Of a DNA stretch of 64,000 bases, positions 1 through 64,000 are shown piece after piece; within the stretch, counting starts at the first letter, position 1, and each line of letters opens with the position of its first letter. This DNA comes from Bacteroidota bacterium (GTDB lineage: Bacteria > Bacteroidota > Bacteroidia > Bacteroidales > JACABE01). Made by a program: the position numbers and the translations under genes. Location: the NCBI GenBank assembly GCA_013377005.1, contig JACABE010000023.1, forward strand, positions 1-64,000, given 5' to 3'. Below the pieces are notes generated by a model. That model searched no databases, was not told the origin of the DNA, and worked only from the letters and a program-made list of their open reading frames with translations.

Positions 1-67
1 TTTTCTCATAAAGCTCAAGCATAGCTTCATAACCTCTTTTGCGTAAACGGTCTAAGGTAATAGTTGT
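1..67. other. Left edge, unassigned
   Basis: No gene can be called here. On the minus strand a frame stays open to the window edge and reads TLDRLRKRGYEAM and a few residues more. It has no convincing start and is too short to identify. It may be the beginning of a gene or mobile-element remnant that lies outside the window. Confidence 0.3.
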
Positions 68-200
68 AAGCTTGCTATATATTTTACTAATTATAACAAT
101 ATATTTATCAAGGTTTACTAAAAAAGTATTATTTTTGAGTAGAATTAATAAAAACAAAGGTTATTAGACGAAGTGACGTTAAGCAATCATTGGAGAAAAG
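68..200 (+). repeat. Direct repeat, copy 1 (partner at 3713-3846)
   Basis: The stretch starting AAGCTTGCTATATATTTTAC recurs at 3713. The first 60 bases or so match at roughly 90 percent by eye and similarity fades after that. Both copies share a GGTTATTAGACGAA segment followed by GTTA. The two copies bracket the secreted-protein operon and the IS element. The TTAGACG (164-170) plus GTTAAGC (178-184) end resembles the cassette boundary motifs at 3809-3829 and 8120-8142. Confidence 0.7.
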
Positions 201-275
201 ACAGACAAAGCATTGAAACATAAAAAAAAAGATAAACTAAAATATATTTTATCAATTTAAAAAAGGAGGTTAAAG

Positions 276-752
276 ATGCGACACAAAAAGTTAAAATTAA
301 ATGCTGTACTTTTGTTAGGAATTGGACTAACAGGATTACAAGCCCAAGAAAGCATTAACGCCACAGGTGGCAATGCTGCGGGTAGCGGAGGCTTTGCGAG
401 CTATTCTGTAGGACAGCTTGTTTACACCACCAATACAGGAACAAATGGTTCTGTGGCACAAGGCGTGCAGCAACCATATGAAATTTCGGTAGTAACAGCC
501 ATTGAAGAAGCCAAAGGCATTTCGACATATCCAAACCCTACAATAGATTATATTACATTGGAAGTCAAAGATTATGAAATTTCAAATCTGAGCTTTCAAC
601 TATTTGACATGAATGGTAAGCTTTTACAAAGTAAAAAAATTATAGGCAACCAAACAAAAATTGTTATGAGCAATCTTGTTCCAGCGAATTATTTTGTAAA
701 AGTAGTTCAAGGAAGCAAAGACTTAAAAACATTTAAAATCATTAAAAATTAA
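276..752 (+). CDS. Small secreted T9SS type A sorting-domain protein
   Basis: A 158-residue protein with a signal peptide (about residues 1-23, ending LQAQ). A glycine-rich middle has the recurrent Bacteroidota motif GGNAAGSGG...SYSVGQLVYT...GSVAQGVQQPYEI. A C-terminal type A sorting domain begins at YPNPTIDYITLEV (about residue 85). The sorting domain directs export through the outer membrane by T9SS and is normally cleaved there. The start is fixed by a perfect AAGGAGG ribosome-binding site at 262-268, which is unusual for this phylum. The gene lies 13 bp upstream of 766-2106 and is very probably cotranscribed with it. The function of the short mature part is not known; it contains little besides the export signals. 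Confidence 0.85.
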   Translation: MRHKKLKLNAVLLLGIGLTGLQAQESINATGGNAAGSGGFASYSVGQLVYTTNTGTNGSVAQGVQQPYEISVVTAIEEAKGISTYPNPTIDYITLEVKDYEISNLSFQLFDMNGKLLQSKKIIGNQTKIVMSNLVPANYFVKVVQGSKDLKTFKIIKN

Positions 753-765
753 GGAGGATAAAACA

Positions 766-2106
766 ATGAGAAAAATATTTACAATATTAGTAACTGTTCT
801 ATTAGCAGCTACAGTTTGGGCTCAAAGTCCAAATAAAATGAGCTATCAGGCAGTAATTCGCAATGCAAGTAATAATTTGGTTACAAATACTGCTGTTGCC
901 ATGCAAATAAGTATTCTACAAGGTTCAGCTAGTGGAACAGCAGTTTATGTAGAAACTCAAACACCAAGCACCAATGCCAATGGTTTGGTAAGCATTGAAA
1001 TTGGTGGTGGAACAGTGTTAAGTGGTAATTTTTCAACTATTAACTGGGCAAATGGACCTTATTTTATTAAAACCGAAACCGACCCCGACGGTGCAACAGG
1101 AGGCATATCCTATACCATTTCCGGCACCAGCCAGTTGTTAAGTGTACCTTATGCTTTACATGCAAAAATGGCGGATTCTATCAGCGGAGGGATTATTGAA
1201 AACGATCCTATTTTTACATTGTGGAACAAAAACTATAACGATCTTATCAACAAACCCAACATTGCCGACAGCGTCAGTGTTCATGGATTTAATGGACAAT
1301 ACGTTAGTTTGACCGGAATTCCCTCTTCCTTTACACCGACTGCACATAATCAGGCATGGAGCACCATCACCAGTAAACCCACTACCCTTGCTGGTTATGG
1401 CATTACGGATGCTTTTAACGGTACTTGGTTAAGTTTGACGGGAAAACCCTCTTTTGCAACAGTTGCAACATCGGGTAGCTACAACGACTTAAGCAACCTT
1501 CCTACTATTATTAACAGCCAGTGGGTTAACTCTGGAAGCGATATTAATTACAGTGCCGGAAACGTAGGCATTGGAACAGCAACTACTCAGGCAAACCTCA
1601 ATGTGTATGGATCGGTAACAGTGGTGAACACCCCCACCATAAGCAATGCAACCAAAATGTTGGTTAAAAATGCTACGAACAACCAAGTCAGTGAACAAAA
1701 CATAGAACTCGGAGGCTTAAAAAGTGTAAAAACTTATAGAATAGCAACAAATGCACTTTTGCAAGATATTGACGCCGGCGGGGGCTTATTCCTGACCTTT
1801 GATAACAACTATGTGCAAACCTCTGTGAATGTTAAAATGAAAGCCAAAAGACCATCCGGTTCATTTGTTTCAACTGTGTTAACCACTCGTTATTATACAA
1901 ATACTGTTAGTGGAGAAATATTAAATTTAACTATTGGTTCAAATTATGTTTTAATTCAATCCACTACAACAGAAGTCAATTGGTGTTACACTCAGTTCAA
2001 TTATGAAATAATAAATTGTAACAGCAACGAAAAATGGAATGTTAAATTGCTGGTAGATGGTCAAGCCAACTTTAATATCACTTCACAATATTATAAAGGG
2101 AATTAA
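766..2106 (+). CDS. Secreted protein with tail-fibre-like repeats
   Basis: A 446-residue protein with a signal peptide ending VWAQ. Residues 22-130 form the common Bacteroidota module starting KMSYQAVIRNASNNLV and ending SVPYALHAKMADS. Then come tail-fibre-like 'YNDLxNxP' and 'LTGxP' units (about residues 155-250). The C-terminal 200 residues are not recognised, and there is no YPNP sorting domain. Its AAGGAGG site lies 14 bp after the preceding stop, so translation with 276-752 is likely coordinated. Such proteins are generally thought to be fibrous surface or appendage proteins; that role is inferred. It is followed by the IS element with no obvious terminator between them. Confidence 0.75.
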   Translation: MRKIFTILVTVLLAATVWAQSPNKMSYQAVIRNASNNLVTNTAVAMQISILQGSASGTAVYVETQTPSTNANGLVSIEIGGGTVLSGNFSTINWANGPYFIKTETDPDGATGGISYTISGTSQLLSVPYALHAKMADSISGGIIENDPIFTLWNKNYNDLINKPNIADSVSVHGFNGQYVSLTGIPSSFTPTAHNQAWSTITSKPTTLAGYGITDAFNGTWLSLTGKPSFATVATSGSYNDLSNLPTIINSQWVNSGSDINYSAGNVGIGTATTQANLNVYGSVTVVNTPTISNATKMLVKNATNNQVSEQNIELGGLKSVKTYRIATNALLQDIDAGGGLFLTFDNNYVQTSVNVKMKAKRPSGSFVSTVLTTRYYTNTVSGEILNLTIGSNYVLIQSTTTEVNWCYTQFNYEIINCNSNEKWNVKLLVDGQANFNITSQYYKGN

Positions 2107-2123
2107 ATTGGTTTGTTAGAAAT

Positions 2124-3710
2124 TCTCGCAGATGGCGTGGATGAGACGCTAAAAAACCCACAGTAATTTGTTGATAACTTTTATGGTGTAATTTTCTTAT
2201 TTTCATTAGATTTAGTAACTTTAATGTATGAAATTCATACAAGGAGAAAACAGGAATCAAATACATCTTTTTCCACAATCGTTGGAAGCATCCATCGCTC
2301 TTGATAATGAAGTAAGAGTAATAGACCTTTTTGTTGATAGCTTGTCATTAAAAAAATTTGGATTCGACATGGACTTTATCGAAAATTGTCGCCCTGCGTA
2401 TCATCCTGCAGATTTACTCAAGCTTTTTATTTACGGGTATCTTAACAGGATACGTTCTTCGAGAGACTTGGAAAAAGAATGTAAAAGAAACATCGAGTTA
2501 ATGTGGCTTATGAAAAGCCTTCAACCCGATCATAATACCATCTCTAATTTCAGGAGAGATAATCCCATAGGGATAAAAAGAGTTTTTAGGGCAAGTGTAC
2601 AGATAGCCAAACATTTTGATTTGATTGGGGGTAAGCTGATAGCCGGAGACAGCACCAAGCTGAGAGCTCAGAATTCAAAAAAGAATAATTACAATCAGGG
2701 TAAAATAGAAAGACATTTGGTTTATATTGAAAATAAACTGGAAGAATATACAAAGATGTTGGCAACAGAGGATTTAGAAAACAGGGCCATTATAGAAAAG
2801 GAAATAGCAAAGCAGCATCAGCGAAAAGCCAACTATCAAAGGTTATCACAACAACTTATTGAAACTAATGAAGAACAGATATCAACTTCTGATCCTGAAA
2901 GCCGGCAAATGATTACCAGAAATAATATAACAGAAGTAGCCTATAATGTTCAGACAACAGTAGACGGCAAACATAGTATCCCAATCGATTATAAAGTTAC
3001 AGCCAACAACGACAGTAAAGCCAAGGGTAATATGTTGCAACGAGCCAAAACTATATTGCATACCAATGAATTTACTGCACTTTACGATAAAGGATATCAT
3101 ACAGGCAGCGAAATGAAGGTGGCAGAGGATCTGGGGATCAATGCCATTGTTGCTATACCGGATGTAGCTTCCAATGCACCTGATGAAAGATATAACGTTG
3201 CAAATTTTCAATACAACAAAGAAGATGATGCTTATATCTGCCCCGAAAATAAGGTTTTAGAGACCAATGGAAATAATTAAAACAAGAACAGAGGAAAACA
3301 CAGAGCAATAATCCTGGTAAAACACTATAAAACTAGTGTCTGCAAAATATGTTCTAAAAGAGAACTCTGCACCAAAAACAAGAGTGGAAGATTGATAGAA
3401 CGCAGTCAATATGCTGAATATATAGAACAAAAGAGAAAAAGGGTAGCAGCCAACCCAAAACTCTATAAACGACGGCAATCTATAGTGGAGCATCCCTATG
3501 GAACCATAAAACGTCAATGGGGATTCTATTCTATACAAACAAAAAAAAGCAAGGCAAGGGCAAGTGCCGATATAGGACTTATGTTTATAGCCTACAATCT
3601 GAGACGAATAATGAATATTTTAGGACACGAAATCTTCAAAAACTACCTAAGAGTAGTTTTTTCTACTGTTTTATTGTTTTTTGGACTCATTCAACGCCGG
3701 ATAAGTCATT
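2124..3710 (+). mobile_element. IS1182-like insertion sequence (approximate ends)
   Basis: The element is defined by the transposase and by imperfect terminal inverted repeats. The left end around 2124-2148 contains GATGGCGTGGATGAGAC. The reverse complement of the right end (3684-3710) contains CCGGCGTTGAATGAGTC, so GGCGT and ATGAG are shared with one or two gaps. Exact ends and any target duplication cannot be fixed by eye. The right end directly abuts the second copy of the 135-bp direct repeat. The transposase is interrupted, so the copy is probably not autonomous. Confidence 0.6.
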
Positions 3711-3766
3711 TTAAGCTTGCTATATATTTTACAAATTATAACAATATATTCATCAGGGTTTGCTAA
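2228..3766 (+). pseudogene. IS1182-family transposase with one in-frame stop codon
   Basis: The frame encodes a transposase of about 512 residues with the N-terminal DUF772-type region (AYHPADLLKLFIYGYLNRIRSS, split here: motif around residues 55-80). The DDE-type catalytic part has AGDSTKLRAQNS near residue 140, YDKGYHTG near 287, and a late HPYGTIKRQWG segment after the break. Codon 351 (3278-3280) is TAA. Downstream the same frame continues without a gap through a CKIC...LC cysteine motif (codons 375-386) to the stop at 3764-3766. The damage is therefore a single nonsense mutation, not a frameshift. Unless the stop is read through, the protein ends before the conserved C-terminal glutamate region and should be inactive. 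Confidence 0.85.
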
Positions 3767-3846
3767 AAAACATTATTTTTGATGAGAATTTGATAAAAAC
3801 GGAGGTTATTAGACGAACTGAAGTTAGCAACTATTTTAGAAAAAGA
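3713..3846 (+). repeat. Direct repeat, copy 2 (partner at 68-200)
   Basis: It begins AAGCTTGCTATATATTTTAC, as in copy 1, and ends with TTAGACG (3809-3815) and GTTAGCA (3823-3829). The last part looks like the 3' boundary of an attC-type site and would be the 5' boundary of the SRPBCC-MarR cassette that follows. Confidence 0.7.
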
Positions 3847-3892
3847 CCTTGCAATCTTAAAAAAGACATTATACAGTTTGAATGAAAACAAA

Positions 3893-3936
3893 TTTACATA
3901 TTATATGTTTACATATTATCTTTGCACAGATAATAT
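3893..3936 (+). promoter_or_regulatory. Promoter with overlapping operator palindromes for SRPBCC-MarR pair
   Basis: A Bacteroidota-type -7 element TATCTTTG lies at 3917-3924, 38 bp before the start codon. Two symmetric elements overlap it. ACATAT-T-ATATGT (3896-3908) is a perfect palindrome. ATATTATCT-N6-AGATAATAT (3913-3921 and 3928-3936) is a perfect 9-bp inverted repeat whose spacer contains the end of the -7 element. The 12-mer TTTACATATTAT also occurs twice, 15 bp apart (3893 and 3908). MarR proteins are dimers that bind such palindromes, so autoregulation by the second gene is the likely reading. Confidence 0.65.
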
Positions 3937-3962
3937 ATTATTAATTCAAAAAAATCAAACGT

Positions 3963-4382
3963 ATGTGGACTAAATCTCATTCAATCGTAACGAAAGAAGT
4001 TACAAAAGAACAAATGTGGAAATTGATATCCGATGTAAATAATTGGCATACTTGGGACCATGGAATAGAATTTGCCAAAATGGAAGGGGAATTTAAAAAA
4101 GGAAATAAAATTCTTTTAAGACCTAAAGGAGGCCCAAATGTAAACATTGAAATTTTGGAAACTAATAAAAATAAAAGGTTCTATGATGTTTCTAAAATGC
4201 CATTAGCCAAAATATATGACGATCATATTTATGAAGACACTGAAGATGGGCTTAAAATTACAGGAATTATTTCTGTTACAGGAATTTTAGGGTTTTTATG
4301 GGTAAAGTTAGTTGCTAAAAAATTGGCTGATTCTTTGCCAACCGATATACAAAAGCAAATTAATGTGGCTTCAAGTTTATGA
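3963..4382 (+). CDS. SRPBCC-family (START-like) protein
   Basis: A 139-residue cytosolic protein with the SRPBCC/polyketide-cyclase-like pattern. An amphipathic first strand (MWTKSHSIVTKEVTKEQMWKL) is followed by VNNWHTWDHGIEF, central strands with KGNKILLRPKGG, and a C-terminal helix. This fold binds hydrophobic ligands, but the ligand is not predictable here. The stop codon overlaps the start of the MarR gene (ATGA at 4379-4382), so the two are translationally coupled. SRPBCC plus MarR is a recurrent pair in Bacteroidota. The pair appears to be one cassette-like unit between the boundary at 3823 and the element at 4843. Confidence 0.8.
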   Translation: MWTKSHSIVTKEVTKEQMWKLISDVNNWHTWDHGIEFAKMEGEFKKGNKILLRPKGGPNVNIEILETNKNKRFYDVSKMPLAKIYDDHIYEDTEDGLKITGIISVTGILGFLWVKLVAKKLADSLPTDIQKQINVASSL

Positions 4383-4834
4383 AATCAACAGATAATACAT
4401 TTAGTGTTGATAAACCTGAAGAAAGTTCAGGTTTCTTATTATGGCAAGTAACAAACCTCTGGCAACGAGAAATTAAAAAGGCATTAGAAGATTATGGATT
4501 AACGCACTCTCAATATGTATTATTAGCAAGTATTTATTGGCTGACAATTCATAAACAAGAAGTAACTCAAATTGTGTTGTCGGCTCACACGAAAATTGAC
4601 CCAATGACAACTTCAACTGTTTTAAGAACGCTTCAACAAAAGGGTTTAATACAAAGACAGGAGCATATGACTGACACAAGAGCCAAGACAGTTGGTCTTA
4701 CCGAAGATGGGAAAAACATGATTAAGAAAGCTGTTGTAACTGTTGAAAAATTTGATGCCGATTTTTTTTCTAAACTCGGGACTAAGGCAACAGAATTTAA
4801 TGACAATTTATTAGTTTTACTTGAACCGAAATAA
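4379..4834 (+). CDS. MarR-family winged-helix transcriptional regulator
   Basis: A 151-residue protein. The N-terminal helix FLLWQVTNLWQREIKKALEDYGL leads to LTHSQYVLLASIYWL (typical MarR helix 1-2). A winged helix-turn-helix follows at about residues 55-110, with the recognition part KIDPMTTSTVLRTLQQKGLI and wing residues MTDTRAKTVGLTEDGK. The C-terminal helix serves dimerisation. It probably represses its own operon through the palindromes at 3896-3936 and may respond to a ligand handled by the coupled SRPBCC protein (inference). The attC-like element begins 8 bp after its stop. Confidence 0.88.
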   Translation: MKSTDNTFSVDKPEESSGFLLWQVTNLWQREIKKALEDYGLTHSQYVLLASIYWLTIHKQEVTQIVLSAHTKIDPMTTSTVLRTLQQKGLIQRQEHMTDTRAKTVGLTEDGKNMIKKAVVTVEKFDADFFSKLGTKATEFNDNLLVLLEPK

Positions 4835-4842
4835 AAACGGCC

Positions 4843-4936
4843 GCTAACATACGCCTATGTCCATTGGCTGGCTGAAGTGCATTTAGCGGTCTTTGCTCCT
4901 GCAAACCACCAAATAAATATAGCCTCGGGCGTTAGC
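4843..4936 (+). repeat. attC-like intergenic element 1
   Basis: The element starts GCTAACATACGCC (4843) and ends GGGCGTTAGC (4927-4936). The outer GCTAAC/GTTAGC pair is a perfect inverted repeat, and CGCC/GGCG and CTAT/ATAG inside can pair further. Such imperfect hairpin symmetry with AAC...GTT ends is typical of integron attC sites, and the ends resemble Vibrio-type repeats. It lies between two unrelated short genes. No covariance search was possible. Confidence 0.6.
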
Positions 4937-4970
4937 AAGTATTTAGGAAAAACACTAAAAATAAATTATT

Positions 4971-5429
4971 ATGTACAAATTTTTTAAAATACTTTTAATA
5001 TTAGTTTTTGCAATTATTTTTAAATCATATTCGCAAGAAGTATTTATACCAAAATATTTTACTGTCATTTCTAAGGAAAAAGGGAAGCAAATGTTGAATC
5101 AATGCTCAAGAGCAACACCAAGAAAAGTTAAAAAATTCTTCAATTTGACTCAAAATGAAATTCAAAAATTAGACACTTGTTTTTTAAATTATTTCAAAAA
5201 AGAGTACTTAGAAATGTATGCATTTCAGTATATTGGATTAATAATAAAAGGTAAAAAATATATTAATATTAATGCTTTTGCAATTGATAATGACATTATT
5301 AATAATTCAAACAATAAATGGAAAACAGAACCAGTTGACGTTTGTGATGGTGGAGGTGCATTCTGGGGAATATTGTTTAATATTGAGAACTGTTCATTTA
5401 GTCAATATGGTTCTAATGGAATAGCATAA
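4971..5429 (+). CDS. Secreted protein of unknown function (cassette-like gene)
   Basis: A 152-residue protein with a clear signal peptide (hydrophobic residues 5-17, cleavage near SYSQ). The mature part is unrecognised. It contains LNQCSRATPRK near residue 42, a single-domain alpha/beta pattern, and a C-terminal VCDGGGAFWGILFNIE block followed by QYGSNGIA, which looks like a conserved family signature. It lies between two attC-like elements. The sequence GTTAGCAAG at 4931-4939 before it is the exact reverse complement of CTTGCTAAC at 5448-5456 after it. Export to the periplasm is supported; any role is unknown. Confidence 0.7.
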   Translation: MYKFFKILLILVFAIIFKSYSQEVFIPKYFTVISKEKGKQMLNQCSRATPRKVKKFFNLTQNEIQKLDTCFLNYFKKEYLEMYAFQYIGLIIKGKKYININAFAIDNDIINNSNNKWKTEPVDVCDGGGAFWGILFNIENCSFSQYGSNGIA

Positions 5430-5447
5430 GAATTAAAACAATAAACG

Positions 5448-5570
5448 CTTGCTAACAGCACCTTGCTGCTAGCAGGGTTAAACAAAAATGTGAAATGAAC
5501 AACATTAATAAACAAAGCAGTAAACTGAAAGGAAAGGACTGCCTGAAAGCAAGCTGCGGAAAGTTGGGGC
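5448..5570 (+). repeat. attC-like intergenic element 2
   Basis: Begins CTTGCTAACAGCACC and ends CTGCGGAAAGTTGGGGC. It shares TAACAGCACC, GTGAAAT(G/A)AACAAC, CTGAAAGGAAAGGA and AGCTGCGGAA in the same order with the element at 8646-8787, so the two are homologous although the genes around them are not. The ends form an imperfect hairpin (CTTGC, AAC, TTGCT and CAGG pair with the far side). Confidence 0.6.
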
Positions 5571-5604
5571 AAGTTTTAAATTATCGTACTAAATAAAAAT
5601 ATTT

Positions 5605-6066
5605 ATGGCAAAAGAAATAATTGTTGAAAAATCTATTATTATAGATAAACCAAGTTTGGAAGTATTTAATTTACTTAAAATTACAAAAAACCAAGAGAAT
5701 TTTAGTGTATGGAACATGAAGGACCCAAATAAGGAAACTACATCGACAGGAACTGATGGAACTGTAGGTTTTAATTACACATGGAATAGTAAAAACAATA
5801 GCGTTGGAGCAGGCAGTCAAAAAATCATTACGCTTATTGAAGGTGAGCTTATTGAATATGATTTAAAATTTGAAAGACCAATGAAGAATGTGGGCAAATC
5901 AAAATTTGCTATTCAATCATTGTCGAGTACACAAACAAAAGTTACATGGACTTTTCTAGGTCCAACAAAATTTCCAATGAGTTTATTTAAAAGAATATTT
6001 CAGAAAATGCTGGGAAAAGATATAATCCAAAGTCTTGAAAACCTTAAGATACTTTTGGAAAAATAA
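5605..6066 (+). CDS. SRPBCC-family protein
   Basis: A 153-residue cytosolic protein. The first strand EIIVEKSIIIDKPSLEVFNLL is followed by the NFSVWNMKDPN segment, a glycine-containing central sheet (GTVGFNYTW...VGAGSQKI) and a C-terminal helix (SLFKRIFQKMLGKDIIQSLENL). This is the polyketide-cyclase/START-like fold that binds small hydrophobic ligands. It is not closely similar to the SRPBCC protein at 3963-4382, so it is not a local duplicate. It stands alone between elements 2 and 3, with only about 35 bp between the upstream element and its start. Confidence 0.78.
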   Translation: MAKEIIVEKSIIIDKPSLEVFNLLKITKNQENFSVWNMKDPNKETTSTGTDGTVGFNYTWNSKNNSVGAGSQKIITLIEGELIEYDLKFERPMKNVGKSKFAIQSLSSTQTKVTWTFLGPTKFPMSLFKRIFQKMLGKDIIQSLENLKILLEK

Positions 6067-6069
6067 ACC

Positions 6070-6252
6070 AGCCTATAACAGCACCAATGCAAAATGATAA
6101 GGACAGTACGAGTTGCATATGTTTGTCACAGCGATATAAATTTATTTCTAAACAGTTGCAAGCCACTTTTTGCTATTAAATTACATTTGTAGTAGCAGGC
6201 ATAGGACAGTGCAAGTAAATCCGCACTTCGCTTTAGCTGCGGAACGTTCATT
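6070..6252 (+). repeat. attC-like intergenic element 3
   Basis: Starts 4 bp after a stop codon with CAGCCTATAACAGCACCAATGC and ends near GCTGCGGAACGTTCATT. It shares the TAACAGCACC head and GCTGCGGAA tail with elements 2 and 4 but has a longer unrelated centre. The 120 bp after it, up to 6375, hold no recognisable gene or clear promoter. Confidence 0.5.
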
Positions 6253-6375
6253 AAACCCATCAACAAAAAGCAAGGAAACTTTTTTAACAATTTTTCCCTC
6301 CCCATGCAACCCTTTTCGCAATAATTATGTCTAAAAGGCAATTATTTCATTTTATCAAACAAATTAAAACCTTTT

Positions 6376-7926
6376 ATGAAAAAACTAAGTTTTACATTAC
6401 TTCTATCGCTTTGCGTATTACTGATTCAGGCTCAAAGCACAGCTTATCTCAAAGTAGCTAACAACGGTTATTTTGAAAAAATTGAAAAAGTTTCCTCCGG
6501 TGGATATATCACTACGGGTTTCGACAGTGCCTACAAAGTTCAGGTCATTCGTTGGGACAATAGTTTTAACATGACATGGAAATATGTTTTCAACGATACC
6601 AACATCATGGTTGGTTCACCCAAAATAGTGGAAGCTAATGACGGTAGTTTTTATTTTTTAATGGGTTCGCATGAATATACAGCATCTACCTGGATTGTGA
6701 AATTCAGTTCGGCTGGTGCTTTAGTATGGCAGAAAATATATTACCTGACTTCGGGCAATATGAATTCAATAGCCCTATCGAAAGCTTTGCCCGGCGACAA
6801 CGGCTTTTTGATAGGAGGCGGGCAGAATACCTTATCTAATTATATCATAAAATGTGCTGCCGATGGCACAATAGAGTGGCAAAACCAATATTTATATCCT
6901 TTGAGCACAGGCGTAATTACCTGCTATAGTATTATAGCTGATGGAACGGGGTATGTGGTTTCGTCGAGTTACAACATCAACTCTTTATTGACCATGAAAA
7001 TCAGCGCTACAGGAAGCATCAGTTCGCATTCGGCTTATACTTATACAGGAATGCAGATAATCCCTAGCCGCATTGTGAAACTAAATACTACCGGTGGATA
7101 TGCCATTGTGGGAGGATATAACAATACCAACAACAATAAAACTGAATTTGTGGCAATTTACAACGCTGCACTCAGCTTGCAATCGTTCAACGAACTTACG
7201 GTAACTTATAATCAGTTTGTCCTTAATGATATTACAGCTATCAACAATGGAAGAAGCATGATTGTTGACGGAAGTATTTACGATAACTCGGCTTTTACCA
7301 TTGCCATGATTAATCTTTCGAACACCGGCTCTGTTATCTGGAAAAAAAGAGCCTACGGAAACACTACTACAACCAATAAAAATGTTGAATTCAGGGGTCT
7401 CACCGAAAACGGAATTACGACGGTTCATGTTGGACAAGGAATAAATGAAGGCCGTGTGATTGCTGTGATTGATAGCAATGGAAATGGTTTGTGTAACAAC
7501 GATATGGCATTTAATATGACCAATGTTCACCCAACCCTCGTTTTGCAATCGCAAACCATGAGTGTGGCAACGGCCAATGCAATGAAATCTAATGTTAGTT
7601 ATGCTTACTCGAATTATGCTTCGTATAATAAACAGATTTATTGTGGAAACCTTTTGACAATTGATGACAATACAGGAAACCAGGTTATAGTTTCCTCCAT
7701 TTATCCTAATCCTGCCACTGATATGGTAAATCTGAATATTGAAAACCCCGACAATGCAAAACTGACATTAAATATTTATTCGATGACCGGCAAATTGATC
7801 AGGACTGAAATGCTAAAACAGAATCAGAGCCGGATTAATATTGATGATTTAAATAATGGAATCTATATGTTTGAAATCAAATCTGATGAATGGAGAACTA
7901 CTCAGAAACTGCTAATAAATAAGTAA
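6376..7926 (+). CDS. Secreted T9SS type A protein, probable beta-propeller
   Basis: A 516-residue protein with a signal peptide (MKKLSFTLLLSLCVLLIQAQ). About 390 residues carry repeated blade-like units in which a G-G/S-Y/F-I-x-G strand alternates with W-containing strands (examples: SGGYITTGFDSA, NGFLIGGGQNT, GGYAIVGGYNN). Such spacing of about 50 residues suggests a beta-propeller. The C-terminal type A sorting domain starts at SSIYPNPATDMVNLNI (about residue 440) and ends QKLLINK. Export by T9SS to the cell surface or medium is expected. No catalytic motif is visible. It interrupts the run of short cassette-like genes and is closed by a strong terminator. Confidence 0.82.
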   Translation: MKKLSFTLLLSLCVLLIQAQSTAYLKVANNGYFEKIEKVSSGGYITTGFDSAYKVQVIRWDNSFNMTWKYVFNDTNIMVGSPKIVEANDGSFYFLMGSHEYTASTWIVKFSSAGALVWQKIYYLTSGNMNSIALSKALPGDNGFLIGGGQNTLSNYIIKCAADGTIEWQNQYLYPLSTGVITCYSIIADGTGYVVSSSYNINSLLTMKISATGSISSHSAYTYTGMQIIPSRIVKLNTTGGYAIVGGYNNTNNNKTEFVAIYNAALSLQSFNELTVTYNQFVLNDITAINNGRSMIVDGSIYDNSAFTIAMINLSNTGSVIWKKRAYGNTTTTNKNVEFRGLTENGITTVHVGQGINEGRVIAVIDSNGNGLCNNDMAFNMTNVHPTLVLQSQTMSVATANAMKSNVSYAYSNYASYNKQIYCGNLLTIDDNTGNQVIVSSIYPNPATDMVNLNIENPDNAKLTLNIYSMTGKLIRTEMLKQNQSRINIDDLNNGIYMFEIKSDEWRTTQKLLINK

Positions 7927-7978
7927 TAGGGAGTATAGATGGTTTAATATTAAATACCAAAAAATACTGATTATCTTT

Positions 7979-8007
7979 AACCCGAAGTGTATGCTTCGGG
8001 TTTTTTT
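7979..8007 (+). terminator. Rho-independent terminator
   Basis: A 9-bp stem AACCCGAAG/CTTCGGGTT with a 6-base loop and a run of T, 52 bp after the stop of the T9SS gene. Confidence 0.9.
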
Positions 8008-8028
8008 GTTAAATGAATTTATTTTAAG

Positions 8029-8056
8029 TTTTGGTGATAAATATCGTTTATATTTG
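8029..8056 (+). promoter_or_regulatory. Possible promoter for the downstream short genes
   Basis: TATATTTG (8049-8056) fits the TAnnTTTG -7 element. TTTTGG at 8029-8034 could be a -33 element, but the spacing is shorter than usual. The first codon downstream is at 8150. Confidence 0.35.
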
Positions 8057-8119
8057 TGCGGAAATGTCTGACAATTATCAAGAAAATCCTACCGAAAAAG
8101 GAGGTAAGGGATGTATTTG

Positions 8120-8151
8120 TTAGACGTATAATAATGTTATGCACTACATAT
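8120..8151 (+). other. Cassette-type 5' boundary
   Basis: TTAGACG (8120-8126) is followed by GTTATGCACTACATAT (8136-8151), which runs into the start codon. The reverse complement of that 16-mer matches 15 of 16 bases at 8646-8661, directly after the gene. The same TTAGACG then GTTA arrangement occurs at 164-184 and 3809-3829. GTCTGACAA at 8066-8074 can pair with TTGTTAGAC at 8117-8125 with one mismatch. Confidence 0.55.
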
Positions 8152-8638
8152 GAAAAAAGCAACACTAATCTTAATATTTATCTTTTTGACAATATTAAGT
8201 AAAGCTCAAGAGGTAAAAATTAATTATAATGATAGTAACTTACTAATGTCGACATGGAATAAATTTATTCAAGCAATTGACAACTCTGACAGAAAAACAA
8301 TTAAATCACTATCAAAAGACTCTGTTGAATGTTATTGTGGGAATGACAGTATTGAAAGTGACAGACCAATATGGGCAGTAGATAGCTTTTCTAGATTAAT
8401 CATTTCATATTTTGAAACGAATCTAAAGCTTAACAAAATAGTAAAAACAGAAACACCTCAATTAATAGCTAATAGAGTTGATTGGGTTAAAAATAAACCT
8501 GAGATAATATATTCATTAGTATATGTATTATATAAACCAAATGAAATTGCTCCTGGGCATGAAGGTGGAAGTATCTTTTTTGAATTCAATAAAATAAAAA
8601 ACAAGTTTGTTTTTAGAAGCATTTCAACCGTACCTTGA
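8150..8638 (+). CDS. Secreted protein of unknown function (cassette-like gene)
   Basis: A 162-residue protein with a signal peptide (MKKATLILIFIFLTILSKAQ). The mature part starts with a helix-rich LLMSTWNKFIQAIDNSDRKTI segment, then strands around ECYCGNDSIESD, and ends IFFEFNKIKNKFVFRSIS. The order of helices and strands, with 'WNKFIQAIDNSDRKTIKSLSKD', is reminiscent of NTF2-like folds, but that is a weak impression. The gene is flanked by complementary 16-base ends, which marks it as a complete cassette-like unit of about 650 bp. Confidence 0.65.
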   Translation: MKKATLILIFIFLTILSKAQEVKINYNDSNLLMSTWNKFIQAIDNSDRKTIKSLSKDSVECYCGNDSIESDRPIWAVDSFSRLIISYFETNLKLNKIVKTETPQLIANRVDWVKNKPEIIYSLVYVLYKPNEIAPGHEGGSIFFEFNKIKNKFVFRSISTVP

Positions 8639-8645
8639 CAAAAAT

Positions 8646-8787
8646 ATATGCAGTGCATAACAGCACCATGCTTCAATCATGTTTTAACAACAAAGTGAAA
8701 TAAACAACAAGTTATAAATATAGCAGCGGGCTGAAAGGAAAGGAATTTTATACACACGCCTGACAACAAGCTGCGGAACATTAGCCA
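8646..8787 (+). repeat. attC-like intergenic element 4
   Basis: Starts ATATGCAGTGCATAACAGCACC and ends CTGCGGAACATTAGCC. It shares ordered blocks with element 2 (TAACAGCACC, GTGAAATAAACAAC, CTGAAAGGAAAGGA, AGCTGCGGAA). The first 16 bases mirror the sequence preceding gene 8150-8638. Confidence 0.6.
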
Positions 8788-8805
8788 CCATTTTAAAACA
8801 GAAAA

Positions 8806-9810
8806 ATGAAACAAGGAGTATTAATAATGGCTATAATCTTGTTCGGATTACAGAGTTGTAATGTTGGGACATATGATTCTGTTTCAAATGAAAAAATTGA
8901 TGCTCAAATTAAAAATGAAATCAACGATTTAGACAAAATAGTTGTAAAATCAATTTTTGAAAATAATCCAAAGCTTATTAAAGGGATTATGTCAGATATT
9001 TTAGTAAAGCAGAGTGGAGATAAAATAGATGATATAATACATCAAACAAACAGTTTGGTGGATAATAAAGAAGTTAGAGTTTTAGACCAATTTTATGTAA
9101 AAAATACGACAAAAGGGCTATCAAATACTGTAATGTCTGGACTAAATGGTCAAAATGATTATATAATTCATTATAAAGCAGAAAATAAGGAAATATTCAT
9201 TTCTCTTATAGTTCTGAAAAATGGACTTGATGAATTGCTGTCAACCAATATATATGGTAAATATAAAGAAGGCTGGAAACTTAACATTATTCATATTGGG
9301 GAGTACACTCTTAATGGCATGACAGCCACAGAACTTTACAAAAAAGCAAAAGAACAATATGAAAATGGATTTTTGGTTGACGCAGCTAATAATATGTTTT
9401 TAAGTTCTCAAGTCTTAAAACCTGCGAATGGATATTGGCAATACCAAATTGAGCAAGAAATGAAAAAATTCTATGAGCTTATGATAGGTAAAACTAAGGA
9501 CAAATACCAATTTCCGATAACTCTTATGAAAATTGAAACCAAGCCTCAAATATTAAATATTTCACCACAAGGCATGAATGAAGGTTACTTTCCCTTGATA
9601 AATTATCTAACTAAAATAGACCTTAAAGATACGTTGAGAACTAGAATTGAAAATGATAAAATACATAATTTGATAGGTACTATTTTTAAAGGAATTGATT
9701 TGGATAAAAAATATATTTTTTACAAAGCTTGGAATGAAATTCCGGATGGTAAAAACTCTAAACCTAATTATGGATTTGTGAAAAAATTGGAAATAAAAAA
9801 CGGTGTATAA
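8806..9810 (+). CDS. Putative lipoprotein of unknown function
   Basis: A 334-residue protein with an N-terminal hydrophobic stretch and the lipobox LQSC (Cys 18), so it is likely lipid-anchored after signal peptidase II processing. The rest is soluble and charged. There is a GTYDS start, an IIHIGEYTLNGMTATELYKKAKEQYENG segment that reads like one TPR-type helix pair (about residues 163-200), and a C-terminal beta-rich part. No enzyme motif was recognised. It starts 19 bp after element 4, and its stop codon overlaps a degenerate TATAACAGC, as if this were another cassette whose 3' site is eroded. Confidence 0.65.
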   Translation: MKQGVLIMAIILFGLQSCNVGTYDSVSNEKIDAQIKNEINDLDKIVVKSIFENNPKLIKGIMSDILVKQSGDKIDDIIHQTNSLVDNKEVRVLDQFYVKNTTKGLSNTVMSGLNGQNDYIIHYKAENKEIFISLIVLKNGLDELLSTNIYGKYKEGWKLNIIHIGEYTLNGMTATELYKKAKEQYENGFLVDAANNMFLSSQVLKPANGYWQYQIEQEMKKFYELMIGKTKDKYQFPITLMKIETKPQILNISPQGMNEGYFPLINYLTKIDLKDTLRTRIENDKIHNLIGTIFKGIDLDKKYIFYKAWNEIPDGKNSKPNYGFVKKLEIKNGV

Positions 9811-9835
9811 CAGCAAAATACGAAGCCACTTTTAA
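9806..9835 (+). repeat. Degenerate attC-like element head
   Basis: TATAACAGCAAAATACGAAGCCAC after the lipoprotein gene resembles the head of element 3 (TATAACAGCACC and AAGCCACTTTT). No matching tail is present before the next promoter, so the site looks truncated. Confidence 0.3.
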
Positions 9836-9883
9836 ATTATAAATTTTTTTCGGCAAAATACTTTTTCTTACTTATATTTTTCT

Positions 9884-9891
9884 TACTTTTG
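9884..9891 (+). promoter_or_regulatory. -7 promoter element
   Basis: TACTTTTG fits TAnnTTTG and lies 53 bp before the start of the TPR membrane protein gene. The -33 region is only T-rich. Confidence 0.45.
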
Positions 9892-9944
9892 AAAAATATA
9901 CTGCAATTATTTTTATTGATACTTATTATTGTTTTAAAAAAATT

Positions 9945-11885
9945 ATGAGTAAGAAAGCAAAAAAAATCAATGAAATTGCCACAAAGCAAGCACAAAAAGT
10001 GGTATCTTCAAAAAAAACGATCAACGTTTATACCACTGCTCTTATCTGTTTTTTGTTTGCATTTATGCTGTATTCTAATACGCTGAAGCACGATTATGTG
10101 TTGGACGATTATGGTGCGGTTGCCGATAATTGGGTAGTAAAAAAAGGTGTACAAGGCATTCCCATTATTCTTACTACAACATACAGGTATGGCATTAATC
10201 TCTTGAGTGATAATTTATATCGTCCGCTATCGCAAATTATGTTTGCTATCGAATGGCAAGTATCGCCCAACAATCCCTCTTTAAGTCATATAATTAATGT
10301 CTTATTTTATGCCTTGTCTTGTTTTTTGCTGTTTATAGTCTTGCGCAAATATATGAGCAAAGTGCATCCGGTAATTCCTTTGGCAATTACATTGCTGTTT
10401 GCAGCACACCCTATTCATACCGAAGTGGTAGCTAATATTAAAAGTCGAGACGAAATTATGTCATTCTTCTTTTTATTACTGACTATGTTATTGTTGCATA
10501 TATGGTTTACAAAAAAGAAGTGGTGGAGCCTGATTGCTTCAATGCTGATGCTTTTTCTCGCATTCTTGTCCAAAGAAGGTATAATTACCATGCTGTTTTT
10601 GTTTCCTTTTTTTGGATGGTATTTTACCAATGCCAAACGCAAAACCATAATTACGGCATCTATATTACTTATTATTCCGGCTATAATATATATCGCTATC
10701 AGGCATCAGATTATATCAAAATTTAATGCTACTTCAGCAATATCTATTACCGATAATTTTTTAGTGGCTGCTCCCGATACAGCTTCTCGTTTTGCAACAG
10801 CCATAATGCTGCTTGGCAAATATTTAATACTTACTGTTGTTCCTTACCAATTGGTTAGCGATTATTCTTTTAATCAGACACCCATCATTGGATTGGGCGA
10901 TTTAAGGTTTATAATACCTTTTATGGTTTATTTAGCTATGGGGATTTACGTTGTTTTAAATCTTCGCAAAAAAAACATGATTGCATTTGGCTTTTTGTTT
11001 TTTCTGATTACTACAAGTATTTATAGTAATATTCTGTTTATAGTGGGTACTTCTTTTGGCGAACGCTTTATGTTTTTACCATCGCTGGGTTTGTGCATGG
11101 CATTTGTTTTTTTTATTACTCAATGGCTTAAAATATCTGCAAGTAATAATGAATCGGAGATAGATATAATAAAATCCAAACCAATATTTACAACAATCTG
11201 TGTTCTTATTCTATTTTTATTTGCTTTTAAAACCATTGTTCGTGCAGCTGAATGGAAAAACCAAAGCACTCTTTTTGAAAAAGATGTAACACGTTCGCCT
11301 AATAGTGCACACATGCATCTATACTGGGGTCTTGCACTACGAGACAAGGCTATGAAAGAAGATGATATACAAAACCGAAATGCCATTATGCTCAAAGCCG
11401 TAGCAGAATTTGATAAGGGTATATTAATATATCCTAAATATACTGATTGTTACGAACATTTAGGCTTGGCTTGGTATCGGTTAAAAGATATAAACAAATC
11501 CTTGTTTAATTATGAAACTGCATTAAAACTTAATCCCAATAAAGCTGTAACCTGGAATAATACAGGTATTATATATTTTGAACAAGGAAATTTGCAGAAA
11601 GCAATGGAGGTGTACAAAAAATCATTAAGCCTCGACCCTAATTTTTCAGATGCACATTTAAATCTGGGAAGCATATTGGGGACAATGGGAAAGTTTCAGG
11701 AAGCCATTGAAGAATTTAAGAAATGTATTCAGTTTGATCCTGAAAACATTATGGCACACAAATACATTGGCATAACCTATAAGAGTTTAAATAATCCTGA
11801 AGAAGCAAAAATTTGGTTAGAAAAAGCTCAAATGCTTGAACAGAAAAAGCCTCAAAAAACAACCAATGAAAAAACAGCTAAGTAG
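9945..11885 (+). CDS. Multi-spanning membrane protein with C-terminal TPRs (GT-C/TMTC-like)
   Basis: A 646-residue protein. A lysine-rich N-terminus precedes the first membrane helix (about 30-46). A periplasmic loop carries HDYVLDDYGAV with paired Asp 54-55, the position of the acidic motif in GT-C glycosyltransferases. About ten membrane helices reach residue 430 (for example LAITLLFAAHPIHTEVVANI and FMFLPSLGLCMAFVFF). At least four tetratricopeptide repeats follow at about 450-620 (NKAVTWNNTGIIYFEQGNLQ, DAHLNLGSILGTMGKF). This resembles the TMTC/DUF1736 architecture, in which the membrane part may transfer sugars to proteins. Activity and acceptor are inferred, not shown. Confidence 0.75.
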   Translation: MSKKAKKINEIATKQAQKVVSSKKTINVYTTALICFLFAFMLYSNTLKHDYVLDDYGAVADNWVVKKGVQGIPIILTTTYRYGINLLSDNLYRPLSQIMFAIEWQVSPNNPSLSHIINVLFYALSCFLLFIVLRKYMSKVHPVIPLAITLLFAAHPIHTEVVANIKSRDEIMSFFFLLLTMLLLHIWFTKKKWWSLIASMLMLFLAFLSKEGIITMLFLFPFFGWYFTNAKRKTIITASILLIIPAIIYIAIRHQIISKFNATSAISITDNFLVAAPDTASRFATAIMLLGKYLILTVVPYQLVSDYSFNQTPIIGLGDLRFIIPFMVYLAMGIYVVLNLRKKNMIAFGFLFFLITTSIYSNILFIVGTSFGERFMFLPSLGLCMAFVFFITQWLKISASNNESEIDIIKSKPIFTTICVLILFLFAFKTIVRAAEWKNQSTLFEKDVTRSPNSAHMHLYWGLALRDKAMKEDDIQNRNAIMLKAVAEFDKGILIYPKYTDCYEHLGLAWYRLKDINKSLFNYETALKLNPNKAVTWNNTGIIYFEQGNLQKAMEVYKKSLSLDPNFSDAHLNLGSILGTMGKFQEAIEEFKKCIQFDPENIMAHKYIGITYKSLNNPEEAKIWLEKAQMLEQKKPQKTTNEKTAK

Positions 11886-11988
11886 AATACAACTTGTTTA
11901 TTTCTACTCTCTCTGCTCCTACTTAACAATCTGAAAAATTTAAATAGAAATGATATTGTAAAAACTAAACATCTTAATAAAAAATTAG

Positions 11989-11996
11989 TAATTTTG
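11989..11996 (+). promoter_or_regulatory. -7 promoter element
   Basis: TAATTTTG, 20 bp before the tsaC start codon, fits TAnnTTTG. No clear -33 element is seen. Confidence 0.5.
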
Positions 11997-12015
11997 AGGA
12001 AAGATTTAAAGCCTT

Positions 12016-12636
12016 ATGTTACTCAAAATTTATCCCGAAAATCCTAATCCCCGTGATATTAAAACCGTAATAGAATGCCTGAACGACGGAGGTATCATCA
12101 TCTATCCTACTGATACCGTATATGGTATGGGTTGCGACATTTTTAAAAACAAAACCGTTGAACGTATTGCTGATATTAAAGGCATCAAAGTTGAAAAAGC
12201 CAACTTCTCTTTTGTTTGTTACGATTTGAGTCATTTATCGGATTTTACAAAACCTATTAGTAATAGCACTTACAAGCTCATGAAGAAAGCATTGCCGGGT
12301 CCTTTTACTTTTATACTGGATGCTAACAATAAAGTTCCTAAGCTTTTTCAAAGCAAAAAGAAAACAGTGGGTATTCGTATTCCTGATAATAATATTGCCC
12401 GCACTATTGTTGACGAATTAGGTCATCCTATTATGTCCACTTCTATTCATGATGAAGATGATTTAATAGAATACACTACTGATCCTGAACTTATTTACGA
12501 AAAATATGGAAACCTAGTAGATATTGTAATTGATGGCGGATATGGAGACAATGAACCTTCAACTGTGGTAAGTTGTATCAATGATGATTTTATTATTCTC
12601 CGTCAGGGAAAAGGTATTATTGAAGAATATTTATAA
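12016..12636 (+). CDS. tsaC: L-threonylcarbamoyladenylate synthase (TsaC/YrdC/Sua5 family)
   Basis: A 206-residue protein in the size range of TsaC without the Sua5 C-terminal domain. It makes threonylcarbamoyl-AMP from threonine, bicarbonate and ATP, the first step of the t6A37 tRNA modification. Visible family signatures are GGIIIYPTDTVYGMGCDI (residues 30-47), the ADIKGIKVEKANFSFVCYD region, LPGPFTFILDA, a VGIRIPDN motif near 118 and PSTVVSC near 177. It starts an apparent three-gene run with a cupin gene and rarA. In Bacteroidota a paralogue is common, so this may not be the only copy. Confidence 0.88.
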   Translation: MLLKIYPENPNPRDIKTVIECLNDGGIIIYPTDTVYGMGCDIFKNKTVERIADIKGIKVEKANFSFVCYDLSHLSDFTKPISNSTYKLMKKALPGPFTFILDANNKVPKLFQSKKKTVGIRIPDNNIARTIVDELGHPIMSTSIHDEDDLIEYTTDPELIYEKYGNLVDIVIDGGYGDNEPSTVVSCINDDFIILRQGKGIIEEYL

Positions 12637-12645
12637 GCAATTATC

Positions 12646-12963
12646 ATGACAAAGAATCTGTTTGAAAACATTAAGCCCACTTCGGACAAAGAAGTGATTA
12701 AAGTACTTTTGCAAAACAAAAATATAACAATTGAACGCATTGTTTCTTATGGATTTCACACACCCGATGGCTATTGGTACAATGAGGACAAAAACGAATG
12801 GGTAATATTGCTTGCAGGCGAAGCCGAATTAGAATTTAAAGATGGCGAAATTAAAAAACTAAAAGCCGGTGATTATGTTTTAATACCTGCAAATCAGGAA
12901 CACAGAGTTAAATCTACAAGCAGTGAACCTAATTGTATCTGGTTGTGTTTTTATTATATTTAA
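12646..12963 (+). CDS. Small single-domain cupin
   Basis: A 105-residue cytosolic protein with the cupin barrel motifs: an EWVILLAGEAELEF strand pair (about 47-60) and AGDYVLIPANQEHRV (about 72-86). The usual metal-binding histidines of cupin motif 1 are absent (Trp-Tyr-Asn-Glu instead), though His 84 of motif 2 remains. Metal binding is therefore uncertain. The gene starts 9 bp after the tsaC stop and is probably cotranscribed. Substrate unknown. Confidence 0.75.
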   Translation: MTKNLFENIKPTSDKEVIKVLLQNKNITIERIVSYGFHTPDGYWYNEDKNEWVILLAGEAELEFKDGEIKKLKAGDYVLIPANQEHRVKSTSSEPNCIWLCFYYI

Positions 12964-12980
12964 AATTAGTGATTGAGTGA

Positions 12981-12988
12981 TATTTTTG
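12981..12988 (+). promoter_or_regulatory. -7 promoter element before rarA
   Basis: TATTTTTG fits TAnnTTTG, 63 bp upstream of the rarA start codon, in the only sizeable gap of this gene run. Confidence 0.4.
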
Positions 12989-13051
12989 TCGTACAAAACA
13001 AAGACAAAGCACTTCATAAAATAAGCAATATTCATTAATCCATATCAAAAT

Positions 13052-14323
13052 ATGAATCAATTACCACCACTTGCCGAGCAATTACGTCCAAACTCTCTTG
13101 ATAATTACATTGGACAAACTCATTTGGTGGGCGAAAAAGCTATTTTGCGAACAGCTATCGAATCAGGAAGCATCCCTTCTATGATATTGTGGGGACCTCC
13201 GGGAGTGGGCAAAACTACACTTGCTTTTATTATTTCGCAATATTTAAACAAAGAATTTTATACCCTTAGTGCCATCAATTCGGGTGTTAAGGATGTGAGA
13301 GAAGTTATAGAAAAAGCAAACAAATCTGCTCATAACGCCATTTTGTTTATTGATGAAATTCATCGTTTCAATAAATCTCAGCAGGATTCGTTGCTGGGAG
13401 CTGTGGAAAAAGGTATTATTACACTAATAGGTGCCACCACAGAAAACCCTTCGTTTGAAGTGATTTCACCTTTACTTTCGCGCTGTCAGGTGTATATTCT
13501 GAAAAATCTTGAGAAAGAAGATTTATTACAACTCTTAGAAACAGCAAGACTATTTCTGGAAAATCAACTTAAAGTTGCTATTACTATCAACGAAACCGAA
13601 GCATTGTTAAGAATTTCAGGCGGTGATGCCCGTCGCTTGCTGAATGCTATTGAGCTGGTGGTGAACATGGAAAAGAAAAAGGAGAAAGTAGAAATCAGCA
13701 ACGAAATGGTACTTAGAATTGTACAGCAAAATCTGGCTTTGTACGACAAAGGCGGAGAAATGCATTACGATGTAATTTCAGCATTTATTAAGTCTATCCG
13801 TGGCAGCGATCCCAATGCAGCCGTTTATTGGCTGGCTCGTATGATAGCTGGTGGCGAAGATCTTAAATTTATTGCTCGTCGTATGCTGATACTGGCCTCG
13901 GAAGATATTGGAAATGCCAACCCTAATGCACTGTTGCTTGCCAACAGTTGTTTTGAAGCTGTGAATAAAATTGGTTATCCCGAATCGAGGATTATATTGT
14001 CGCAAACGGCTATTTATCTGGCTACCTCAGCTAAAAGCAATGCCAGTTATGCTGCTATTGACGAAGCATTGGCATTGGTGAGTAAAACAGGCGATTTAGC
14101 AGTTCCCCTGCATATTCGCAATGCTCCTACCAAATTGATGAAAGACATAGGCTATGGGAAAGACTATAAATATGCCCATAGTTACGATAACAATTTTGTT
14201 GATTTAGAGTTTTTACCCGAAAAAATTAAAGGGAAAAAGTTTTACGAACCTCAAAACAATCCCAGAGAAAACGAAATAAGAGCCCGTCTGAAAGGACTCT
14301 GGAAATCAAAATACAATTATTGA
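13052..14323 (+). CDS. rarA: Replication-associated recombination protein A (RarA/MgsA), AAA+ ATPase
   Basis: A 423-residue protein of full family length. Walker A GPPGVGKT lies at residues 48-55, Walker B LFIDEIHRF at 98-106 and sensor 1 IGATTENPSFEV at about 127-138. Arg-finger region LLSRCQV and sensor 2 GGDARRLLNAIE (about 191) follow. The C-terminal tetramerisation domain shows the signatures IRGSDPNAAVYWLARM and SEDIGNANPNAL. RarA clamps to single-strand gaps and stalled forks and works with the replisome and SSB. The gene converges with the zinc-ribbon gene on the opposite strand. Confidence 0.95.
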   Translation: MNQLPPLAEQLRPNSLDNYIGQTHLVGEKAILRTAIESGSIPSMILWGPPGVGKTTLAFIISQYLNKEFYTLSAINSGVKDVREVIEKANKSAHNAILFIDEIHRFNKSQQDSLLGAVEKGIITLIGATTENPSFEVISPLLSRCQVYILKNLEKEDLLQLLETARLFLENQLKVAITINETEALLRISGGDARRLLNAIELVVNMEKKKEKVEISNEMVLRIVQQNLALYDKGGEMHYDVISAFIKSIRGSDPNAAVYWLARMIAGGEDLKFIARRMLILASEDIGNANPNALLLANSCFEAVNKIGYPESRIILSQTAIYLATSAKSNASYAAIDEALALVSKTGDLAVPLHIRNAPTKLMKDIGYGKDYKYAHSYDNNFVDLEFLPEKIKGKKFYEPQNNPRENEIRARLKGLWKSKYNY

Positions 14324-14458
14324 AATAAGTTTTCTTGAGTTCAAAAATTGATGTTAAATACTATGTTGTTAGTTTTTTGCTTTGAACTGAATAGAAAAAT
14401 AAAAACCAATATAGTTTATACTAACGTTTTGTTTGATTATGTTTTATTTTCCTAATCT

Positions 14459-15100
14459 TTATTCATATTGTTCGGGAGTAACACATATTGTGAACAAATA
14501 AACACCCGATTTATCTTTATAGTAATAGTTTACCGTTGTTTTATAGTCTCTGATTGTTTTCATCTGAGGATTAGTTTTGACAAAATTAACAATACCCGGT
14601 TCCAAATAAGATTTCACTTCATTAATATTTATTTCATCTTTGAGCATGCTGATTATGGTGTAATTATACTGAAAAACATTATCAGGCATTGCTATTGCAT
14701 TATCTAAACGGGTAATATTATCTATCATTACCGGACAGGTTTTATTAATTTCTTCAGCAGTTTTCATCAATACTTTTTCATACAGTGGCTTTTTGATAAG
14801 ACCAATAATCCTATGACCACCAAAACTAACAATGCTAATAAAGGCGATTAGCACAACGGCAATTATAATCCAGAACTTTAATCCAATTTTTTTTAAAGAT
14901 TTTGGTTGAACGATAGGCCCCAGATTGAGCTCTGTTGTACAAACTTGGTTTTTATAATCATCAAATGATTTCTCGGCATTTCGTTTGCTCCATTCAGAAA
15001 AGTTATTTTCCAGCTTTTTGTTGCATTGAATGCAAAATACCATATACTGTGTTTTTACTTCATTGAAGTGTCCGCAATTATTACATTTTAAAAAGTGCAT
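14459..15100 (-). CDS. Zinc-ribbon membrane protein of unknown function
   Basis: A 213-residue protein. The N-terminus has a zinc-ribbon-like CNNC...CIQC pair (Cys 6, 9, 23, 26). A linker leads to one membrane helix (FWIIIAVVLIAFISIVSFGG, about 77-96) and an extracytoplasmic alpha/beta domain with TAEEINKTCPVMIDNITRLDNA. That last segment recurs in small Bacteroidota exported proteins of unknown role. Gene lies alone, convergent with rarA and divergent from the hybrid kinase gene. The promoter candidate is at 15198-15205. Confidence 0.7.
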   Translation of the reverse strand: MHFLKCNNCGHFNEVKTQYMVFCIQCNKKLENNFSEWSKRNAEKSFDDYKNQVCTTELNLGPIVQPKSLKKIGLKFWIIIAVVLIAFISIVSFGGHRIIGLIKKPLYEKVLMKTAEEINKTCPVMIDNITRLDNAIAMPDNVFQYNYTIISMLKDEININEVKSYLEPGIVNFVKTNPQMKTIRDYKTTVNYYYKDKSGVYLFTICVTPEQYE

Positions 15101-15197
15101 AAACCCTTTAATTTATTTATTATCCATTATTACTTCCAGATTGGATTTAATCAATAAATATTGTCAATTCTTATATTTATCCTATTTCAATCTCCTG

Positions 15198-15205
15198 CAA
15201 ATATA
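15198..15205 (-). promoter_or_regulatory. -7 promoter element, minus strand
   Basis: Read on the minus strand as TATATTTG, fitting TAnnTTTG, about 98 bp before the start codon of the zinc-ribbon protein gene. Confidence 0.4.
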
Positions 15206-15477
15206 AATAAAATAATTATTAATTAATTGGAAAAAGAGACTGCAATAAGATTACAGAATCATTAACGGTGTTATTTACATTATCTGATATAAATACTTAC
15301 AGACAAGCTTCAGAATTTTAAGACAATACACCCTTAACAAATTAACTGTTTATTTGAATGTAAGTGTGCTTAACATTCACTTTTTTTTTGAAATACTATA
15401 AAATAATAAATAGAAGCACGTTTATCTAATTTTAGCGTAATAATTAGCTATTTTTATCACTTATAATCTAAATTTTG

Positions 15478-15485
15478 TACATTTG
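15478..15485 (+). promoter_or_regulatory. -7 promoter element
   Basis: TACATTTG fits TAnnTTTG, 48 bp upstream of the hybrid kinase start codon. A T-rich block lies at the -33 position. Confidence 0.5.
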
Positions 15486-15533
15486 TAGATGATTGTAATT
15501 AATAATATGTAGTATGTGTAAATTAGCTGATTT

Positions 15534-18500
15534 ATGACAAATATTAAACTTTCAAAACTTCCGATACAAAGAATTATCATATTTATAATTATTATTGTAG
15601 GTATTTTCTATATTCGTTTCACATGGGTGAAAATTGAAAATGAGAAATTTGAATATATTTTGCAAATTGCCAAATCTATTGAAACTTCATTGCCCAAAGA
15701 GGATTTAAAAGCACTGGAAGCAAAGCCATCTGATACTGCAAAACCACAATATCAGCTTATAAAAAATACGTTGAAAGACATTATCCATGTTAATAAAAAA
15801 GCAAGGTTTGCATATTTATATACCATGCAAAACGGTAAAATATTTTTTATAGCAGATTCTGAGCCCGAAAATTCAATAGATTATTCACCTCCCGGTCAGG
15901 AATACAACGAAGCAAAGCCAGAAGACAAACAACCTTTTATTGATGGAAAAGATATTATTACAGATGCCCTTACTGACAGATGGGGAACATGGACAAGTGT
16001 ACTTATTCCGATAAAAGATGAGCTCACAGGCAAAACCATTGCCGTATTTGGAATGGATTTTAATACAAAAGCGTGGAATAAAGTTTTACTATTTGAAATA
16101 ATAGAATCGAGCATCTTAATTATCTTCCTGTTTTTTTCATTCATACTTTTTTTCATTGTAAAGACTAAGAATTCATCACTTGAAAAGGAAATAACTAAAC
16201 GCAACAAAGCCGAAAAAATTAAAAAAGTAAGCGACGAAAAATATCGTTTGATATTCGAGTATTCACCCGTAGGTCTCTTATATTTTAATGAAAAAGGAGT
16301 TATTGATACATGCAACGATAAGTTTGTCGAAATCATTGGTTCTTCCAGCGAAAAACTAATTGGTCTTAATATGCTCAATCTGTCCGATAAAAAACTAGTT
16401 TCATCAGTGCAACAGGCTATAAATGGAAATGTAGGAATATATGAAGATACTTACCATTCATTAACTTCTGTAAAAGTTACACCAGTTAGAGCAATTTTTA
16501 CACCTATACATGATATTGATGGAAATATATGTGGAGGAATAGGAATAATAGAAGACAATACCGAACGCAAAAAGGCTGAAGAAATACTATTTCATAGCAA
16601 AGAACGTGCTCAACAGCAAAGTAATGCCATTGCCCATATAGCATTAGATGAAGTAATTTCTTTTGGAGATTTAAATAGCTCTTTTAAAAAATTAACCAAG
16701 GAAGTAGCCATAGCAATACAGGTTGAACGTACAAGTATATGGTTATTATCCGATGACAACACAGAATTACAATGTATTTCGTTATACGAAAGCAAAACAA
16801 ATACCCACAGTTCAGGAGGAATTCTTAAAAGTGCAGATTATCCGCATTATTTTGAAACTATTTATGATGAAAGCAGAATATCAGTTAGCGATGCACAAAA
16901 TGACATACGAACCAATGAATTTACAAGAGCTTATCTTGTTCCACTCGAAATAAGTTCGATGCTCGATGCAGGTATATACATGAATGGAAAGTTGAAGGGA
17001 GTAGTTTGTTTTGAGCACGTAGGCGAAAAACGCAACTGGTATTCTGACGAAGAATCGTTTGCAAGTACAATTGCATCCATAGCCTCACAAATACTTATTA
17101 ATAATAACCGTAAGCATGTTGAAAATACGCTACAAGATATTATTGATAAAAATCCAATGTCAATTCAAATTCTGGATATGGAAGGATATGCTATTCAATC
17201 AAACCCTGCATTTACAAAACTTTTTGGTGCAAACCCACCTGCTGATTATTCCATTTTTAAAGATACTCAGTTAATACAACAAGGCTTAGGCGATATGTTT
17301 GATCGAATTAAAAAAGGTGAAGTAGTTTACTTTCCTGATTCTTATTTTAATGTCCATGACATCGACTCATCATTTCCCGATTTACCAGTTTGGATAAAAG
17401 CTGTTGGGTTTACATTAAATGATAGCAATGGAAATCCCAATAGAGTAGTTTTAATGCATGAAAATATTACCAAACGCAAACAAGCCGAAGAAGCTTTGCT
17501 TTCAAAAACTGCTTTACTTGAATCGCAAACAAACTCTACTCCAGATGGAATTTTGGTGGTTGATGAAAACAACAAGCGTATCCTTACAAATCAACGAATG
17601 ATAGAGTTATTTAATGTCCCTGAATACATACAAGAGGAAGAAGATGATGCCTTATTCCTCAATCATGTTACCAGTATGGTTATAAATGAGGAAGCCTTTC
17701 TTGAAAGAGTTATGTATTTGTATAAACATAAAGCTGAAACAAGTACTGACGAAATTGAATTAAAAAATGGAACAGTACTGGAAAGATATTCATCGCCAGT
17801 TATTGATAAGAATGGGAAAAGCTATGGTAGAATCTGGATATTCCACAATATTACCGAACGCAAAAAAGCTGAAAACAACTTAAAAGAGAGTGAATCAAAA
17901 TACTTTAATTTGTATTCATTAATGCGTTTGATGAGCGATACTATGCCAGATTTGTTATGGGCAAAAGATAAAAATAATAGGTTTATCTTTACAAACAAAG
18001 CAGTATGCGAAAAACTGTTGAATGCAAAAGATACTTCCGAACCAATAGGAAAAGATGATTTGTTCTTTGCGTACCGCCAGCGCAACAAGCATCCCGAAAA
18101 TCCTGAATGGTTTACTTTTGGCGAACTTTGCATTGATTCGGATGAGATTACCAAACAGGAAATGAAGCAAATGCAGTTTGATGAGTTTGGTAATGTAAAC
18201 GGAGAATTCCTTTATCTCGATGTTCATAAAGCCCCACTGTATAATGAAAAAAACGAATTTATTGGTTTGGTGGGTTCTGCTCGTGATATAACGGAAAAGA
18301 AAAAGATACTAGCAGATTTAATTGAAGCTAAAGAACATGCCGAAGAAAGCGATAGGCTAAAAACAGCCTTCCTTTGTAATATGAGCCACGAAATCCGTAC
18401 ACCTATGAATGGCATACTTGGCTTTGCTGAACTATTAAAAAATCCGAGTCTCACAAACGAAGAACAACAGGAATATATCCGAATCATTGAAAAAGGTGGT

Positions 18501-19463
18501 GCCCGTATGCTCAATATCATCAACGATATTGTAAGTATCTCAAAAATAGAATCAGGAACAATTGAAGTAAATAATAAAGAAATAAATATTAATGAGCATA
18601 TCGAATTTATATATAACTTTTTCAAACCAGAAGTAGAAGCCAAAGGAATGAATCTTTCGTTTAAAAACGATTTACTATCAAACCAATCCGTAATTATTAC
18701 CGATAGTGAGAAAGTGTATTCAATTCTCACCAACCTTGTTAAAAATGCCATAAAGTACAGCAAAAAAGGTTCAATTACATTTGGATATGAGAAAAAGGAC
18801 AATTATCTTGAATTCTATGTAAAAGACACAGGAATTGGCATACCAAAAGACAGACAGAAAGCCATATTTGAACGTTTTATCCAAGCCGATATCCAGGATA
18901 AAAATGCATATCAGGGTGCAGGATTGGGTTTGTCAATTTCCAAAGCGTATGTTGAAATGCTTAATGGAAAAATCTGGGTCGAAAGTGAATCAGGTGTCGG
19001 TTCAAGCTTTTATTTTACGTTACCTTACAATGTTGAAAAGGAAGAAAAGAATGTTTTTGAAAAAGTTGTTCCATTGGAAAATGAAAATAATCAAATAAAA
19101 AATCTCAAAATATTAATAGCCGATGACGATGATATTACACGAATGATTATATCAATGGCAGTAAAAAGATTTTGCAAAGATATTATTGAAGTTGAAAACG
19201 GAATAGAAGTGCTTGAAGCTTGCCGCAATAATCCCGATATTGATTTGATAATTATGGATGTAAAAATGCCTGAAATGGATGGTTATGAAGCCACCAAACA
19301 AATCCGAATGTTCAATACCAATGTAATTATTATTTTACAATCTGCCTTTACATTGTCTGGTGAAAAAGAAAATGCAGCCCTTTGCGGATGCAATGATTAT
19401 CTTCCAAAACCATTTACTGCAGCATCTCTCATAGCATTATTAAATAAGCATTTTAAGAAATAA
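15534..19463 (+). CDS. Membrane hybrid histidine kinase (sensor-PAS-GAF-PAS3-HisKA-HATPase-REC)
   Basis: A 1309-residue sensor. Membrane helices at about 12-32 and 183-206 flank a Cache-like extracytoplasmic domain. Cytoplasmic domains in order: PAS (about 236-345), GAF (365-520), three further PAS (about 530-645, 660-775 and 795-920, each ending in an ITERKKAE-type motif), HisKA with NMSHEIRTPMNG (phospho-His 952), and HATPase with NAIKYSKKG, DTGIGIP and GAGLGLSIS boxes. A receiver domain at about 1191-1305 has the acidic DDDD start and MDVKMPEMDG with phospho-Asp 1242. There is no output domain, so signalling must pass to a separate phosphotransfer or response regulator not seen nearby. Signal unknown. 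Confidence 0.93.
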   Translation: MTNIKLSKLPIQRIIIFIIIIVGIFYIRFTWVKIENEKFEYILQIAKSIETSLPKEDLKALEAKPSDTAKPQYQLIKNTLKDIIHVNKKARFAYLYTMQNGKIFFIADSEPENSIDYSPPGQEYNEAKPEDKQPFIDGKDIITDALTDRWGTWTSVLIPIKDELTGKTIAVFGMDFNTKAWNKVLLFEIIESSILIIFLFFSFILFFIVKTKNSSLEKEITKRNKAEKIKKVSDEKYRLIFEYSPVGLLYFNEKGVIDTCNDKFVEIIGSSSEKLIGLNMLNLSDKKLVSSVQQAINGNVGIYEDTYHSLTSVKVTPVRAIFTPIHDIDGNICGGIGIIEDNTERKKAEEILFHSKERAQQQSNAIAHIALDEVISFGDLNSSFKKLTKEVAIAIQVERTSIWLLSDDNTELQCISLYESKTNTHSSGGILKSADYPHYFETIYDESRISVSDAQNDIRTNEFTRAYLVPLEISSMLDAGIYMNGKLKGVVCFEHVGEKRNWYSDEESFASTIASIASQILINNNRKHVENTLQDIIDKNPMSIQILDMEGYAIQSNPAFTKLFGANPPADYSIFKDTQLIQQGLGDMFDRIKKGEVVYFPDSYFNVHDIDSSFPDLPVWIKAVGFTLNDSNGNPNRVVLMHENITKRKQAEEALLSKTALLESQTNSTPDGILVVDENNKRILTNQRMIELFNVPEYIQEEEDDALFLNHVTSMVINEEAFLERVMYLYKHKAETSTDEIELKNGTVLERYSSPVIDKNGKSYGRIWIFHNITERKKAENNLKESESKYFNLYSLMRLMSDTMPDLLWAKDKNNRFIFTNKAVCEKLLNAKDTSEPIGKDDLFFAYRQRNKHPENPEWFTFGELCIDSDEITKQEMKQMQFDEFGNVNGEFLYLDVHKAPLYNEKNEFIGLVGSARDITEKKKILADLIEAKEHAEESDRLKTAFLCNMSHEIRTPMNGILGFAELLKNPSLTNEEQQEYIRIIEKGGARMLNIINDIVSISKIESGTIEVNNKEININEHIEFIYNFFKPEVEAKGMNLSFKNDLLSNQSVIITDSEKVYSILTNLVKNAIKYSKKGSITFGYEKKDNYLEFYVKDTGIGIPKDRQKAIFERFIQADIQDKNAYQGAGLGLSISKAYVEMLNGKIWVESESGVGSSFYFTLPYNVEKEEKNVFEKVVPLENENNQIKNLKILIADDDDITRMIISMAVKRFCKDIIEVENGIEVLEACRNNPDIDLIIMDVKMPEMDGYEATKQIRMFNTNVIIILQSAFTLSGEKENAALCGCNDYLPKPFTAASLIALLNKHFKK

Positions 19464-19519
19464 AAAAGTATACTTTTTATCAACTAAATTGGCTTTTATA
19501 ATAATAAGCTAGCAGAAAA

Positions 19520-19553
19520 AAAAGAGGTTATTCTTATCGGAATAACCTCTTTT
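19520..19553. terminator. Bidirectional terminator between hybrid kinase and serA
   Basis: A 14-bp perfect stem AAAAGAGGTTATTC/GAATAACCTCTTTT with a 6-base loop, flanked by A-run and T-run. It lies between the convergent genes ending at 19463 and 19577 and can serve both. Confidence 0.9.
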
Positions 19554-19576
19554 TATAATACAATCAGTAAAATATT

Positions 19577-20500
19577 CTATTTATTTACCTGATAAGTTTT
19601 ATCGCCGGTTTTAATAAACTTAACGATTTGATGGGCAGCTGCCAAGCCTGCATTTACATTGGCTTCAGAAGTTTGAGCACCCATTTTCTTTGGTGTAAAG
19701 AAAAAGCGTCCAGTATATTTTTCGGTAATTTCAGCTTTACAACCAGGCTCAATATCCGATACATATTTGAAATCGGGTCTTTCTGCAAATACTTTTAACA
19801 ATCCTTCTTCATCAATTACTTCTTTGCGGGCAGTATTTACCAAACATGCGTTTTTAGGCATGCTCGATAGCAATTCAAAATTGATTGATTTCTTGGTTTT
19901 ATCATTGGCAGGAATATGTAAAGAAACATACTGGCAAGTTTTATACAATTCTTCCACTGAAGTCAAACATTTAATACCGTCTTTTTCCATAGCTTCTTTG
20001 CTTACAAAAGGATCAAAAGCATAAACATCCATTCCAAAACCCTTTGCAATTAAAGCTACATATTTTCCCACATTTCCATAAGCATGTATGCCAAGTTTCT
20101 TGCCTCTCAGTTCGGTACCTGATGAACCGTCGAAATTGTTACGAGCAGCCATCACCATCATACCAAATGCCAGTTCAGCAACAGCATTTGAGTTTTGTCC
20201 TGGTGTATTCATGGCAACAACTCCTTTTGCAGTGCAAGCAGCCAAATCAATATTATCGTAACCGGCACCAGCACGTACAATAATTTTCAGATTTTTACCC
20301 GCTTCTATTACTTCTTTGTCGGCAATATCGCTACGAATAATCGCAGCATCCACATCTGCTATTGCATTTACAAAATCCGACTGAGCAGTATATTTTTCCA
20401 ATAATACAAGTTCAAACCCTGCATCTTCTACTATTTTTCGGATACCATCTACTGCAACCTTTGCAAAAGGTTTATCAGTAGCAATTAATACTTTTGTCAT
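19577..20500 (-). CDS. serA: D-3-phosphoglycerate dehydrogenase, short form
   Basis: A 307-residue NAD-dependent 2-hydroxyacid dehydrogenase that would oxidise 3-phosphoglycerate in serine synthesis. It is preceded by serC, the next enzyme of the pathway. It lacks ACT and ASB regulatory domains. Substrate-binding RAGAGYDNID (77-86), Rossmann turn HAYGNVGKYV (139-148), catalytic Arg 225 in VNTARKEVID and Glu 251 in SDIEPG are present. The usual catalytic His of the TPH-G motif is replaced: the sequence is TPKKMGAQT (269-277). To my knowledge this replacement is also typical of Bacteroidota SerA, so the enzyme is probably active with a changed proton relay. Confidence 0.9.
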   Translation of the reverse strand: MTKVLIATDKPFAKVAVDGIRKIVEDAGFELVLLEKYTAQSDFVNAIADVDAAIIRSDIADKEVIEAGKNLKIIVRAGAGYDNIDLAACTAKGVVAMNTPGQNSNAVAELAFGMMVMAARNNFDGSSGTELRGKKLGIHAYGNVGKYVALIAKGFGMDVYAFDPFVSKEAMEKDGIKCLTSVEELYKTCQYVSLHIPANDKTKKSINFELLSSMPKNACLVNTARKEVIDEEGLLKVFAERPDFKYVSDIEPGCKAEITEKYTGRFFFTPKKMGAQTSEANVNAGLAAAHQIVKFIKTGDKTYQVNK

Positions 20501-20523
20501 ATTTTTAAAATTTTATTTTTTTA

Positions 20524-20566
20524 TATAAAAAAGGTTGAAAAGTAATACTTTACTCTTCAACCTTTT
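20524..20566 (-). terminator. Hairpin terminator between serC and serA
   Basis: On the minus strand AAAAGGTTGAA and TTCAACCTTTT pair around a partly paired loop and are followed by a run of T. It lies 16 bp after the serC stop and before serA, so it could end most serC transcripts or act as an attenuator for serA. Confidence 0.75.
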
Positions 20567-20582
20567 GAAATTCTATTTAAAA

Positions 20583-21653
20583 TTATGCATTTGCTTTTTC
20601 AAATTCTTTCATACAATCTACCAAAGCTTGAACGCTTTCGATAGGCAGCGCATTATAAGTAGAAGCACGGAAACCACCCACAGAACGGTGGCCTTTAATA
20701 CCAACCATACCGTTTGCTTTGGCTAATTCCATAAAAGCATCTTCTTTGTCCTGATATTTTTCATTCATCACAAAACAGATATTCATTAAAGAACGGTCTT
20801 CTTTTTCGGCAGTTCCTTTAAACATTGAATTGCGATCAATTTCGTCATACAATAACTTAGCTTTTGCTTTGTTCATTTCATATATCTTTTCAACGCCACC
20901 CAAAGATTTAATCCATCTCAAAGTTTCTCTAACTGTGAAGATAGCAAAACAAGGAGGTGTGTTGAACATAGAACCTTCTTTAATATGAGTTCTGTAATCC
21001 AACATAGTAGGAATTGCTCTTTCTACTTTTCCAAGTATATCTTCGCGGATAATCACAAAAGTAACACCTGCAGGTCCTAGGTTTTTCTGAGCACCACCAT
21101 AAATCATAGCATATTTAGAAACATCTACAGGACGGCTTAAAATATCAGATGACATATCTGCCACCAAAGTTACAGGGCTGTCAATATCTGTATGAAGTTC
21201 TGTTCCGTAAATGGTATTATTAGTTGTGATGTGGAAATAATCAGCATCAGCAGGGATAGTATATGTTTTGGGAACATAACTGAAGTTTTTATCAGCAGAA
21301 GATGCAACAATGTTAACTTCACCAAATAATTTAGCTTCTTTATTGGCTTTTTTTGCCCACACACCAGTTTCTAAATAAGCTGCTTTTTTGTTTAAAAGGT
21401 TGAATGGTATCATACAAAATTGCAAGCTGGCTCCACCACCTAAAAATAATACATGGTAATTTTCAGGAATGTTTAATTGTTCTTTAAATAAAGCAACAGT
21501 TTCGTCCATAATGGCTTGAAATTCTTTACTTCTATGAGAGATTTCAATTAAAGACATTCCAATTCCATCTAATTCCAATACAGCTTTGGCTGTGTTTTCA
21601 ATAGCTGATTTTGGTAAGATGCAAGGTCCGGCATTAAAATTATGTTTTTTCAT
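20583..21653 (-). CDS. serC: Phosphoserine aminotransferase
   Basis: A 356-residue PLP enzyme of full family length that converts 3-phosphohydroxypyruvate and glutamate to phosphoserine (serine pathway; some family members also act in PLP synthesis). Family signatures: [10 protein letters not shown] at the N-terminus, GGGASLQF (72-79), the PLP-binding region VADMSSD (164-170) and the Schiff-base lysine K190 in [11 protein letters not shown]. The C-terminus has [19 protein letters not shown]. It is transcribed towards serA, with a hairpin between them. A TACCTTTG element upstream marks its own promoter. Confidence 0.96.
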
Positions 21654-21704
21654 GGTAATTATTATTAATTGATTATTGTATTAAATGTTGTTGCAAATAT
21701 GGAA

Positions 21705-21712
21705 CAAAGGTA
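21705..21712 (-). promoter_or_regulatory. -7 promoter element of serC
   Basis: Read on the minus strand as TACCTTTG, fitting TAnnTTTG, 52 bp upstream of the serC start. Confidence 0.5.
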
Positions 21713-21758
21713 TAATTTTTTTAATACCTAAACGGTTGAAATGATAGATTTTTTTTAT

Positions 21759-23675
21759 TTAATTTTCAATCATTTTTTTGATAACAATAATATTTTTTTC
21801 ATTCACAACAAACTTTCCTTCAGGTTTATACAAATATTCTATTTCAATACAATAACGTTCTGTAATTTTCCCTCTCACCATTTTCATAGTTGAATTGAGC
21901 ATACGGTTTTGTTCTGTAAAGCTTTCTTCTAAGATTAAAAAAGATGAAGGCAACCATCTTTCCGGAAAAACTAATTTATGTTTCCCTGTTTTATTAATAT
22001 GTTGTATCTCGTTTTGTAAATGAAAAAGAAAATGCTTAGATTTTTCTTCAATACTCTGTACTTGATGATGTTTATGATGATTTACAAAGTATCTTACTGC
22101 TTCTTTATTCAAAACTAACAAACCTATAGTATAAGCATTTTGATTATTATACAACATAACCTGATCTATAAATGGTAAATGCTCAGTAAGTTGTTCTTCA
22201 ATGCCTTCAGGGCTATACTTTTCGCCATCATTACCAATCAACAAACTTTTGAAACGACCGACAACATGTAAATAGTCATCTTTATCCAAGTATCCCATAT
22301 CGCCTGTATGCAACCAACCATTGGTAATAGTTTCGGCAGTTGCTGTTTCGTTTCTCCAATAAGCAATCATAACATTTTCTCCTTTTACAACAATTTCTCC
22401 TTTTTCGCCAATAGGAAGTTCACGGGCTTCGCTATCTAAAATTTTAATTTCCATTGGAGAAACCAAACTTCCGGAAGAACCCAATTTGTGTTTATGTAAT
22501 GCATTGGATGATATAACAGGTGAAGCTTCGGATAAACCATAACCTTGCATCATAGGAATACCTATTGCATAAAAAAACTTTTGCAGGTCAATATCAAGCA
22601 AAGCACCACCTCCAATAAAGAAATCGAGTTTTCCTCCAAATCCTTCACGAATTTTTGAAAAAAGTATTGTATCGAAAAGATTAACCAAAGGTTTTAGAAG
22701 AAAACGCAAGCCTTTTCCTTTGTTCCAGCCTTCGGCATTATAAAGATATGCCGTTTTCAGCCCTATATTGAGCATCATTTCTGCAACTTTTCCTTTATTA
22801 CGGATATTTTTCTCGACATTTTTTTTGAAGTTTTTTGCCAATGCAGGAACACTTAATATCAAATTAGGCTGGACTTCTTTTATATTGATTGGAATATTTT
22901 TAATCGTATCTAGTGCTGATTTACCTGACTGAACCGAGGCAATGCTCGCTCCTTTGTAAATAAAACTATATAAACCTGCAGTATGCGCAAATGAATGATC
23001 CCAAGGTAAAATTAATAAGTTACAATAATCCTGTGGAATTGTCATTAAAGTACAAGCTTGTTCCACATTAGCTGTGTAATTGCGATGAGTTAAAATAATA
23101 CCTTTTGGATCTGCTGTGGTTCCTGAAGTATAGCAGATATTGGCATAATCGTTGGGTTTAATTCCCTCTTTCCGCTTTTCAAAATCACTGCCTCTTGTTG
23201 CCAGAAAGGCATCCCCTATTTCGTAAATACTTTCTTTATAAATTTCATCATCATTATAATAATCTTGTGCATCCAGATAAATGATTCTCTCAACAAGTGG
23301 ACAATCAGAGCGGATATCCCTGATTTTTTTAGCTTGCCCATTTGAAACAATAATATATTTACTTTCGGAATGATTGATACGAAACTTAATTTCGGAAGCG
23401 TCAATCAGTTTTACAGAAAGAGGAACATTTACCGCACCACAATACAAAATAGCCAGTTCGCTGATTAACCAATCATTTCTCCCTTCTGAAATCAACGAAA
23501 TTTTATCAGCTTTTTCAACACCCAGACTCATCAATCCAGCAGCAAATCGATATACCAAATCTTGTGTTTCCTGATAAGTAATAGATTCGTAGTTGGTCGT
23601 TCTCTTTTCTCTTAATAAAGGATTACCAGCGTGTTTCTTTACACTGTCCTCAAAAAGTTGGATAATAGTTTGCAT
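21759..23675 (-). CDS. Long-chain acyl-CoA synthetase (AMP-binding)
   Basis: A protein of 638 residues from the Met that begins MQTIIQLFEDSVKK. An upstream Met at 23699 would overlap the preceding gene by 19 bp and adds no family sequence, so 23675 is preferred; it lies 5 bp after that gene's stop. ANL-superfamily motifs are clear: the P-loop YTSGTTADPKG (Gly to Ala at one position), MQGYGLSEASPV, GWLHTGDMGYLD and GRFKSLLIGNDGEKYSP. It activates fatty acids as acyl-AMP and then acyl-CoA. It is the last gene of a minus-strand run with two giant T9SS proteins. Whether the link is functional or positional is open. Confidence 0.9.
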   Translation of the reverse strand: MQTIIQLFEDSVKKHAGNPLLREKRTTNYESITYQETQDLVYRFAAGLMSLGVEKADKISLISEGRNDWLISELAILYCGAVNVPLSVKLIDASEIKFRINHSESKYIIVSNGQAKKIRDIRSDCPLVERIIYLDAQDYYNDDEIYKESIYEIGDAFLATRGSDFEKRKEGIKPNDYANICYTSGTTADPKGIILTHRNYTANVEQACTLMTIPQDYCNLLILPWDHSFAHTAGLYSFIYKGASIASVQSGKSALDTIKNIPINIKEVQPNLILSVPALAKNFKKNVEKNIRNKGKVAEMMLNIGLKTAYLYNAEGWNKGKGLRFLLKPLVNLFDTILFSKIREGFGGKLDFFIGGGALLDIDLQKFFYAIGIPMMQGYGLSEASPVISSNALHKHKLGSSGSLVSPMEIKILDSEARELPIGEKGEIVVKGENVMIAYWRNETATAETITNGWLHTGDMGYLDKDDYLHVVGRFKSLLIGNDGEKYSPEGIEEQLTEHLPFIDQVMLYNNQNAYTIGLLVLNKEAVRYFVNHHKHHQVQSIEEKSKHFLFHLQNEIQHINKTGKHKLVFPERWLPSSFLILEESFTEQNRMLNSTMKMVRGKITERYCIEIEYLYKPEGKFVVNEKNIIVIKKMIEN

Positions 23676-23680
23676 GTAAT

Positions 23681-24118
23681 TTATTTGTTTTCTTGACAAC
23701 TACGCATCTTGATTATTTTTATCGGATTTACTTCGTAGGTAAATGCCGGATTATTAATTTCGGCATTGGTAAAACTGCCTGCCGAAAAATTTAATCCATT
23801 TTTACTTCCTTGCTTAGATTGATTTGGATTGAGGCACAAACTTACCGTATCACTTTGTTCTTTTATAATTCCTGATTGATAATAATTTACCTGCAGTTCA
23901 ACTTTTACACAATAAGCATTGGTATTTTTAACTTTTACATTTAATTGTAATGGACTTTTCTTATTAAAACACTTGCTGGGTTTCCATTTATGCCAAAATT
24001 CAACACCATTTAAGCTCAACATATCGTTTTTAACTTCTTTTTGCTGCGAATAAACACAAAATGAAGCCAATATTAAAACAATAACAAGAGTAGTTTTTCG
24101 TAAATCAGCGTTTTTCAT
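23681..24118 (-). CDS. Secreted protein of unknown function
   Basis: A 145-residue protein with a signal peptide (hydrophobic TLVIVLILASFCVY, cleavage near YSQQ). The mature part is predicted all-beta (LQLNVKVKNTNAYCVKVELQVNYYQ) and ends KIIKMRSCQENK. It has no sorting domain and no lipobox. It lies 24 bp after the 1892-residue adhesin and 5 bp before the acyl-CoA synthetase gene, so it belongs to that operon. No family recognised. Confidence 0.65.
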   Translation of the reverse strand: MKNADLRKTTLVIVLILASFCVYSQQKEVKNDMLSLNGVEFWHKWKPSKCFNKKSPLQLNVKVKNTNAYCVKVELQVNYYQSGIIKEQSDTVSLCLNPNQSKQGSKNGLNFSAGSFTNAEINNPAFTYEVNPIKIIKMRSCQENK

Positions 24119-24142
24119 TGTCAGAATAATTTTAAGATTATA

Positions 24143-27100
24143 TTATTGAATTACAATTTTTTTAGAGATAATTCCATCAAAAGTCAGGATATTTAATATA
24201 TATATCCCTTTAGGATATTCTTGCATGATAAAGTCTTTATTAAATGAAGATGAACCACCAAAGTTGTATTTTTCATTAATAATCATCTGTCCGATTTCGT
24301 TGTATAAAAACAATTGAAAATCTGTTTTGATTCCGTTTATTTTTATTTCAAAATTTCCCTTATTAGGGTTTGGATAAACGATTAATTGTGAAGAATTAGT
24401 ATTTTCAAAAACCCCAACATTAGAAAGCTTCACAGAATCCTGATAATTATCAGAGCCACATATATTTGTAGCTGTCAAGTTTACAAGATAATTACCAAAT
24501 GTGCTATATGTATGTAAAGGATTAATCTGATTAGAAATAGGGCTGCTATCTCCAAAATCCCAAGAATATGAATTTGTATAAGTAGACGTATTCGTAAAGT
24601 TAACATTTAATACATTGATAGCTTTTGTAAAACTTGCAACAGGCAAACTTCTAATAACAACCTTTGAAGTATCATTTTGATTATTAGTCCAATTTACATC
24701 TGTTACAGAAATAAGTTTATATGTTGTAGAAATTGTCGGATTTACAATTAAAAGATAAGGTGTAGTATTAATATTATTAATATTCAGATTTGAACTTCCA
24801 TTATTATAAACGATTGCCCAAGGTGATGCACCTGTAAGATTAATTTTTAAAGTATCTGAAGTTCCTAAACATATACTATCAACTATATTTTGAAAATCAG
24901 CAGTTGGAAATGCAGTTATCATTACAGTTAATGAATCAGAAACGAGGCTGTTGCCACATGAATTTATAGCAATTACAGATATTTTTGCAGTTCCTGTAAA
25001 AGTATTATTCCAATCGAAAGTTGCAGAAGTAGTTGCACCACTTATTAAGGCTGCATTCGTTGGAGAAATACTCCATTGATAAGATGTTGCATTTGAACTA
25101 CCAGTAGTTGAATAAATTGAGTTAGGACTATTCTGGCTTAGATTTACTGGTCCTGTTGGTGTTCCTGGCTTTATAGGTAAAGAATTAATTGTAACCGTCA
25201 AACTATCAGAAGATATGCTGTTTCCACAACCATTAATACCAATAACAGTGATTTTAGCTATTCCGGTATAAGTATCTGTCCAATCAACAATAGCAGTAGT
25301 CGTTGTTCCTGTGATACTTCCTGCTATTGCAGGATAAATGCTCCATTGATAAGATGTGGCATTGCTACTTCCTGTGGTTGTGTAATTTGTATTAGCATTA
25401 TTTTCGCAAAGCGAAGTTGAACCGGTTGGAGTCGAAGGTTTTAAAGGAAGTGGATTAACCGTAACAGACAATGAATCTGAACTTAAGCTATTCCCACAAG
25501 TATTGACTCCTTTTACAGAAATTTTGGCAGTTCCTATAAAAATTGTATTCCAAGTAACAGATGCTGATGCAGTTGTACTAGAAATACTTCCTGCAGTGGT
25601 TGGATAAATACTCCACAAATAAGTAGTTGCATTGGTACTTCCTTGTGTATTATAATTGGTTGGAGTACTTCCCTGACACAAAATACTTGAACCCGTTGGT
25701 GTTACAGGTTTCAATGGTAATGGATTTAAAGTAGCGGTCAATGTATCTGAAGCTATTCCTGTTCCGCATGTATTTACACCTTTAACTATAATCTTGGCAC
25801 TTCCGGTAAAAGTATTATTCCAGTCAATGGTCATAGAAGTGGTTGTGCCGGAAATTGTTCCAGCGGTAGATGGATAAACAGACCAGTTGTAAGAAGTTGA
25901 ATTAATACTTCCCGATGTTGTGTAAGTTGAATTTGAATTATTCTCGCACAAAACTGTTGTACCACTTGGTGCTCCCGGTTTTACAGGCAAAGAATTTATT
26001 GTAACCGTCAAACTATCCGAAGATACGCTGTTTCCACAACCATTAATACCAATAACACTGATTTTGGATATTCCTGTATAAGTATTGCTCCAATCAACAA
26101 CAGCAGCAATTGTTGTACCTGTTATACTTCCTGCTATTGTAGGATAAATGCTCCATTGATAAGATGTGGCATTGCTACTTCCTGTAGTTGTGTAATTTGT
26201 ATTAGCATTATTTTCGCAAAGCGAAGTTGAGCCGGTTGGAGTTGTTGGCTTTAAAGGTAATGGATTAATTGTAACAGACAATGAATCTGAACTTAAACTA
26301 TTTCCACAAGTATTGATTCCTTTAACTGAAATTTTGGCAGTTCCTGTAAAGATTGTATTCCAAGTAACAGATGCTGTTGCAGTTGTACCAGAAATACTTC
26401 CTGCGGTGGTTGGATAAATACTCCACAAATAAGTAGTTGCATTTGTACTTCCTGCTGTATTATAATTGGTTGCGGCACTTCCCTGACATAAAGTACCTAA
26501 ACCCGTTGGTGCTGAAGGCTTCAAAGGCAATGGGTTCAATGAAACTGTCAACGAATCAGAAGCTATACCAGTTCCGCAAGCATTTATACCTTTAACTAAG
26601 ATTTTTGCAATTCCAGTAAAAGTATTATTCCAGTCAATGGTCATAGAAGTGGTTGTACCAGAAATTGTTCCGGCTGTAGATGGATAAACAGACCAACTAT
26701 ATGAAGTTGAATTAGCACTACCAGAAGTTGTGAAAGTTGAATTTGAATTATTCTCGCATAAAACTGTTGAACCGCTTGGTATTCCAGGTTTTGTAGGTAA
26801 AGAATTAATTGTAACCGTCAAACTATCCGAAGATATACTGTTTCCACAACCATTAATACCAATAACACTGATTTTGGATATTCCTGTGTAAGTATTGCTC
26901 CAATCAACAACAGCAGTAGACGTTGTTCCTGTGATATTTCCTGCTATTCCAGGATAAATACTCCATTGATAAGATGTTGCATAACTACTTCCTGATGTTG
27001 TGTAATTTGTATTAATATTATTTTCGCAAAGCGAAGTAGAACCATTTGGAATCGAGGGTTTTAAAGGAAGTGAATTAACCGTAACAGACAATGAATCTGA

Positions 27101-29821
27101 ACTTAAACTATTTCCACAAGTATTGATTCCTTTAACTGAAATTTTGGCAGTTCCTGTAAAGATTGTATTCCAAGTAACAGATGCTGTTGTAGTTGTACCA
27201 GAAATACTTCCTGCAGTGGTTGGATAAATACTCCACAAATAAGTAGTTGCATTGGTACTTCCTTGTGTATTATAATTGGTTGGAGTACTTCCCTGACACA
27301 AAATACTTGAACCCGTTGGTGTTACAGGTTTCAATGGTAATGGATTTAAAGTAGCGGTCAATGTATCTGAAGCTATTCCTGTTCCGCATGTATTTACACC
27401 TTTAACTATAATCTTGGCACTTCCGGTAAAAGTATTATTCCAGTCAATGGTCATAGAAGTGGTTGTGCCGGAAATTGTTCCTGCGGTAGATGGATAAACA
27501 GACCAGCTGTAAGAAGCTGAATTAGCACTTCCCGAAGTTGTGTAAGTTGAATTCAAATTATTCTCACATAAAATTGTTGAACCACTTGGTGTTCCTGGTT
27601 TTATTGGTAACGGGTTGACAGTAACTGTTAATGAATCTGAAGAAACACTATTTCCACAAGAATTTATGGCTTTCAAAGAAATTTTTGCAATTCCACTATA
27701 AGTGTCTGACCAATCAACTGATGCTGTTGTTGTATTTCCTGTAATAATTCCGGCAGAAGAAGGGGTTAAACTCCACATAAAACCACCACTGTTTACAGAT
27801 GAAGTTGAATAATTTGTATTTACAGCATTCTGACAAATTGAAGTTAAACCTGAAGGAATATTGGGTTTTAAAGGTAATGAATTAATAGTAATTAAAAGAG
27901 TATCGGATGATAAGCTATTTCCACAGGAATTTACTGCTTTTACTGTTATTTTAGCATTTCCAGAAAAAGTATTTGACCAATCAACTGATGCTGTTGTTGT
28001 ATTTCCGCTGATGTTTCCAGCATTGGCAGGTAAAATTGCCCATTGATAAGATAATGCATTGTAAACTAAAGGAATAAAAAAATCAGTATTTGCATTGTTT
28101 TCGCAAAGTGAAGTGGAACCTGTAGGTAAGTCTGGTTTTGCCGGTAAATTATTGATATTCAAATTAAACCCATTATCAGAACCTACAATACTAGGATTTG
28201 AGCTTACAACTCTGATTCTGTATGCACTCCCAACCGATGTATTAGAAGGTATTACTGCATTTATTATTCCTGAAGCAAAACTACTTAATATTCCTATATT
28301 TAAAGGATTAGTAAAACTTCCTGTAGCATCTGACAATTGAGTAGTGAAAAAATTTCCGTTTGCCAAGACATCTGAAACCGTATAAGGTACTGAAATTGTT
28401 TGTCCAGCACAAAGTGAATTAGAAGTCAGCGAACTTGTAGCTAAAGAAATATTTCCAAATAGTTTAATATTTCCATTAATCAAATTTACAGGAATACTAT
28501 TCAAATTACTATGAATAAATTCAATAGTAACGGGATTACTACTAAAGCTTATATTTGTATTACTTCCCGGAGTTCCGATCAAATTAAATTTCATTGAAAA
28601 TATGATTGTGGAATCTGCCAATGTTTGCCCAACCATAGATACATCATACCAAGAAAATGTTAATTTCCCTATTGAAGTTAAGGTTGTTCCAAAATTATTA
28701 GCATCCATACCATTAACCCCAAATTGCTGAACAGATACAAACGAAGCTACCGTTTGATCAAACATAATTGACCCTTGTATTGAAAGTATATTGATAAAAT
28801 CTTTAACTCTAATAGGAATAATGACCTGCCCGCCATTTACACCATTTACACTGTCAATTTTAAATGTCAAATTTGAAGGAACGGGTGTAGAACTTATTTT
28901 AATCACACCCGATTTAGCAGTAACAGAGATGGTGTTCAATGATGTATTCACAAACTCAATAGCAACAGGATTACTAGCAAAAGCAATAGCTGTTTGCAGT
29001 CCGACATTTCCTACTAGAGTATATTTAATAGCAAAAATGACAGAGGAATCAGCTAGTGTTAGCCCTGATAATGTTGCATCAGACCATGAAAACATTAATT
29101 TTCCATCAGTTATCTGTGTAGTTCCAAAATCAGATGCTGTCATTCCAGGAAGTCCGATTTGTTCTATACTTACAAAACTGGCAATATTATGATTGAAAGT
29201 AACAGTACCCTGAGCAGAAATCATCTGATTAAACTGTTTAACCCTGATTGGCATAATTACCTGTGAACCAATCAAACCTGACAAAGAATCAGCAAATAAA
29301 AAGAGATTGGACAGTGGAAGACCTGACGGAATAATAATCTTTCCTGAAGTAGTTGTTACTGAAACTGTATTAAAATTATTGTCAGCAAATTCAATAGTAG
29401 TAGGACTATTAACCAAAGAAATAAGAGTTTGCTGCCCTGCTCCCCCAACTACATCAAATTTTATTGAAAATAAAACTGATGAATCTGTAAGACTAACCCC
29501 ATTTAAATTGGCTTCATTCCAAGAAAATAAAAGTTTTCCAGAAGCAATTTGAGTTAGTCCAAAATTATTAATATTCATACCAGTAATACCAAATTGTGAT
29601 ATCGTTGAATAGGTTGCAATAGCAGGATCAAAACTTATCGTTCCCTGAGCAGAAATAATATTTTGAAAGTTCTTAACTCTAACATTGACAATTACCTGAG
29701 CTCCATTAGAAACACTCACGCTATCAATTTTTACAATTACCGGATTGGTTTGAACTTCTGCATTTACATCCAATAATCCAATAAATAAAAATAAAAATAT
29801 GAAATTTACTATATCTTTCAT
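24143..29821 (-). CDS. Giant T9SS surface protein: three cohesin-like domains and 12 Ig/PKD-like repeats
   Basis: An 1892-residue protein with a signal peptide (FIFLFLFIGLLDVNA). Three cohesin-like domains at about 30-163, 171-308 and 317-450 each show VNVRVKNFQNI-SAQGTISFDP and FSW...LADSS-FSIKF patterns. A beta domain (455-560) and twelve tandem repeats of about 90 residues follow (560-1640, motif KPxxPxGSTxLCENN...YxWSIYPxxAGSISGTT). A PKD domain lies near 1740-1800 (SYSWDFGDSS). The C-terminal type A sorting domain starts QLIVYPNPNKGNFEI. It should be displayed on the cell surface as a long fibre. The cohesins could dock the dockerin of the neighbouring protein. It is cotranscribed with that gene (31-bp gap). 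Confidence 0.88.
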   Translation of the reverse strand: MKDIVNFIFLFLFIGLLDVNAEVQTNPVIVKIDSVSVSNGAQVIVNVRVKNFQNIISAQGTISFDPAIATYSTISQFGITGMNINNFGLTQIASGKLLFSWNEANLNGVSLTDSSVLFSIKFDVVGGAGQQTLISLVNSPTTIEFADNNFNTVSVTTTSGKIIIPSGLPLSNLFLFADSLSGLIGSQVIMPIRVKQFNQMISAQGTVTFNHNIASFVSIEQIGLPGMTASDFGTTQITDGKLMFSWSDATLSGLTLADSSVIFAIKYTLVGNVGLQTAIAFASNPVAIEFVNTSLNTISVTAKSGVIKISSTPVPSNLTFKIDSVNGVNGGQVIIPIRVKDFINILSIQGSIMFDQTVASFVSVQQFGVNGMDANNFGTTLTSIGKLTFSWYDVSMVGQTLADSTIIFSMKFNLIGTPGSNTNISFSSNPVTIEFIHSNLNSIPVNLINGNIKLFGNISLATSSLTSNSLCAGQTISVPYTVSDVLANGNFFTTQLSDATGSFTNPLNIGILSSFASGIINAVIPSNTSVGSAYRIRVVSSNPSIVGSDNGFNLNINNLPAKPDLPTGSTSLCENNANTDFFIPLVYNALSYQWAILPANAGNISGNTTTASVDWSNTFSGNAKITVKAVNSCGNSLSSDTLLITINSLPLKPNIPSGLTSICQNAVNTNYSTSSVNSGGFMWSLTPSSAGIITGNTTTASVDWSDTYSGIAKISLKAINSCGNSVSSDSLTVTVNPLPIKPGTPSGSTILCENNLNSTYTTSGSANSASYSWSVYPSTAGTISGTTTSMTIDWNNTFTGSAKIIVKGVNTCGTGIASDTLTATLNPLPLKPVTPTGSSILCQGSTPTNYNTQGSTNATTYLWSIYPTTAGSISGTTTTASVTWNTIFTGTAKISVKGINTCGNSLSSDSLSVTVNSLPLKPSIPNGSTSLCENNINTNYTTSGSSYATSYQWSIYPGIAGNITGTTSTAVVDWSNTYTGISKISVIGINGCGNSISSDSLTVTINSLPTKPGIPSGSTVLCENNSNSTFTTSGSANSTSYSWSVYPSTAGTISGTTTSMTIDWNNTFTGIAKILVKGINACGTGIASDSLTVSLNPLPLKPSAPTGLGTLCQGSAATNYNTAGSTNATTYLWSIYPTTAGSISGTTATASVTWNTIFTGTAKISVKGINTCGNSLSSDSLSVTINPLPLKPTTPTGSTSLCENNANTNYTTTGSSNATSYQWSIYPTIAGSITGTTIAAVVDWSNTYTGISKISVIGINGCGNSVSSDSLTVTINSLPVKPGAPSGTTVLCENNSNSTYTTSGSINSTSYNWSVYPSTAGTISGTTTSMTIDWNNTFTGSAKIIVKGVNTCGTGIASDTLTATLNPLPLKPVTPTGSSILCQGSTPTNYNTQGSTNATTYLWSIYPTTAGSISSTTASASVTWNTIFIGTAKISVKGVNTCGNSLSSDSLSVTVNPLPLKPSTPTGSTSLCENNANTNYTTTGSSNATSYQWSIYPAIAGSITGTTTTAIVDWTDTYTGIAKITVIGINGCGNSISSDSLTVTINSLPIKPGTPTGPVNLSQNSPNSIYSTTGSSNATSYQWSISPTNAALISGATTSATFDWNNTFTGTAKISVIAINSCGNSLVSDSLTVMITAFPTADFQNIVDSICLGTSDTLKINLTGASPWAIVYNNGSSNLNINNINTTPYLLIVNPTISTTYKLISVTDVNWTNNQNDTSKVVIRSLPVASFTKAINVLNVNFTNTSTYTNSYSWDFGDSSPISNQINPLHTYSTFGNYLVNLTATNICGSDNYQDSVKLSNVGVFENTNSSQLIVYPNPNKGNFEIKINGIKTDFQLFLYNEIGQMIINEKYNFGGSSSFNKDFIMQEYPKGIYILNILTFDGIISKKIVIQ
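24930..28160 (-). repeat. Twelve 270-bp tandem repeats with an 810-bp higher-order unit
   Basis: Repeats 3-5, 6-8 and 9-11 follow the same A-B-C order, giving a higher-order period of 810 bp. Positions 25580-25861 are identical base for base with 27200-27481 (282 bp, offset 1620), while the intermediate copy 810 bp away is clearly more divergent. Confidence 0.9.
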
Positions 29822-29852
29822 TCCTTAGTATTTTAAATTGATTTTTAATTAG

Positions 29853-32800
29853 TTATCGAATTAAAATCAATTTCCTGTTTGCAATAAAATCACCTGCCTG
29901 CATTTTCAACAAATAATTTCCGTTACTTAATTCTTTGTTATGCTGATTTTTACCATTCCACGTCAAACAATACTTTCCTTTTGTATAATTTCCACTAAAA
30001 TTATAAACTTCTTCACCTAACAAATTGTAAATCGTCAAAACTACCTTCTGATTTTCAGGTAAATTAAATGTAATCAATGTATTATCAGAAAATGGATTAG
30101 GTGAATTTTGCAGTAAATAATAACCTTCTTTCTGATTTTCACTTATCGAAGTTGCATTGTTTATTCTGATGTTTGCTGAAGTTGCAACAACTGTCAGTTC
30201 ATCTAAATTGCTATTATATGCTTCACTATGAGTTATTGATGAATTAATCTGAATAGAAGAATTTACTGAATTGTGATTAATTACTTTTAATTTCAGTGTA
30301 AACACAGTAGTACCATCTGCCAGGTTTTGCCCGTTTGTATTTTCTGTGCTCCACAAAGCAGTAATTTTCCCTTGAGAAGCATAATTTGTGCCATAATTAC
30401 CAATCAGTGCTTCATTATCAATTGCAACAAATTCAAAATCATTGGGATTCCACTCCAAACTAAATTGATATCCACTCACATCATTAAAGTTGCTCACTTT
30501 TACAGGAATACTGATAATATCTCCATAATTTGCATTTTGACTTAATAAATCAAAATTAATATTCCCGACAGCACTATTTTTTGAAGTATTTGGATTCCAG
30601 CTATTGTTAACATCACCAAGTTTGACAGCAATAAAATTCTGATCGGTCAGATTGTTGGCATTGCTGTATGAACGTGTATTTTCATAAGGAAATGGTTGTT
30701 GAGGATTACTGAAAACATAATCGGAATTTACAAACTTCCATATTTCATTATTAGGGAAATTAGTAGCAGTTTGTAAAATTAACGATTTAATTAACAATAT
30801 ATCCATCGTAGAAATATTTCCAGATTGGTTTACGTCAGCTGCAATAACCTTATATGCAGAATTCAATGGCTGAATATTTAAAATATGTCGTTGAATCAAA
30901 ATCAAATCCAATGTTGATAATCCGCTAAGTGCAGAAATATCATTTCCTTTTGAAGGAGTTATGGTATATGAATTTCCCTGTAAAACATTAAAATTATAAA
31001 TTCCATTTGTTGAAGTTATTACAGAATCATTTGCACCTGAACCGTTTAATTTCAGTTTCACATTATTCATCAAATAATTTTGTTCTGTATGAACATTCCC
31101 TGAAATAACCACGTTACTTGCAACTCCAGTAACAGTTACATTTACTGTTGCTACCGGACTCTGACAAGTGTTTACAGTAGCTCTTACTGAATAAATTCCA
31201 TTTAAAGCTGAAGTTGCATTCGGAAATAATGGGTTTTGTTGAGCAGATGTGAATCCATTAGGTCCAGACCACTGATAACTTGCATTTGGAATAGTACTTG
31301 CTGATAATTGAAGCGTTCCATATATTGCAACTGGAGAATTACTTGATGCAACAGGTGCAGCCGGCAATGAATTGACAGTGACACCAATATTGTTTGAAAC
31401 AGCAGAACATCCTAAACTACTAACTGTCACATAATACAAACCACTTGTAGAAACCGTAATAGATTGTGAAGTCTGACCTCCTGGATACCAAAGATTTCCA
31501 GTTGTACTTGAAGAAGTCAAAATAACATTCCCTCCTATACAGAAAGTTGTGAGTCCACTTGAATTTATGCTGGCTGTGACACTTTGGGTGATTGTAAAGA
31601 AATTATTACTTAAATCAATAGTACTCCAGTTATTCGCATCCTTAATCCTGATTTTACATTTATTTGAATTAATATTGGGCACATTCCAGGCGTAAGTACC
31701 ACTTAATGTATTGTAATTACTTATTATTGAATTCCATGTAAAACCACTATCAGCAGTGTATTCTATATTAAAATTTCCTGAGGCTCCTGATGAATTCCAG
31801 TTAATATTTTGTGTTGCACATCCTGTTAAATTTTCCCCTCCATTAGGAGATGTAATATTTATGACAGGTGCCGGCAAACCTATAGCAAAAGCATTATTGC
31901 TTTTATCAAGTTTACAGGTATTAATAAAATCAGTTACTTTAACAAGACAATTGGATGAAGATGCTGCAGGAACCAACCATGCATAACTATTACCCGGAAT
32001 ATTCTGATTATACACAATATTTGTCCAGGTGCTTCCACCATTAATTGAATAATCTATACTATAATAACTTGAAGAGCCAGTTGCTGCCCAACTTATATTC
32101 TGGATTGTACCGGGTTGAAGACTTTCACCACCATTTGGAGCATTGATTACTATAGCTGGGGTTATGGTAAATGTTGCATCACTGATATCGGTTTTTATTG
32201 CATAACTGTTATCCGTTACTCTTATCAAACATTGGGTTGAAGGAGTATTAGGAATAGTCCAGTCATAGGTATTATTTGAACCGGATGAGCTGTAACTACT
32301 TATAATAGTTGTCCAGCTAAGCCCGTTATCTATTGAATAATCTATTTTATAACTACCAGAACCACCGCCACTATTCCATTTGATAGTGGTTTGCGTACAT
32401 ACCCTCCATTCTTCCATACCGTTATCACCATTAGGTGAAGTAATTACAAGTCCCGGTTTAATGCTGAAAATGGCATTGCTGATATCATAATTTGACGGAT
32501 TATTATATTCATTAACTTTAACAAGACATTTTGTTGAGAAATTATTGGGCACATTCCATGAATAACTTCCGCTATTACTAGTTACTGAAACTATGGGTAA
32601 CCAGGTTGCACCACTATCCACAGAATAAGTTAAACTTACATAACTTGCATAGAAGTATTCACTTGTCCAGTTGATACTGTATGTTGAACCATAATATAAT
32701 GATTCACCTCCATTAGGAGATGTTAGCATCGGAGTACCTGGAATTATTGAGAAATTTGCATTGCTGATATCTTTTATACAACTGTTGTCATAATCCACTA

Positions 32801-35555
32801 CTTTTACCTGACAAGTTGTTGAAGGCGAATTCGGAATAGTCCAGCTATAATTTTGACTATACTGATAGGAATTAAGACTACTCCATGAAACACCATAGTT
32901 TGTAGAATAATATACTAAATACCTTGTTGAAGAAGTTGCTGAAACCCAATTGATATTTTGATAACTACCAGCTTGCCATTGTTCTCCTCCATTTGGAGAA
33001 TTGATAATAATGTCATCATTTTGTTTTAAAGTAAATACTGCATCGCTTGAATCTTTGATGGTTGCATTGTTATAATCCTGCACTTTTATCAGACAATTAT
33101 TTGAAGTTGGTACATCAGCCACCTGACTCCAGGTATAGGATGTAGAAGAAGTATTGGTTAAATAATTCCATAATTGTCCATTGTTGGTTGAATAATAAAT
33201 TGCATAAGTACTTGATGTACCACCTGCTGTCCAACTTATACTTTTTGAAGTACAGCCTTCCCAATTTTCACCTCCATTTGGAGAGGTAACAACAATAAAT
33301 GGGGGTACAATTTTGAAGACAATATCACTTTCGTCAAAAACTGACGGATTATTGTATTCACTTATACGAAATTTACAGAATAATGAATTGATATTTGGTA
33401 AAGTCCAAGTATAAGAACCATCATTTTCGGTTGGAGTTACTACTGTTGTCCAACTTGCACCATTATCAGAAGTAAATTCAATCTTTACAAAGCTAGAACT
33501 TAGGTATCCGCTGGTCCATTGAATAGTGATTGAATTATTGGCAAAGGTTGTAACATTCGTATTTGGATATGTTACGATAATATAAGGTTGTGGTGGTGCT
33601 ATTGTAAAGTTGGCATTACTTACATCCTGAATGCAAGAATTATCATAATCAACAACTTTAACCAGACTATTGGTATTGGGCGAATTTGGTATAGTCCACG
33701 AAACATAAGTAGAATAAGTATAACTAGCTATTGTACTCCAGTTAGCTCCTCCATTAGTGGAATAATAAGTATAATATTTAGTAGAAGTTGGTTCCGAAAC
33801 CCAACTTACGGTTTTGGTAGTTCCAACTTCCCAACTTTCACCACCATTGGGTGATGTTATGATAATATCGTTATTTTTAATCAAAGTAAAAGTCAAGTCG
33901 CTTGAATCCTTAATATTTGCATTGTTATAATCCTGAACTTTTACCAGACAATTATTGGAGGTTGGTACATCAGCTACCTGTGACCACGAATAGGAAGTTG
34001 AAGATGTATAGCTTAAATAATTCCATGATTGCCCGTTATTGGTTGAATAATAAATTGAATAAGTTCCTGAAGCACCACCGGAAGTCCATGTAATAGTTTT
34101 TGTGGAACATCCTTTCCATTGTTCACCGCCATTGGGAGATGTTACGGTAATGAATGGTGGCAATACTTTAAACACTACATCACTCATATCATTAACCGAT
34201 GGATTATTGTATTCGCTGATACGGAATCTGCAATTTAATGAATTGATATTTGGCAATGTCCAAGTGTAGCTTCCGTCATTTTCGGTAGGAGTAATTACTG
34301 TATTCCAGTTAGCTCCGTTATCAGAAGTAAATTCAATCTTTACAAAACTAGAACTGAGGTATCCGCTGGTCCATTGAATAGTGATTGAATTATTGGCATA
34401 AGTTGTAACATTCGTATTTGGATAGGTTACGATAATATATGGCTGTGGAGGAGCAATAGTAAAGGTAGCATTGCTTACATCCTGAATGCAAGAATTATCA
34501 TAATCAACAACTTTAACCAGACTGTTGGTATTGGGCGAATTTGGTATGGTCCACGAAACATAAGTAGAATAAGTATAACTAGCTATTGTAATCCAGTTAG
34601 CTCCACCATTAGTGGAATAATAAGTATAATATTTGGTAGAAGTTGGTTCCGAAACCCAACTTACAGTTTTGGTAGTTCCAACTTCCCAACTTTCGCCATC
34701 ATTGGGTGATGTTATGATAATATCGTTATTTTTTATCAAAGTAAAAGTCAAGTCGCTTGAATCCTTAATGCTTGCATTGTTATAATCCTGTACTTTAATC
34801 AAACAATTATTGGAGGTTGGTACATCTGCCACTTGTGACCACGAATAGGAGGTTGAAGATGTATAGCTTAAATAATTCCATGATTGCCCATTATTGGTTG
34901 AATAATAAATTGCATAAGTACCCGAAGCACCTCCTGCTGTCCATGTAATAGCTTTTGTGGAACATCCTTTCCATTGTTCACCGCCATTGGGAGATGTTAC
35001 AGTAATAAAAGGTGGTAAAACTTTGAATACTACATCACTCATATCATTTACCGATGGATTATTGTATTCGCTGATACGGAATCTGCAATTTAATGAATTG
35101 ATATTCGGAAAAATCCAGGTATAACTTCCATCATTTTCTGTTGGTTCTACTACATCTGTCCAGCTTGCTCCATTATCGGAAGTAAATTCAATCTTTACAA
35201 AACTTGATGTCAAATAGCCACTGGTCCATTGAATAGTGATTGAATTATTGGCATAGGCTGTAACATTCGTATTCGGATATGTTACGGTAATATAAGGTTG
35301 TGGTGGTGCAATGGTAAAATTGGCATTGCTTATATCCTGAATACAACTATTGTAATAATCCTGTATTTTTACCAAGCTCGTTGTATTGGGGTTATTTGGA
35401 ATTGTCCATGAATAAGATGTAGATGAAGTATTGGTATTTAATGCAGTCCAACTGCCCGGCATTGATGGAATAATAAACTCTGTAATTGGTTGTCGTGGGT
35501 TCCGAAACCCAGGTAATATTTTTGGTAGTTCCAACTTCCCAACTTTCACCTCCAT
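29853..35555 (-). CDS. Giant T9SS surface protein, 3' part (split by frameshift): SPNGGE repeats, dockerin, cohesin
   Basis: This frame (1900 residues as an open frame, real sequence from about residue 33) continues the gene whose 5' part is at 35392-37641. A one-base insertion in the CCC run at 35455-35457 separates them; removing it restores NAG-SWTALN and one reading frame of about 2,600 residues. Contents: 13 modules of about 95 residues starting (I/V)TSPNGGExW (Kre9/Knh1-like Ig fold), and two Ig-like domains (about 1330-1510). A dockerin-like pair follows at about 1540-1600 (LDLILIQRHIL then ADVNQSGNISTMDILLIKSLIL), a cohesin-like domain (about 1662-1793) and a FlgD-like/type A sorting domain (LLQNSPNPFSDNTLITF). 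The open frame's first 30 residues are a shifted-frame artefact. Confidence 0.85.
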   Translation of the reverse strand: MEVKVGKLELPKILPGFRNPRQPITEFIIPSMPGSWTALNTNTSSTSYSWTIPNNPNTTSLVKIQDYYNSCIQDISNANFTIAPPQPYITVTYPNTNVTAYANNSITIQWTSGYLTSSFVKIEFTSDNGASWTDVVEPTENDGSYTWIFPNINSLNCRFRISEYNNPSVNDMSDVVFKVLPPFITVTSPNGGEQWKGCSTKAITWTAGGASGTYAIYYSTNNGQSWNYLSYTSSTSYSWSQVADVPTSNNCLIKVQDYNNASIKDSSDLTFTLIKNNDIIITSPNDGESWEVGTTKTVSWVSEPTSTKYYTYYSTNGGANWITIASYTYSTYVSWTIPNSPNTNSLVKVVDYDNSCIQDVSNATFTIAPPQPYIIVTYPNTNVTTYANNSITIQWTSGYLSSSFVKIEFTSDNGANWNTVITPTENDGSYTWTLPNINSLNCRFRISEYNNPSVNDMSDVVFKVLPPFITVTSPNGGEQWKGCSTKTITWTSGGASGTYSIYYSTNNGQSWNYLSYTSSTSYSWSQVADVPTSNNCLVKVQDYNNANIKDSSDLTFTLIKNNDIIITSPNGGESWEVGTTKTVSWVSEPTSTKYYTYYSTNGGANWSTIASYTYSTYVSWTIPNSPNTNSLVKVVDYDNSCIQDVSNANFTIAPPQPYIIVTYPNTNVTTFANNSITIQWTSGYLSSSFVKIEFTSDNGASWTTVVTPTENDGSYTWTLPNINSLFCKFRISEYNNPSVFDESDIVFKIVPPFIVVTSPNGGENWEGCTSKSISWTAGGTSSTYAIYYSTNNGQLWNYLTNTSSTSYTWSQVADVPTSNNCLIKVQDYNNATIKDSSDAVFTLKQNDDIIINSPNGGEQWQAGSYQNINWVSATSSTRYLVYYSTNYGVSWSSLNSYQYSQNYSWTIPNSPSTTCQVKVVDYDNSCIKDISNANFSIIPGTPMLTSPNGGESLYYGSTYSINWTSEYFYASYVSLTYSVDSGATWLPIVSVTSNSGSYSWNVPNNFSTKCLVKVNEYNNPSNYDISNAIFSIKPGLVITSPNGDNGMEEWRVCTQTTIKWNSGGGSGSYKIDYSIDNGLSWTTIISSYSSSGSNNTYDWTIPNTPSTQCLIRVTDNSYAIKTDISDATFTITPAIVINAPNGGESLQPGTIQNISWAATGSSSYYSIDYSINGGSTWTNIVYNQNIPGNSYAWLVPAASSSNCLVKVTDFINTCKLDKSNNAFAIGLPAPVINITSPNGGENLTGCATQNINWNSSGASGNFNIEYTADSGFTWNSIISNYNTLSGTYAWNVPNINSNKCKIRIKDANNWSTIDLSNNFFTITQSVTASINSSGLTTFCIGGNVILTSSSTTGNLWYPGGQTSQSITVSTSGLYYVTVSSLGCSAVSNNIGVTVNSLPAAPVASSNSPVAIYGTLQLSASTIPNASYQWSGPNGFTSAQQNPLFPNATSALNGIYSVRATVNTCQSPVATVNVTVTGVASNVVISGNVHTEQNYLMNNVKLKLNGSGANDSVITSTNGIYNFNVLQGNSYTITPSKGNDISALSGLSTLDLILIQRHILNIQPLNSAYKVIAADVNQSGNISTMDILLIKSLILQTATNFPNNEIWKFVNSDYVFSNPQQPFPYENTRSYSNANNLTDQNFIAVKLGDVNNSWNPNTSKNSAVGNINFDLLSQNANYGDIISIPVKVSNFNDVSGYQFSLEWNPNDFEFVAIDNEALIGNYGTNYASQGKITALWSTENTNGQNLADGTTVFTLKLKVINHNSVNSSIQINSSITHSEAYNSNLDELTVVATSANIRINNATSISENQKEGYYLLQNSPNPFSDNTLITFNLPENQKVVLTIYNLLGEEVYNFSGNYTKGKYCLTWNGKNQHNKELSNGNYLLKMQAGDFIANRKLILIR

Positions 35556-37640
35556 TGGGCGAGGTTATAATAATATCATTGTTCTTTATCAAAGTAAAAG
35601 TAAAGTCGCTTGAATCCTTAATGCTTGCATTGTTATAATCCTGAACTTTAATCAAACAATTATTTGAAGTAGCTACATCCACCACTGTTGTCCACGAATA
35701 GGAAGTTGAAGATGTATTGCTTAAATAATTCCATAATTGCCCGTTATTGGTTGAATAATAAATGGCATAAGTACCCGATGCTCCTCCAGTTGCCCAGGTA
35801 ATAGTTTTTGTGGAACATCCTTTCCATTGCTCTCCGCCATTGGGTGATGTTACGGTGATGAATGGTGGCAAAACTTTGAAAACTACATCACTTTCATCTA
35901 TTATCGAACTGTTAGTATAGGCACTTACTCTAAACTTACAATTTTGTGAATTAATATTCGGTAGTGTCCATGCATAAGTTCCATCATTTTCAGTAGGGTT
36001 TACTACGGTTGACCAAGTAGCTCCGTTATCTGAAGTAAATTCTATCTTCACATAATTATCGGTTACATAAGCTGTGGACCATTGAATTGAAATGGAGTTA
36101 TTGGCATAAGTAGTTAGATTGGAATTTGGATAAGTAACTGTAATAACAGGTGTAGGATTGGTAATGGTAAAATTAGCATTGCTGATATCGAATTTGCAGG
36201 TATTGTTATAATCTACCACTTTTATCAAAGCATTGGGTGTGGGTGAATTTGGCACCGACCAACTGAGTGTTTTTGAACTCGTATTTGAAATAATACTTGC
36301 CCAACTGCTTCCGCTGTTTAATGAATAATAAACAGCATAATTTGTTGATGTTGGCGCTGACACCCACTCAATATTTTTGTATGTTCCGGCTTCCCATTGT
36401 TCTCCGCCATTGGGCGAAGTGATAATGATATCATTGTTCTGATTGATGGTAAAGTTGGCATCACTCGAATCTTTTAAAGCGGCATTATTATAATCCTGAA
36501 TTTTTACCAAACAAGTGGTTGAAGTCATATTCGGAATAGGATTCCATGAATAGGAATAACTGCTCGAACTTGCAATGTAATTCCAACTTAGTCCGTTATT
36601 GGTAGAATAATACAAGCCAAAAGTGCCCGAAGTACCGCCCGATGACCAAGTAATATTTTGTGCAGCACAACCCTGCCAGTTTTCAAATCCATTGGGTGAA
36701 GTAACGCTTATATAAGGTGGCGCAATGGTAAAAGGGGCATTGCTTTGATCGTAAGTATTCGGATTGGATAAATCGGTAACTTTTACCAAACAATTGGTAG
36801 AATATGTTGCGGGTACTGTCCAACTGTAGGAGCCCGAATTAGAGGTAGAAGTTACAATGGGTATCCAGTTGTTTCCATTGTCGGTTGAATATTCAATTTT
36901 CACCAAATTAGAGGTAACATAAGCACTCGACCACGAAATGGTATAGGCATTGTTTGCATATAAAATATTTCCACCATTGGGTGAACTTACTGTAATGGAT
37001 GGTGTTGGAGGGGTAATCGTAAATAAATTATTGCTGATATCGACCATACAACTGGTATTGGTATGGTCCTGAATTTTTACTAAACATTGTGATGAAGGTG
37101 TATTGGGCACCGACCAATTATAAAGTTGTCCGGTAATATACTGATTGCTTATAATGCTGGTCCACGAAGAGCCGGCATTGGTTGAATAATACAAATCGTA
37201 ATAATTGGTGGTTCCGTTGGCAACAAACGTAATGTTTTTTGAACTTCCTGCCTGCCAACTTTCGGCGCCATTGGGGGTAATCAGCAACAAAGGAGCGGTA
37301 ATTGAAAAAGCATTATCGCTCATATCGTTGGTAGTTGGGGTATTGGAATCAATTATTCTGATTTTACAATTGGTTGAGTTAATATTGGGAACAATCCAGC
37401 TATAAGTGTTGTTGGTGATGTACAAACTACTGGTTACCGAAATCCAGCTTGCGCCGCCATCGGTACTGTAATCGATGGTGTAATTGTTTGAAGTTCCTGT
37501 GGCTGTCCAGGTGATTGATTTCTGGGTACATCCTGCCCATACTTCGCCTCCGTTGGGTGAGGTAATGGTAATTGTTCCTGCTTTTACCGACAATATTGCT
37601 AACGAAAAAGCAAACATGAATAGTATTAATTTTCTCATCA
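31560..37640 (-). repeat. Twenty-one 95-residue SPNGGE modules, 855-bp higher-order unit
   Basis: About 21 modules of roughly 285 bp. In the central part they are organised as triplets (YPNTNVTTYANN, SPNGGEQWKGC, SPNGGESWEVG) with a period of 855 bp; for example TACATCCTGAATGCAAGAA recurs at 33621 and 34476. Flanking modules are more divergent, as expected for expansion from the centre. Confidence 0.85.
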
Positions 37641-37641
37641 T
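35392..37641 (-). CDS. Giant T9SS surface protein, 5' part (ends at frameshift)
   Basis: The start chosen is the Met-Met pair at 37641/37638, directly before the signal peptide RKLILFMFAFSLAILSVKA. A longer frame from 37692 adds a non-signal-like stretch. Eight SPNGGE-type modules follow in this part (for example ITITSPNGGEVWAGC, IIITSPNGGEQWEAG). The frame leaves the homologous sequence after YYSINAGQ, near 35458, and ends 22 residues later at 35392. The rest of the protein is encoded in the next frame (29853-35555). This is either a real inactivating indel or a sequencing or assembly error in repetitive DNA. No sorting domain is reached if translation ends here. Confidence 0.85.
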   Translation of the reverse strand: MMRKLILFMFAFSLAILSVKAGTITITSPNGGEVWAGCTQKSITWTATGTSNNYTIDYSTDGGASWISVTSSLYITNNTYSWIVPNINSTNCKIRIIDSNTPTTNDMSDNAFSITAPLLLITPNGAESWQAGSSKNITFVANGTTNYYDLYYSTNAGSSWTSIISNQYITGQLYNWSVPNTPSSQCLVKIQDHTNTSCMVDISNNLFTITPPTPSITVSSPNGGNILYANNAYTISWSSAYVTSNLVKIEYSTDNGNNWIPIVTSTSNSGSYSWTVPATYSTNCLVKVTDLSNPNTYDQSNAPFTIAPPYISVTSPNGFENWQGCAAQNITWSSGGTSGTFGLYYSTNNGLSWNYIASSSSYSYSWNPIPNMTSTTCLVKIQDYNNAALKDSSDANFTINQNNDIIITSPNGGEQWEAGTYKNIEWVSAPTSTNYAVYYSLNSGSSWASIISNTSSKTLSWSVPNSPTPNALIKVVDYNNTCKFDISNANFTITNPTPVITVTYPNSNLTTYANNSISIQWSTAYVTDNYVKIEFTSDNGATWSTVVNPTENDGTYAWTLPNINSQNCKFRVSAYTNSSIIDESDVVFKVLPPFITVTSPNGGEQWKGCSTKTITWATGGASGTYAIYYSTNNGQLWNYLSNTSSTSYSWTTVVDVATSNNCLIKVQDYNNASIKDSSDFTFTLIKNNDIIITSPNGGESWEVGTTKNITWVSEPTTTNYRVYYSINAGQLDCIKYQYFIYILFMDNSK

Positions 37642-38008
37642 TGTAATAATTTTTGATTTTTTACAAAATAGTTGTGCTTTATTTTCAACCAACTTCTATG
37701 ATAATCTTATCCAAAATAAATACATAATTTGGGGGCATGAAATTACAAAAAATATCAATAAGTACATGATATTTAACAGGAATTTCTCCTTTTAACATCT
37801 AAAATTAAAAAAACAAATTATTGACAATAAGTATAATAAATTATTATTTATGAATAGTAAAAGGTATCAATCAATTATAATAGAAGCCAAAACACATTGT
37901 TTCTTAAATAGTTAGCAAGTAATTTGAATTTTAACAAAAAATATAGTCATAAAGTAGCGATGAAATTGAAATTTAAATGATTACATTTGTAGTATAAATT
38001 GATACCCT
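37642..38008. other. Divergent intergenic region
   Basis: This 367-bp AT-rich region lies between the giant-protein operon (minus) and the T9SS gene at 38009 (plus). A plus-strand TACATTTG is at 37982. No good TAnnTTTG is seen for the minus operon. GGTATCAAT (37863-37871) and ATTGATACC (37998-38006) are inverted copies of unknown significance. Confidence 0.5.
37982..37989 (+). promoter_or_regulatory. -7 promoter element
   Basis: TACATTTG, fitting TAnnTTTG, 19 bp before the start codon at 38009. Confidence 0.45.
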
Positions 38009-38860
38009 ATGAAAACTTTATCATTCTTACTTTTATTTTTGCTTTTTATTTCAGATGCTGAATCCCAACCAATACCAACTATTAGACAAATCTACGACTT
38101 TAATGTAAACGATGAATTTCAAACAAAGGAAGACAATAATGTTTATGCTCCTTCCTATAGGTATCAAACAATAATAAAAAACAAAAGCTATTCAATTGAT
38201 AGTAATTCTGTAAATTACACCTCAATTCACAATTCATATTCAGTTTATTATCCGCCGGGAAGTGCAAATCCGGTTTACAGCTATCATTCAGATACTACCA
38301 ATTATTCAATTTCTAACTTAGATTCATTAATTACAAAAATAATTCCGCATTTTCCTATAGATTCCTGTAATTCATTCCATGATACAGTATATATAGCTCC
38401 AGGCTATTGTAACAAAATTGTGTATAAAAACACCCGCTGTAATAATTGTTGTTTTGAAGGCACTTATTATCAAGAAATTTATGGAGTTGGTTTGGGTAGA
38501 GTATATTATTTCAGACAACATGCTGCTGATTCAGATATAGATATTTATATGAGTTATTTTAAAAAAGGAAATCAGTATTGTGGAACTCCTGACCCTCTAT
38601 TTACTGGAATTAATTCTTATGATAAGTTCAATGATATTATATCAATATTCCCAAATCCCGCTAATTCAAAAATTAATATAATAACTAATTTGGATTACAA
38701 ATTAACATTAACTGATATAACAGGGAAAAGCATATTAAATCAAATTTCAAGAAATAAAAATGAAACATTTTTGGATATCAGTTTTCTTAAAAATGGTATG
38801 TATTTTATTACTATTGAATCTCAAAATGGCATTTGTTCTCAAAAATTAATCAAAAATTAA
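38009..38860 (+). CDS. Secreted T9SS type A protein of unknown function
   Basis: A 283-residue protein with a signal peptide (MKTLSFLLLFLLFISDAESQ). A mature domain of about 190 residues has several cysteines (YCNKIVYKNTRCNNCCFEGTY, split motif near residue 135) and a YYQEIYGVGLGRVYYFRQH strand region. The type A sorting domain starts at ISIFPNPANSKINI (about residue 212) and ends SQKLIKN. The GVGLGRVYYF segment is often seen in exported Bacteroidota proteins of unknown role. The methyltransferase gene follows almost directly. Confidence 0.78.
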   Translation: MKTLSFLLLFLLFISDAESQPIPTIRQIYDFNVNDEFQTKEDNNVYAPSYRYQTIIKNKSYSIDSNSVNYTSIHNSYSVYYPPGSANPVYSYHSDTTNYSISNLDSLITKIIPHFPIDSCNSFHDTVYIAPGYCNKIVYKNTRCNNCCFEGTYYQEIYGVGLGRVYYFRQHAADSDIDIYMSYFKKGNQYCGTPDPLFTGINSYDKFNDIISIFPNPANSKINIITNLDYKLTLTDITGKSILNQISRNKNETFLDISFLKNGMYFITIESQNGICSQKLIKN

Positions 38861-38871
38861 ATATTTCAATT

Positions 38872-39441
38872 TTGAAAGTTATTGATAGTGGCATGCCAGA
38901 AGAAAAATTATGGTCAACATTTTTTAATGTAGAGCTTATTTTATCTGAATTAGAAATTGATAAAAGCATAAATGATTTGGTTGAAATCGGCTTTGGCTAT
39001 GGTACATTTACATTACCAGCATCAAAAAGGATTAACGGAACTTTATATGCATTTGATATCGAAGACAATATGCTTCAATTGCTCTCTCAAAAATTATCAG
39101 TAGCCAAAATTATTAATGTCACTCCTGAAAAACGGGATATACTTGAATCTTGCACAGGCATGGATGCTGAATCTGTAAACTATGTCATGCTTTTCAACAT
39201 TTTGCATCACAATAAGCCCAATGATTTCCTTAATGAAGCCTGGCGAATATTAAAGCCAAAAGGAAAAATCGGCATCATCCATTGGCGTAGTGATATTCCA
39301 ACACCACGAGGCCCTGAAGTGATCATTAGACCTAAACCTGAACATATTTCACAATGGATAGATTTTGCGAAATTTTATTTGCATAAATCCCCATTTATAT
39401 TGGAACCTTATCATTTTGGACTAATTATTACAAAAAAATAA
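38872..39441 (+). CDS. Class I SAM-dependent methyltransferase
   Basis: About 189 residues from a TTG at 38872; an ATG at 38893 (GMPEEKLW) is an alternative. A longer frame opens at 38833 inside the preceding gene but adds no family-like sequence. SAM-binding motif I is VEIGFGYGTFTLPAS, followed by the acidic FDIEDNM at the end of strand 2. Motif IV-like VMLFNILHH and the post-motif LKPKGKIGIIHW are present. Substrate unknown. It starts 11 bp after the T9SS gene and could be coupled to it, although a cytosolic methyltransferase has no obvious link to that protein. Confidence 0.8.
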   Translation: MKVIDSGMPEEKLWSTFFNVELILSELEIDKSINDLVEIGFGYGTFTLPASKRINGTLYAFDIEDNMLQLLSQKLSVAKIINVTPEKRDILESCTGMDAESVNYVMLFNILHHNKPNDFLNEAWRILKPKGKIGIIHWRSDIPTPRGPEVIIRPKPEHISQWIDFAKFYLHKSPFILEPYHFGLIITKK

Positions 39442-39543
39442 AAAATATTTTTTCTGGCTATTTTATCAGGAATAAAGTCTTAATAACTTAAAAAACAACT
39501 GTTTTGATGGTTTAATTTGTTTCTTTTATTTTAAACAATGGAA

Positions 39544-39583
39544 CTAAAAAAAACTCCGCTGACTTTAAATAATCAGCGGAGTT
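39544..39583 (-). terminator. Terminator of the small secreted-peptide gene
   Basis: An 11-bp stem AACTCCGCTGA/TCAGCGGAGTT (39552-39562 and 39573-39583). On the minus strand it is followed by eight T, so it terminates leftward transcription from the 39662-39823 gene. Confidence 0.8.
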
Positions 39584-39661
39584 ATATAAAATGACAAAAA
39601 AAACAATTTTCGCCTATTTTTTGGTTGTTGATATTTTCTTTAAAGCATTAATTTTTTTAAA

Positions 39662-39823
39662 TCAAAAAGCAGCACCCATCATTATTAAAAAACTTAAGCC
39701 CCCATCAATAGGTGCTCCAGGTTGATCAGTTGTTTCTCCATGAGTATAAGGTGGTGGTAGTGGTTGTGCAAATAATCCGATACTGCTAATTACAATAAGT
39801 GCTGTTAAAATTGTTTTCTTCAT
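39662..39823 (-). CDS. 53-residue secreted peptide with proline-rich and PID/G-rich tail
   Basis: This short gene falls below usual length cut-offs. It has an AAGGAAG ribosome-binding site 4 bp before the ATG and a strong terminator downstream, both supporting it. The product has a signal peptide (KKTILTALIVISSIGLFAQ), then PLPPPYTHGETTDQPGAPIDGG and a short hydrophobic end LSFLIMMGAAF. The layout (signal peptide, Pro-rich stretch, PIDxGL, hydrophobic helix) is that of small Bacteroidota proteins carrying a PID-type C-terminal sorting signal. Here the end lacks the usual basic residues, so the signal may be incomplete. Confidence 0.75.
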   Translation of the reverse strand: MKKTILTALIVISSIGLFAQPLPPPYTHGETTDQPGAPIDGGLSFLIMMGAAF

Positions 39824-39843
39824 ATACTTCCTTTATTTCCTCT

Positions 39844-39877
39844 CTAAAACCCTATCTCGATGCGAGAAATGGTTTAG
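39844..39877 (-). promoter_or_regulatory. Leader hairpin of the small peptide gene
   Basis: TCTCG-ATG-CGAGA (39855-39867) forms a tight stem, and CTAAAACC/GGTTTAG on either side can extend it. It lies 20-55 bp upstream of the start codon and would be in the 5' leader. Function unknown. Confidence 0.4.
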
Positions 39878-39999
39878 TGTTTTTCTAATTATTATTTGTT
39901 TTTTATTATTTATTTCCAAATTAAAGAATATTTGTACATTAAAACTTATACCTTACATCTCTTTATAAAATAAAGAGATGTAAGGAAAGTTTTATTTAG

Positions 40000-42900
40000 T
40001 TATTTAATCAATACTTTTTCTGAATATACATTTTTATTCGTAATAACTCTTACAATGTAATATCCATCAACGTTTCCATTCATGTTAACAACAATCATGC
40101 CGTTAGTATTTTCAATAGTTTTTACTAACTGACCCAATGTGTTATATACAGATATTTGCTTAACAGTTTCATTGCTAGTTATATAAATATTATTGTTATT
40201 TGAATAAATAGAAGTATTCTGAATTTGATTATCTGAAATTCCTAATGGAGAAGCTGCAAATATTAATTGAAAACGATCAGCATTGTCATTGGTAGTAGCT
40301 GCAAATGTATAGTTAGCATTTTGATTCAAATCAACAATGGTGTTAGTTTTTAAATCTTTTAAATACACATAAGTAGTTGAAGCAAAACTATTCAATTCAC
40401 TTGCTGTAATTGTATAATTTCCGTTTACACCTGCTTTAAAACTAACAGGTATAGCTGTATTATCAGCTATTGAAGTAAGATTGCTGATGCTCCATTTTTT
40501 ATTCAGTTTGCATGAATATATACTTGGAGCAGTCGCTTCGATACTAAACATTTTTTCGGCACCACCCTGATTGCTAATATTCCCAAAACTGACAATCAGT
40601 TCGTCACTATAAGTATTTCCAGCATTTGTAACTTTTAAACGAATCATTTCATCAGGTGTAGAAGATTTAAGAAATGCCTGATCAGCATGTTCTCTCACTT
40701 CATTATTCATCGCAAGACTTCCTGCAGTAGTTGCTTTTACCCAAAATCCCTGTGACGTGGCAACATTTCGGCTAACACCATTGGTTGCAGCATCTGTGTT
40801 TGAAATAAATGCTCCGTAATTAGCTGCCTGAGCATTCCAAACCCAAATTGCTTTTTCATTGGGATGGTTTATTGGATCAGCGTTTTCCAACATACTTCTA
40901 TTCCATCCACTGCTTGCATTCCAGTTGATGGCTGAAGGATAAGGATTAGCTACAAAATTCCAACCACTGTATAAACCAGCAGTAACACTAAGCGGAATGT
41001 TTATGGTTCCTGTATTCAAATTGCCAACAAAACTTTTTGTTGTTGCAGTAGGATAAGATACCGCATAGCCTTTAGCAGGAATAAAATTACTTCCGCCATT
41101 GGCAGCTGCAAAATTAGTGGCATCTGCAAAATCAACCCAATTTCCTGTAGCTTCGTCCCAAACAAAAAAACCATAAGGCTCATTGAAAATAGGACTTATT
41201 GACTGAGCAGCTACCGGCGAAGAAAGCATGTGGAATTCATCGTTAAATGTATGCGGAATATAACGATCCACAATATTGGTGGATGAAAATAGCGTTCCAT
41301 TGTCTATCAAAGAAGCACTTCCTGTTGTATCTGATTGTAAAGTTAGACTATCCTTTACAGTTAAATCTTTGCCAGCATTGATAGTAAGTTTTCCCAATGG
41401 AGCAATCGTTAGATTCTTACATTGACAATTATTTGAGTTTACAATGGCTAACTTAGTTGCAGCAATCGTAGCAAAAGTTGCAGCACTTGGAACACCATGA
41501 TTCCAGTTGGCTGCATTTTCCCATGCATTGGAAATAGCAGCAGTAAAAGTAGAATTAGGTGCAGACGTTGCACCAAATGTAGTTGCTCCTGCAACTTTAT
41601 AACAAGTATTTAAAGTATTGTATTCATAAACAGCAAAATGATAAGTAGTTTCCTGTGTCAGAGCCGTAATATTTACATTATTTCCTGTACCATTGTAAAC
41701 AACAAAATTACCATTTCCAATCTGAGATCCACTTCCGAAATCAGAATTGGCTGAATAAATACTACCATTCAAAGGATCGCTGTTTACAGCACTTCCTTGT
41801 CTAGCTAAAACCAAAACAGCATTTCCATTTCCTCTTGACCATTCTGCTGAAATTGAAGTATTACTTAAAGTAGAAACAGTAAAAGAACTGGCCTGAATTG
41901 AAGGAGAAATGCAAGTAGTAAGAATTGAAAGTACTTCATAAGCACCAATGGTAGTTGGTATACCACGTTGATATGCAATAAAATCATCATCAACAATTCC
42001 CGGTAATGCTTGCCCGGCACCTATAGCTGGTGAATTTGATTTAGGAATAAGATTTGTCACAGAAGTAAACAAAGGATCCGTATTGAGTGATTGTAAATCA
42101 TGCCCTGTAAATGTTCTCCACTGAGCGAGATTCATGTTATTTACCGGTGGTGAAACTGTACCAACCAATGCCACATAATTGTTATCGTAGTTAGAAACAT
42201 AATATATATTATTGTTTATGTTTGCAAAAGGCGATGTAGCCGATTTACAATATATAGCATAACCCCAGCTTATTGTTGAAGAAGCACGTTCACCAACACT
42301 GTTTTGTAAAATATTGTTCAGCAAAGTAACACCTGAAACTCCTGCACCAACTTCAAGTGCTGTAAACCATTCGTTATTGTAAAAAACACCATTTACAGTA
42401 TCTTTATTCATATTTATAGAATTATTATAAATATAGATACCTGATGTTGAATTTCCGTATAATTTAATACCAGCAGGTATAGTACCATTATCATACCCAT
42501 CTGGACTTGAGCCTAAGCCTGCAAGATGACGGATAATATTATTGCGAATGATAATATTAGGGTTATCATTCATTGATTTGTTTGTTATACCCGAAGCACC
42601 ATAATAACTACTTCCGGCATAATAATTATCATGTAGATTATTTTTTTCGATAATTGAATTGGTAACCGCTTCTAAATATATAGCGTGAAGATTTGTGCTG
42701 TTAGAAGCCATATAACAAACTTCATTTCCTTTAATGGTAAGTTGATCCTGATAGATAGCTTTAATTGCAATATTATAAATATACTGATTTAAAGCAGAAG
42801 TTCCCAGTACATTATTGTAAATAACATTACCAGAGCTTTGGTTCCAGTAAACACCATCGAGATTGATACCTATTGCACATTTATAAATGGTATTATTTTT

Positions 42901-45900
42901 TATGATATTATTTTTATTAGACCCCAAAAGATTTATGGCAATATAGTTTGAAGCACTTGATGTAGTGAAAATACAACCATCAATCATATTATTATTACAT
43001 CCATTAGTAAAACATAAAGTATTTCCTGTATTAGAATTATTATTTGTAAACCAAAGCTTTTTATTTCCATTAATAGTTACCCCATCAGCACCATTAAATC
43101 TTATTAAAGTTCCCTGGTAATTTCCTGAAACATTATGAGCAAGAGTATCTCCCATTATAATGCTTAGATGATAAGATGTATCATCCACATTGATTTCGTT
43201 CAATGCATTTAAACCATCTTCATTTAAATTATTATATATTTTAACTACTAAATTCCCTGTCAAAACTTTATTATTAATGTCAGCAAACAGTCCGGATGCA
43301 CCGGTTAAATTGGCATAATCCCCCGGAATATTCTTAATACCTGAAATCCCTGTAACAATTTTATATGTCGAAACATCAGTAGGAGGAATTGAACAAGAAG
43401 GCGGGAATGACCCATATCCACCAGAATTTAAAGAAGGATAAGAGCCGACATTTGAAGAACTCATTGTATCTTGGGCTACAATAAAATAGCTTACAGTATT
43501 ACCTAATACCACACCAGAACCAAGTGAAAATTGGAAAGTACTATCGCTTACCCACACCCCGCTAACTATAGAATAAGGATTGTTGTTTATTCTCCAATAT
43601 AATCGTGGTAGTCCTATTCCGTTTGTTGGAACAGAGCCATGATAATCATGAATATAAGCAGTAAGAGTTCTTGAACTTAATAAATGAGTATTATACAAAG
43701 GTTGATAGTTGATTATCGGGGCAGTTTTGTCTGCGCCAATTTCATAAGCTCCCATCGAAGTAGGAACTGTACGTAAAGTAGCATTATAGTCGTCGGTTAA
43801 TGTAAGTGCACTGCAAACATCCAAAATAGCTGAACCTATATAAGGAATAAGATTTGTATTGCTGTTAAAATCAGGTGAAACTGATTTGGAGTTAACGTCT
43901 TTTCCTGTTGCAGTTTTCCAATTGGCCAAAGTAAGTTTATCACTTCCAGAATATCCAAGTACACCTTCATTGCCAGATACATAATAATCATTATAATCAA
44001 GATTAGTAAATACTGAAGTTGATGCAGCTGAATAAATAGCATAGGCTTTAGATATTCCTGTTGTATTTTCAATAGAGTTACTAAAAATATTATTTCTTAT
44101 ATCAATTTGAGAAACCAAATTACCTATATACATTGCAGCACTTATATCAGAAGTAGCAGTTGGGGAATTAATATACCCACTTAAATTTATCGAATTGTAA
44201 TATATCTTAACATTGGTTGAAATTCCGTTTATTTTAATTCCTGCCATACCATAAGAACCAATATTCCCTGAACCCAATCCGCTAATATCATAAATAATGT
44301 TATTGGCAATGGTAACATTATTTCCTGGGCTCGCAAGATCTATATTAACTCCGGTACCGGGATTTATGTAAGATGGATTTCCAACTCCATGAATACTGTT
44401 TTTTACAAATGACATATTTTTAACTCCTACGCCCAAATGTACACCTAAAGTGGCATAATTGCCTGTATAAACATTTGTTTGTACTCCTTTAATTTCATTT
44501 CCCGATATTGTACCAGAAGTACTATAAAAAATAGCACCGCAATAATGGATGAAATAATTTGAATCAGCAGAACCTATGGTATTATTTGTAACTGATAAAT
44601 TATCAGTTGTAAAAGTAGTATTTCCACCAATATACAGTCCATAAAAAGCCCTGCTAATTTCATTGTTATCAATAGTCAGATAGTCATTATCTTCGCCAAC
44701 CGACCCTATAGCAGAGCCAACAGATAATGCATAATTTGCATTAACACTTGTATAGGCTTCACCTCCCCATATTACACAATTTTTAATAGTGTTATGGTTG
44801 GCTCCCAAAAATGAAGGTCCTGTAGAAATCTGAAGCGCAGCAGTACCATTGGCCGTGTTGGAATTTTCTACAGTAAGATTTCTGGAAGCAGCATTGCTAT
44901 TTGATCCATTTATAATAAAGTAATCAGTTCCGTTTAAAAACAAGGTAGATGTTGTACTATTGCTTGTAATAATCGGACTTACACCATTGGCTGGTTTAAG
45001 AGTTATTGTATTGCTTAAAGATGCAAGTGGAATTTCAGTAAAAGTAATAGGAAAAATTTCCCCATTTGCAACATTGTAAGGAATAGAAGCGTTATTGGTA
45101 AGACTTAAAATTACAGGGGCATTTAGTCCGCGATTATTAATATGTAAAGCTGCTTCAGTTAAAGTTGCAAAATTAGGGTAAGTATTACCTGCCCCAACCA
45201 AATAAGTTCCACTCATTGGTCCGTAAATAATGCGATTACCAGCTGGTACAGTTATAGAAGGTATTCTCGGTACACCACCAATAGCTATACTTGTGCATTC
45301 TCCATCAATAAAGTTACCAGTAGAAGCTGTTTGTTTGATGTCATATACTAGCCAGAAATAATTATCACCGTTAATTAAAGTTTGTGCTCCTGATATTGTA
45401 AAGTTTGATATTGCAGGAGTAGCAGAACCAAATAAAATTCCGGGACCAAATATTGCTGAATTTCCTGTATAATATATCTTTGCAGGTGCAGTATTAATAT
45501 CTGTTATATTGGTTGTGCCATTACTGTTTACATTAAATTGATTAACTGATAATGGGGATGCATTTCCGTCGACACTAACCTTAATCTGAATGATTGCCTG
45601 ATTTGTATTTCCCGAAAACACATAATTTGACTGCTGAACTACTGTGGAAGACTGATAAGACATATTTGTAAAAGCAGTAAAATTACCTTCATCAGCACCT
45701 ACATCAGGGGCTGTGCCACTTCCTGTATATCCGATTTCGGCAAACCGAATATCCCCATCATAGTCATTTGAAACAGCAATAGGTGTTGTAATTCTTAATC
45801 CGCTACTTTCAATTGCAGTTGGAGTTGATGCAGAAATATGCAAATCATGTCCTGCTGCATTAACAAATGGAGGTAATTCTGTAAAAGAATTAGTTTCGCG

Positions 45901-47937
45901 TGGACTTACTCTTACTTTCATCATGGTAACGGTTTGGTCTCCATTGGTTCCATCATAGTAAATCAGATTATTAGGTCCGGGATTACCCGCATAAAAACAA
46001 TTATTATTGGAAGCTGATGAATAAGTTGATATTGTAGCTGAGCTTCTTCGATAAGCTACTGTATATGCAGGAGCAGTTATAAATACAGGTGTAGAATTAT
46101 TAATGACAATATTATTCTTAAGTTCAATATTGTAATAAGTATCGGCATGTATACCGGAAGTTCCGAAAGTTGTTGTGGAATTACTGATGGCATTTATGTA
46201 AATACTATTATTATAACAGTAAAAAACATTTCCTGAAGTTGTTTTATTAATACCTTTTATTGCATTTGTACCTGTTGCTTGTGGCGTTTTTAAATCTGAA
46301 ATAAAATTATTATAGAAATATATATTATTTCCACCTGTAATAGAAACTCCATTTACCATTCCTGTTGATGTAGTTGATGTTAAATCATAAATTGTATTTT
46401 TAAATATACTTGGTGTGCTCAAATCATGATACATACCAGTTACAGTACCTCCTGTAGAGGTAAGAGAATGTATGATATTTGAATAAGTACTTCTTGTCCC
46501 TCCTGTTGTATATAGGTGCATGCCATAAACATCTCCATTACCCTGATGATTAAAATCAGAGATTGTATTTGAGTAATATGTTTCATTGGTTGGACTTGAA
46601 ACATCAATAATACCGTATAAAGTTCCACTACCAGTTGTAATATTTATATCGTGCAGGTAGTTGTTATGAATACTAAGTGTTCCAGTTTTTGCTTGCAAAG
46701 TATATAAATTTGAATTACCGTTTTTAGTCAGGTTATATAAAGTATCATTATATATATTTATATTAAGAGCTGAACCTGCATCCAACCCATATAAATTTCC
46801 TGTGCCTGGAATATTAATATCATGGATGCTATTATTAGTAATATTAATTGTACCAGGTCCGTTATTGGTAAACGTATTAAATATCCCGTAACAATATGCA
46901 CTGCTTGCCGTAGGATAACTTACATTCTGTATAATATTATTATTAATATTTAATATGTTAGAGGAACCTGAGCCTCCAAAAGCAGAGTAAATACAATAAA
47001 CGCTCTGACCACCACCCGAACTGTTTATGCTTATTGTATTGTTACTAACTGTTGCACTGGATTGTGTGGCTGTTCCTAAATAGATACCATAAATATTAAA
47101 AACAGAACTTGCCGCTATCGCAGAGGTTATACTATTGTTTGAAATATTAATATTATTCTGATAACTAATATTTATACCTGAGGGGTTTGTGCTACTACCA
47201 TAATCTTTTATAACATTGGCTCCACTAACTCCAATTTCGTTGTTCTGATCGTATAATGAATATGGGTTCGAAGCATTATATCCATATAAGTAGAATCCAT
47301 AATTAACATTTGATATGGTATCATTATAAAACTGACAATAACTATTTGCATCAGACTGTGAGGTTATTGTAAGTTGATTTAAGTTTGTTGCAATGTGATT
47401 ACCACTATAAACTCCATATGCTCCACTTCCATTAGTTTTATTTAATGTAATATTACAATTCCTGATAACTACATGTTGGCAACCATCAAAAGGTACTGTG
47501 CTATTTCTTTTTACCAGACCGTAACCCCATTCAATAGTTGCATCGGTTGCCTGAATATTTATACCGTCAAAAGTTATATAATCAGTACCTGCGATAATAA
47601 TTCCGGCATCAGAACTTACTCCCCATGCGCCTCCATAGACATATATTTTGGGATTAGCTGCTCCTCCCGGAGTTTTTTGAAACACAATTGGAGCTGATGC
47701 ACTTCCTGTATTTGTATTAATTACATATTGCAAAGTACTCGTATTTTCATTTTCGGCATATCCTGAAGCAATATTAAAGGTAACTCCGGGCGAAGCAGTT
47801 CCATATAAATTTAACGCTGCTATTGCCTGTTGTATTGTTGGATAATCACCGGGTATGGTTTTTGTCCCTGTTAAGGGTTGGGCATAAGAGCCGAAGGTAA
47901 TTAAAAATAAAATTACTGATATGTGAAATACTCTCAT
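40000..47937 (-). CDS. Giant T9SS surface protein with parallel beta-helix domains
   Basis: A 2645-residue protein with a signal peptide (FHISVILFLITFGSYAQ). Three long right-handed parallel beta-helix regions follow (about 25-740, 915-1400 and 1540-2000), each introduced by a 'GDYPTIQQAIAAL' or 'NFATLTEAALHIN' type start and rich in N-x-I/V-x-N-N ladders. A fibronectin-like domain (2010-2100), the shared C-terminal module (about 2128-2565) and a type A sorting domain ending SEKVLIK complete it. Beta-helices of this kind often bind or cleave polysaccharides, but no catalytic residues could be identified. The promoter has a TATCTTTG and upstream TAATGTTGCAA repeats, next to a hybrid AraC-type regulator. 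Confidence 0.88.
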   Translation of the reverse strand: MRVFHISVILFLITFGSYAQPLTGTKTIPGDYPTIQQAIAALNLYGTASPGVTFNIASGYAENENTSTLQYVINTNTGSASAPIVFQKTPGGAANPKIYVYGGAWGVSSDAGIIIAGTDYITFDGINIQATDATIEWGYGLVKRNSTVPFDGCQHVVIRNCNITLNKTNGSGAYGVYSGNHIATNLNQLTITSQSDANSYCQFYNDTISNVNYGFYLYGYNASNPYSLYDQNNEIGVSGANVIKDYGSSTNPSGINISYQNNINISNNSITSAIAASSVFNIYGIYLGTATQSSATVSNNTISINSSGGGQSVYCIYSAFGGSGSSNILNINNNIIQNVSYPTASSAYCYGIFNTFTNNGPGTINITNNSIHDINIPGTGNLYGLDAGSALNINIYNDTLYNLTKNGNSNLYTLQAKTGTLSIHNNYLHDINITTGSGTLYGIIDVSSPTNETYYSNTISDFNHQGNGDVYGMHLYTTGGTRSTYSNIIHSLTSTGGTVTGMYHDLSTPSIFKNTIYDLTSTTSTGMVNGVSITGGNNIYFYNNFISDLKTPQATGTNAIKGINKTTSGNVFYCYNNSIYINAISNSTTTFGTSGIHADTYYNIELKNNIVINNSTPVFITAPAYTVAYRRSSATISTYSSASNNNCFYAGNPGPNNLIYYDGTNGDQTVTMMKVRVSPRETNSFTELPPFVNAAGHDLHISASTPTAIESSGLRITTPIAVSNDYDGDIRFAEIGYTGSGTAPDVGADEGNFTAFTNMSYQSSTVVQQSNYVFSGNTNQAIIQIKVSVDGNASPLSVNQFNVNSNGTTNITDINTAPAKIYYTGNSAIFGPGILFGSATPAISNFTISGAQTLINGDNYFWLVYDIKQTASTGNFIDGECTSIAIGGVPRIPSITVPAGNRIIYGPMSGTYLVGAGNTYPNFATLTEAALHINNRGLNAPVILSLTNNASIPYNVANGEIFPITFTEIPLASLSNTITLKPANGVSPIITSNSTTSTLFLNGTDYFIINGSNSNAASRNLTVENSNTANGTAALQISTGPSFLGANHNTIKNCVIWGGEAYTSVNANYALSVGSAIGSVGEDNDYLTIDNNEISRAFYGLYIGGNTTFTTDNLSVTNNTIGSADSNYFIHYCGAIFYSTSGTISGNEIKGVQTNVYTGNYATLGVHLGVGVKNMSFVKNSIHGVGNPSYINPGTGVNIDLASPGNNVTIANNIIYDISGLGSGNIGSYGMAGIKINGISTNVKIYYNSINLSGYINSPTATSDISAAMYIGNLVSQIDIRNNIFSNSIENTTGISKAYAIYSAASTSVFTNLDYNDYYVSGNEGVLGYSGSDKLTLANWKTATGKDVNSKSVSPDFNSNTNLIPYIGSAILDVCSALTLTDDYNATLRTVPTSMGAYEIGADKTAPIINYQPLYNTHLLSSRTLTAYIHDYHGSVPTNGIGLPRLYWRINNNPYSIVSGVWVSDSTFQFSLGSGVVLGNTVSYFIVAQDTMSSSNVGSYPSLNSGGYGSFPPSCSIPPTDVSTYKIVTGISGIKNIPGDYANLTGASGLFADINNKVLTGNLVVKIYNNLNEDGLNALNEINVDDTSYHLSIIMGDTLAHNVSGNYQGTLIRFNGADGVTINGNKKLWFTNNNSNTGNTLCFTNGCNNNMIDGCIFTTSSASNYIAINLLGSNKNNIIKNNTIYKCAIGINLDGVYWNQSSGNVIYNNVLGTSALNQYIYNIAIKAIYQDQLTIKGNEVCYMASNSTNLHAIYLEAVTNSIIEKNNLHDNYYAGSSYYGASGITNKSMNDNPNIIIRNNIIRHLAGLGSSPDGYDNGTIPAGIKLYGNSTSGIYIYNNSINMNKDTVNGVFYNNEWFTALEVGAGVSGVTLLNNILQNSVGERASSTISWGYAIYCKSATSPFANINNNIYYVSNYDNNYVALVGTVSPPVNNMNLAQWRTFTGHDLQSLNTDPLFTSVTNLIPKSNSPAIGAGQALPGIVDDDFIAYQRGIPTTIGAYEVLSILTTCISPSIQASSFTVSTLSNTSISAEWSRGNGNAVLVLARQGSAVNSDPLNGSIYSANSDFGSGSQIGNGNFVVYNGTGNNVNITALTQETTYHFAVYEYNTLNTCYKVAGATTFGATSAPNSTFTAAISNAWENAANWNHGVPSAATFATIAATKLAIVNSNNCQCKNLTIAPLGKLTINAGKDLTVKDSLTLQSDTTGSASLIDNGTLFSSTNIVDRYIPHTFNDEFHMLSSPVAAQSISPIFNEPYGFFVWDEATGNWVDFADATNFAAANGGSNFIPAKGYAVSYPTATTKSFVGNLNTGTINIPLSVTAGLYSGWNFVANPYPSAINWNASSGWNRSMLENADPINHPNEKAIWVWNAQAANYGAFISNTDAATNGVSRNVATSQGFWVKATTAGSLAMNNEVREHADQAFLKSSTPDEMIRLKVTNAGNTYSDELIVSFGNISNQGGAEKMFSIEATAPSIYSCKLNKKWSISNLTSIADNTAIPVSFKAGVNGNYTITASELNSFASTTYVYLKDLKTNTIVDLNQNANYTFAATTNDNADRFQLIFAASPLGISDNQIQNTSIYSNNNNIYITSNETVKQISVYNTLGQLVKTIENTNGMIVVNMNGNVDGYYIVRVITNKNVYSEKVLIK
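40240..41553 (-). repeat. Shared C-terminal module, copy 1
   Basis: Encodes the block from STFTAAISNAWENAANW to about NDNADRFQLIF. It matches copy 2 (51485-52785) at about 94 percent over a stretch compared by eye (around 40720-40950 against 51940-52170). Similarity drops after GNY(T/S)I, where copy 2 switches to the copy 3 type. Confidence 0.85.
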
Positions 47938-47980
47938 AAGTTTTCCGATTAAGTGTATTAAATGAATTATTAAATTTTTG

Positions 47981-48011
47981 CAAAGATATTTCTATGTTAG
48001 CTGAAAGGTAA
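47981..48011 (-). promoter_or_regulatory. Promoter of the beta-helix giant
   Basis: Read on the minus strand, TATCTTTG (47981-47988) fits TAnnTTTG, 44 bp before the start codon. The -33 region is a weak TTTC. Confidence 0.55.
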
Positions 48012-48014
48012 ACA

Positions 48015-48065
48015 CTAATGTTGCAAATACTAATACTAATGTTGCAATTGTTGTTGCAACATTAA
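48015..48065. promoter_or_regulatory. Triple TAATGTTGCAA sites, candidate activator-binding region
   Basis: CTAATGTTGCAA occurs at 48015-48026 and again at 48036-48047, exactly 21 bp (two helical turns) apart. An inverted copy TTGCAACATTAA is at 48054-48065. The cluster lies directly upstream of the -33 region of the 40000-47937 gene and just after the 3' end of the hybrid regulator gene. AraC-type regulators typically bind such spaced repeats. Confidence 0.6.
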
Positions 48066-48118
48066 TTTCATTTAATATCTATTGTATTGCTATTATGCGC
48101 TTTAAGGAATAGCGTTAA

Positions 48119-51076
48119 TCAGATGAGATGTTCATCCTGCTGTAAAGTCATGTATTCACTTGGGGTCATCCGATAGATTTCTTTGAAACTTTTGGAGAAA
48201 TAAGAAAGATTATTAAACCCCACCGAATACATAATTTCGGAAATATTTCCCGACTTCAGTTGAATCATTTGTGCGGACCTTTTGATACGAATTATTCTGA
48301 TAAAATTACTTGCCGACTGTCCTGTAATTGCTGTTACTTTGCGATGCAACTGACTTCGGCTCAAAGCTGCTTCACTTGCCAGAACTTCAACATCCAGATC
48401 AGGATTGTCAATATTGTTTTCGATAATGTTTATCAGTTTCTGAACAAAAATTGCATCGGATGAAGATATGGATATGGCTTTTGGTTCCAGTTTTAATTCC
48501 TTTGTAAATAATTCTTTAAGGAATTTTCGTTGAGAAATCAAATTGTTAATTCTGGCAATAAGTTCTTTGGAACTGAATGGCTTTTCCATATAATCGTCAG
48601 CTCCGTTTTCGAGTCCGCTTATTTTGTCTTCCAAAGTAATAAGAGCAGTTAGCATTATTACCGGTATATGTTTGGTTTTGTAGTTTGACTTTAGCTTCTG
48701 ACAAAATTCAATGCCATCCATTTTTATCATCATTACATCAGTTATAACCAAATCGGGTTGGATATTTAGTGCTAACTGTAATCCTTCACCACCATCGGTT
48801 GCTACTGTAATATGATAATCATCTTTTAGAATTTCATATAAATAAGTTCTCATATCAGGATTGTCGTCAACTACAAGTAATGATAATTTATCAGTATTTT
48901 TACTTTCAGCTTCTACAACTTGAACAATTGGTTCTGTGCTTAATATTTCCTGATTATTAGTTTTAATTTCAACTGATTTAAAATCGTAGGTCTTTAAAGC
49001 AATTACATTAATTATTTCTTCTGAACTGTAAGCATCAATTTCTATTGGAATTAATACAGTAAACAAACTACCTTCGCCTTCAGTGCTTTTTAGCAAAATT
49101 TGTCCTTTGTGCAGATGTATAAGCTCTTTTACAAGTGCTAATCCTATACCATAGCCATCGTATATTCCACTGGTATAATTATTAAGTTGATAAAATCTCT
49201 CAAATATTTCTTTTTGTTTCTCAACAGGAATTCCTTGTCCATTATCAGAAACATCTATTTTGATTGCTTTTAATTTTGAAAAAGATATGTTTTGAACTTT
49301 GAATTCATTTTCTATAAAGGCGATTGTAATTTCTACTTTTCCTCCTTTGTTAGTATATTTTATAGCATTTGATAATAGGTTACTAACTACTTTCTCAACA
49401 ATATCAGGGTCAAAAATTGCTTCAATTCTTTCATCAGGATAATATTGATTGAATTGAATATTTTTAATTTTTGCATGAAGCATAAAGGATTCTGCAATTG
49501 CTGATATCAATGAACCAATATCACCTTTGGCAAGTTTTAGTTTCTGATTGCCACTATCGATACGTGTAAATTCGAGCAGCTGTTCGTCGAGTGCAAGCAA
49601 ACGACTGGCATTTCGATGGATTAACTGCAGAAATGTTTTGTCTTCATTATTTGCTTTTTCGAGTAATTTCTCTAATGGTCCGAGCATTAGTGTTAATGGT
49701 GTGCGAAACTCGTGAGAAAGATTGGCAAAAAAGGCTGACTTTATATCATTAATCTCTTTTAGTTTGGCTTGTATTTTCTTATTGTTCTTTGATTGTTTGT
49801 AAAGAAGTAAAACTATAACTGTAACTATTACAAACAATCCGATAAATAGTAGTTCATATACTCTGGTACGTTGCAAACGAACTTGTTGTGATGCCGATTT
49901 TATTTGAAGTGCATTTATCTGGTTGTCTTTTTGCGAAGTTTCGTATCTGACTTGTATTTCGTTTAGTTCTTTATCATAATTTCGTTTAACTAAACTGTCG
50001 TTATACTGTTTGTAAAGCAAATGATACTTATAAGCTCCTGCATAATTACCCATACCGGCATAGGACTCGGAAAGTACACGATCAGCTTCTTTTATCATGA
50101 AAATATCTTTGTTCTTTTCTGCAATTTCTAATCCTTTTAATGTAAATTCAATTGCTTTTGTGTAGTTTAATGCTTTTAAATAATCATATCCCAGATTGAT
50201 ATAACACATAGCTATATCGCTTTCCTTTTTTAACTCTTTAGCTAAACCTAGGGCTTTAAGATGAAAATCTATAGCTTTTGCGGGTTCACCCATATTCATA
50301 AGAACTACGCCCAAATTATTATAACATTTCTGAATACCGGCTTTGTCGTTTAGCTTTTCTTTTATTTCGAGTGCTTTAAATATATAATCTTTAGCTTTCA
50401 GATAGTTTTTCTGAGCTTTATAAATATTACTGATATTAATATAATTAACAGCTATACCTATATCAAATTTTCGTAATTTATTAATCTCAAGTGATTTCTC
50501 ATGATATCTGAGTGCATCAGTAAGTTTATTCTGTGTAGAATATAGCGAACCCAATGTATTGTATAATAATGCGAGTTCATTTTTTGCACCACCCGATTCA
50601 TAAATAGTGCGGGCTTCATTTAAAACAAGAGTTGCTTTTATCAAATCCTGCTTTTTAATCAAAATATTTCCTTCGTCAATCAGGCAATCGGCATAGGAAT
50701 TTTTCTCATTGCATTTTAAATATAAGGCTTTTGCTTTATTCAAATAAATTAAAGCATTTTCAATATCATTCTTTATTTTATATGTTATAAAATTTAAATA
50801 AATGGCATCAGCTTTGCCTTTATCATAATAGAATTGTTCTGCCAAAGCTATACTTTGCCGGTTGTATAAATCAAAAAGCTTGGAATTGGTATTAATATAA
50901 TTGTCGGATATTTTATTGAGAATATCTATTTTCTTTTTATAGTCATTCGTAACCGAAAGTACTCTTTTCAGACTATCCGTATTAATTGCTTTCTCAGCAA
51001 ATGAATAATAAGATAAAAAAAATAAGACTAAAAACGTGCTAACTCTCCTGATAAAAAGCCAGTTCTTTATCATCAT
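48119..51076 (-). CDS. One-protein two-component system: TPR sensor, histidine kinase, receiver, AraC output
   Basis: A 985-residue protein. Signal/anchor segment (FLVLFFLSYYSFA), then a periplasmic array of TPRs (about 70-370, e.g. NELALLYNTLGSLYSTQ) and one membrane helix (about 402-424). HisKA has FFANLSHEFRTPLTL (phospho-His 455). HATPase has NLLSNAIKYTNKGG, DNGQGIP and GYGIGLALVK boxes. The receiver has VVDDNPDMR and ITDVMMIKMDG (phospho-Asp 780). The C-terminal AraC helix-turn-helix pair ends SVGFNNLSYFSKSFKEIYRMTPSEYM. Full two-component logic is in one chain, so it can bind DNA directly. It lies between two giant surface-protein genes and is the obvious candidate regulator of the 40000-47937 gene through the sites at 48015-48065. 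Confidence 0.94.
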   Translation of the reverse strand: MMIKNWLFIRRVSTFLVLFFLSYYSFAEKAINTDSLKRVLSVTNDYKKKIDILNKISDNYINTNSKLFDLYNRQSIALAEQFYYDKGKADAIYLNFITYKIKNDIENALIYLNKAKALYLKCNEKNSYADCLIDEGNILIKKQDLIKATLVLNEARTIYESGGAKNELALLYNTLGSLYSTQNKLTDALRYHEKSLEINKLRKFDIGIAVNYINISNIYKAQKNYLKAKDYIFKALEIKEKLNDKAGIQKCYNNLGVVLMNMGEPAKAIDFHLKALGLAKELKKESDIAMCYINLGYDYLKALNYTKAIEFTLKGLEIAEKNKDIFMIKEADRVLSESYAGMGNYAGAYKYHLLYKQYNDSLVKRNYDKELNEIQVRYETSQKDNQINALQIKSASQQVRLQRTRVYELLFIGLFVIVTVIVLLLYKQSKNNKKIQAKLKEINDIKSAFFANLSHEFRTPLTLMLGPLEKLLEKANNEDKTFLQLIHRNASRLLALDEQLLEFTRIDSGNQKLKLAKGDIGSLISAIAESFMLHAKIKNIQFNQYYPDERIEAIFDPDIVEKVVSNLLSNAIKYTNKGGKVEITIAFIENEFKVQNISFSKLKAIKIDVSDNGQGIPVEKQKEIFERFYQLNNYTSGIYDGYGIGLALVKELIHLHKGQILLKSTEGEGSLFTVLIPIEIDAYSSEEIINVIALKTYDFKSVEIKTNNQEILSTEPIVQVVEAESKNTDKLSLLVVDDNPDMRTYLYEILKDDYHITVATDGGEGLQLALNIQPDLVITDVMMIKMDGIEFCQKLKSNYKTKHIPVIMLTALITLEDKISGLENGADDYMEKPFSSKELIARINNLISQRKFLKELFTKELKLEPKAISISSSDAIFVQKLINIIENNIDNPDLDVEVLASEAALSRSQLHRKVTAITGQSASNFIRIIRIKRSAQMIQLKSGNISEIMYSVGFNNLSYFSKSFKEIYRMTPSEYMTLQQDEHLI

Positions 51077-51125
51077 TCTGATTATATAATTAATTTCAAC
51101 TATGATTTTTTGATCCCATTTATTG

Positions 51126-51157
51126 CAAACTTACATAAAAATTAAAACCAATCAAAA
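51126..51157 (-). promoter_or_regulatory. Promoter of the hybrid regulator
   Basis: On the minus strand TTTTG (51153-51157) and TAAGTTTG (51126-51133) are separated by 19 bp. This is the best match to the Bacteroidota TTTG-N19-TAnnTTTG promoter in the window. The -7 element ends 50 bp before the start codon. Confidence 0.65.
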
Positions 51158-51190
51158 CTATAGTAACATGATAATAACGAAAAAGTTAAT

Positions 51191-51226
51191 AAAAAAGAGA
51201 GCAATTAATCAAAATTAATTGCTCTC
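51191..51226 (-). terminator. Terminator of the 51247-59436 gene
   Basis: A 13-bp perfect stem GAGAGCAATTAAT/ATTAATTGCTCTC with a 4-base loop (51197-51226), followed on the minus strand by a T run. It separates the 2729-residue surface protein gene from the regulator. Confidence 0.88.
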
Positions 51227-51246
51227 TAAAGATACAATAACACCTT

Positions 51247-54200
51247 TTAGTAAACCACTTCCTTTTTCACATACACATTGTATTCATTCACTAATTTAAA
51301 CAAATACACACCAGCCGCAGGTTTAAAAGTATAAGATGTATTGCCTTCACCGGCTTCTAAAGTTTGAATTAATTTACCGTTTATATCATAAACATTCAGG
51401 ATGGTTTTACCTTTCCATGGATTGACAATTGTTAAACTTTGATTGCTGTAATAAATATTTGCTGTTTTACCAAAAGCTTCATTTATGCCTGTAGAAGTAA
51501 AGTGCAACAGAAAACGATTAGGGTCGTCATTGGTTTGTGCATTGAATGAATAGTTGTTATTTGCAGATAAATTCTGCTGAGTTCCGGTTTTTAAATCTTC
51601 CAGCATCACATTGCCCAACGCCTGAACACCCATGGCAGAAATAGAATAATTGCCATCAATACCAGGTTTAAAACCAACAGGAATAGTAGTATTATTAGCC
51701 ATTGATGTAAGATTGCTAATGCTCCATTTTTTATTTAGTTTTGATGAATATATACTTGGAGCGCTTGCTTCGATACTAAACATTTTTTCGGCACCTCCCT
51801 GATTGCTTATATTCCCAAAACTGACAATCAGTTCATCACTATAAGTATTTCCTGCGCTAGTAACTTTTAAGCGAATCATTTCATCAGTTGTAGATGATTT
51901 TAAAAATGCTTGATCAGCATGTTCTCTCACTTCATTATTCATCGCAAGACTTCCTGCGGTAGCTGCTTTTACCCAAAATCCCTGTGATAGAGCAATATTG
52001 CGGCTAACACCATTGGTTGCAGCATCTGTGTTTGAAATAAATGCTCCATAGTTGGCTGCCTGAGCATTCCAAACCCAAATTGCTTTTTCATTGGGATGGT
52101 TTATTGGATCAGCATTTTCCAACATACTTCTATTCCATCCGCTGCTTGCATTCCAGTTGATGGCTGAAGGGTAAGGATTAGCAACAAAATTCCAACCACT
52201 ATATAAACCAGCAGTAACACTAAGCGGAATGTTTATGGTTCCTGTATTCAGATTCCCAACAAAACTTTTTGTTGTTTCAATAGGATAAGATACCGCATAA
52301 CCTTTAGCAGGAATAAAATTACTTCCACCATTGGCAGCAGTAAAATCAGTAGCATCCGCATACTCAATCCAATTTCCAGTAGGTTCGTTCCACACAAAGA
52401 AACCATCAGGCTCGTTAAAAACAGGACTAATAGCCTGATTAACTACCGGTGAAGAAAGCATGTGGAATTCATCAGTAAATGTATGCGGAATATAACGCTC
52501 CACAATATTGGTGGATGAAAATAGCGTTCCATTGTCGATTAAAGAAGCGGTTCCAGAAGCATCCGATTTTAGAACCAATGAGTCCTTTACCGTTAAATCT
52601 TTGCCTGCATTGATAGTAAGTTTTCCCAAAGGAGCAATCGTTAAATTCTTACATTGATAATTATTTGAGTTTACAATGGCTAACTTAGTTGCAGCAATCG
52701 TAGCATAAGTTGCAGCACTAGGAACACCATGATCCCAGTTGGCAGCATTTTCCCAAGCATTGGAAACAGCAGCAGTAAAAGTAGAATAAGAAGAGAATGT
52801 GGTAGCTGAACCCAATAATCCCGGCGTTTTATAACAAGAAGAATTTGAGTTGTATTCAAAAACAGCAAAATGATAAGTAGTTAAAGCTAACAACCCTGTA
52901 ATATTCGCTGAAGTGCCAATGCCTTTGTACACAACAAAATTTCCGTTTCCTAAAGCAGTTCCGTTTCCAAAATTAGTATTGGCAGTATAATAAACATAGC
53001 TCATAGGAGAAGTATTTACTACACTTCCCTGTTTTGCAATTACCAATACAGAATCTCCGTTTCCACGAGTCCAGGCTATTGTCATAGAAGAGTTTGAAAT
53101 AGCTGAGGTAGTAAATGCATTAGCTTGAATACCCGGTATGCTATTTACAATAGCTGTTACAGCAATTCTGGGTGTTGATTTGCATGAATTATTATTTGCT
53201 TCTACATAATAAGTTGTAGTAGATGAAATAGTAGTTGAATAACTTGATGCCGAAGATAAAAGTACACCTCCAGTAGATTGATTGTACCAGTTGATGTTAC
53301 CTACTGAAGCATTTGCCGAAAGTTGAATGCTTCCTGCTCCACAAATAGTATCAGCTGTAAAAGATGAAATTATAGGTGTTTGGTAAGCAGTTCCAGTAAC
53401 AGTATAAACTGTACTTTCGCAACCACTTAATGAATTTACTGCTTTATAATAAACACTCAAAGGATTAGTTGTTTGAACAGATGGAATCGTAAATAAATTT
53501 CCTGTTCCTGCAATATTCATAAAATTATCCAATGACCATTGTACATTAGATCCGGCAGACGAAATTGCGTTAAAACTTAAAGAACCACTACCACATCTGG
53601 TTTGAGAAACTGCCTGTTGAGTAATAAGAGGAGCAGTATTAACAATTATATTAAATGTTGATTCCGGTCCGCTACCACAATTATTATTGCCTTTAACTTT
53701 AATCTGTCCATTTGCAGCTATAGTGTTAATGGAAACAATAATAGTATTTGTATTGCTTTGACCTGAATAACCGTTTGGTAATGTCCAAGTATAAGACGTT
53801 GCATCTGTAATTGGATCTGCAAAATAAACATTCCCAATGCTATTCTGACAAACATTTGCAGGCCCTGAAATTGCTCCACTTAGAGAAATTAAAGGAAGAA
53901 CAGTTATCGTAGAAGTTGAGGTGTTTGAGCAATTAAATGCATTTGTATATGTATATAAAACAGTATGTGTACCTATTCCGGCAATTGTTGGGTCAAATAT
54001 TCCATTTTGTATTCCAATACCACTAAATATACCACCAGAAGGTATTCCTGCCGTTAATGTGTAAGGAGAACTATTAGCACAAAGATTTGAATAACTTCCT
54101 TGCGTAACATAAGGTGTTGTATTTATAGTGACATGAATATTAGAAGCTAAACCATCGCTACAAGAATTTCTTCCAAAAACCTGAATATTACCTGAAACTG

Positions 54201-57200
54201 CATTTGTTGAAAAATGTACACGTATAGCATTGCTTCCATTTCCTGATACAATGCTTGCACCTGCTGGTAAACTCCAAATATAAGTTGTGGCATTGTTTAT
54301 AGCAGGAGTTGTATAAAGTACCGTATCAGCACCTTGACAAACCGTAGAACTGCCTGAAATAACGCCAGCAGGCTGTGGTAATTGAGAATTTAAAATCAGA
54401 TTAAAAGCGTCGGAATATGGACTATATCCACAACTACTAAGACCTCTCACTTTGATTGGAATTGTTGCAAGTGTAGTATCAAACCTTACCGCAATAGTAT
54501 TGGTATTAAATCCGGCTAAAATAGTATGAGGAACAGGAAAATCCCATACATAAGATGTTGCACCGGTTAGGATGGGAACATAAAACACCACAGTGTCGCT
54601 TAGGCATGCATCTATCGGACCTGTAATAAAACCTGGTTTAGCAGGCGTAATTTTTACCTCTACTTTCATGCTGTCAGGTTTACTGTAACAGTTTCCTCCA
54701 TTTAAGGTATATACTTTATAATAACCACTTTTACCGGTGTCAGCAATTATAACCGGATTCTGTAATACTGAAGTAAATCCATTTGGCCCCGACCATTCAT
54801 AAGTAGCACCGTTAACATTACTGGCTTTTAATGTAAGTGTAGATCCCTGACAAACGATAGTATCATTAGCTGCGATAGGATTGGAGGGAGGTGTGCACAT
54901 CATAAAGTTAGTTGAGTTCACAACACTCCATTTTTTATAATTATCCTTAACCCTTAGCCCAATTATATTGCTACCAAAGCTAGCTCCTTGTATAGAAATA
55001 TTTGTATTGATATCTATAGATGTAGATGGATTGTTAATCGTAATTGGGATACCGTTTCCTATACCCGGATCTGTATTGAGAAAATACTCAGCTGCCACAA
55101 TATAGGGCAAAGTATCTGGCAAAGGAATAATTTCAGGAGGATAAACATAAACCTGTTGATTACCTACTATACTCCATATTCCTGATGCTTCTTTTATACG
55201 TAAAAGAAAAGTATGAATACCAATACTTAGCCATGAAGTACTTGCATTAACTGAAATATTAATGCTATCACCCATACTTGTTGGAACGCTTGTCCCTAAT
55301 CCGCAACCAGGGTCATTATCAAAAAAGTATTCTGCTGCAATTATTTTTGATAAATTTTCAGGAAGTTCGGGGATAGATAATGATTTGTTCACAATACAAA
55401 CACCATCGCTAATATTAACAGTATATGTTCCTGTATGTACTCCTGTTATTGAAGAAAGTGTTGAAGCTGTCGACCACAAATAGGTATAAACATAACTATT
55501 TCCTCCAGATACGGCTACACTTGCACTTCCATTTGCTAAACCACTGTTTGCAAACCCAACAGAAGTAGTAATAATCATGTTGGGATGTACAATAACTTCT
55601 ATAGGTTCCGAAACTTTAATAATTCCGTATAAATCAGTATATACAACATGATATATTCCGGATGTGCTAACTATTATACTATTAGTTGTTTTACCGTTGG
55701 GCCAGAAATAATTACTACCCGATGGTGCAGTTAGTGTTACAGAATCACCTGCACAAAATTCAAGATTCCCACTTGCAGTTATGGAATTTGATAAAAGAGG
55801 ACCAATATTAATTTGCTTGATAACTGTTGATTGACAATTGCTGCCATTAGTTGCCATGAGTCTTACATTATAAATACCTGATGTTGAGTAAATGTAATTT
55901 GCATTTGCGGTATTGAAATCAGCATTAATATTATTACTTATATACCAGTAGTATTCAGTATTGGGATTTATATTTACTGATAAGTTAGTAAAGCTTACTA
56001 CATCACCTGCATTGACCTGATTAAAAGTAAAATCAACATTTGGGGTCAGACATCCATTTTGAGAAATTATACGAATAGTTTTGGAATTTATCATACTCCA
56101 AATATTATTCAAATTTTTAACCCTGATTCCGATATAGTGAATTCCTGTATCTAAAGCAGAAGTGTTTACTGAAAAATTCTGATCTATTGTAAATCCTGGA
56201 ATAACTGGAACTGTAATCCCATTACCTTGACCCGGATCATGATCGATAAAATATTCAGCCAGAATAATCGGTGTTTCCAGGTTCTCTATCTGTGGACAAA
56301 TAGTATCAGGTCTTACATAAAAAATATTATTTAATAATATAGTACTCCAATAGTTTTTATCGTCTTTTGTTCTTACCGATACATAATGGAAACCTGAGCT
56401 TAACCCTAAAGTCGGAACATTAAAGTTATAATTAATCACGCTTGCAGGAATTGGTAAAGGAATTTGAATTCCATTTCCAGGACCAGGGTCATTATTGTCA
56501 AAGAAATATTCAATAGTAGTAATATTCCGGGTTGTAGTATCTGGTGGAGTGATAGAATCTGTTACAAAGAATGTAAGATTCATCGGAATACTCCACAAGC
56601 CTGTTGATTCTTTTATACGGATATATATAAAATGCAAACCGATAGATAATCCTGTGAGGGGAATATGAAAATTGCTATTAATGGTATCACCCTGCCCAAA
56701 TGTAAAGTAATGCGACAGACCCAATTCGGGTATTGTATCTATATAATATTCACCATACATGATACCACTGTTTACATTGGCAATATTGTTTACAGTAAAA
56801 GCTTTTGTTTCAGGGCATTTTCCATCATTAATGAACACACTATATCCTCCGGGAGCTAAATTTACAGCTGTTTGTAAAGTTTCACCTGTAGAATATTGGT
56901 ATTGATAAGACCAAGTGTTTCCACCACTAACATTAGCAGAAGCACTTCCATTGGATAAACCATTGCTCGCATCATCAACGGCAACTGTAATATTCATCAA
57001 CGGATTTACCTTTACCTCCAACATATCTGATAAACGGTTTATACCATTTAAATCGGTATATGTAAGTTGATAAATTCCAGCTATTCCAACAACAATACTT
57101 TGTGAGGTGTCTCCACAAGTCCATTGATAATTGCTACCTGAAGGAGCTGTTAATGTTACGCTTCCTCCATTACAAAACTCCTTAGGTCCATTGGCAGAAA

Positions 57201-59436
57201 TTAAATTAGATAATTGAGTGCCAATTGTAATATAATGAATAACAGAACTGATGCAATTGCCTCCATTGTTAATTGTAAGTTTAACAGGATAAATTCCTGA
57301 AACAGGAAATGTATGAGAACAATTGAGTGTAGTATACTCAGCTATCGTATCATTATTCATATCCCACTTATAAGTGGAGGCATTAAGTTGAGTGCTGGTA
57401 TTTGTAAAAATCACGACCTGTCCTGCTGTTGCAGAAGTATAAGTAAATTCGGGGATAGGTGGAGTACATGCAATAGAACTAACTATTGTAAATGATGCTG
57501 AACTCACAACACTCCATTTATCAACAAGATCTTTAACTCTTACATATATTTGATGGATTCCAGCAGATAAGCCTGTTAAATCAGTTGTATAGGTCATGTT
57601 AATAGAATCAGAGGGGATAACAAAAAGAGGTTTCCCATTTCCAATTCCGGGATCGTTGTCGTAAAAATATTCTGCATTTACAAGTCCGAAATTAGATTGC
57701 TGTTGAAAAGGGAAAATGTCTGTAGAAGGATTTATATAAAATATATTCCTTTCGATAACTCCCCAGCCGTATCTTCTATCAAAGGTACGTAAATTAATAT
57801 AATGAAATCCTGGAACAAGAGTGTCGGGAACAACAATTGGAATATTCTGATCCAGAACATCCATACTATTTGCCTGTAAAGCTAATAATGTAGCTTTGTA
57901 TATACCCGGATCAACATCATCGTAAAAATACTCAGCTTTTACCAAATTGTATCCTGTATCAATAGGAGGGGAAATGATTGAATCAATAGTAAAGAGTACG
58001 CTGTTTGTAAAACTCCATAAACCAAGTGAATCAAGAACTCTGACATATAAATAATGATAACCCGCTATAATTCCTGTTAAAGGAACATTACAAAAACTGT
58101 TGATGGTATCATTAAAATTAATTGTTAAGCTATGCGATGGTTGATTAATATTATCAATATAATATTCTGCTTTAACTATGCCATGCGGATTGCCGGAGAT
58201 ATTAGATACGGTATAATTTTTTGTAATTGGACATATCCCATCACTAACAGTTATAGAATAATTTTCTGGAGCAAGACCAGTTGCCATCATCGTATGTTCT
58301 CCTGTTGACCATGTGTAATTGTAAATATAACTGCTTCCACCATTTACAATAGCATATGCACTTCCATTTGATAAAGAATTATTTGCAGGACTTACATCAA
58401 CTATATAATCTAAAACAGGATTAACTTTTACACTAATTTGATTTGAAACAGCTCCATAGCTATATGTATCCTTATAGATTACTTGATAAACCCCGGATGT
58501 TTTAACGGTAATTTGTTGTGTTGTATTTCCATTACTCCATTGATAATTTGAACCTGCAGGGGCAAGTAATAGTACGCTGTCACCATTGCAAAAAGTAAGG
58601 CTTCCTGTATTAGTAATTAATTTTGACAATACTGGCCCTACTATTACTTTCTGTTGCCAAAAAGAAGTACAGCTGTCAGTATTGCTAACTTTTAATATTA
58701 CATCATAATAACCTGGATTTACGAATGTATAGTTAAAGTCTTTTGTAGTTGCGGTAATTGTATCATTTGGTTTTATTATTTTCCACAAATAGGATGTTCC
58801 TAGATTAATATTTGTAGATAAATTGGTAAAGTGAGTTATATTACCTGCATTCACTGTATCTGAAGTAAACAAAGCATTGGGTGACAAACAGGCTGTGTTT
58901 TTAATGATAAATGCTTTTGTTTCTGCTACACTCCAGTTTCCTGTAATATCTTTTACACGAACTCCAATGATATGATTACCTAATGCCAGCTGAGCGATAT
59001 TAATAGTATAAGTCTGGTTCAATGTATCACCCGATAGCATGAACATAGAAACTCCATTTTCAACACCGGGATCAGTATCGATAAAATACTCAGCCTTGGA
59101 AAGCTGGAAGCTAATATTGTTGGTTATTTGTTGCGTTTCAAGAGGATTAACCAGGAAAAACTGATTGGAAACAACACTCCATATATTTAGACTATCCATT
59201 ACCCTTACATAAAGGTAATGATAACCTGCATCAAGACCAGAAACATTTGCTGTAAAAGTAAAGCCGCTAGTGGTGTCTGCGATAAATCCCGGTATAGGTA
59301 TTCCCATTCCAATCCCGGGTTCGGTATCGTAGAAATACTCTGCCTTTGTTATGTTTTGTCCATAAGCAAACTGAAGTTGCAAAATAACACAAAACCGCAA
59401 AAGCCAGGGTATGACTTTAAGGTTTATATTTTTCAT
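51247..59436 (-). CDS. Giant T9SS surface protein with ten 'AEYFxDxDPG' modules and Ig/PKD repeats
   Basis: A 2729-residue protein with a signal peptide near residues 10-26. The first 1,500 residues alternate ten copies of a module that starts (K/A)AEYF(I/Y)DxDPGxGNG and ends GxHxIxVRVKDxxxxWS with PKD domains (PNALFTSDTVNAGN...HFTNLS) and Ig-like domains (FCNGDSVLLLAPAGSNYQW). Further Ig/PKD-like domains (about 1510-2090), a fibronectin-like domain (about 2110-2215), the shared C-terminal module and a type A sorting domain ending VYVKKEVVY complete it. A long surface fibre or adhesin is the natural reading. It follows the 59456-60529 gene after 19 bp, probably in one operon. Confidence 0.87.
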   Translation of the reverse strand: MKNINLKVIPWLLRFCVILQLQFAYGQNITKAEYFYDTEPGIGMGIPIPGFIADTTSGFTFTANVSGLDAGYHYLYVRVMDSLNIWSVVSNQFFLVNPLETQQITNNISFQLSKAEYFIDTDPGVENGVSMFMLSGDTLNQTYTINIAQLALGNHIIGVRVKDITGNWSVAETKAFIIKNTACLSPNALFTSDTVNAGNITHFTNLSTNINLGTSYLWKIIKPNDTITATTKDFNYTFVNPGYYDVILKVSNTDSCTSFWQQKVIVGPVLSKLITNTGSLTFCNGDSVLLLAPAGSNYQWSNGNTTQQITVKTSGVYQVIYKDTYSYGAVSNQISVKVNPVLDYIVDVSPANNSLSNGSAYAIVNGGSSYIYNYTWSTGEHTMMATGLAPENYSITVSDGICPITKNYTVSNISGNPHGIVKAEYYIDNINQPSHSLTINFNDTINSFCNVPLTGIIAGYHYLYVRVLDSLGLWSFTNSVLFTIDSIISPPIDTGYNLVKAEYFYDDVDPGIYKATLLALQANSMDVLDQNIPIVVPDTLVPGFHYINLRTFDRRYGWGVIERNIFYINPSTDIFPFQQQSNFGLVNAEYFYDNDPGIGNGKPLFVIPSDSINMTYTTDLTGLSAGIHQIYVRVKDLVDKWSVVSSASFTIVSSIACTPPIPEFTYTSATAGQVVIFTNTSTQLNASTYKWDMNNDTIAEYTTLNCSHTFPVSGIYPVKLTINNGGNCISSVIHYITIGTQLSNLISANGPKEFCNGGSVTLTAPSGSNYQWTCGDTSQSIVVGIAGIYQLTYTDLNGINRLSDMLEVKVNPLMNITVAVDDASNGLSNGSASANVSGGNTWSYQYQYSTGETLQTAVNLAPGGYSVFINDGKCPETKAFTVNNIANVNSGIMYGEYYIDTIPELGLSHYFTFGQGDTINSNFHIPLTGLSIGLHFIYIRIKESTGLWSIPMNLTFFVTDSITPPDTTTRNITTIEYFFDNNDPGPGNGIQIPLPIPASVINYNFNVPTLGLSSGFHYVSVRTKDDKNYWSTILLNNIFYVRPDTICPQIENLETPIILAEYFIDHDPGQGNGITVPVIPGFTIDQNFSVNTSALDTGIHYIGIRVKNLNNIWSMINSKTIRIISQNGCLTPNVDFTFNQVNAGDVVSFTNLSVNINPNTEYYWYISNNINADFNTANANYIYSTSGIYNVRLMATNGSNCQSTVIKQINIGPLLSNSITASGNLEFCAGDSVTLTAPSGSNYFWPNGKTTNSIIVSTSGIYHVVYTDLYGIIKVSEPIEVIVHPNMIITTSVGFANSGLANGSASVAVSGGNSYVYTYLWSTASTLSSITGVHTGTYTVNISDGVCIVNKSLSIPELPENLSKIIAAEYFFDNDPGCGLGTSVPTSMGDSINISVNASTSWLSIGIHTFLLRIKEASGIWSIVGNQQVYVYPPEIIPLPDTLPYIVAAEYFLNTDPGIGNGIPITINNPSTSIDINTNISIQGASFGSNIIGLRVKDNYKKWSVVNSTNFMMCTPPSNPIAANDTIVCQGSTLTLKASNVNGATYEWSGPNGFTSVLQNPVIIADTGKSGYYKVYTLNGGNCYSKPDSMKVEVKITPAKPGFITGPIDACLSDTVVFYVPILTGATSYVWDFPVPHTILAGFNTNTIAVRFDTTLATIPIKVRGLSSCGYSPYSDAFNLILNSQLPQPAGVISGSSTVCQGADTVLYTTPAINNATTYIWSLPAGASIVSGNGSNAIRVHFSTNAVSGNIQVFGRNSCSDGLASNIHVTINTTPYVTQGSYSNLCANSSPYTLTAGIPSGGIFSGIGIQNGIFDPTIAGIGTHTVLYTYTNAFNCSNTSTSTITVLPLISLSGAISGPANVCQNSIGNVYFADPITDATSYTWTLPNGYSGQSNTNTIIVSINTIAANGQIKVKGNNNCGSGPESTFNIIVNTAPLITQQAVSQTRCGSGSLSFNAISSAGSNVQWSLDNFMNIAGTGNLFTIPSVQTTNPLSVYYKAVNSLSGCESTVYTVTGTAYQTPIISSFTADTICGAGSIQLSANASVGNINWYNQSTGGVLLSSASSYSTTISSTTTYYVEANNNSCKSTPRIAVTAIVNSIPGIQANAFTTSAISNSSMTIAWTRGNGDSVLVIAKQGSVVNTSPMSYVYYTANTNFGNGTALGNGNFVVYKGIGTSANITGLLALTTYHFAVFEYNSNSSCYKTPGLLGSATTFSSYSTFTAAVSNAWENAANWDHGVPSAATYATIAATKLAIVNSNNYQCKNLTIAPLGKLTINAGKDLTVKDSLVLKSDASGTASLIDNGTLFSSTNIVERYIPHTFTDEFHMLSSPVVNQAISPVFNEPDGFFVWNEPTGNWIEYADATDFTAANGGSNFIPAKGYAVSYPIETTKSFVGNLNTGTINIPLSVTAGLYSGWNFVANPYPSAINWNASSGWNRSMLENADPINHPNEKAIWVWNAQAANYGAFISNTDAATNGVSRNIALSQGFWVKAATAGSLAMNNEVREHADQAFLKSSTTDEMIRLKVTSAGNTYSDELIVSFGNISNQGGAEKMFSIEASAPSIYSSKLNKKWSISNLTSMANNTTIPVGFKPGIDGNYSISAMGVQALGNVMLEDLKTGTQQNLSANNNYSFNAQTNDDPNRFLLHFTSTGINEAFGKTANIYYSNQSLTIVNPWKGKTILNVYDINGKLIQTLEAGEGNTSYTFKPAAGVYLFKLVNEYNVYVKKEVVY
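51485..52785 (-). repeat. Shared C-terminal module, copy 2 (mosaic)
   Basis: Most of it is nearly identical in DNA to copy 1. From about 51650 leftwards it matches copy 3 instead (VMLEDLKTGTQQNLS, FLLHFTSTGINEA). This makes it a mosaic of the other two. Confidence 0.85.
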
Positions 59437-59455
59437 AAAATTTCAGTATAAATGC

Positions 59456-60529
59456 TTATTTGCGCGTCTTTGCTTTAATATTAATCTGTAATGTTCCTCC
59501 TACAGGTACGGACGAAACTGGTACCGTAAGCTGAGTAACAACAGGTAGTTTTGAATTGCCTGGCAAATTGTGAATACAAGGAGAATTACCACCTGTGATT
59601 CCTATATTAGTATTATTGGTTCCTGTACCTATTGCAGGAGAACCAGACAATAAAGCAAAATCTTGTGTCCATGAAAAATTGCCACCCAAAGCAGGAAAAT
59701 TAGTAAATAGTGGATTGGCTCCAGCAATATTTCCACCCCCTGCATTGTTGCCATAAGGTAAGGTATTGGAGTTGTTAAAATAAGTAAGGTTGTTATTAAA
59801 GGTACTTAACAAAGCTCCGGTGGGTTGGGCTTGATAAAAAATACAGTTTTCTATAACCAAACCTGTTGCACTTAATACGTCTGCTGTTCTATACATGAAA
59901 TTACAATTACGTACATAAACTTGTCCATTTACATTATTGGTGGATATAATTACAGTGTTATTAGTTGAAAAAACAGAATTAGTAATTAAAAAATTAGTAT
60001 ATGTTGATGAGTTTAAATGTAGATAACCTCCGTTAAATAAGCAATTTCTAAGAGTGATATTGTTATAGATTTGTCCGCTCATCGAAATATAGGTGGTAAA
60101 AGAGCAACGATCAAAATCTACATTTTCTATTTTATTTTGACCAGCAAGCTGTCCTGTAAAGCTTCCATTCATAAAAACAGCACTAGTAAATGAAATTCCA
60201 TAAAATTTTGATCCACTGGCACCAAAAGCATTGTTTACATTATTTATGTTTACAGTACCATCTATGATTGTGCTTTGCCCGTCAGGATTGTTCATGCCTT
60301 CGCCAAAAAAGATAAGCCTTCTGTCAATTGTTAGAGTTGCACCGTAAATAGTTGCCGAACCTGCAATAAGGATGGTGTCACCCATTGCTGAGGCATTAAT
60401 TGCATTTTGTATTAATGTGTATTGTGCTGGTTTGTCAGCTCGATTACTGACAGTTCTGATAGTTGCATTTGCAATAAAAAAATTCAAGCTTAACAAAGCA
60501 GGTAAAATAAATAGTAATTTTCTTTTCAT
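59456..60529 (-). CDS. Secreted beta-helix protein without sorting domain
   Basis: A 357-residue protein with a signal peptide (LLFILPALLSLNFFIANA). It opens with TIRTVSNRADKPAQYTLIQNAINAS, the entry of a right-handed parallel beta-helix. Ladder sequences follow (IENVDFDRCSFTTYISMS, NNITLRNCLFNGGYLHL, QVYVRNCNFMY). The end is TVPVSSVPVGGTLQINIKAKTRK, a basic C-terminus with no YPNP sorting domain or lipobox, so it is likely periplasmic or released by another route. It is the first gene of a probable operon with the 2729-residue protein. No catalytic residues recognised. Confidence 0.75.
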   Translation of the reverse strand: MKRKLLFILPALLSLNFFIANATIRTVSNRADKPAQYTLIQNAINASAMGDTILIAGSATIYGATLTIDRRLIFFGEGMNNPDGQSTIIDGTVNINNVNNAFGASGSKFYGISFTSAVFMNGSFTGQLAGQNKIENVDFDRCSFTTYISMSGQIYNNITLRNCLFNGGYLHLNSSTYTNFLITNSVFSTNNTVIISTNNVNGQVYVRNCNFMYRTADVLSATGLVIENCIFYQAQPTGALLSTFNNNLTYFNNSNTLPYGNNAGGGNIAGANPLFTNFPALGGNFSWTQDFALLSGSPAIGTGTNNTNIGITGGNSPCIHNLPGNSKLPVVTQLTVPVSSVPVGGTLQINIKAKTRK

Positions 60530-60940
60530 AAAATTGATTGTTTAATTGATAAATAAAAATATAAGATTAAAGATTAATTAAAAATTCATTTTTTGTTTTT
60601 CTCAAACACAAATTACAACCCAATTAATATTCCCAAGTGGGATAAGATATGCTTAAAAAATAAATAGTATAACTGCTTTTAATATTTAAAGCTATATTAT
60701 TTCAATAAATTACAATGGGAAAGAGCTAATAATTTAAATGATTATCACAAGCATTGTTAATTTTATGACAACAAAGATAAAAGAAAAAAGTTTAAAAAAG
60801 GAAAAATAAGTAAAAATCCGGTTATTTCTAACCAGCTTTAATAAAAATTATATTGAAAAAGATATTTTCTATTTACGATAAAAATATAATGAAATTTTGA
60901 GTATAAAATTAATCAAAGGAATACTCATTCTTATTAATGA
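60530..60940. other. Intergenic region upstream of the beta-helix protein gene
   Basis: This 411-bp AT-rich gap has no gene that can be supported. A minus-strand TATCTTTG (60772-60779) is a promoter candidate for the operon at 59456-60529, with an unusually long leader of about 240 bp. A short CCCA-AG-TGGG inverted repeat is near 60633. No strong terminator is seen for the gene ending at 60941. Confidence 0.5.
60772..60779 (-). promoter_or_regulatory. -7 promoter element, minus strand
   Basis: Read on the minus strand as TATCTTTG, fitting TAnnTTTG. It is far (about 240 bp) from the start at 60529 and has no clear -33 partner. Confidence 0.35.
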
Positions 60941-63900
60941 TTAATAAACAACTTCTTTCTTCACAAAAACCTTATGTTGATCGACTAATTTAACAAAATA
61001 CACACCTTGTGATATCGGAAGAATATAATTGTTATTCCCTGCTTTTGCATCAAACGATTGAATCAATCTGCCATTTACATCGTAAACATTTAAAGTAGTT
61101 TTATCCTGCCATGGATTATAAACATGGATTGTTTGATTGCTGTAATAAATATTTGGTGTTTTATCAACCGCTTCATTTATACCTGTTGAAGTAAAGTGCA
61201 ACAGAAAACGATTAGGGTCATCGTTGGTTTGTGCATTGAATGAATAATTGCTATTTACAGATAAATTCTGCTGAGTTCCTGTTTTTAAATCTTCCAGCAT
61301 CACATTGCCCAATGGCTGAACACCTAGGGCTGAAATCAGATAATCGCCATCAACACCTGCTTTAAAACCCAAAGGAACTACAGAATGCTGATCAATACTG
61401 CTTAAATAGTTTATACTCCAGTTTCTATCTAATTTTATTGAATACAAACTTGGAGCAGATGATTCGATACTAAACATTTTTTCGGCTCCACCAAAATCAT
61501 TTTCATTGCCAAATTTAATAATAATTTCATCGCTGTAAGTATTGACAGTTGATGTAACATTCAGACGAATTCTATTGGAAACCGATTGCGAAGATTTTAA
61601 AAATGTTTGCGAAGAATGTACTCTCACAGCATCCGTCATGCTAAGCATTCCCTGAGTTGTTGCATTTACCCAAAAACCTTGCGAAACAGGGATATAATTT
61701 GAAACATTATTGGTAAAATCAGGTGAATTGCTGTTAATATATGTTCCATAATTACCAAGTCCTGCATTCCATATCCAAATTGCACTGCTATCTTTATGCG
61801 ACAATACATTTCTGTTCCAACCACTGTTAGCAGCCCAATCAATGGCAGAAGGATAAGGATTAGCCACAAAATTCCATCCACTGTAAGTTCCTGCTGTATA
61901 AGTTATCGGAATATTAAAAACACCTTGATTAAGTTCACCGTAAAAATTCTTGGTAGTTATATTAGGATACGAAACAGCATAGCCTTTACCCGGAACAAAA
62001 TATGCTCCACCATTGGTAGCAGCAAAAGTTGCTTCTGCATATTCTATCCAATTGGCAGTTGGTTCATTCCAAACGAAAAAGCCATCAGGAGCATTAAAAT
62101 CAGGAGCAATTGCCTGAGCCGCCACAGGTGATGCCAACATATGAAATTCATCCGCATTGTTATGAGAAATATAACGTTGAACTGTTGCATTAACACCAGT
62201 ATTATAATGAATTAATGATCCGGTACCTGTTACATCTGATCGAATTAGGAAATTTCCTTTTATATCTAATGATTTGCCATTGTTAATTGTAAGTTTGCCT
62301 AAAGGAGCAATTGTCAAATTACGACATTTATGATTAGAAGAATTAACAACAGCAAATTTATTTGAAGGAATAATAACATTCGTAATAGAATCAGGAATAC
62401 CATCACTCCAGTTAGCACTATTTTCCCACGCATTGGATATTGCTTCTGTGAATATTGAATAATTAATTGTTACACCCATACCCGTTAATGCAGGTATTTT
62501 ATAACAAGTACTTGTTGCATTATATTCGTAAACAGCAAAATGGTAAGTTGTTCCGAACATTAATCCGCTTATTTTCACTGAAGTTCCAGTTCCTTTATAT
62601 ACAACAAAATTACCAGTTCCTGTATATGATCCATTTCCAAAAAATGAATCAGGAAAATAAGAAATTCCTCTCATAGGGTCAGCATTTACTGCATCTCCTT
62701 TTCTTGCAACTACTAAAACAGAATCACCATTTCCTCTTGTCCACCCAATTTTTAATGAATCATTTTCAAGAACAGATGATGTAAATAACGTTGCCTGTAT
62801 AGTAGGCTGAGTGCATGGCAATGGAATAACAAAAACAGCTTTAGAAGAAGCCGCTCCTATTCCACAATAATTGTTTCCGGATACACTAATATTACCCGAT
62901 ACAGCTGTATTAGAATAATTAACTGTAATTGAGTTTGTATTAAGACCAGAAACAATACTTGCCCCCGAAGGTAAAGTCCATGTATAAGAAGTTAAACTCG
63001 TATCTGAAGCAACAGTATAATTTACATTATTTTGTCCTTGCATAACAGTATCAGAACCTGTAATTATTCCTGGAGCAATAGGCAATGGATTTACTATAAC
63101 CGGAAATGAAGATGAAACACCTTCACCACAACTATTGTAACCTTTAACAGTAATAATTCCAGAAACAGTAGAAGTACTAAAATCAACTATAATTGAATTA
63201 GTAAGACTGGTTCCACTAGTCCCTATGAGTAATTCCCATAAATAAGAAGTCGCATTGCTTATTGAAGGAACATTGTAAACAACATTATTTTGCCCTTGAC
63301 AAATAGTATCAAGACCAGTTATAGTTCCGGCAGCAGCCGGTAATGGATTTACTGTGACAGATAAAGACGAAGAAGCGCCATCTCCACAACTGTTATTTCC
63401 TTTTACTGTAATACTTCCTGAAACAGCAGATGTTCCATAATTTACGGTAATTGAATTGGCAGAACTTGTTCCATTAGCTCCTGTGGGTAATATCCATACA
63501 TAAGAAGTTGCATAACTTATGGCAGGAACAGTATAAGTTACACTGCTCTGTTCCTGACAAACGGTTGTTAAACCGCTTATAGTTCCGGCAGCAACTGGTA
63601 ATGGATTTACTGTGACAGATAAAGACGAAGAAACTCCATCGCCACAATTGTTATTTCCTTTTACAGTGATACTTCCTGAAACAGCAGATGTTCCATAATT
63701 AATTGTAATTGAGTTGGTAGAACTTATTCCACTCGCTCCTGAGGGTAATGTCCACACATAAGAAGTTGCATTACTTATGGCAGGAACTGTATAGGTTACA
63801 CTGCTCTGTCCTTGACAAACAGTTGATAAACCACTTATCGATTCAGCTGCAACTGGTAATGGATTTACTATGATAGATAAAGAAGAAGAAACCCCATCGC

Positions 63901-64000
63901 CACAACTGTTATTTCCTTTTACTGTAATACTTCCTGAAACAGCAGATGTTCCATAATTTACTGTAATTGAATTGGTAGAACTTGTTCCACTGGCTCCTGT
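60941..64000 (-). CDS. Giant T9SS surface protein, 5' end outside the window
   Basis: The frame is open to position 64000 (1019 residues in view), so an internal Met at 63757 is not a start. From the edge inwards there are near-identical Ig/PKD-like repeats of about 86 residues (VNPLPVAAGTISGLTTVCQ...YVWTLPSGASG), then a more divergent one. A fibronectin-like domain (WTRGNGDSVLVVARKG), the shared C-terminal module (SIFTEAISNAWENSANW) and a type A sorting domain ending VFVKKEVVY follow. Its tail after GLISAL is nearly the same as that of the 51247-59436 product. Expected to be exported by T9SS and displayed on the surface. Confidence 0.85.
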   Translation of the reverse strand, partial: TGASGTSSTNSITVNYGTSAVSGSITVKGNNSCGDGVSSSLSIIVNPLPVAAESISGLSTVCQGQSSVTYTVPAISNATSYVWTLPSGASGISSTNSITINYGTSAVSGSITVKGNNNCGDGVSSSLSVTVNPLPVAAGTISGLTTVCQEQSSVTYTVPAISYATSYVWILPTGANGTSSANSITVNYGTSAVSGSITVKGNNSCGDGASSSLSVTVNPLPAAAGTITGLDTICQGQNNVVYNVPSISNATSYLWELLIGTSGTSLTNSIIVDFSTSTVSGIITVKGYNSCGEGVSSSFPVIVNPLPIAPGIITGSDTVMQGQNNVNYTVASDTSLTSYTWTLPSGASIVSGLNTNSITVNYSNTAVSGNISVSGNNYCGIGAASSKAVFVIPLPCTQPTIQATLFTSSVLENDSLKIGWTRGNGDSVLVVARKGDAVNADPMRGISYFPDSFFGNGSYTGTGNFVVYKGTGTSVKISGLMFGTTYHFAVYEYNATSTCYKIPALTGMGVTINYSIFTEAISNAWENSANWSDGIPDSITNVIIPSNKFAVVNSSNHKCRNLTIAPLGKLTINNGKSLDIKGNFLIRSDVTGTGSLIHYNTGVNATVQRYISHNNADEFHMLASPVAAQAIAPDFNAPDGFFVWNEPTANWIEYAEATFAATNGGAYFVPGKGYAVSYPNITTKNFYGELNQGVFNIPITYTAGTYSGWNFVANPYPSAIDWAANSGWNRNVLSHKDSSAIWIWNAGLGNYGTYINSNSPDFTNNVSNYIPVSQGFWVNATTQGMLSMTDAVRVHSSQTFLKSSQSVSNRIRLNVTSTVNTYSDEIIIKFGNENDFGGAEKMFSIESSAPSLYSIKLDRNWSINYLSSIDQHSVVPLGFKAGVDGDYLISALGVQPLGNVMLEDLKTGTQQNLSVNSNYSFNAQTNDDPNRFLLHFTSTGINEAVDKTPNIYYSNQTIHVYNPWQDKTTLNVYDVNGRLIQSFDAKAGNNNYILPISQGVYFVKLVDQHKVFVKKEVVY
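61180..62458 (-). repeat. Shared C-terminal module, copy 3
   Basis: The most divergent of the three copies in its central part (SWSDGIPDSITNVIIPSNK, KDSSAIWIWNAG) but nearly identical to copy 2 at its C-terminal end. Confidence 0.8.
62830..64000 (-). repeat. 258-bp tandem repeats, continuing past the window
   Basis: TAATGGATTTACTGTGACAG and its flanks recur at 63341 and 63599, a period of 258 bp (86 residues); a further copy begins near 63857. The units closest to the window edge are nearly identical, whereas the one around 62830-63090 is diverged. Confidence 0.85.

Follow-up and report, generated by a model that had tools for sequence, protein, structure and literature searches.

A probable gene-cassette cluster of an integron-like system in Bacteroidota, with a HARP-like tyrosine recombinase as candidate integrase

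Introduction

The attC sites of integrons carry 7-bp R boxes with the consensus RYYYAAC/GTTRRRY. Recombination of folded single-stranded DNA has been credited to the I2 helix of the integrase IntI (PMC7790495). Integrons are considered close to absent from the Bacteroidota, where In0 was all that an earlier RefSeq survey detected, and a later survey found a complete integron in Salinibacter (PMC9024848). The integron of Treponema has an atypical structure, with the integrase gene oriented as the cassettes are (PMC3607928).

The stretch of DNA considered here (the window) comprises 64,000 nucleotides of a Bacteroidales genome, G000 below (assembly GCA_013377005.1, contig JACABE010000023.1). Between positions 3823 and 9811 it holds plus-strand single-gene units, each closed by a palindromic AAC...GTT element. 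A preliminary description had offered two possibilities, an integrase-less (CALIN-like) integron cluster or some similar system of recombination as yet without a name. Comparison of sequences favors the latter as the best fit and goes against a classical IntI/attC cluster; we put at about 0.85 the probability that the stretch is a gene-cassette cluster of a Bacteroidota integron-like system. The window cassettes were probably captured by this system, which appears to occur across Bacteroidota and to have been previously unrecognized; no prior description of it was found in the literature searched.

The cluster and its elements

Genes and elements lie where the preliminary description had placed them (Table 1), and the gene ends and the AAC heads of the five elements fall at 4834/4846, 5429/5454, 6066/6077, 8638/8659 and 9810/9809. 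The right end of a broken IS (CGGAGGTTATTAGACG) directly adjoins the first unit. The identical IS end was also found within another copy of the element in this genome (G000:C1, L008). The gene for a T9SS-sorted protein had been described as interrupting the cluster. It is present, and no element follows it, but it is a shared anchor; its orthologue in another genome (G002:C27; 79% identical, tblastn) likewise lies directly behind an element (L062, 11044-11188).

Table 1. Features of the cassette cluster and of the adjoining insertion sequence (window positions)
Feature	Position	Strand	Ends	Contents and basis
Broken IS transposase	2228..3816	+		ORFs 2228-3280 and 3392-3766; DUF772 transposase domain, 69.4 bits
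Unit A	3823..4848	+	GTTAGCAACTATTTT at start; end AAC 4846-4848	SRPBCC gene 3963-4382 (Pfam Polyketide_cyc2, 28.3 bits); MarR gene 4379-4834 (MarR, 37.8 bits)
attC-like element 1	4846..4931	+	AAC head, up to G of next GTT	arms GCTAAC/GTTAGC
Unit B	4931..5456	+	start GTTAGCAAGTATTTA; end TAAACGCTTGCTAAC	secreted unknown, gene 4971-5429
attC-like element 2, R1 family	5448..5570	+		109.2 bits, E 2.3e-27; itself in the model's alignment
Unit C	5563..6079	+		SRPBCC-like gene 5605-6066; Polyketide_cyc2 26.8 bits, slightly under cut-off
attC-like element 3	6077..6246	+	AACAGCACC ... TTTAGCTGCGGAACGTT	sequence and alignment A1
T9SS-sorted secreted protein gene	6376..7926	+		Por_Secre_tail, 64.3 bits
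Unit E	8136..8661	+	start GTTATGCACTACATA; end ATATGCAGTGCATAAC	secreted unknown, gene 8150-8638
attC-like element 4, R1 family	8653..8787	+		130.5 bits, E 2.3e-33; itself in the model's alignment
Unit F	8780..9811	+	degenerate start ATTAGCCACCATTTT; end overlaps stop codon	lipoprotein gene 8806-9810
Truncated element 5	9809..9845	+	AACAGCAAAATACGAAGCC...	no R1 match

The homology proposed earlier for elements 2 and 4 is borne out by three aligned segments (52 nt at 81%, 40 nt at 73% and 31 nt at 81%) and by their matches to a covariance model, R1, which was built from 22 sequences with these two among them. A search of the genome for further copies had been suggested; R1 has 16 matches at E<=0.001 in this genome, at dispersed positions, and the family is also present in 3/3 other genomes of the genus. 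Element 1 is unmatched by R1 and thus lies outside that sequence family. A search of Rfam gave nothing at gathering scores.

The elements have the AAC/GTT triplets and the palindromic two-arm fold of attC. Their structure was set by hand, because unguided RNAalifold found no long stem. The arms pair in different element families; in the inner stem, elements within the genus are too alike for a strong covariation signal. The attC-like bottom-strand fold that the preliminary description had asked for is predicted, the bottom strand giving the more stable fold in 18 of 20 rebuilt sites (p=0.0003).

Complementarity of unit start and unit end

The start of a unit (GTT-N7) is the reverse complement of its own end. 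The match is about 15 bp long and includes one fixed mismatch, A in the start and C in the end at position 11. This complementarity is strong in two window units, B (4931/5456; 13/15) and E (8136/8661; 14/15); matches of at least 13/15 arise at a rate of 0.017 per shuffle of this stretch. Units A and F each have 11/15, which is not significant alone, and all four show the A/G at position 11. The two ends of unit C have no complementarity and are read as degraded or recombined.

Across 15 units, 61/90 bases at positions 5-10 are complementary to the unit's own end; when the ends are permuted, the figure is 29.6 (p<=1e-5). Signature pairs, defined by 10 exact positions, A/G at position 11 and then renewed pairing, number 45 over 14 loci, some of them cross-pairs of a repeated unit, compared to 0.45 in shuffles.

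The candidate integrase

The cluster has several attC-like sites and no integrase nearby, so that the description as integrase-less stands for the cluster itself but not for the genome. On another contig, away from the cluster, there is an intact ORF for a tyrosine recombinase (G000:C42:10545-11951), followed by a first cassette in which GTTGTAACACATTTT ... AAACGTGTTACAAT flank a 115-aa gene. In a sister genome (G001:C308) the recombinase, attI, a cassette (14/15) and an element of the window type lie on one contig and one strand. The window cassettes are tied to a candidate integrase by family membership rather than by adjacency.

The candidate integrases are tyrosine recombinases with 1-3 N-terminal HARP-like domains and without the I2 insertion; their matches to the IntI model TIGR02249 jump from about position 181 to 239 with 16-17 residues between, and reach 165.3-218.5 bits, short of the cut-off of 265. 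The IntI-type recombinase for which a search of the rest of the genome had been suggested was not found, a TIGR02249 profile search giving none above cut-off in G000. In a tree, IntI forms a clade separate from the candidate integrases (100/100). With NCBIfam NF040815 (cut-off 220), one recombinase reaches 230.5 in its catalytic part, and others 183-207.

HARP (PF07443) is the commonest Pfam match of the N-terminal domains (8/26, best E 8.8e-6), all matches being sub-threshold, with a best whole-protein score of 22.5 bits vs. a Pfam gathering score of 25. A PDB search placed 4o66, the HARP domain of SMARCAL1, second (E 0.24). Known HARP domains occur in annealing helicases, not in recombinases. 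In the relatives of the recombinase from IMG/VR the N-terminal domain is missing. Of the 395 Bacteroidota genomes sampled, 51 (~13%) encode recombinases of this family, some of them on plasmids. The integrase of the system is likely the HARP-like tyrosine recombinase and not IntI.

Several other candidates were rejected. A 276-aa tyrosine recombinase (G000:C46) was set aside because no elements are nearby; three recombinases adjacent to elements (G187:C97, G001:C436 and G016:C239) are associated with IS91; a 102-nt leader common in G001, considered as attI, is probably an IS91 end; and the IntI loci examined have no significant R1-type matches nearby.

The attI-like site and exact breakpoints

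Downstream sequence of 1200 nt or more was available for 47 HARP-recombinase loci; of these, 31 have a first unit 23-276 nt (median ~99) past the stop codon, and in 16 none was detected; upstream controls gave 0 and shuffles 0.7. The first cassette opens at an attI-like TATAAACRA|GTT. This arrangement, an attI-like site beside the integrase and then cassettes, is found at the HARP recombinases and not at the window cluster.

Clean gain of single units, on which the preliminary description had placed weight, is seen at other loci. Two Chryseobacterium plasmids are 86-90% identical as far as the GTT of attI and unrelated beyond it, where they carry different cassettes. In G226, a single-contig genome, a unit of ~300 bp is present at seven places, 88-100% identical, with differing neighbors. 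For the window cassettes no intact/empty allele pair was found; the loci fetched for comparison contain no relative of their genes, the T9SS gene excepted, which leaves these cassettes without a direct gain/loss pair.

Alternative explanations

The cluster might be what is left of an ordinary IntI/attC integron, its IntI having been lost or falling within a gap of the assembly. True IntI above cut-off does occur in 6 of 393 Bacteroidales genomes, one of which (G087) also has a diverged element. However, the units adjoin HARP recombinases rather than IntI, only 6 of 85 begin with GTTRRRY, and their ends pair over ~15 bp, whereas pairing in an IntI control array is at chance past 7 bp (22/72). 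A classical remnant is therefore quite unlikely. It is similarly improbable that the sites are real but served, in the window's genus, by the 276-aa chromosomal recombinase or by XerC/XerD. The former is present in G000, G002, G003 and G004 and resembles integron and XerA models (172.8 and 188 bits), and in G003 and G143 there are elements with no close HARP recombinase seen; yet the 276-aa gene has ordinary genes on both sides and no elements on its contig, and in many families the units follow the HARP recombinase.

Passive palindromic repeats (terminators, REP or MITE-like) standing behind genes by chance would be dispersed over many loci, each after a gene, as these elements are. This reading is already contradicted and has very little probability: the start of a unit covaries with its end across the gene, and the breakpoints on the plasmids and at the repeated unit fall exactly at GTT. 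Movement of units by IS91-type rolling-circle transposition is the least credible proposal, almost negligible, even though IS91 with its own tyrosine recombinase is present in arrays and IS91-type ends adjoin elements in G001, G187 and G194. The ends of IS91 are one fixed sequence, while those of the units differ from unit to unit and complement each other; most arrays are without IS91, and no IS91 transposase is annotated in most of the plasmid arrays examined. Use of the element as a target by IS91 fits these observations.

Proposed mechanism

In the integron-like reading preferred here, a cassette has the form GTT-N7-A ... gene ... C-N7'-AAC followed by a palindromic attC-like element. Its excision as a circle would bring both ends together, and the bottom single strand could fold into a hairpin with an R stem of ~15 bp, a bulge on one side and a long L stem. 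The tyrosine recombinase with the HARP-like domain, whose gene lies elsewhere on the chromosome, may act on this hairpin, the partner being the attI-like site just 3' of the recombinase gene or another element. The architecture of the units, their association with the recombinase, the exact breakpoints and the duplication of a unit can be read from the sequences; catalysis, the choice of strand, a role for the HARP-like domain and capture of the window cassettes by this route are inferred.

We lean, with some reserve, toward a second, IntI-independent integron lineage, in which a XerA/IntI-like recombinase would have gained HARP-like domains and with them, instead of the I2 helix, would read the folded single strands of cassette ends. 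Such a lineage would shuffle cassettes throughout the Bacteroidota, on chromosomes and plasmids, and would go unrecognized as integrons by standard tools. If so, there would be an alternative route to folded-ssDNA recombination besides the I2 helix, and the system would account for an extensive pool of shuffled small genes. These findings raise the questions of how a hairpin is read without I2 and whether the position-11 mismatch is a determinant of strand choice.

Comparison with known systems

With integrons, sedentary chromosomal integrons and CALIN included, the system shares a tyrosine recombinase gene with a neighboring attI-like site; arrays of mainly single-gene cassettes in one orientation; palindromic AAC/GTT sites with the start of a unit complementary to its end; and a bottom-strand preference, here predicted from folds. 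The cargo, which is toxin-antitoxin-like and defence-like, and the insertions of IS110 and group II introns are also as in integrons. The differences lie in the recombinase, which is not IntI (165-219 bits vs. 265), lacks I2 and has HARP-like domains, and in the core ends, with ~15 bp of pairing and a fixed mismatch in place of GTTRRRY. NF040815 (recomb_XerA_Arch, 'site-specific tyrosine recombinase/integron integrase') is alike in the catalytic part, but that model names no array, attI or HARP-like domain. The sub-threshold likeness to the HARP domain includes a common motif, FxY..eLI..iK.ip...W....k.W.ip. Unlike usual integrons, in which the integrase gene diverges from the cassettes, the HARP recombinase gene has the orientation of the cassettes and reads toward the array. 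In this it is like the chromosomal integrons of Treponema, which differ in having IntI and attC sites of 63-132 bp with typical R and L boxes.

The cassette cluster in the window

Short plus-strand genes, each with an element close behind it, had been noted in the preliminary description, and they are present at 3809-9845, with palindromic elements that begin (T)AAC and finish GTT(A). The homology proposed for elements 2 and 4 was borne out by sequence comparison. Units A, B and C are succeeded by a T9SS-sorted gene, then by units E and F, and the cluster ends in a truncated element. In the related genome G002 the T9SS-sorted gene also lies directly behind an element, and the cassettes upstream of it are quite different from those of the window. 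A transposase remnant abuts unit A (see table), and the IS end belonging to it was also seen within another element copy, on contig C1 of the window's genome (L008). Because the cluster has neither an attI nor a neighbouring recombinase, its earlier designation as CALIN-like is retained in that respect, but not in the sense of a classical IntI/attC cluster. The cluster probably owes its origin to a recombinase whose gene lies at another place on the chromosome.

The element family is dispersed, with 16 matches (E<=0.001) in the 92 contigs of the window's genome. In plain DNA searches the three other genomes of the genus gave 9, 16 and 2 matches, a sister genus gave one, and 35 further genomes from the order gave none. 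A covariance model built from 22 copies detected more diverged elements in 14 of 295 genomes of the order, and in these the arms covary (GCGGTTTGC/GCAAGCCGC, GCAGCTTGTTG/CAACAAGCTGC, and ATAGTGCATTTGGCA with TGCCAAACGCACCAT). The named relatives are MAGs of Bacteroidales and other Bacteroidetes, several of lake origin. Further arrays of the window's genus hold toxin-antitoxin-like pairs in uniform orientation; those in a G002 array resemble YoeB/Phd and MazEF by eye.

Tandem repeats adjoin element copies in two genera; their period is 21 or a multiple of it (42 or 63). In three families the AACA of attC-like elements is directly adjoined by a hairpin and ATTTAGTnCAAC, together probably an IS91 end, as if IS91 used these elements as a target.

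Complementarity and folding of the unit ends

Integrated integron cassettes have a start that is complementary to the R'' box of the same cassette. Judged from sequence, the units described here share this anatomy. In 15 units the start pairs with its own end and not with the ends of others (61/90 at positions 5-10 compared to 29.6 when permuted, p<=1e-5), and the complementarity is also significant at positions 8-14. Among the window units, two match strongly (13/15 and 14/15) and two, A and F, weakly (11/15); in unit C start and end show no complementarity. At position 11 the unit start nearly always has A and the unit end C, giving an A.C mismatch on the top strand and a G.T pair on the bottom strand. 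When folding was checked on both strands, as had been proposed, the bottom strand was predicted to be the more stable in 18 of 20 rebuilt sites (p=0.0003), an advantage that arises from the start/end arms, because the core alone gives p=0.15.

Larger fetched regions contained 45 signature pairs (10 exact complementary positions, A/G at position 11, and re-pairing after it), some of them cross-pairs of one repeated unit, compared to 0.45 in shuffles; the other mismatch types tested gave one pair only. In IntI-type control regions, read identically, unit starts are GTTRRRY, and in a Thiodictyon IntI array matching falls to chance past 7 bp (22/72) and position 11 lacks the A/G. The corresponding HARP figure, 472/680, comes from units chosen for high matching, and the unbiased comparison is therefore the permutation of the 15 units (61/90 vs. 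29.6).

The candidate integrase

The IntI-type recombinase for which a search had been advised was not found over the cut-off in the window's genome. The candidate integrase is another tyrosine recombinase, which lies outside the IntI clade. The window's genome encodes it in an uninterrupted ORF that keeps the catalytic residues, followed by GTTGTAACACATTTT ... AAACGTGTTACAAT flanking a 115-aa gene. G187, from another family of the order, has 365-aa recombinases that are followed directly, in the same orientation, by TATAAACGA abutting GTT; behind this lie cassettes whose ends match and which carry palindromic elements. One contig of the sister genome G001 carries, in the same orientation, the recombinase, attI, a 14/15 cassette and a window-type element. 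The first unit begins less than 300 nt past the stop codon (median ~99 nt) in 31 of the 47 distinct recombinases whose downstream sequence reaches at least 1200 nt, compared to none in upstream controls and 0.7 in shuffles. The consensus preceding the GTT of the attI-like site is TATAAA(C/T)(A/G)A.

Of 395 sampled Bacteroidota genomes, 51 encode recombinases that match the family at E<=1e-100. A looser threshold, E<=1e-45, gives matches in 264 of 393 Bacteroidales genomes and takes in Xer-type background.

At the N-terminus the recombinases bear a 55-residue domain once, twice or three times; 63 distinct recombinases have it, as do 23 of the 28 family members examined. HARP is a domain of the annealing helicase SMARCAL1. 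It is the best Pfam match of the 55-residue domain (8/26 domains, best E 8.8e-6), with whole recombinase proteins falling under the cut-off, and a profile search of PDB ranked the SMARCAL1 HARP structure 4o66 second (E=0.24). These similarities are at most suggestive of a relationship to HARP. The domain may read hairpin junctions, replacing the I2 helix. A literature search for HARP and recombinase together returned no paper with both terms.

Gain of units in plasmid and chromosomal arrays

Clean gain of units, anticipated for such a system, was seen in the single-contig genome G226 and in Chryseobacterium plasmids; the window's own cassettes yielded no direct gain/loss pair. Between two of the Chryseobacterium plasmids an identity of 86-90% extends over the partition and recombinase genes as far as the attI GTT, beyond which the cassettes are unrelated. 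In G226 a unit of ~300 bp with its site is present in seven copies in one array, 88-100% identical, with differing neighbours and edges at GTT. It has no obvious gene and is possibly an ORF-less promoter cassette.

Further arrays, with IS110 insertions, are found on plasmids of Rufibacter tibetensis and Pontibacter kalidii. Inside plasmid cassette arrays lie IS110-family transposases and a group II intron; in classical integrons, insertion at attC sites is known for both kinds of element. Some early cassettes resemble defence genes by eye (HsdR-like, UvrD-like helicase, Vsr-like endonuclease).

Positions of features in the window and in fetched loci
Feature	Position	Genome and contig
IS transposase remnant, split in two ORFs	window 2228-3816	
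Candidate integrase	10545-11951	G000:C42
Repeated ~300-bp unit (reverse-complement coordinates)	L278 2260-14824; L411 9540-9845	G226:C1
IS110/group II intron insertions	L287 13278-14279, 15744-17060; L288 15941-16999; L289 11847-13202	
Defence-like early cassettes	L204 3436-6920; L203 6464-10009; L220 30-1713	
Toxin-antitoxin-like pairs	L061 6879-7390, 9758-10317, 11107-11677	G002
Tandem repeats near elements	L063 11142-12047	G000:C4
Tandem repeats near elements	L006 301-575; L003 1689-1976	G000:C23
Tandem repeats, second genus	L220 2721-2992	G143:C234
Tandem repeats, second genus	L217 8718-8964	G143:C101
Hairpin plus ATTTAGTnCAAC	L036, L057, L065, first ~100 nt	G001:C93, C71, C78
Hairpin plus ATTTAGTnCAAC	L127; L128	G187:C97; G194:C38
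True IntI genes		G272:C68, G190:C389, G205:C46, G334:C40, G011:C50, G087:C95

Relation to integrons

On the sequence evidence, this cassette system works like an integron. Its HARP recombinase falls outside the IntI family, because it scores under the cut-off of the IntI model, I2 is absent and IntI forms a separate clade, in a tree where one long-branched HARP recombinase groups with IntI, a placement flagged as possibly false. Six genomes of Bacteroidales hold true IntI genes, and near most of these genes no array could be recognised. IntegronFinder surveys have found Bacteroidetes to be nearly without integrons (PMC9024848). A description of the present system was not found in a literature search whose reach excluded preprints and most subscription papers. 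Integron attC sites and the sites described here have in common AAC/GTT and a palindromic fold, but the core is longer here. The gene order of Treponema integrons is the same as that of the HARP recombinase loci.
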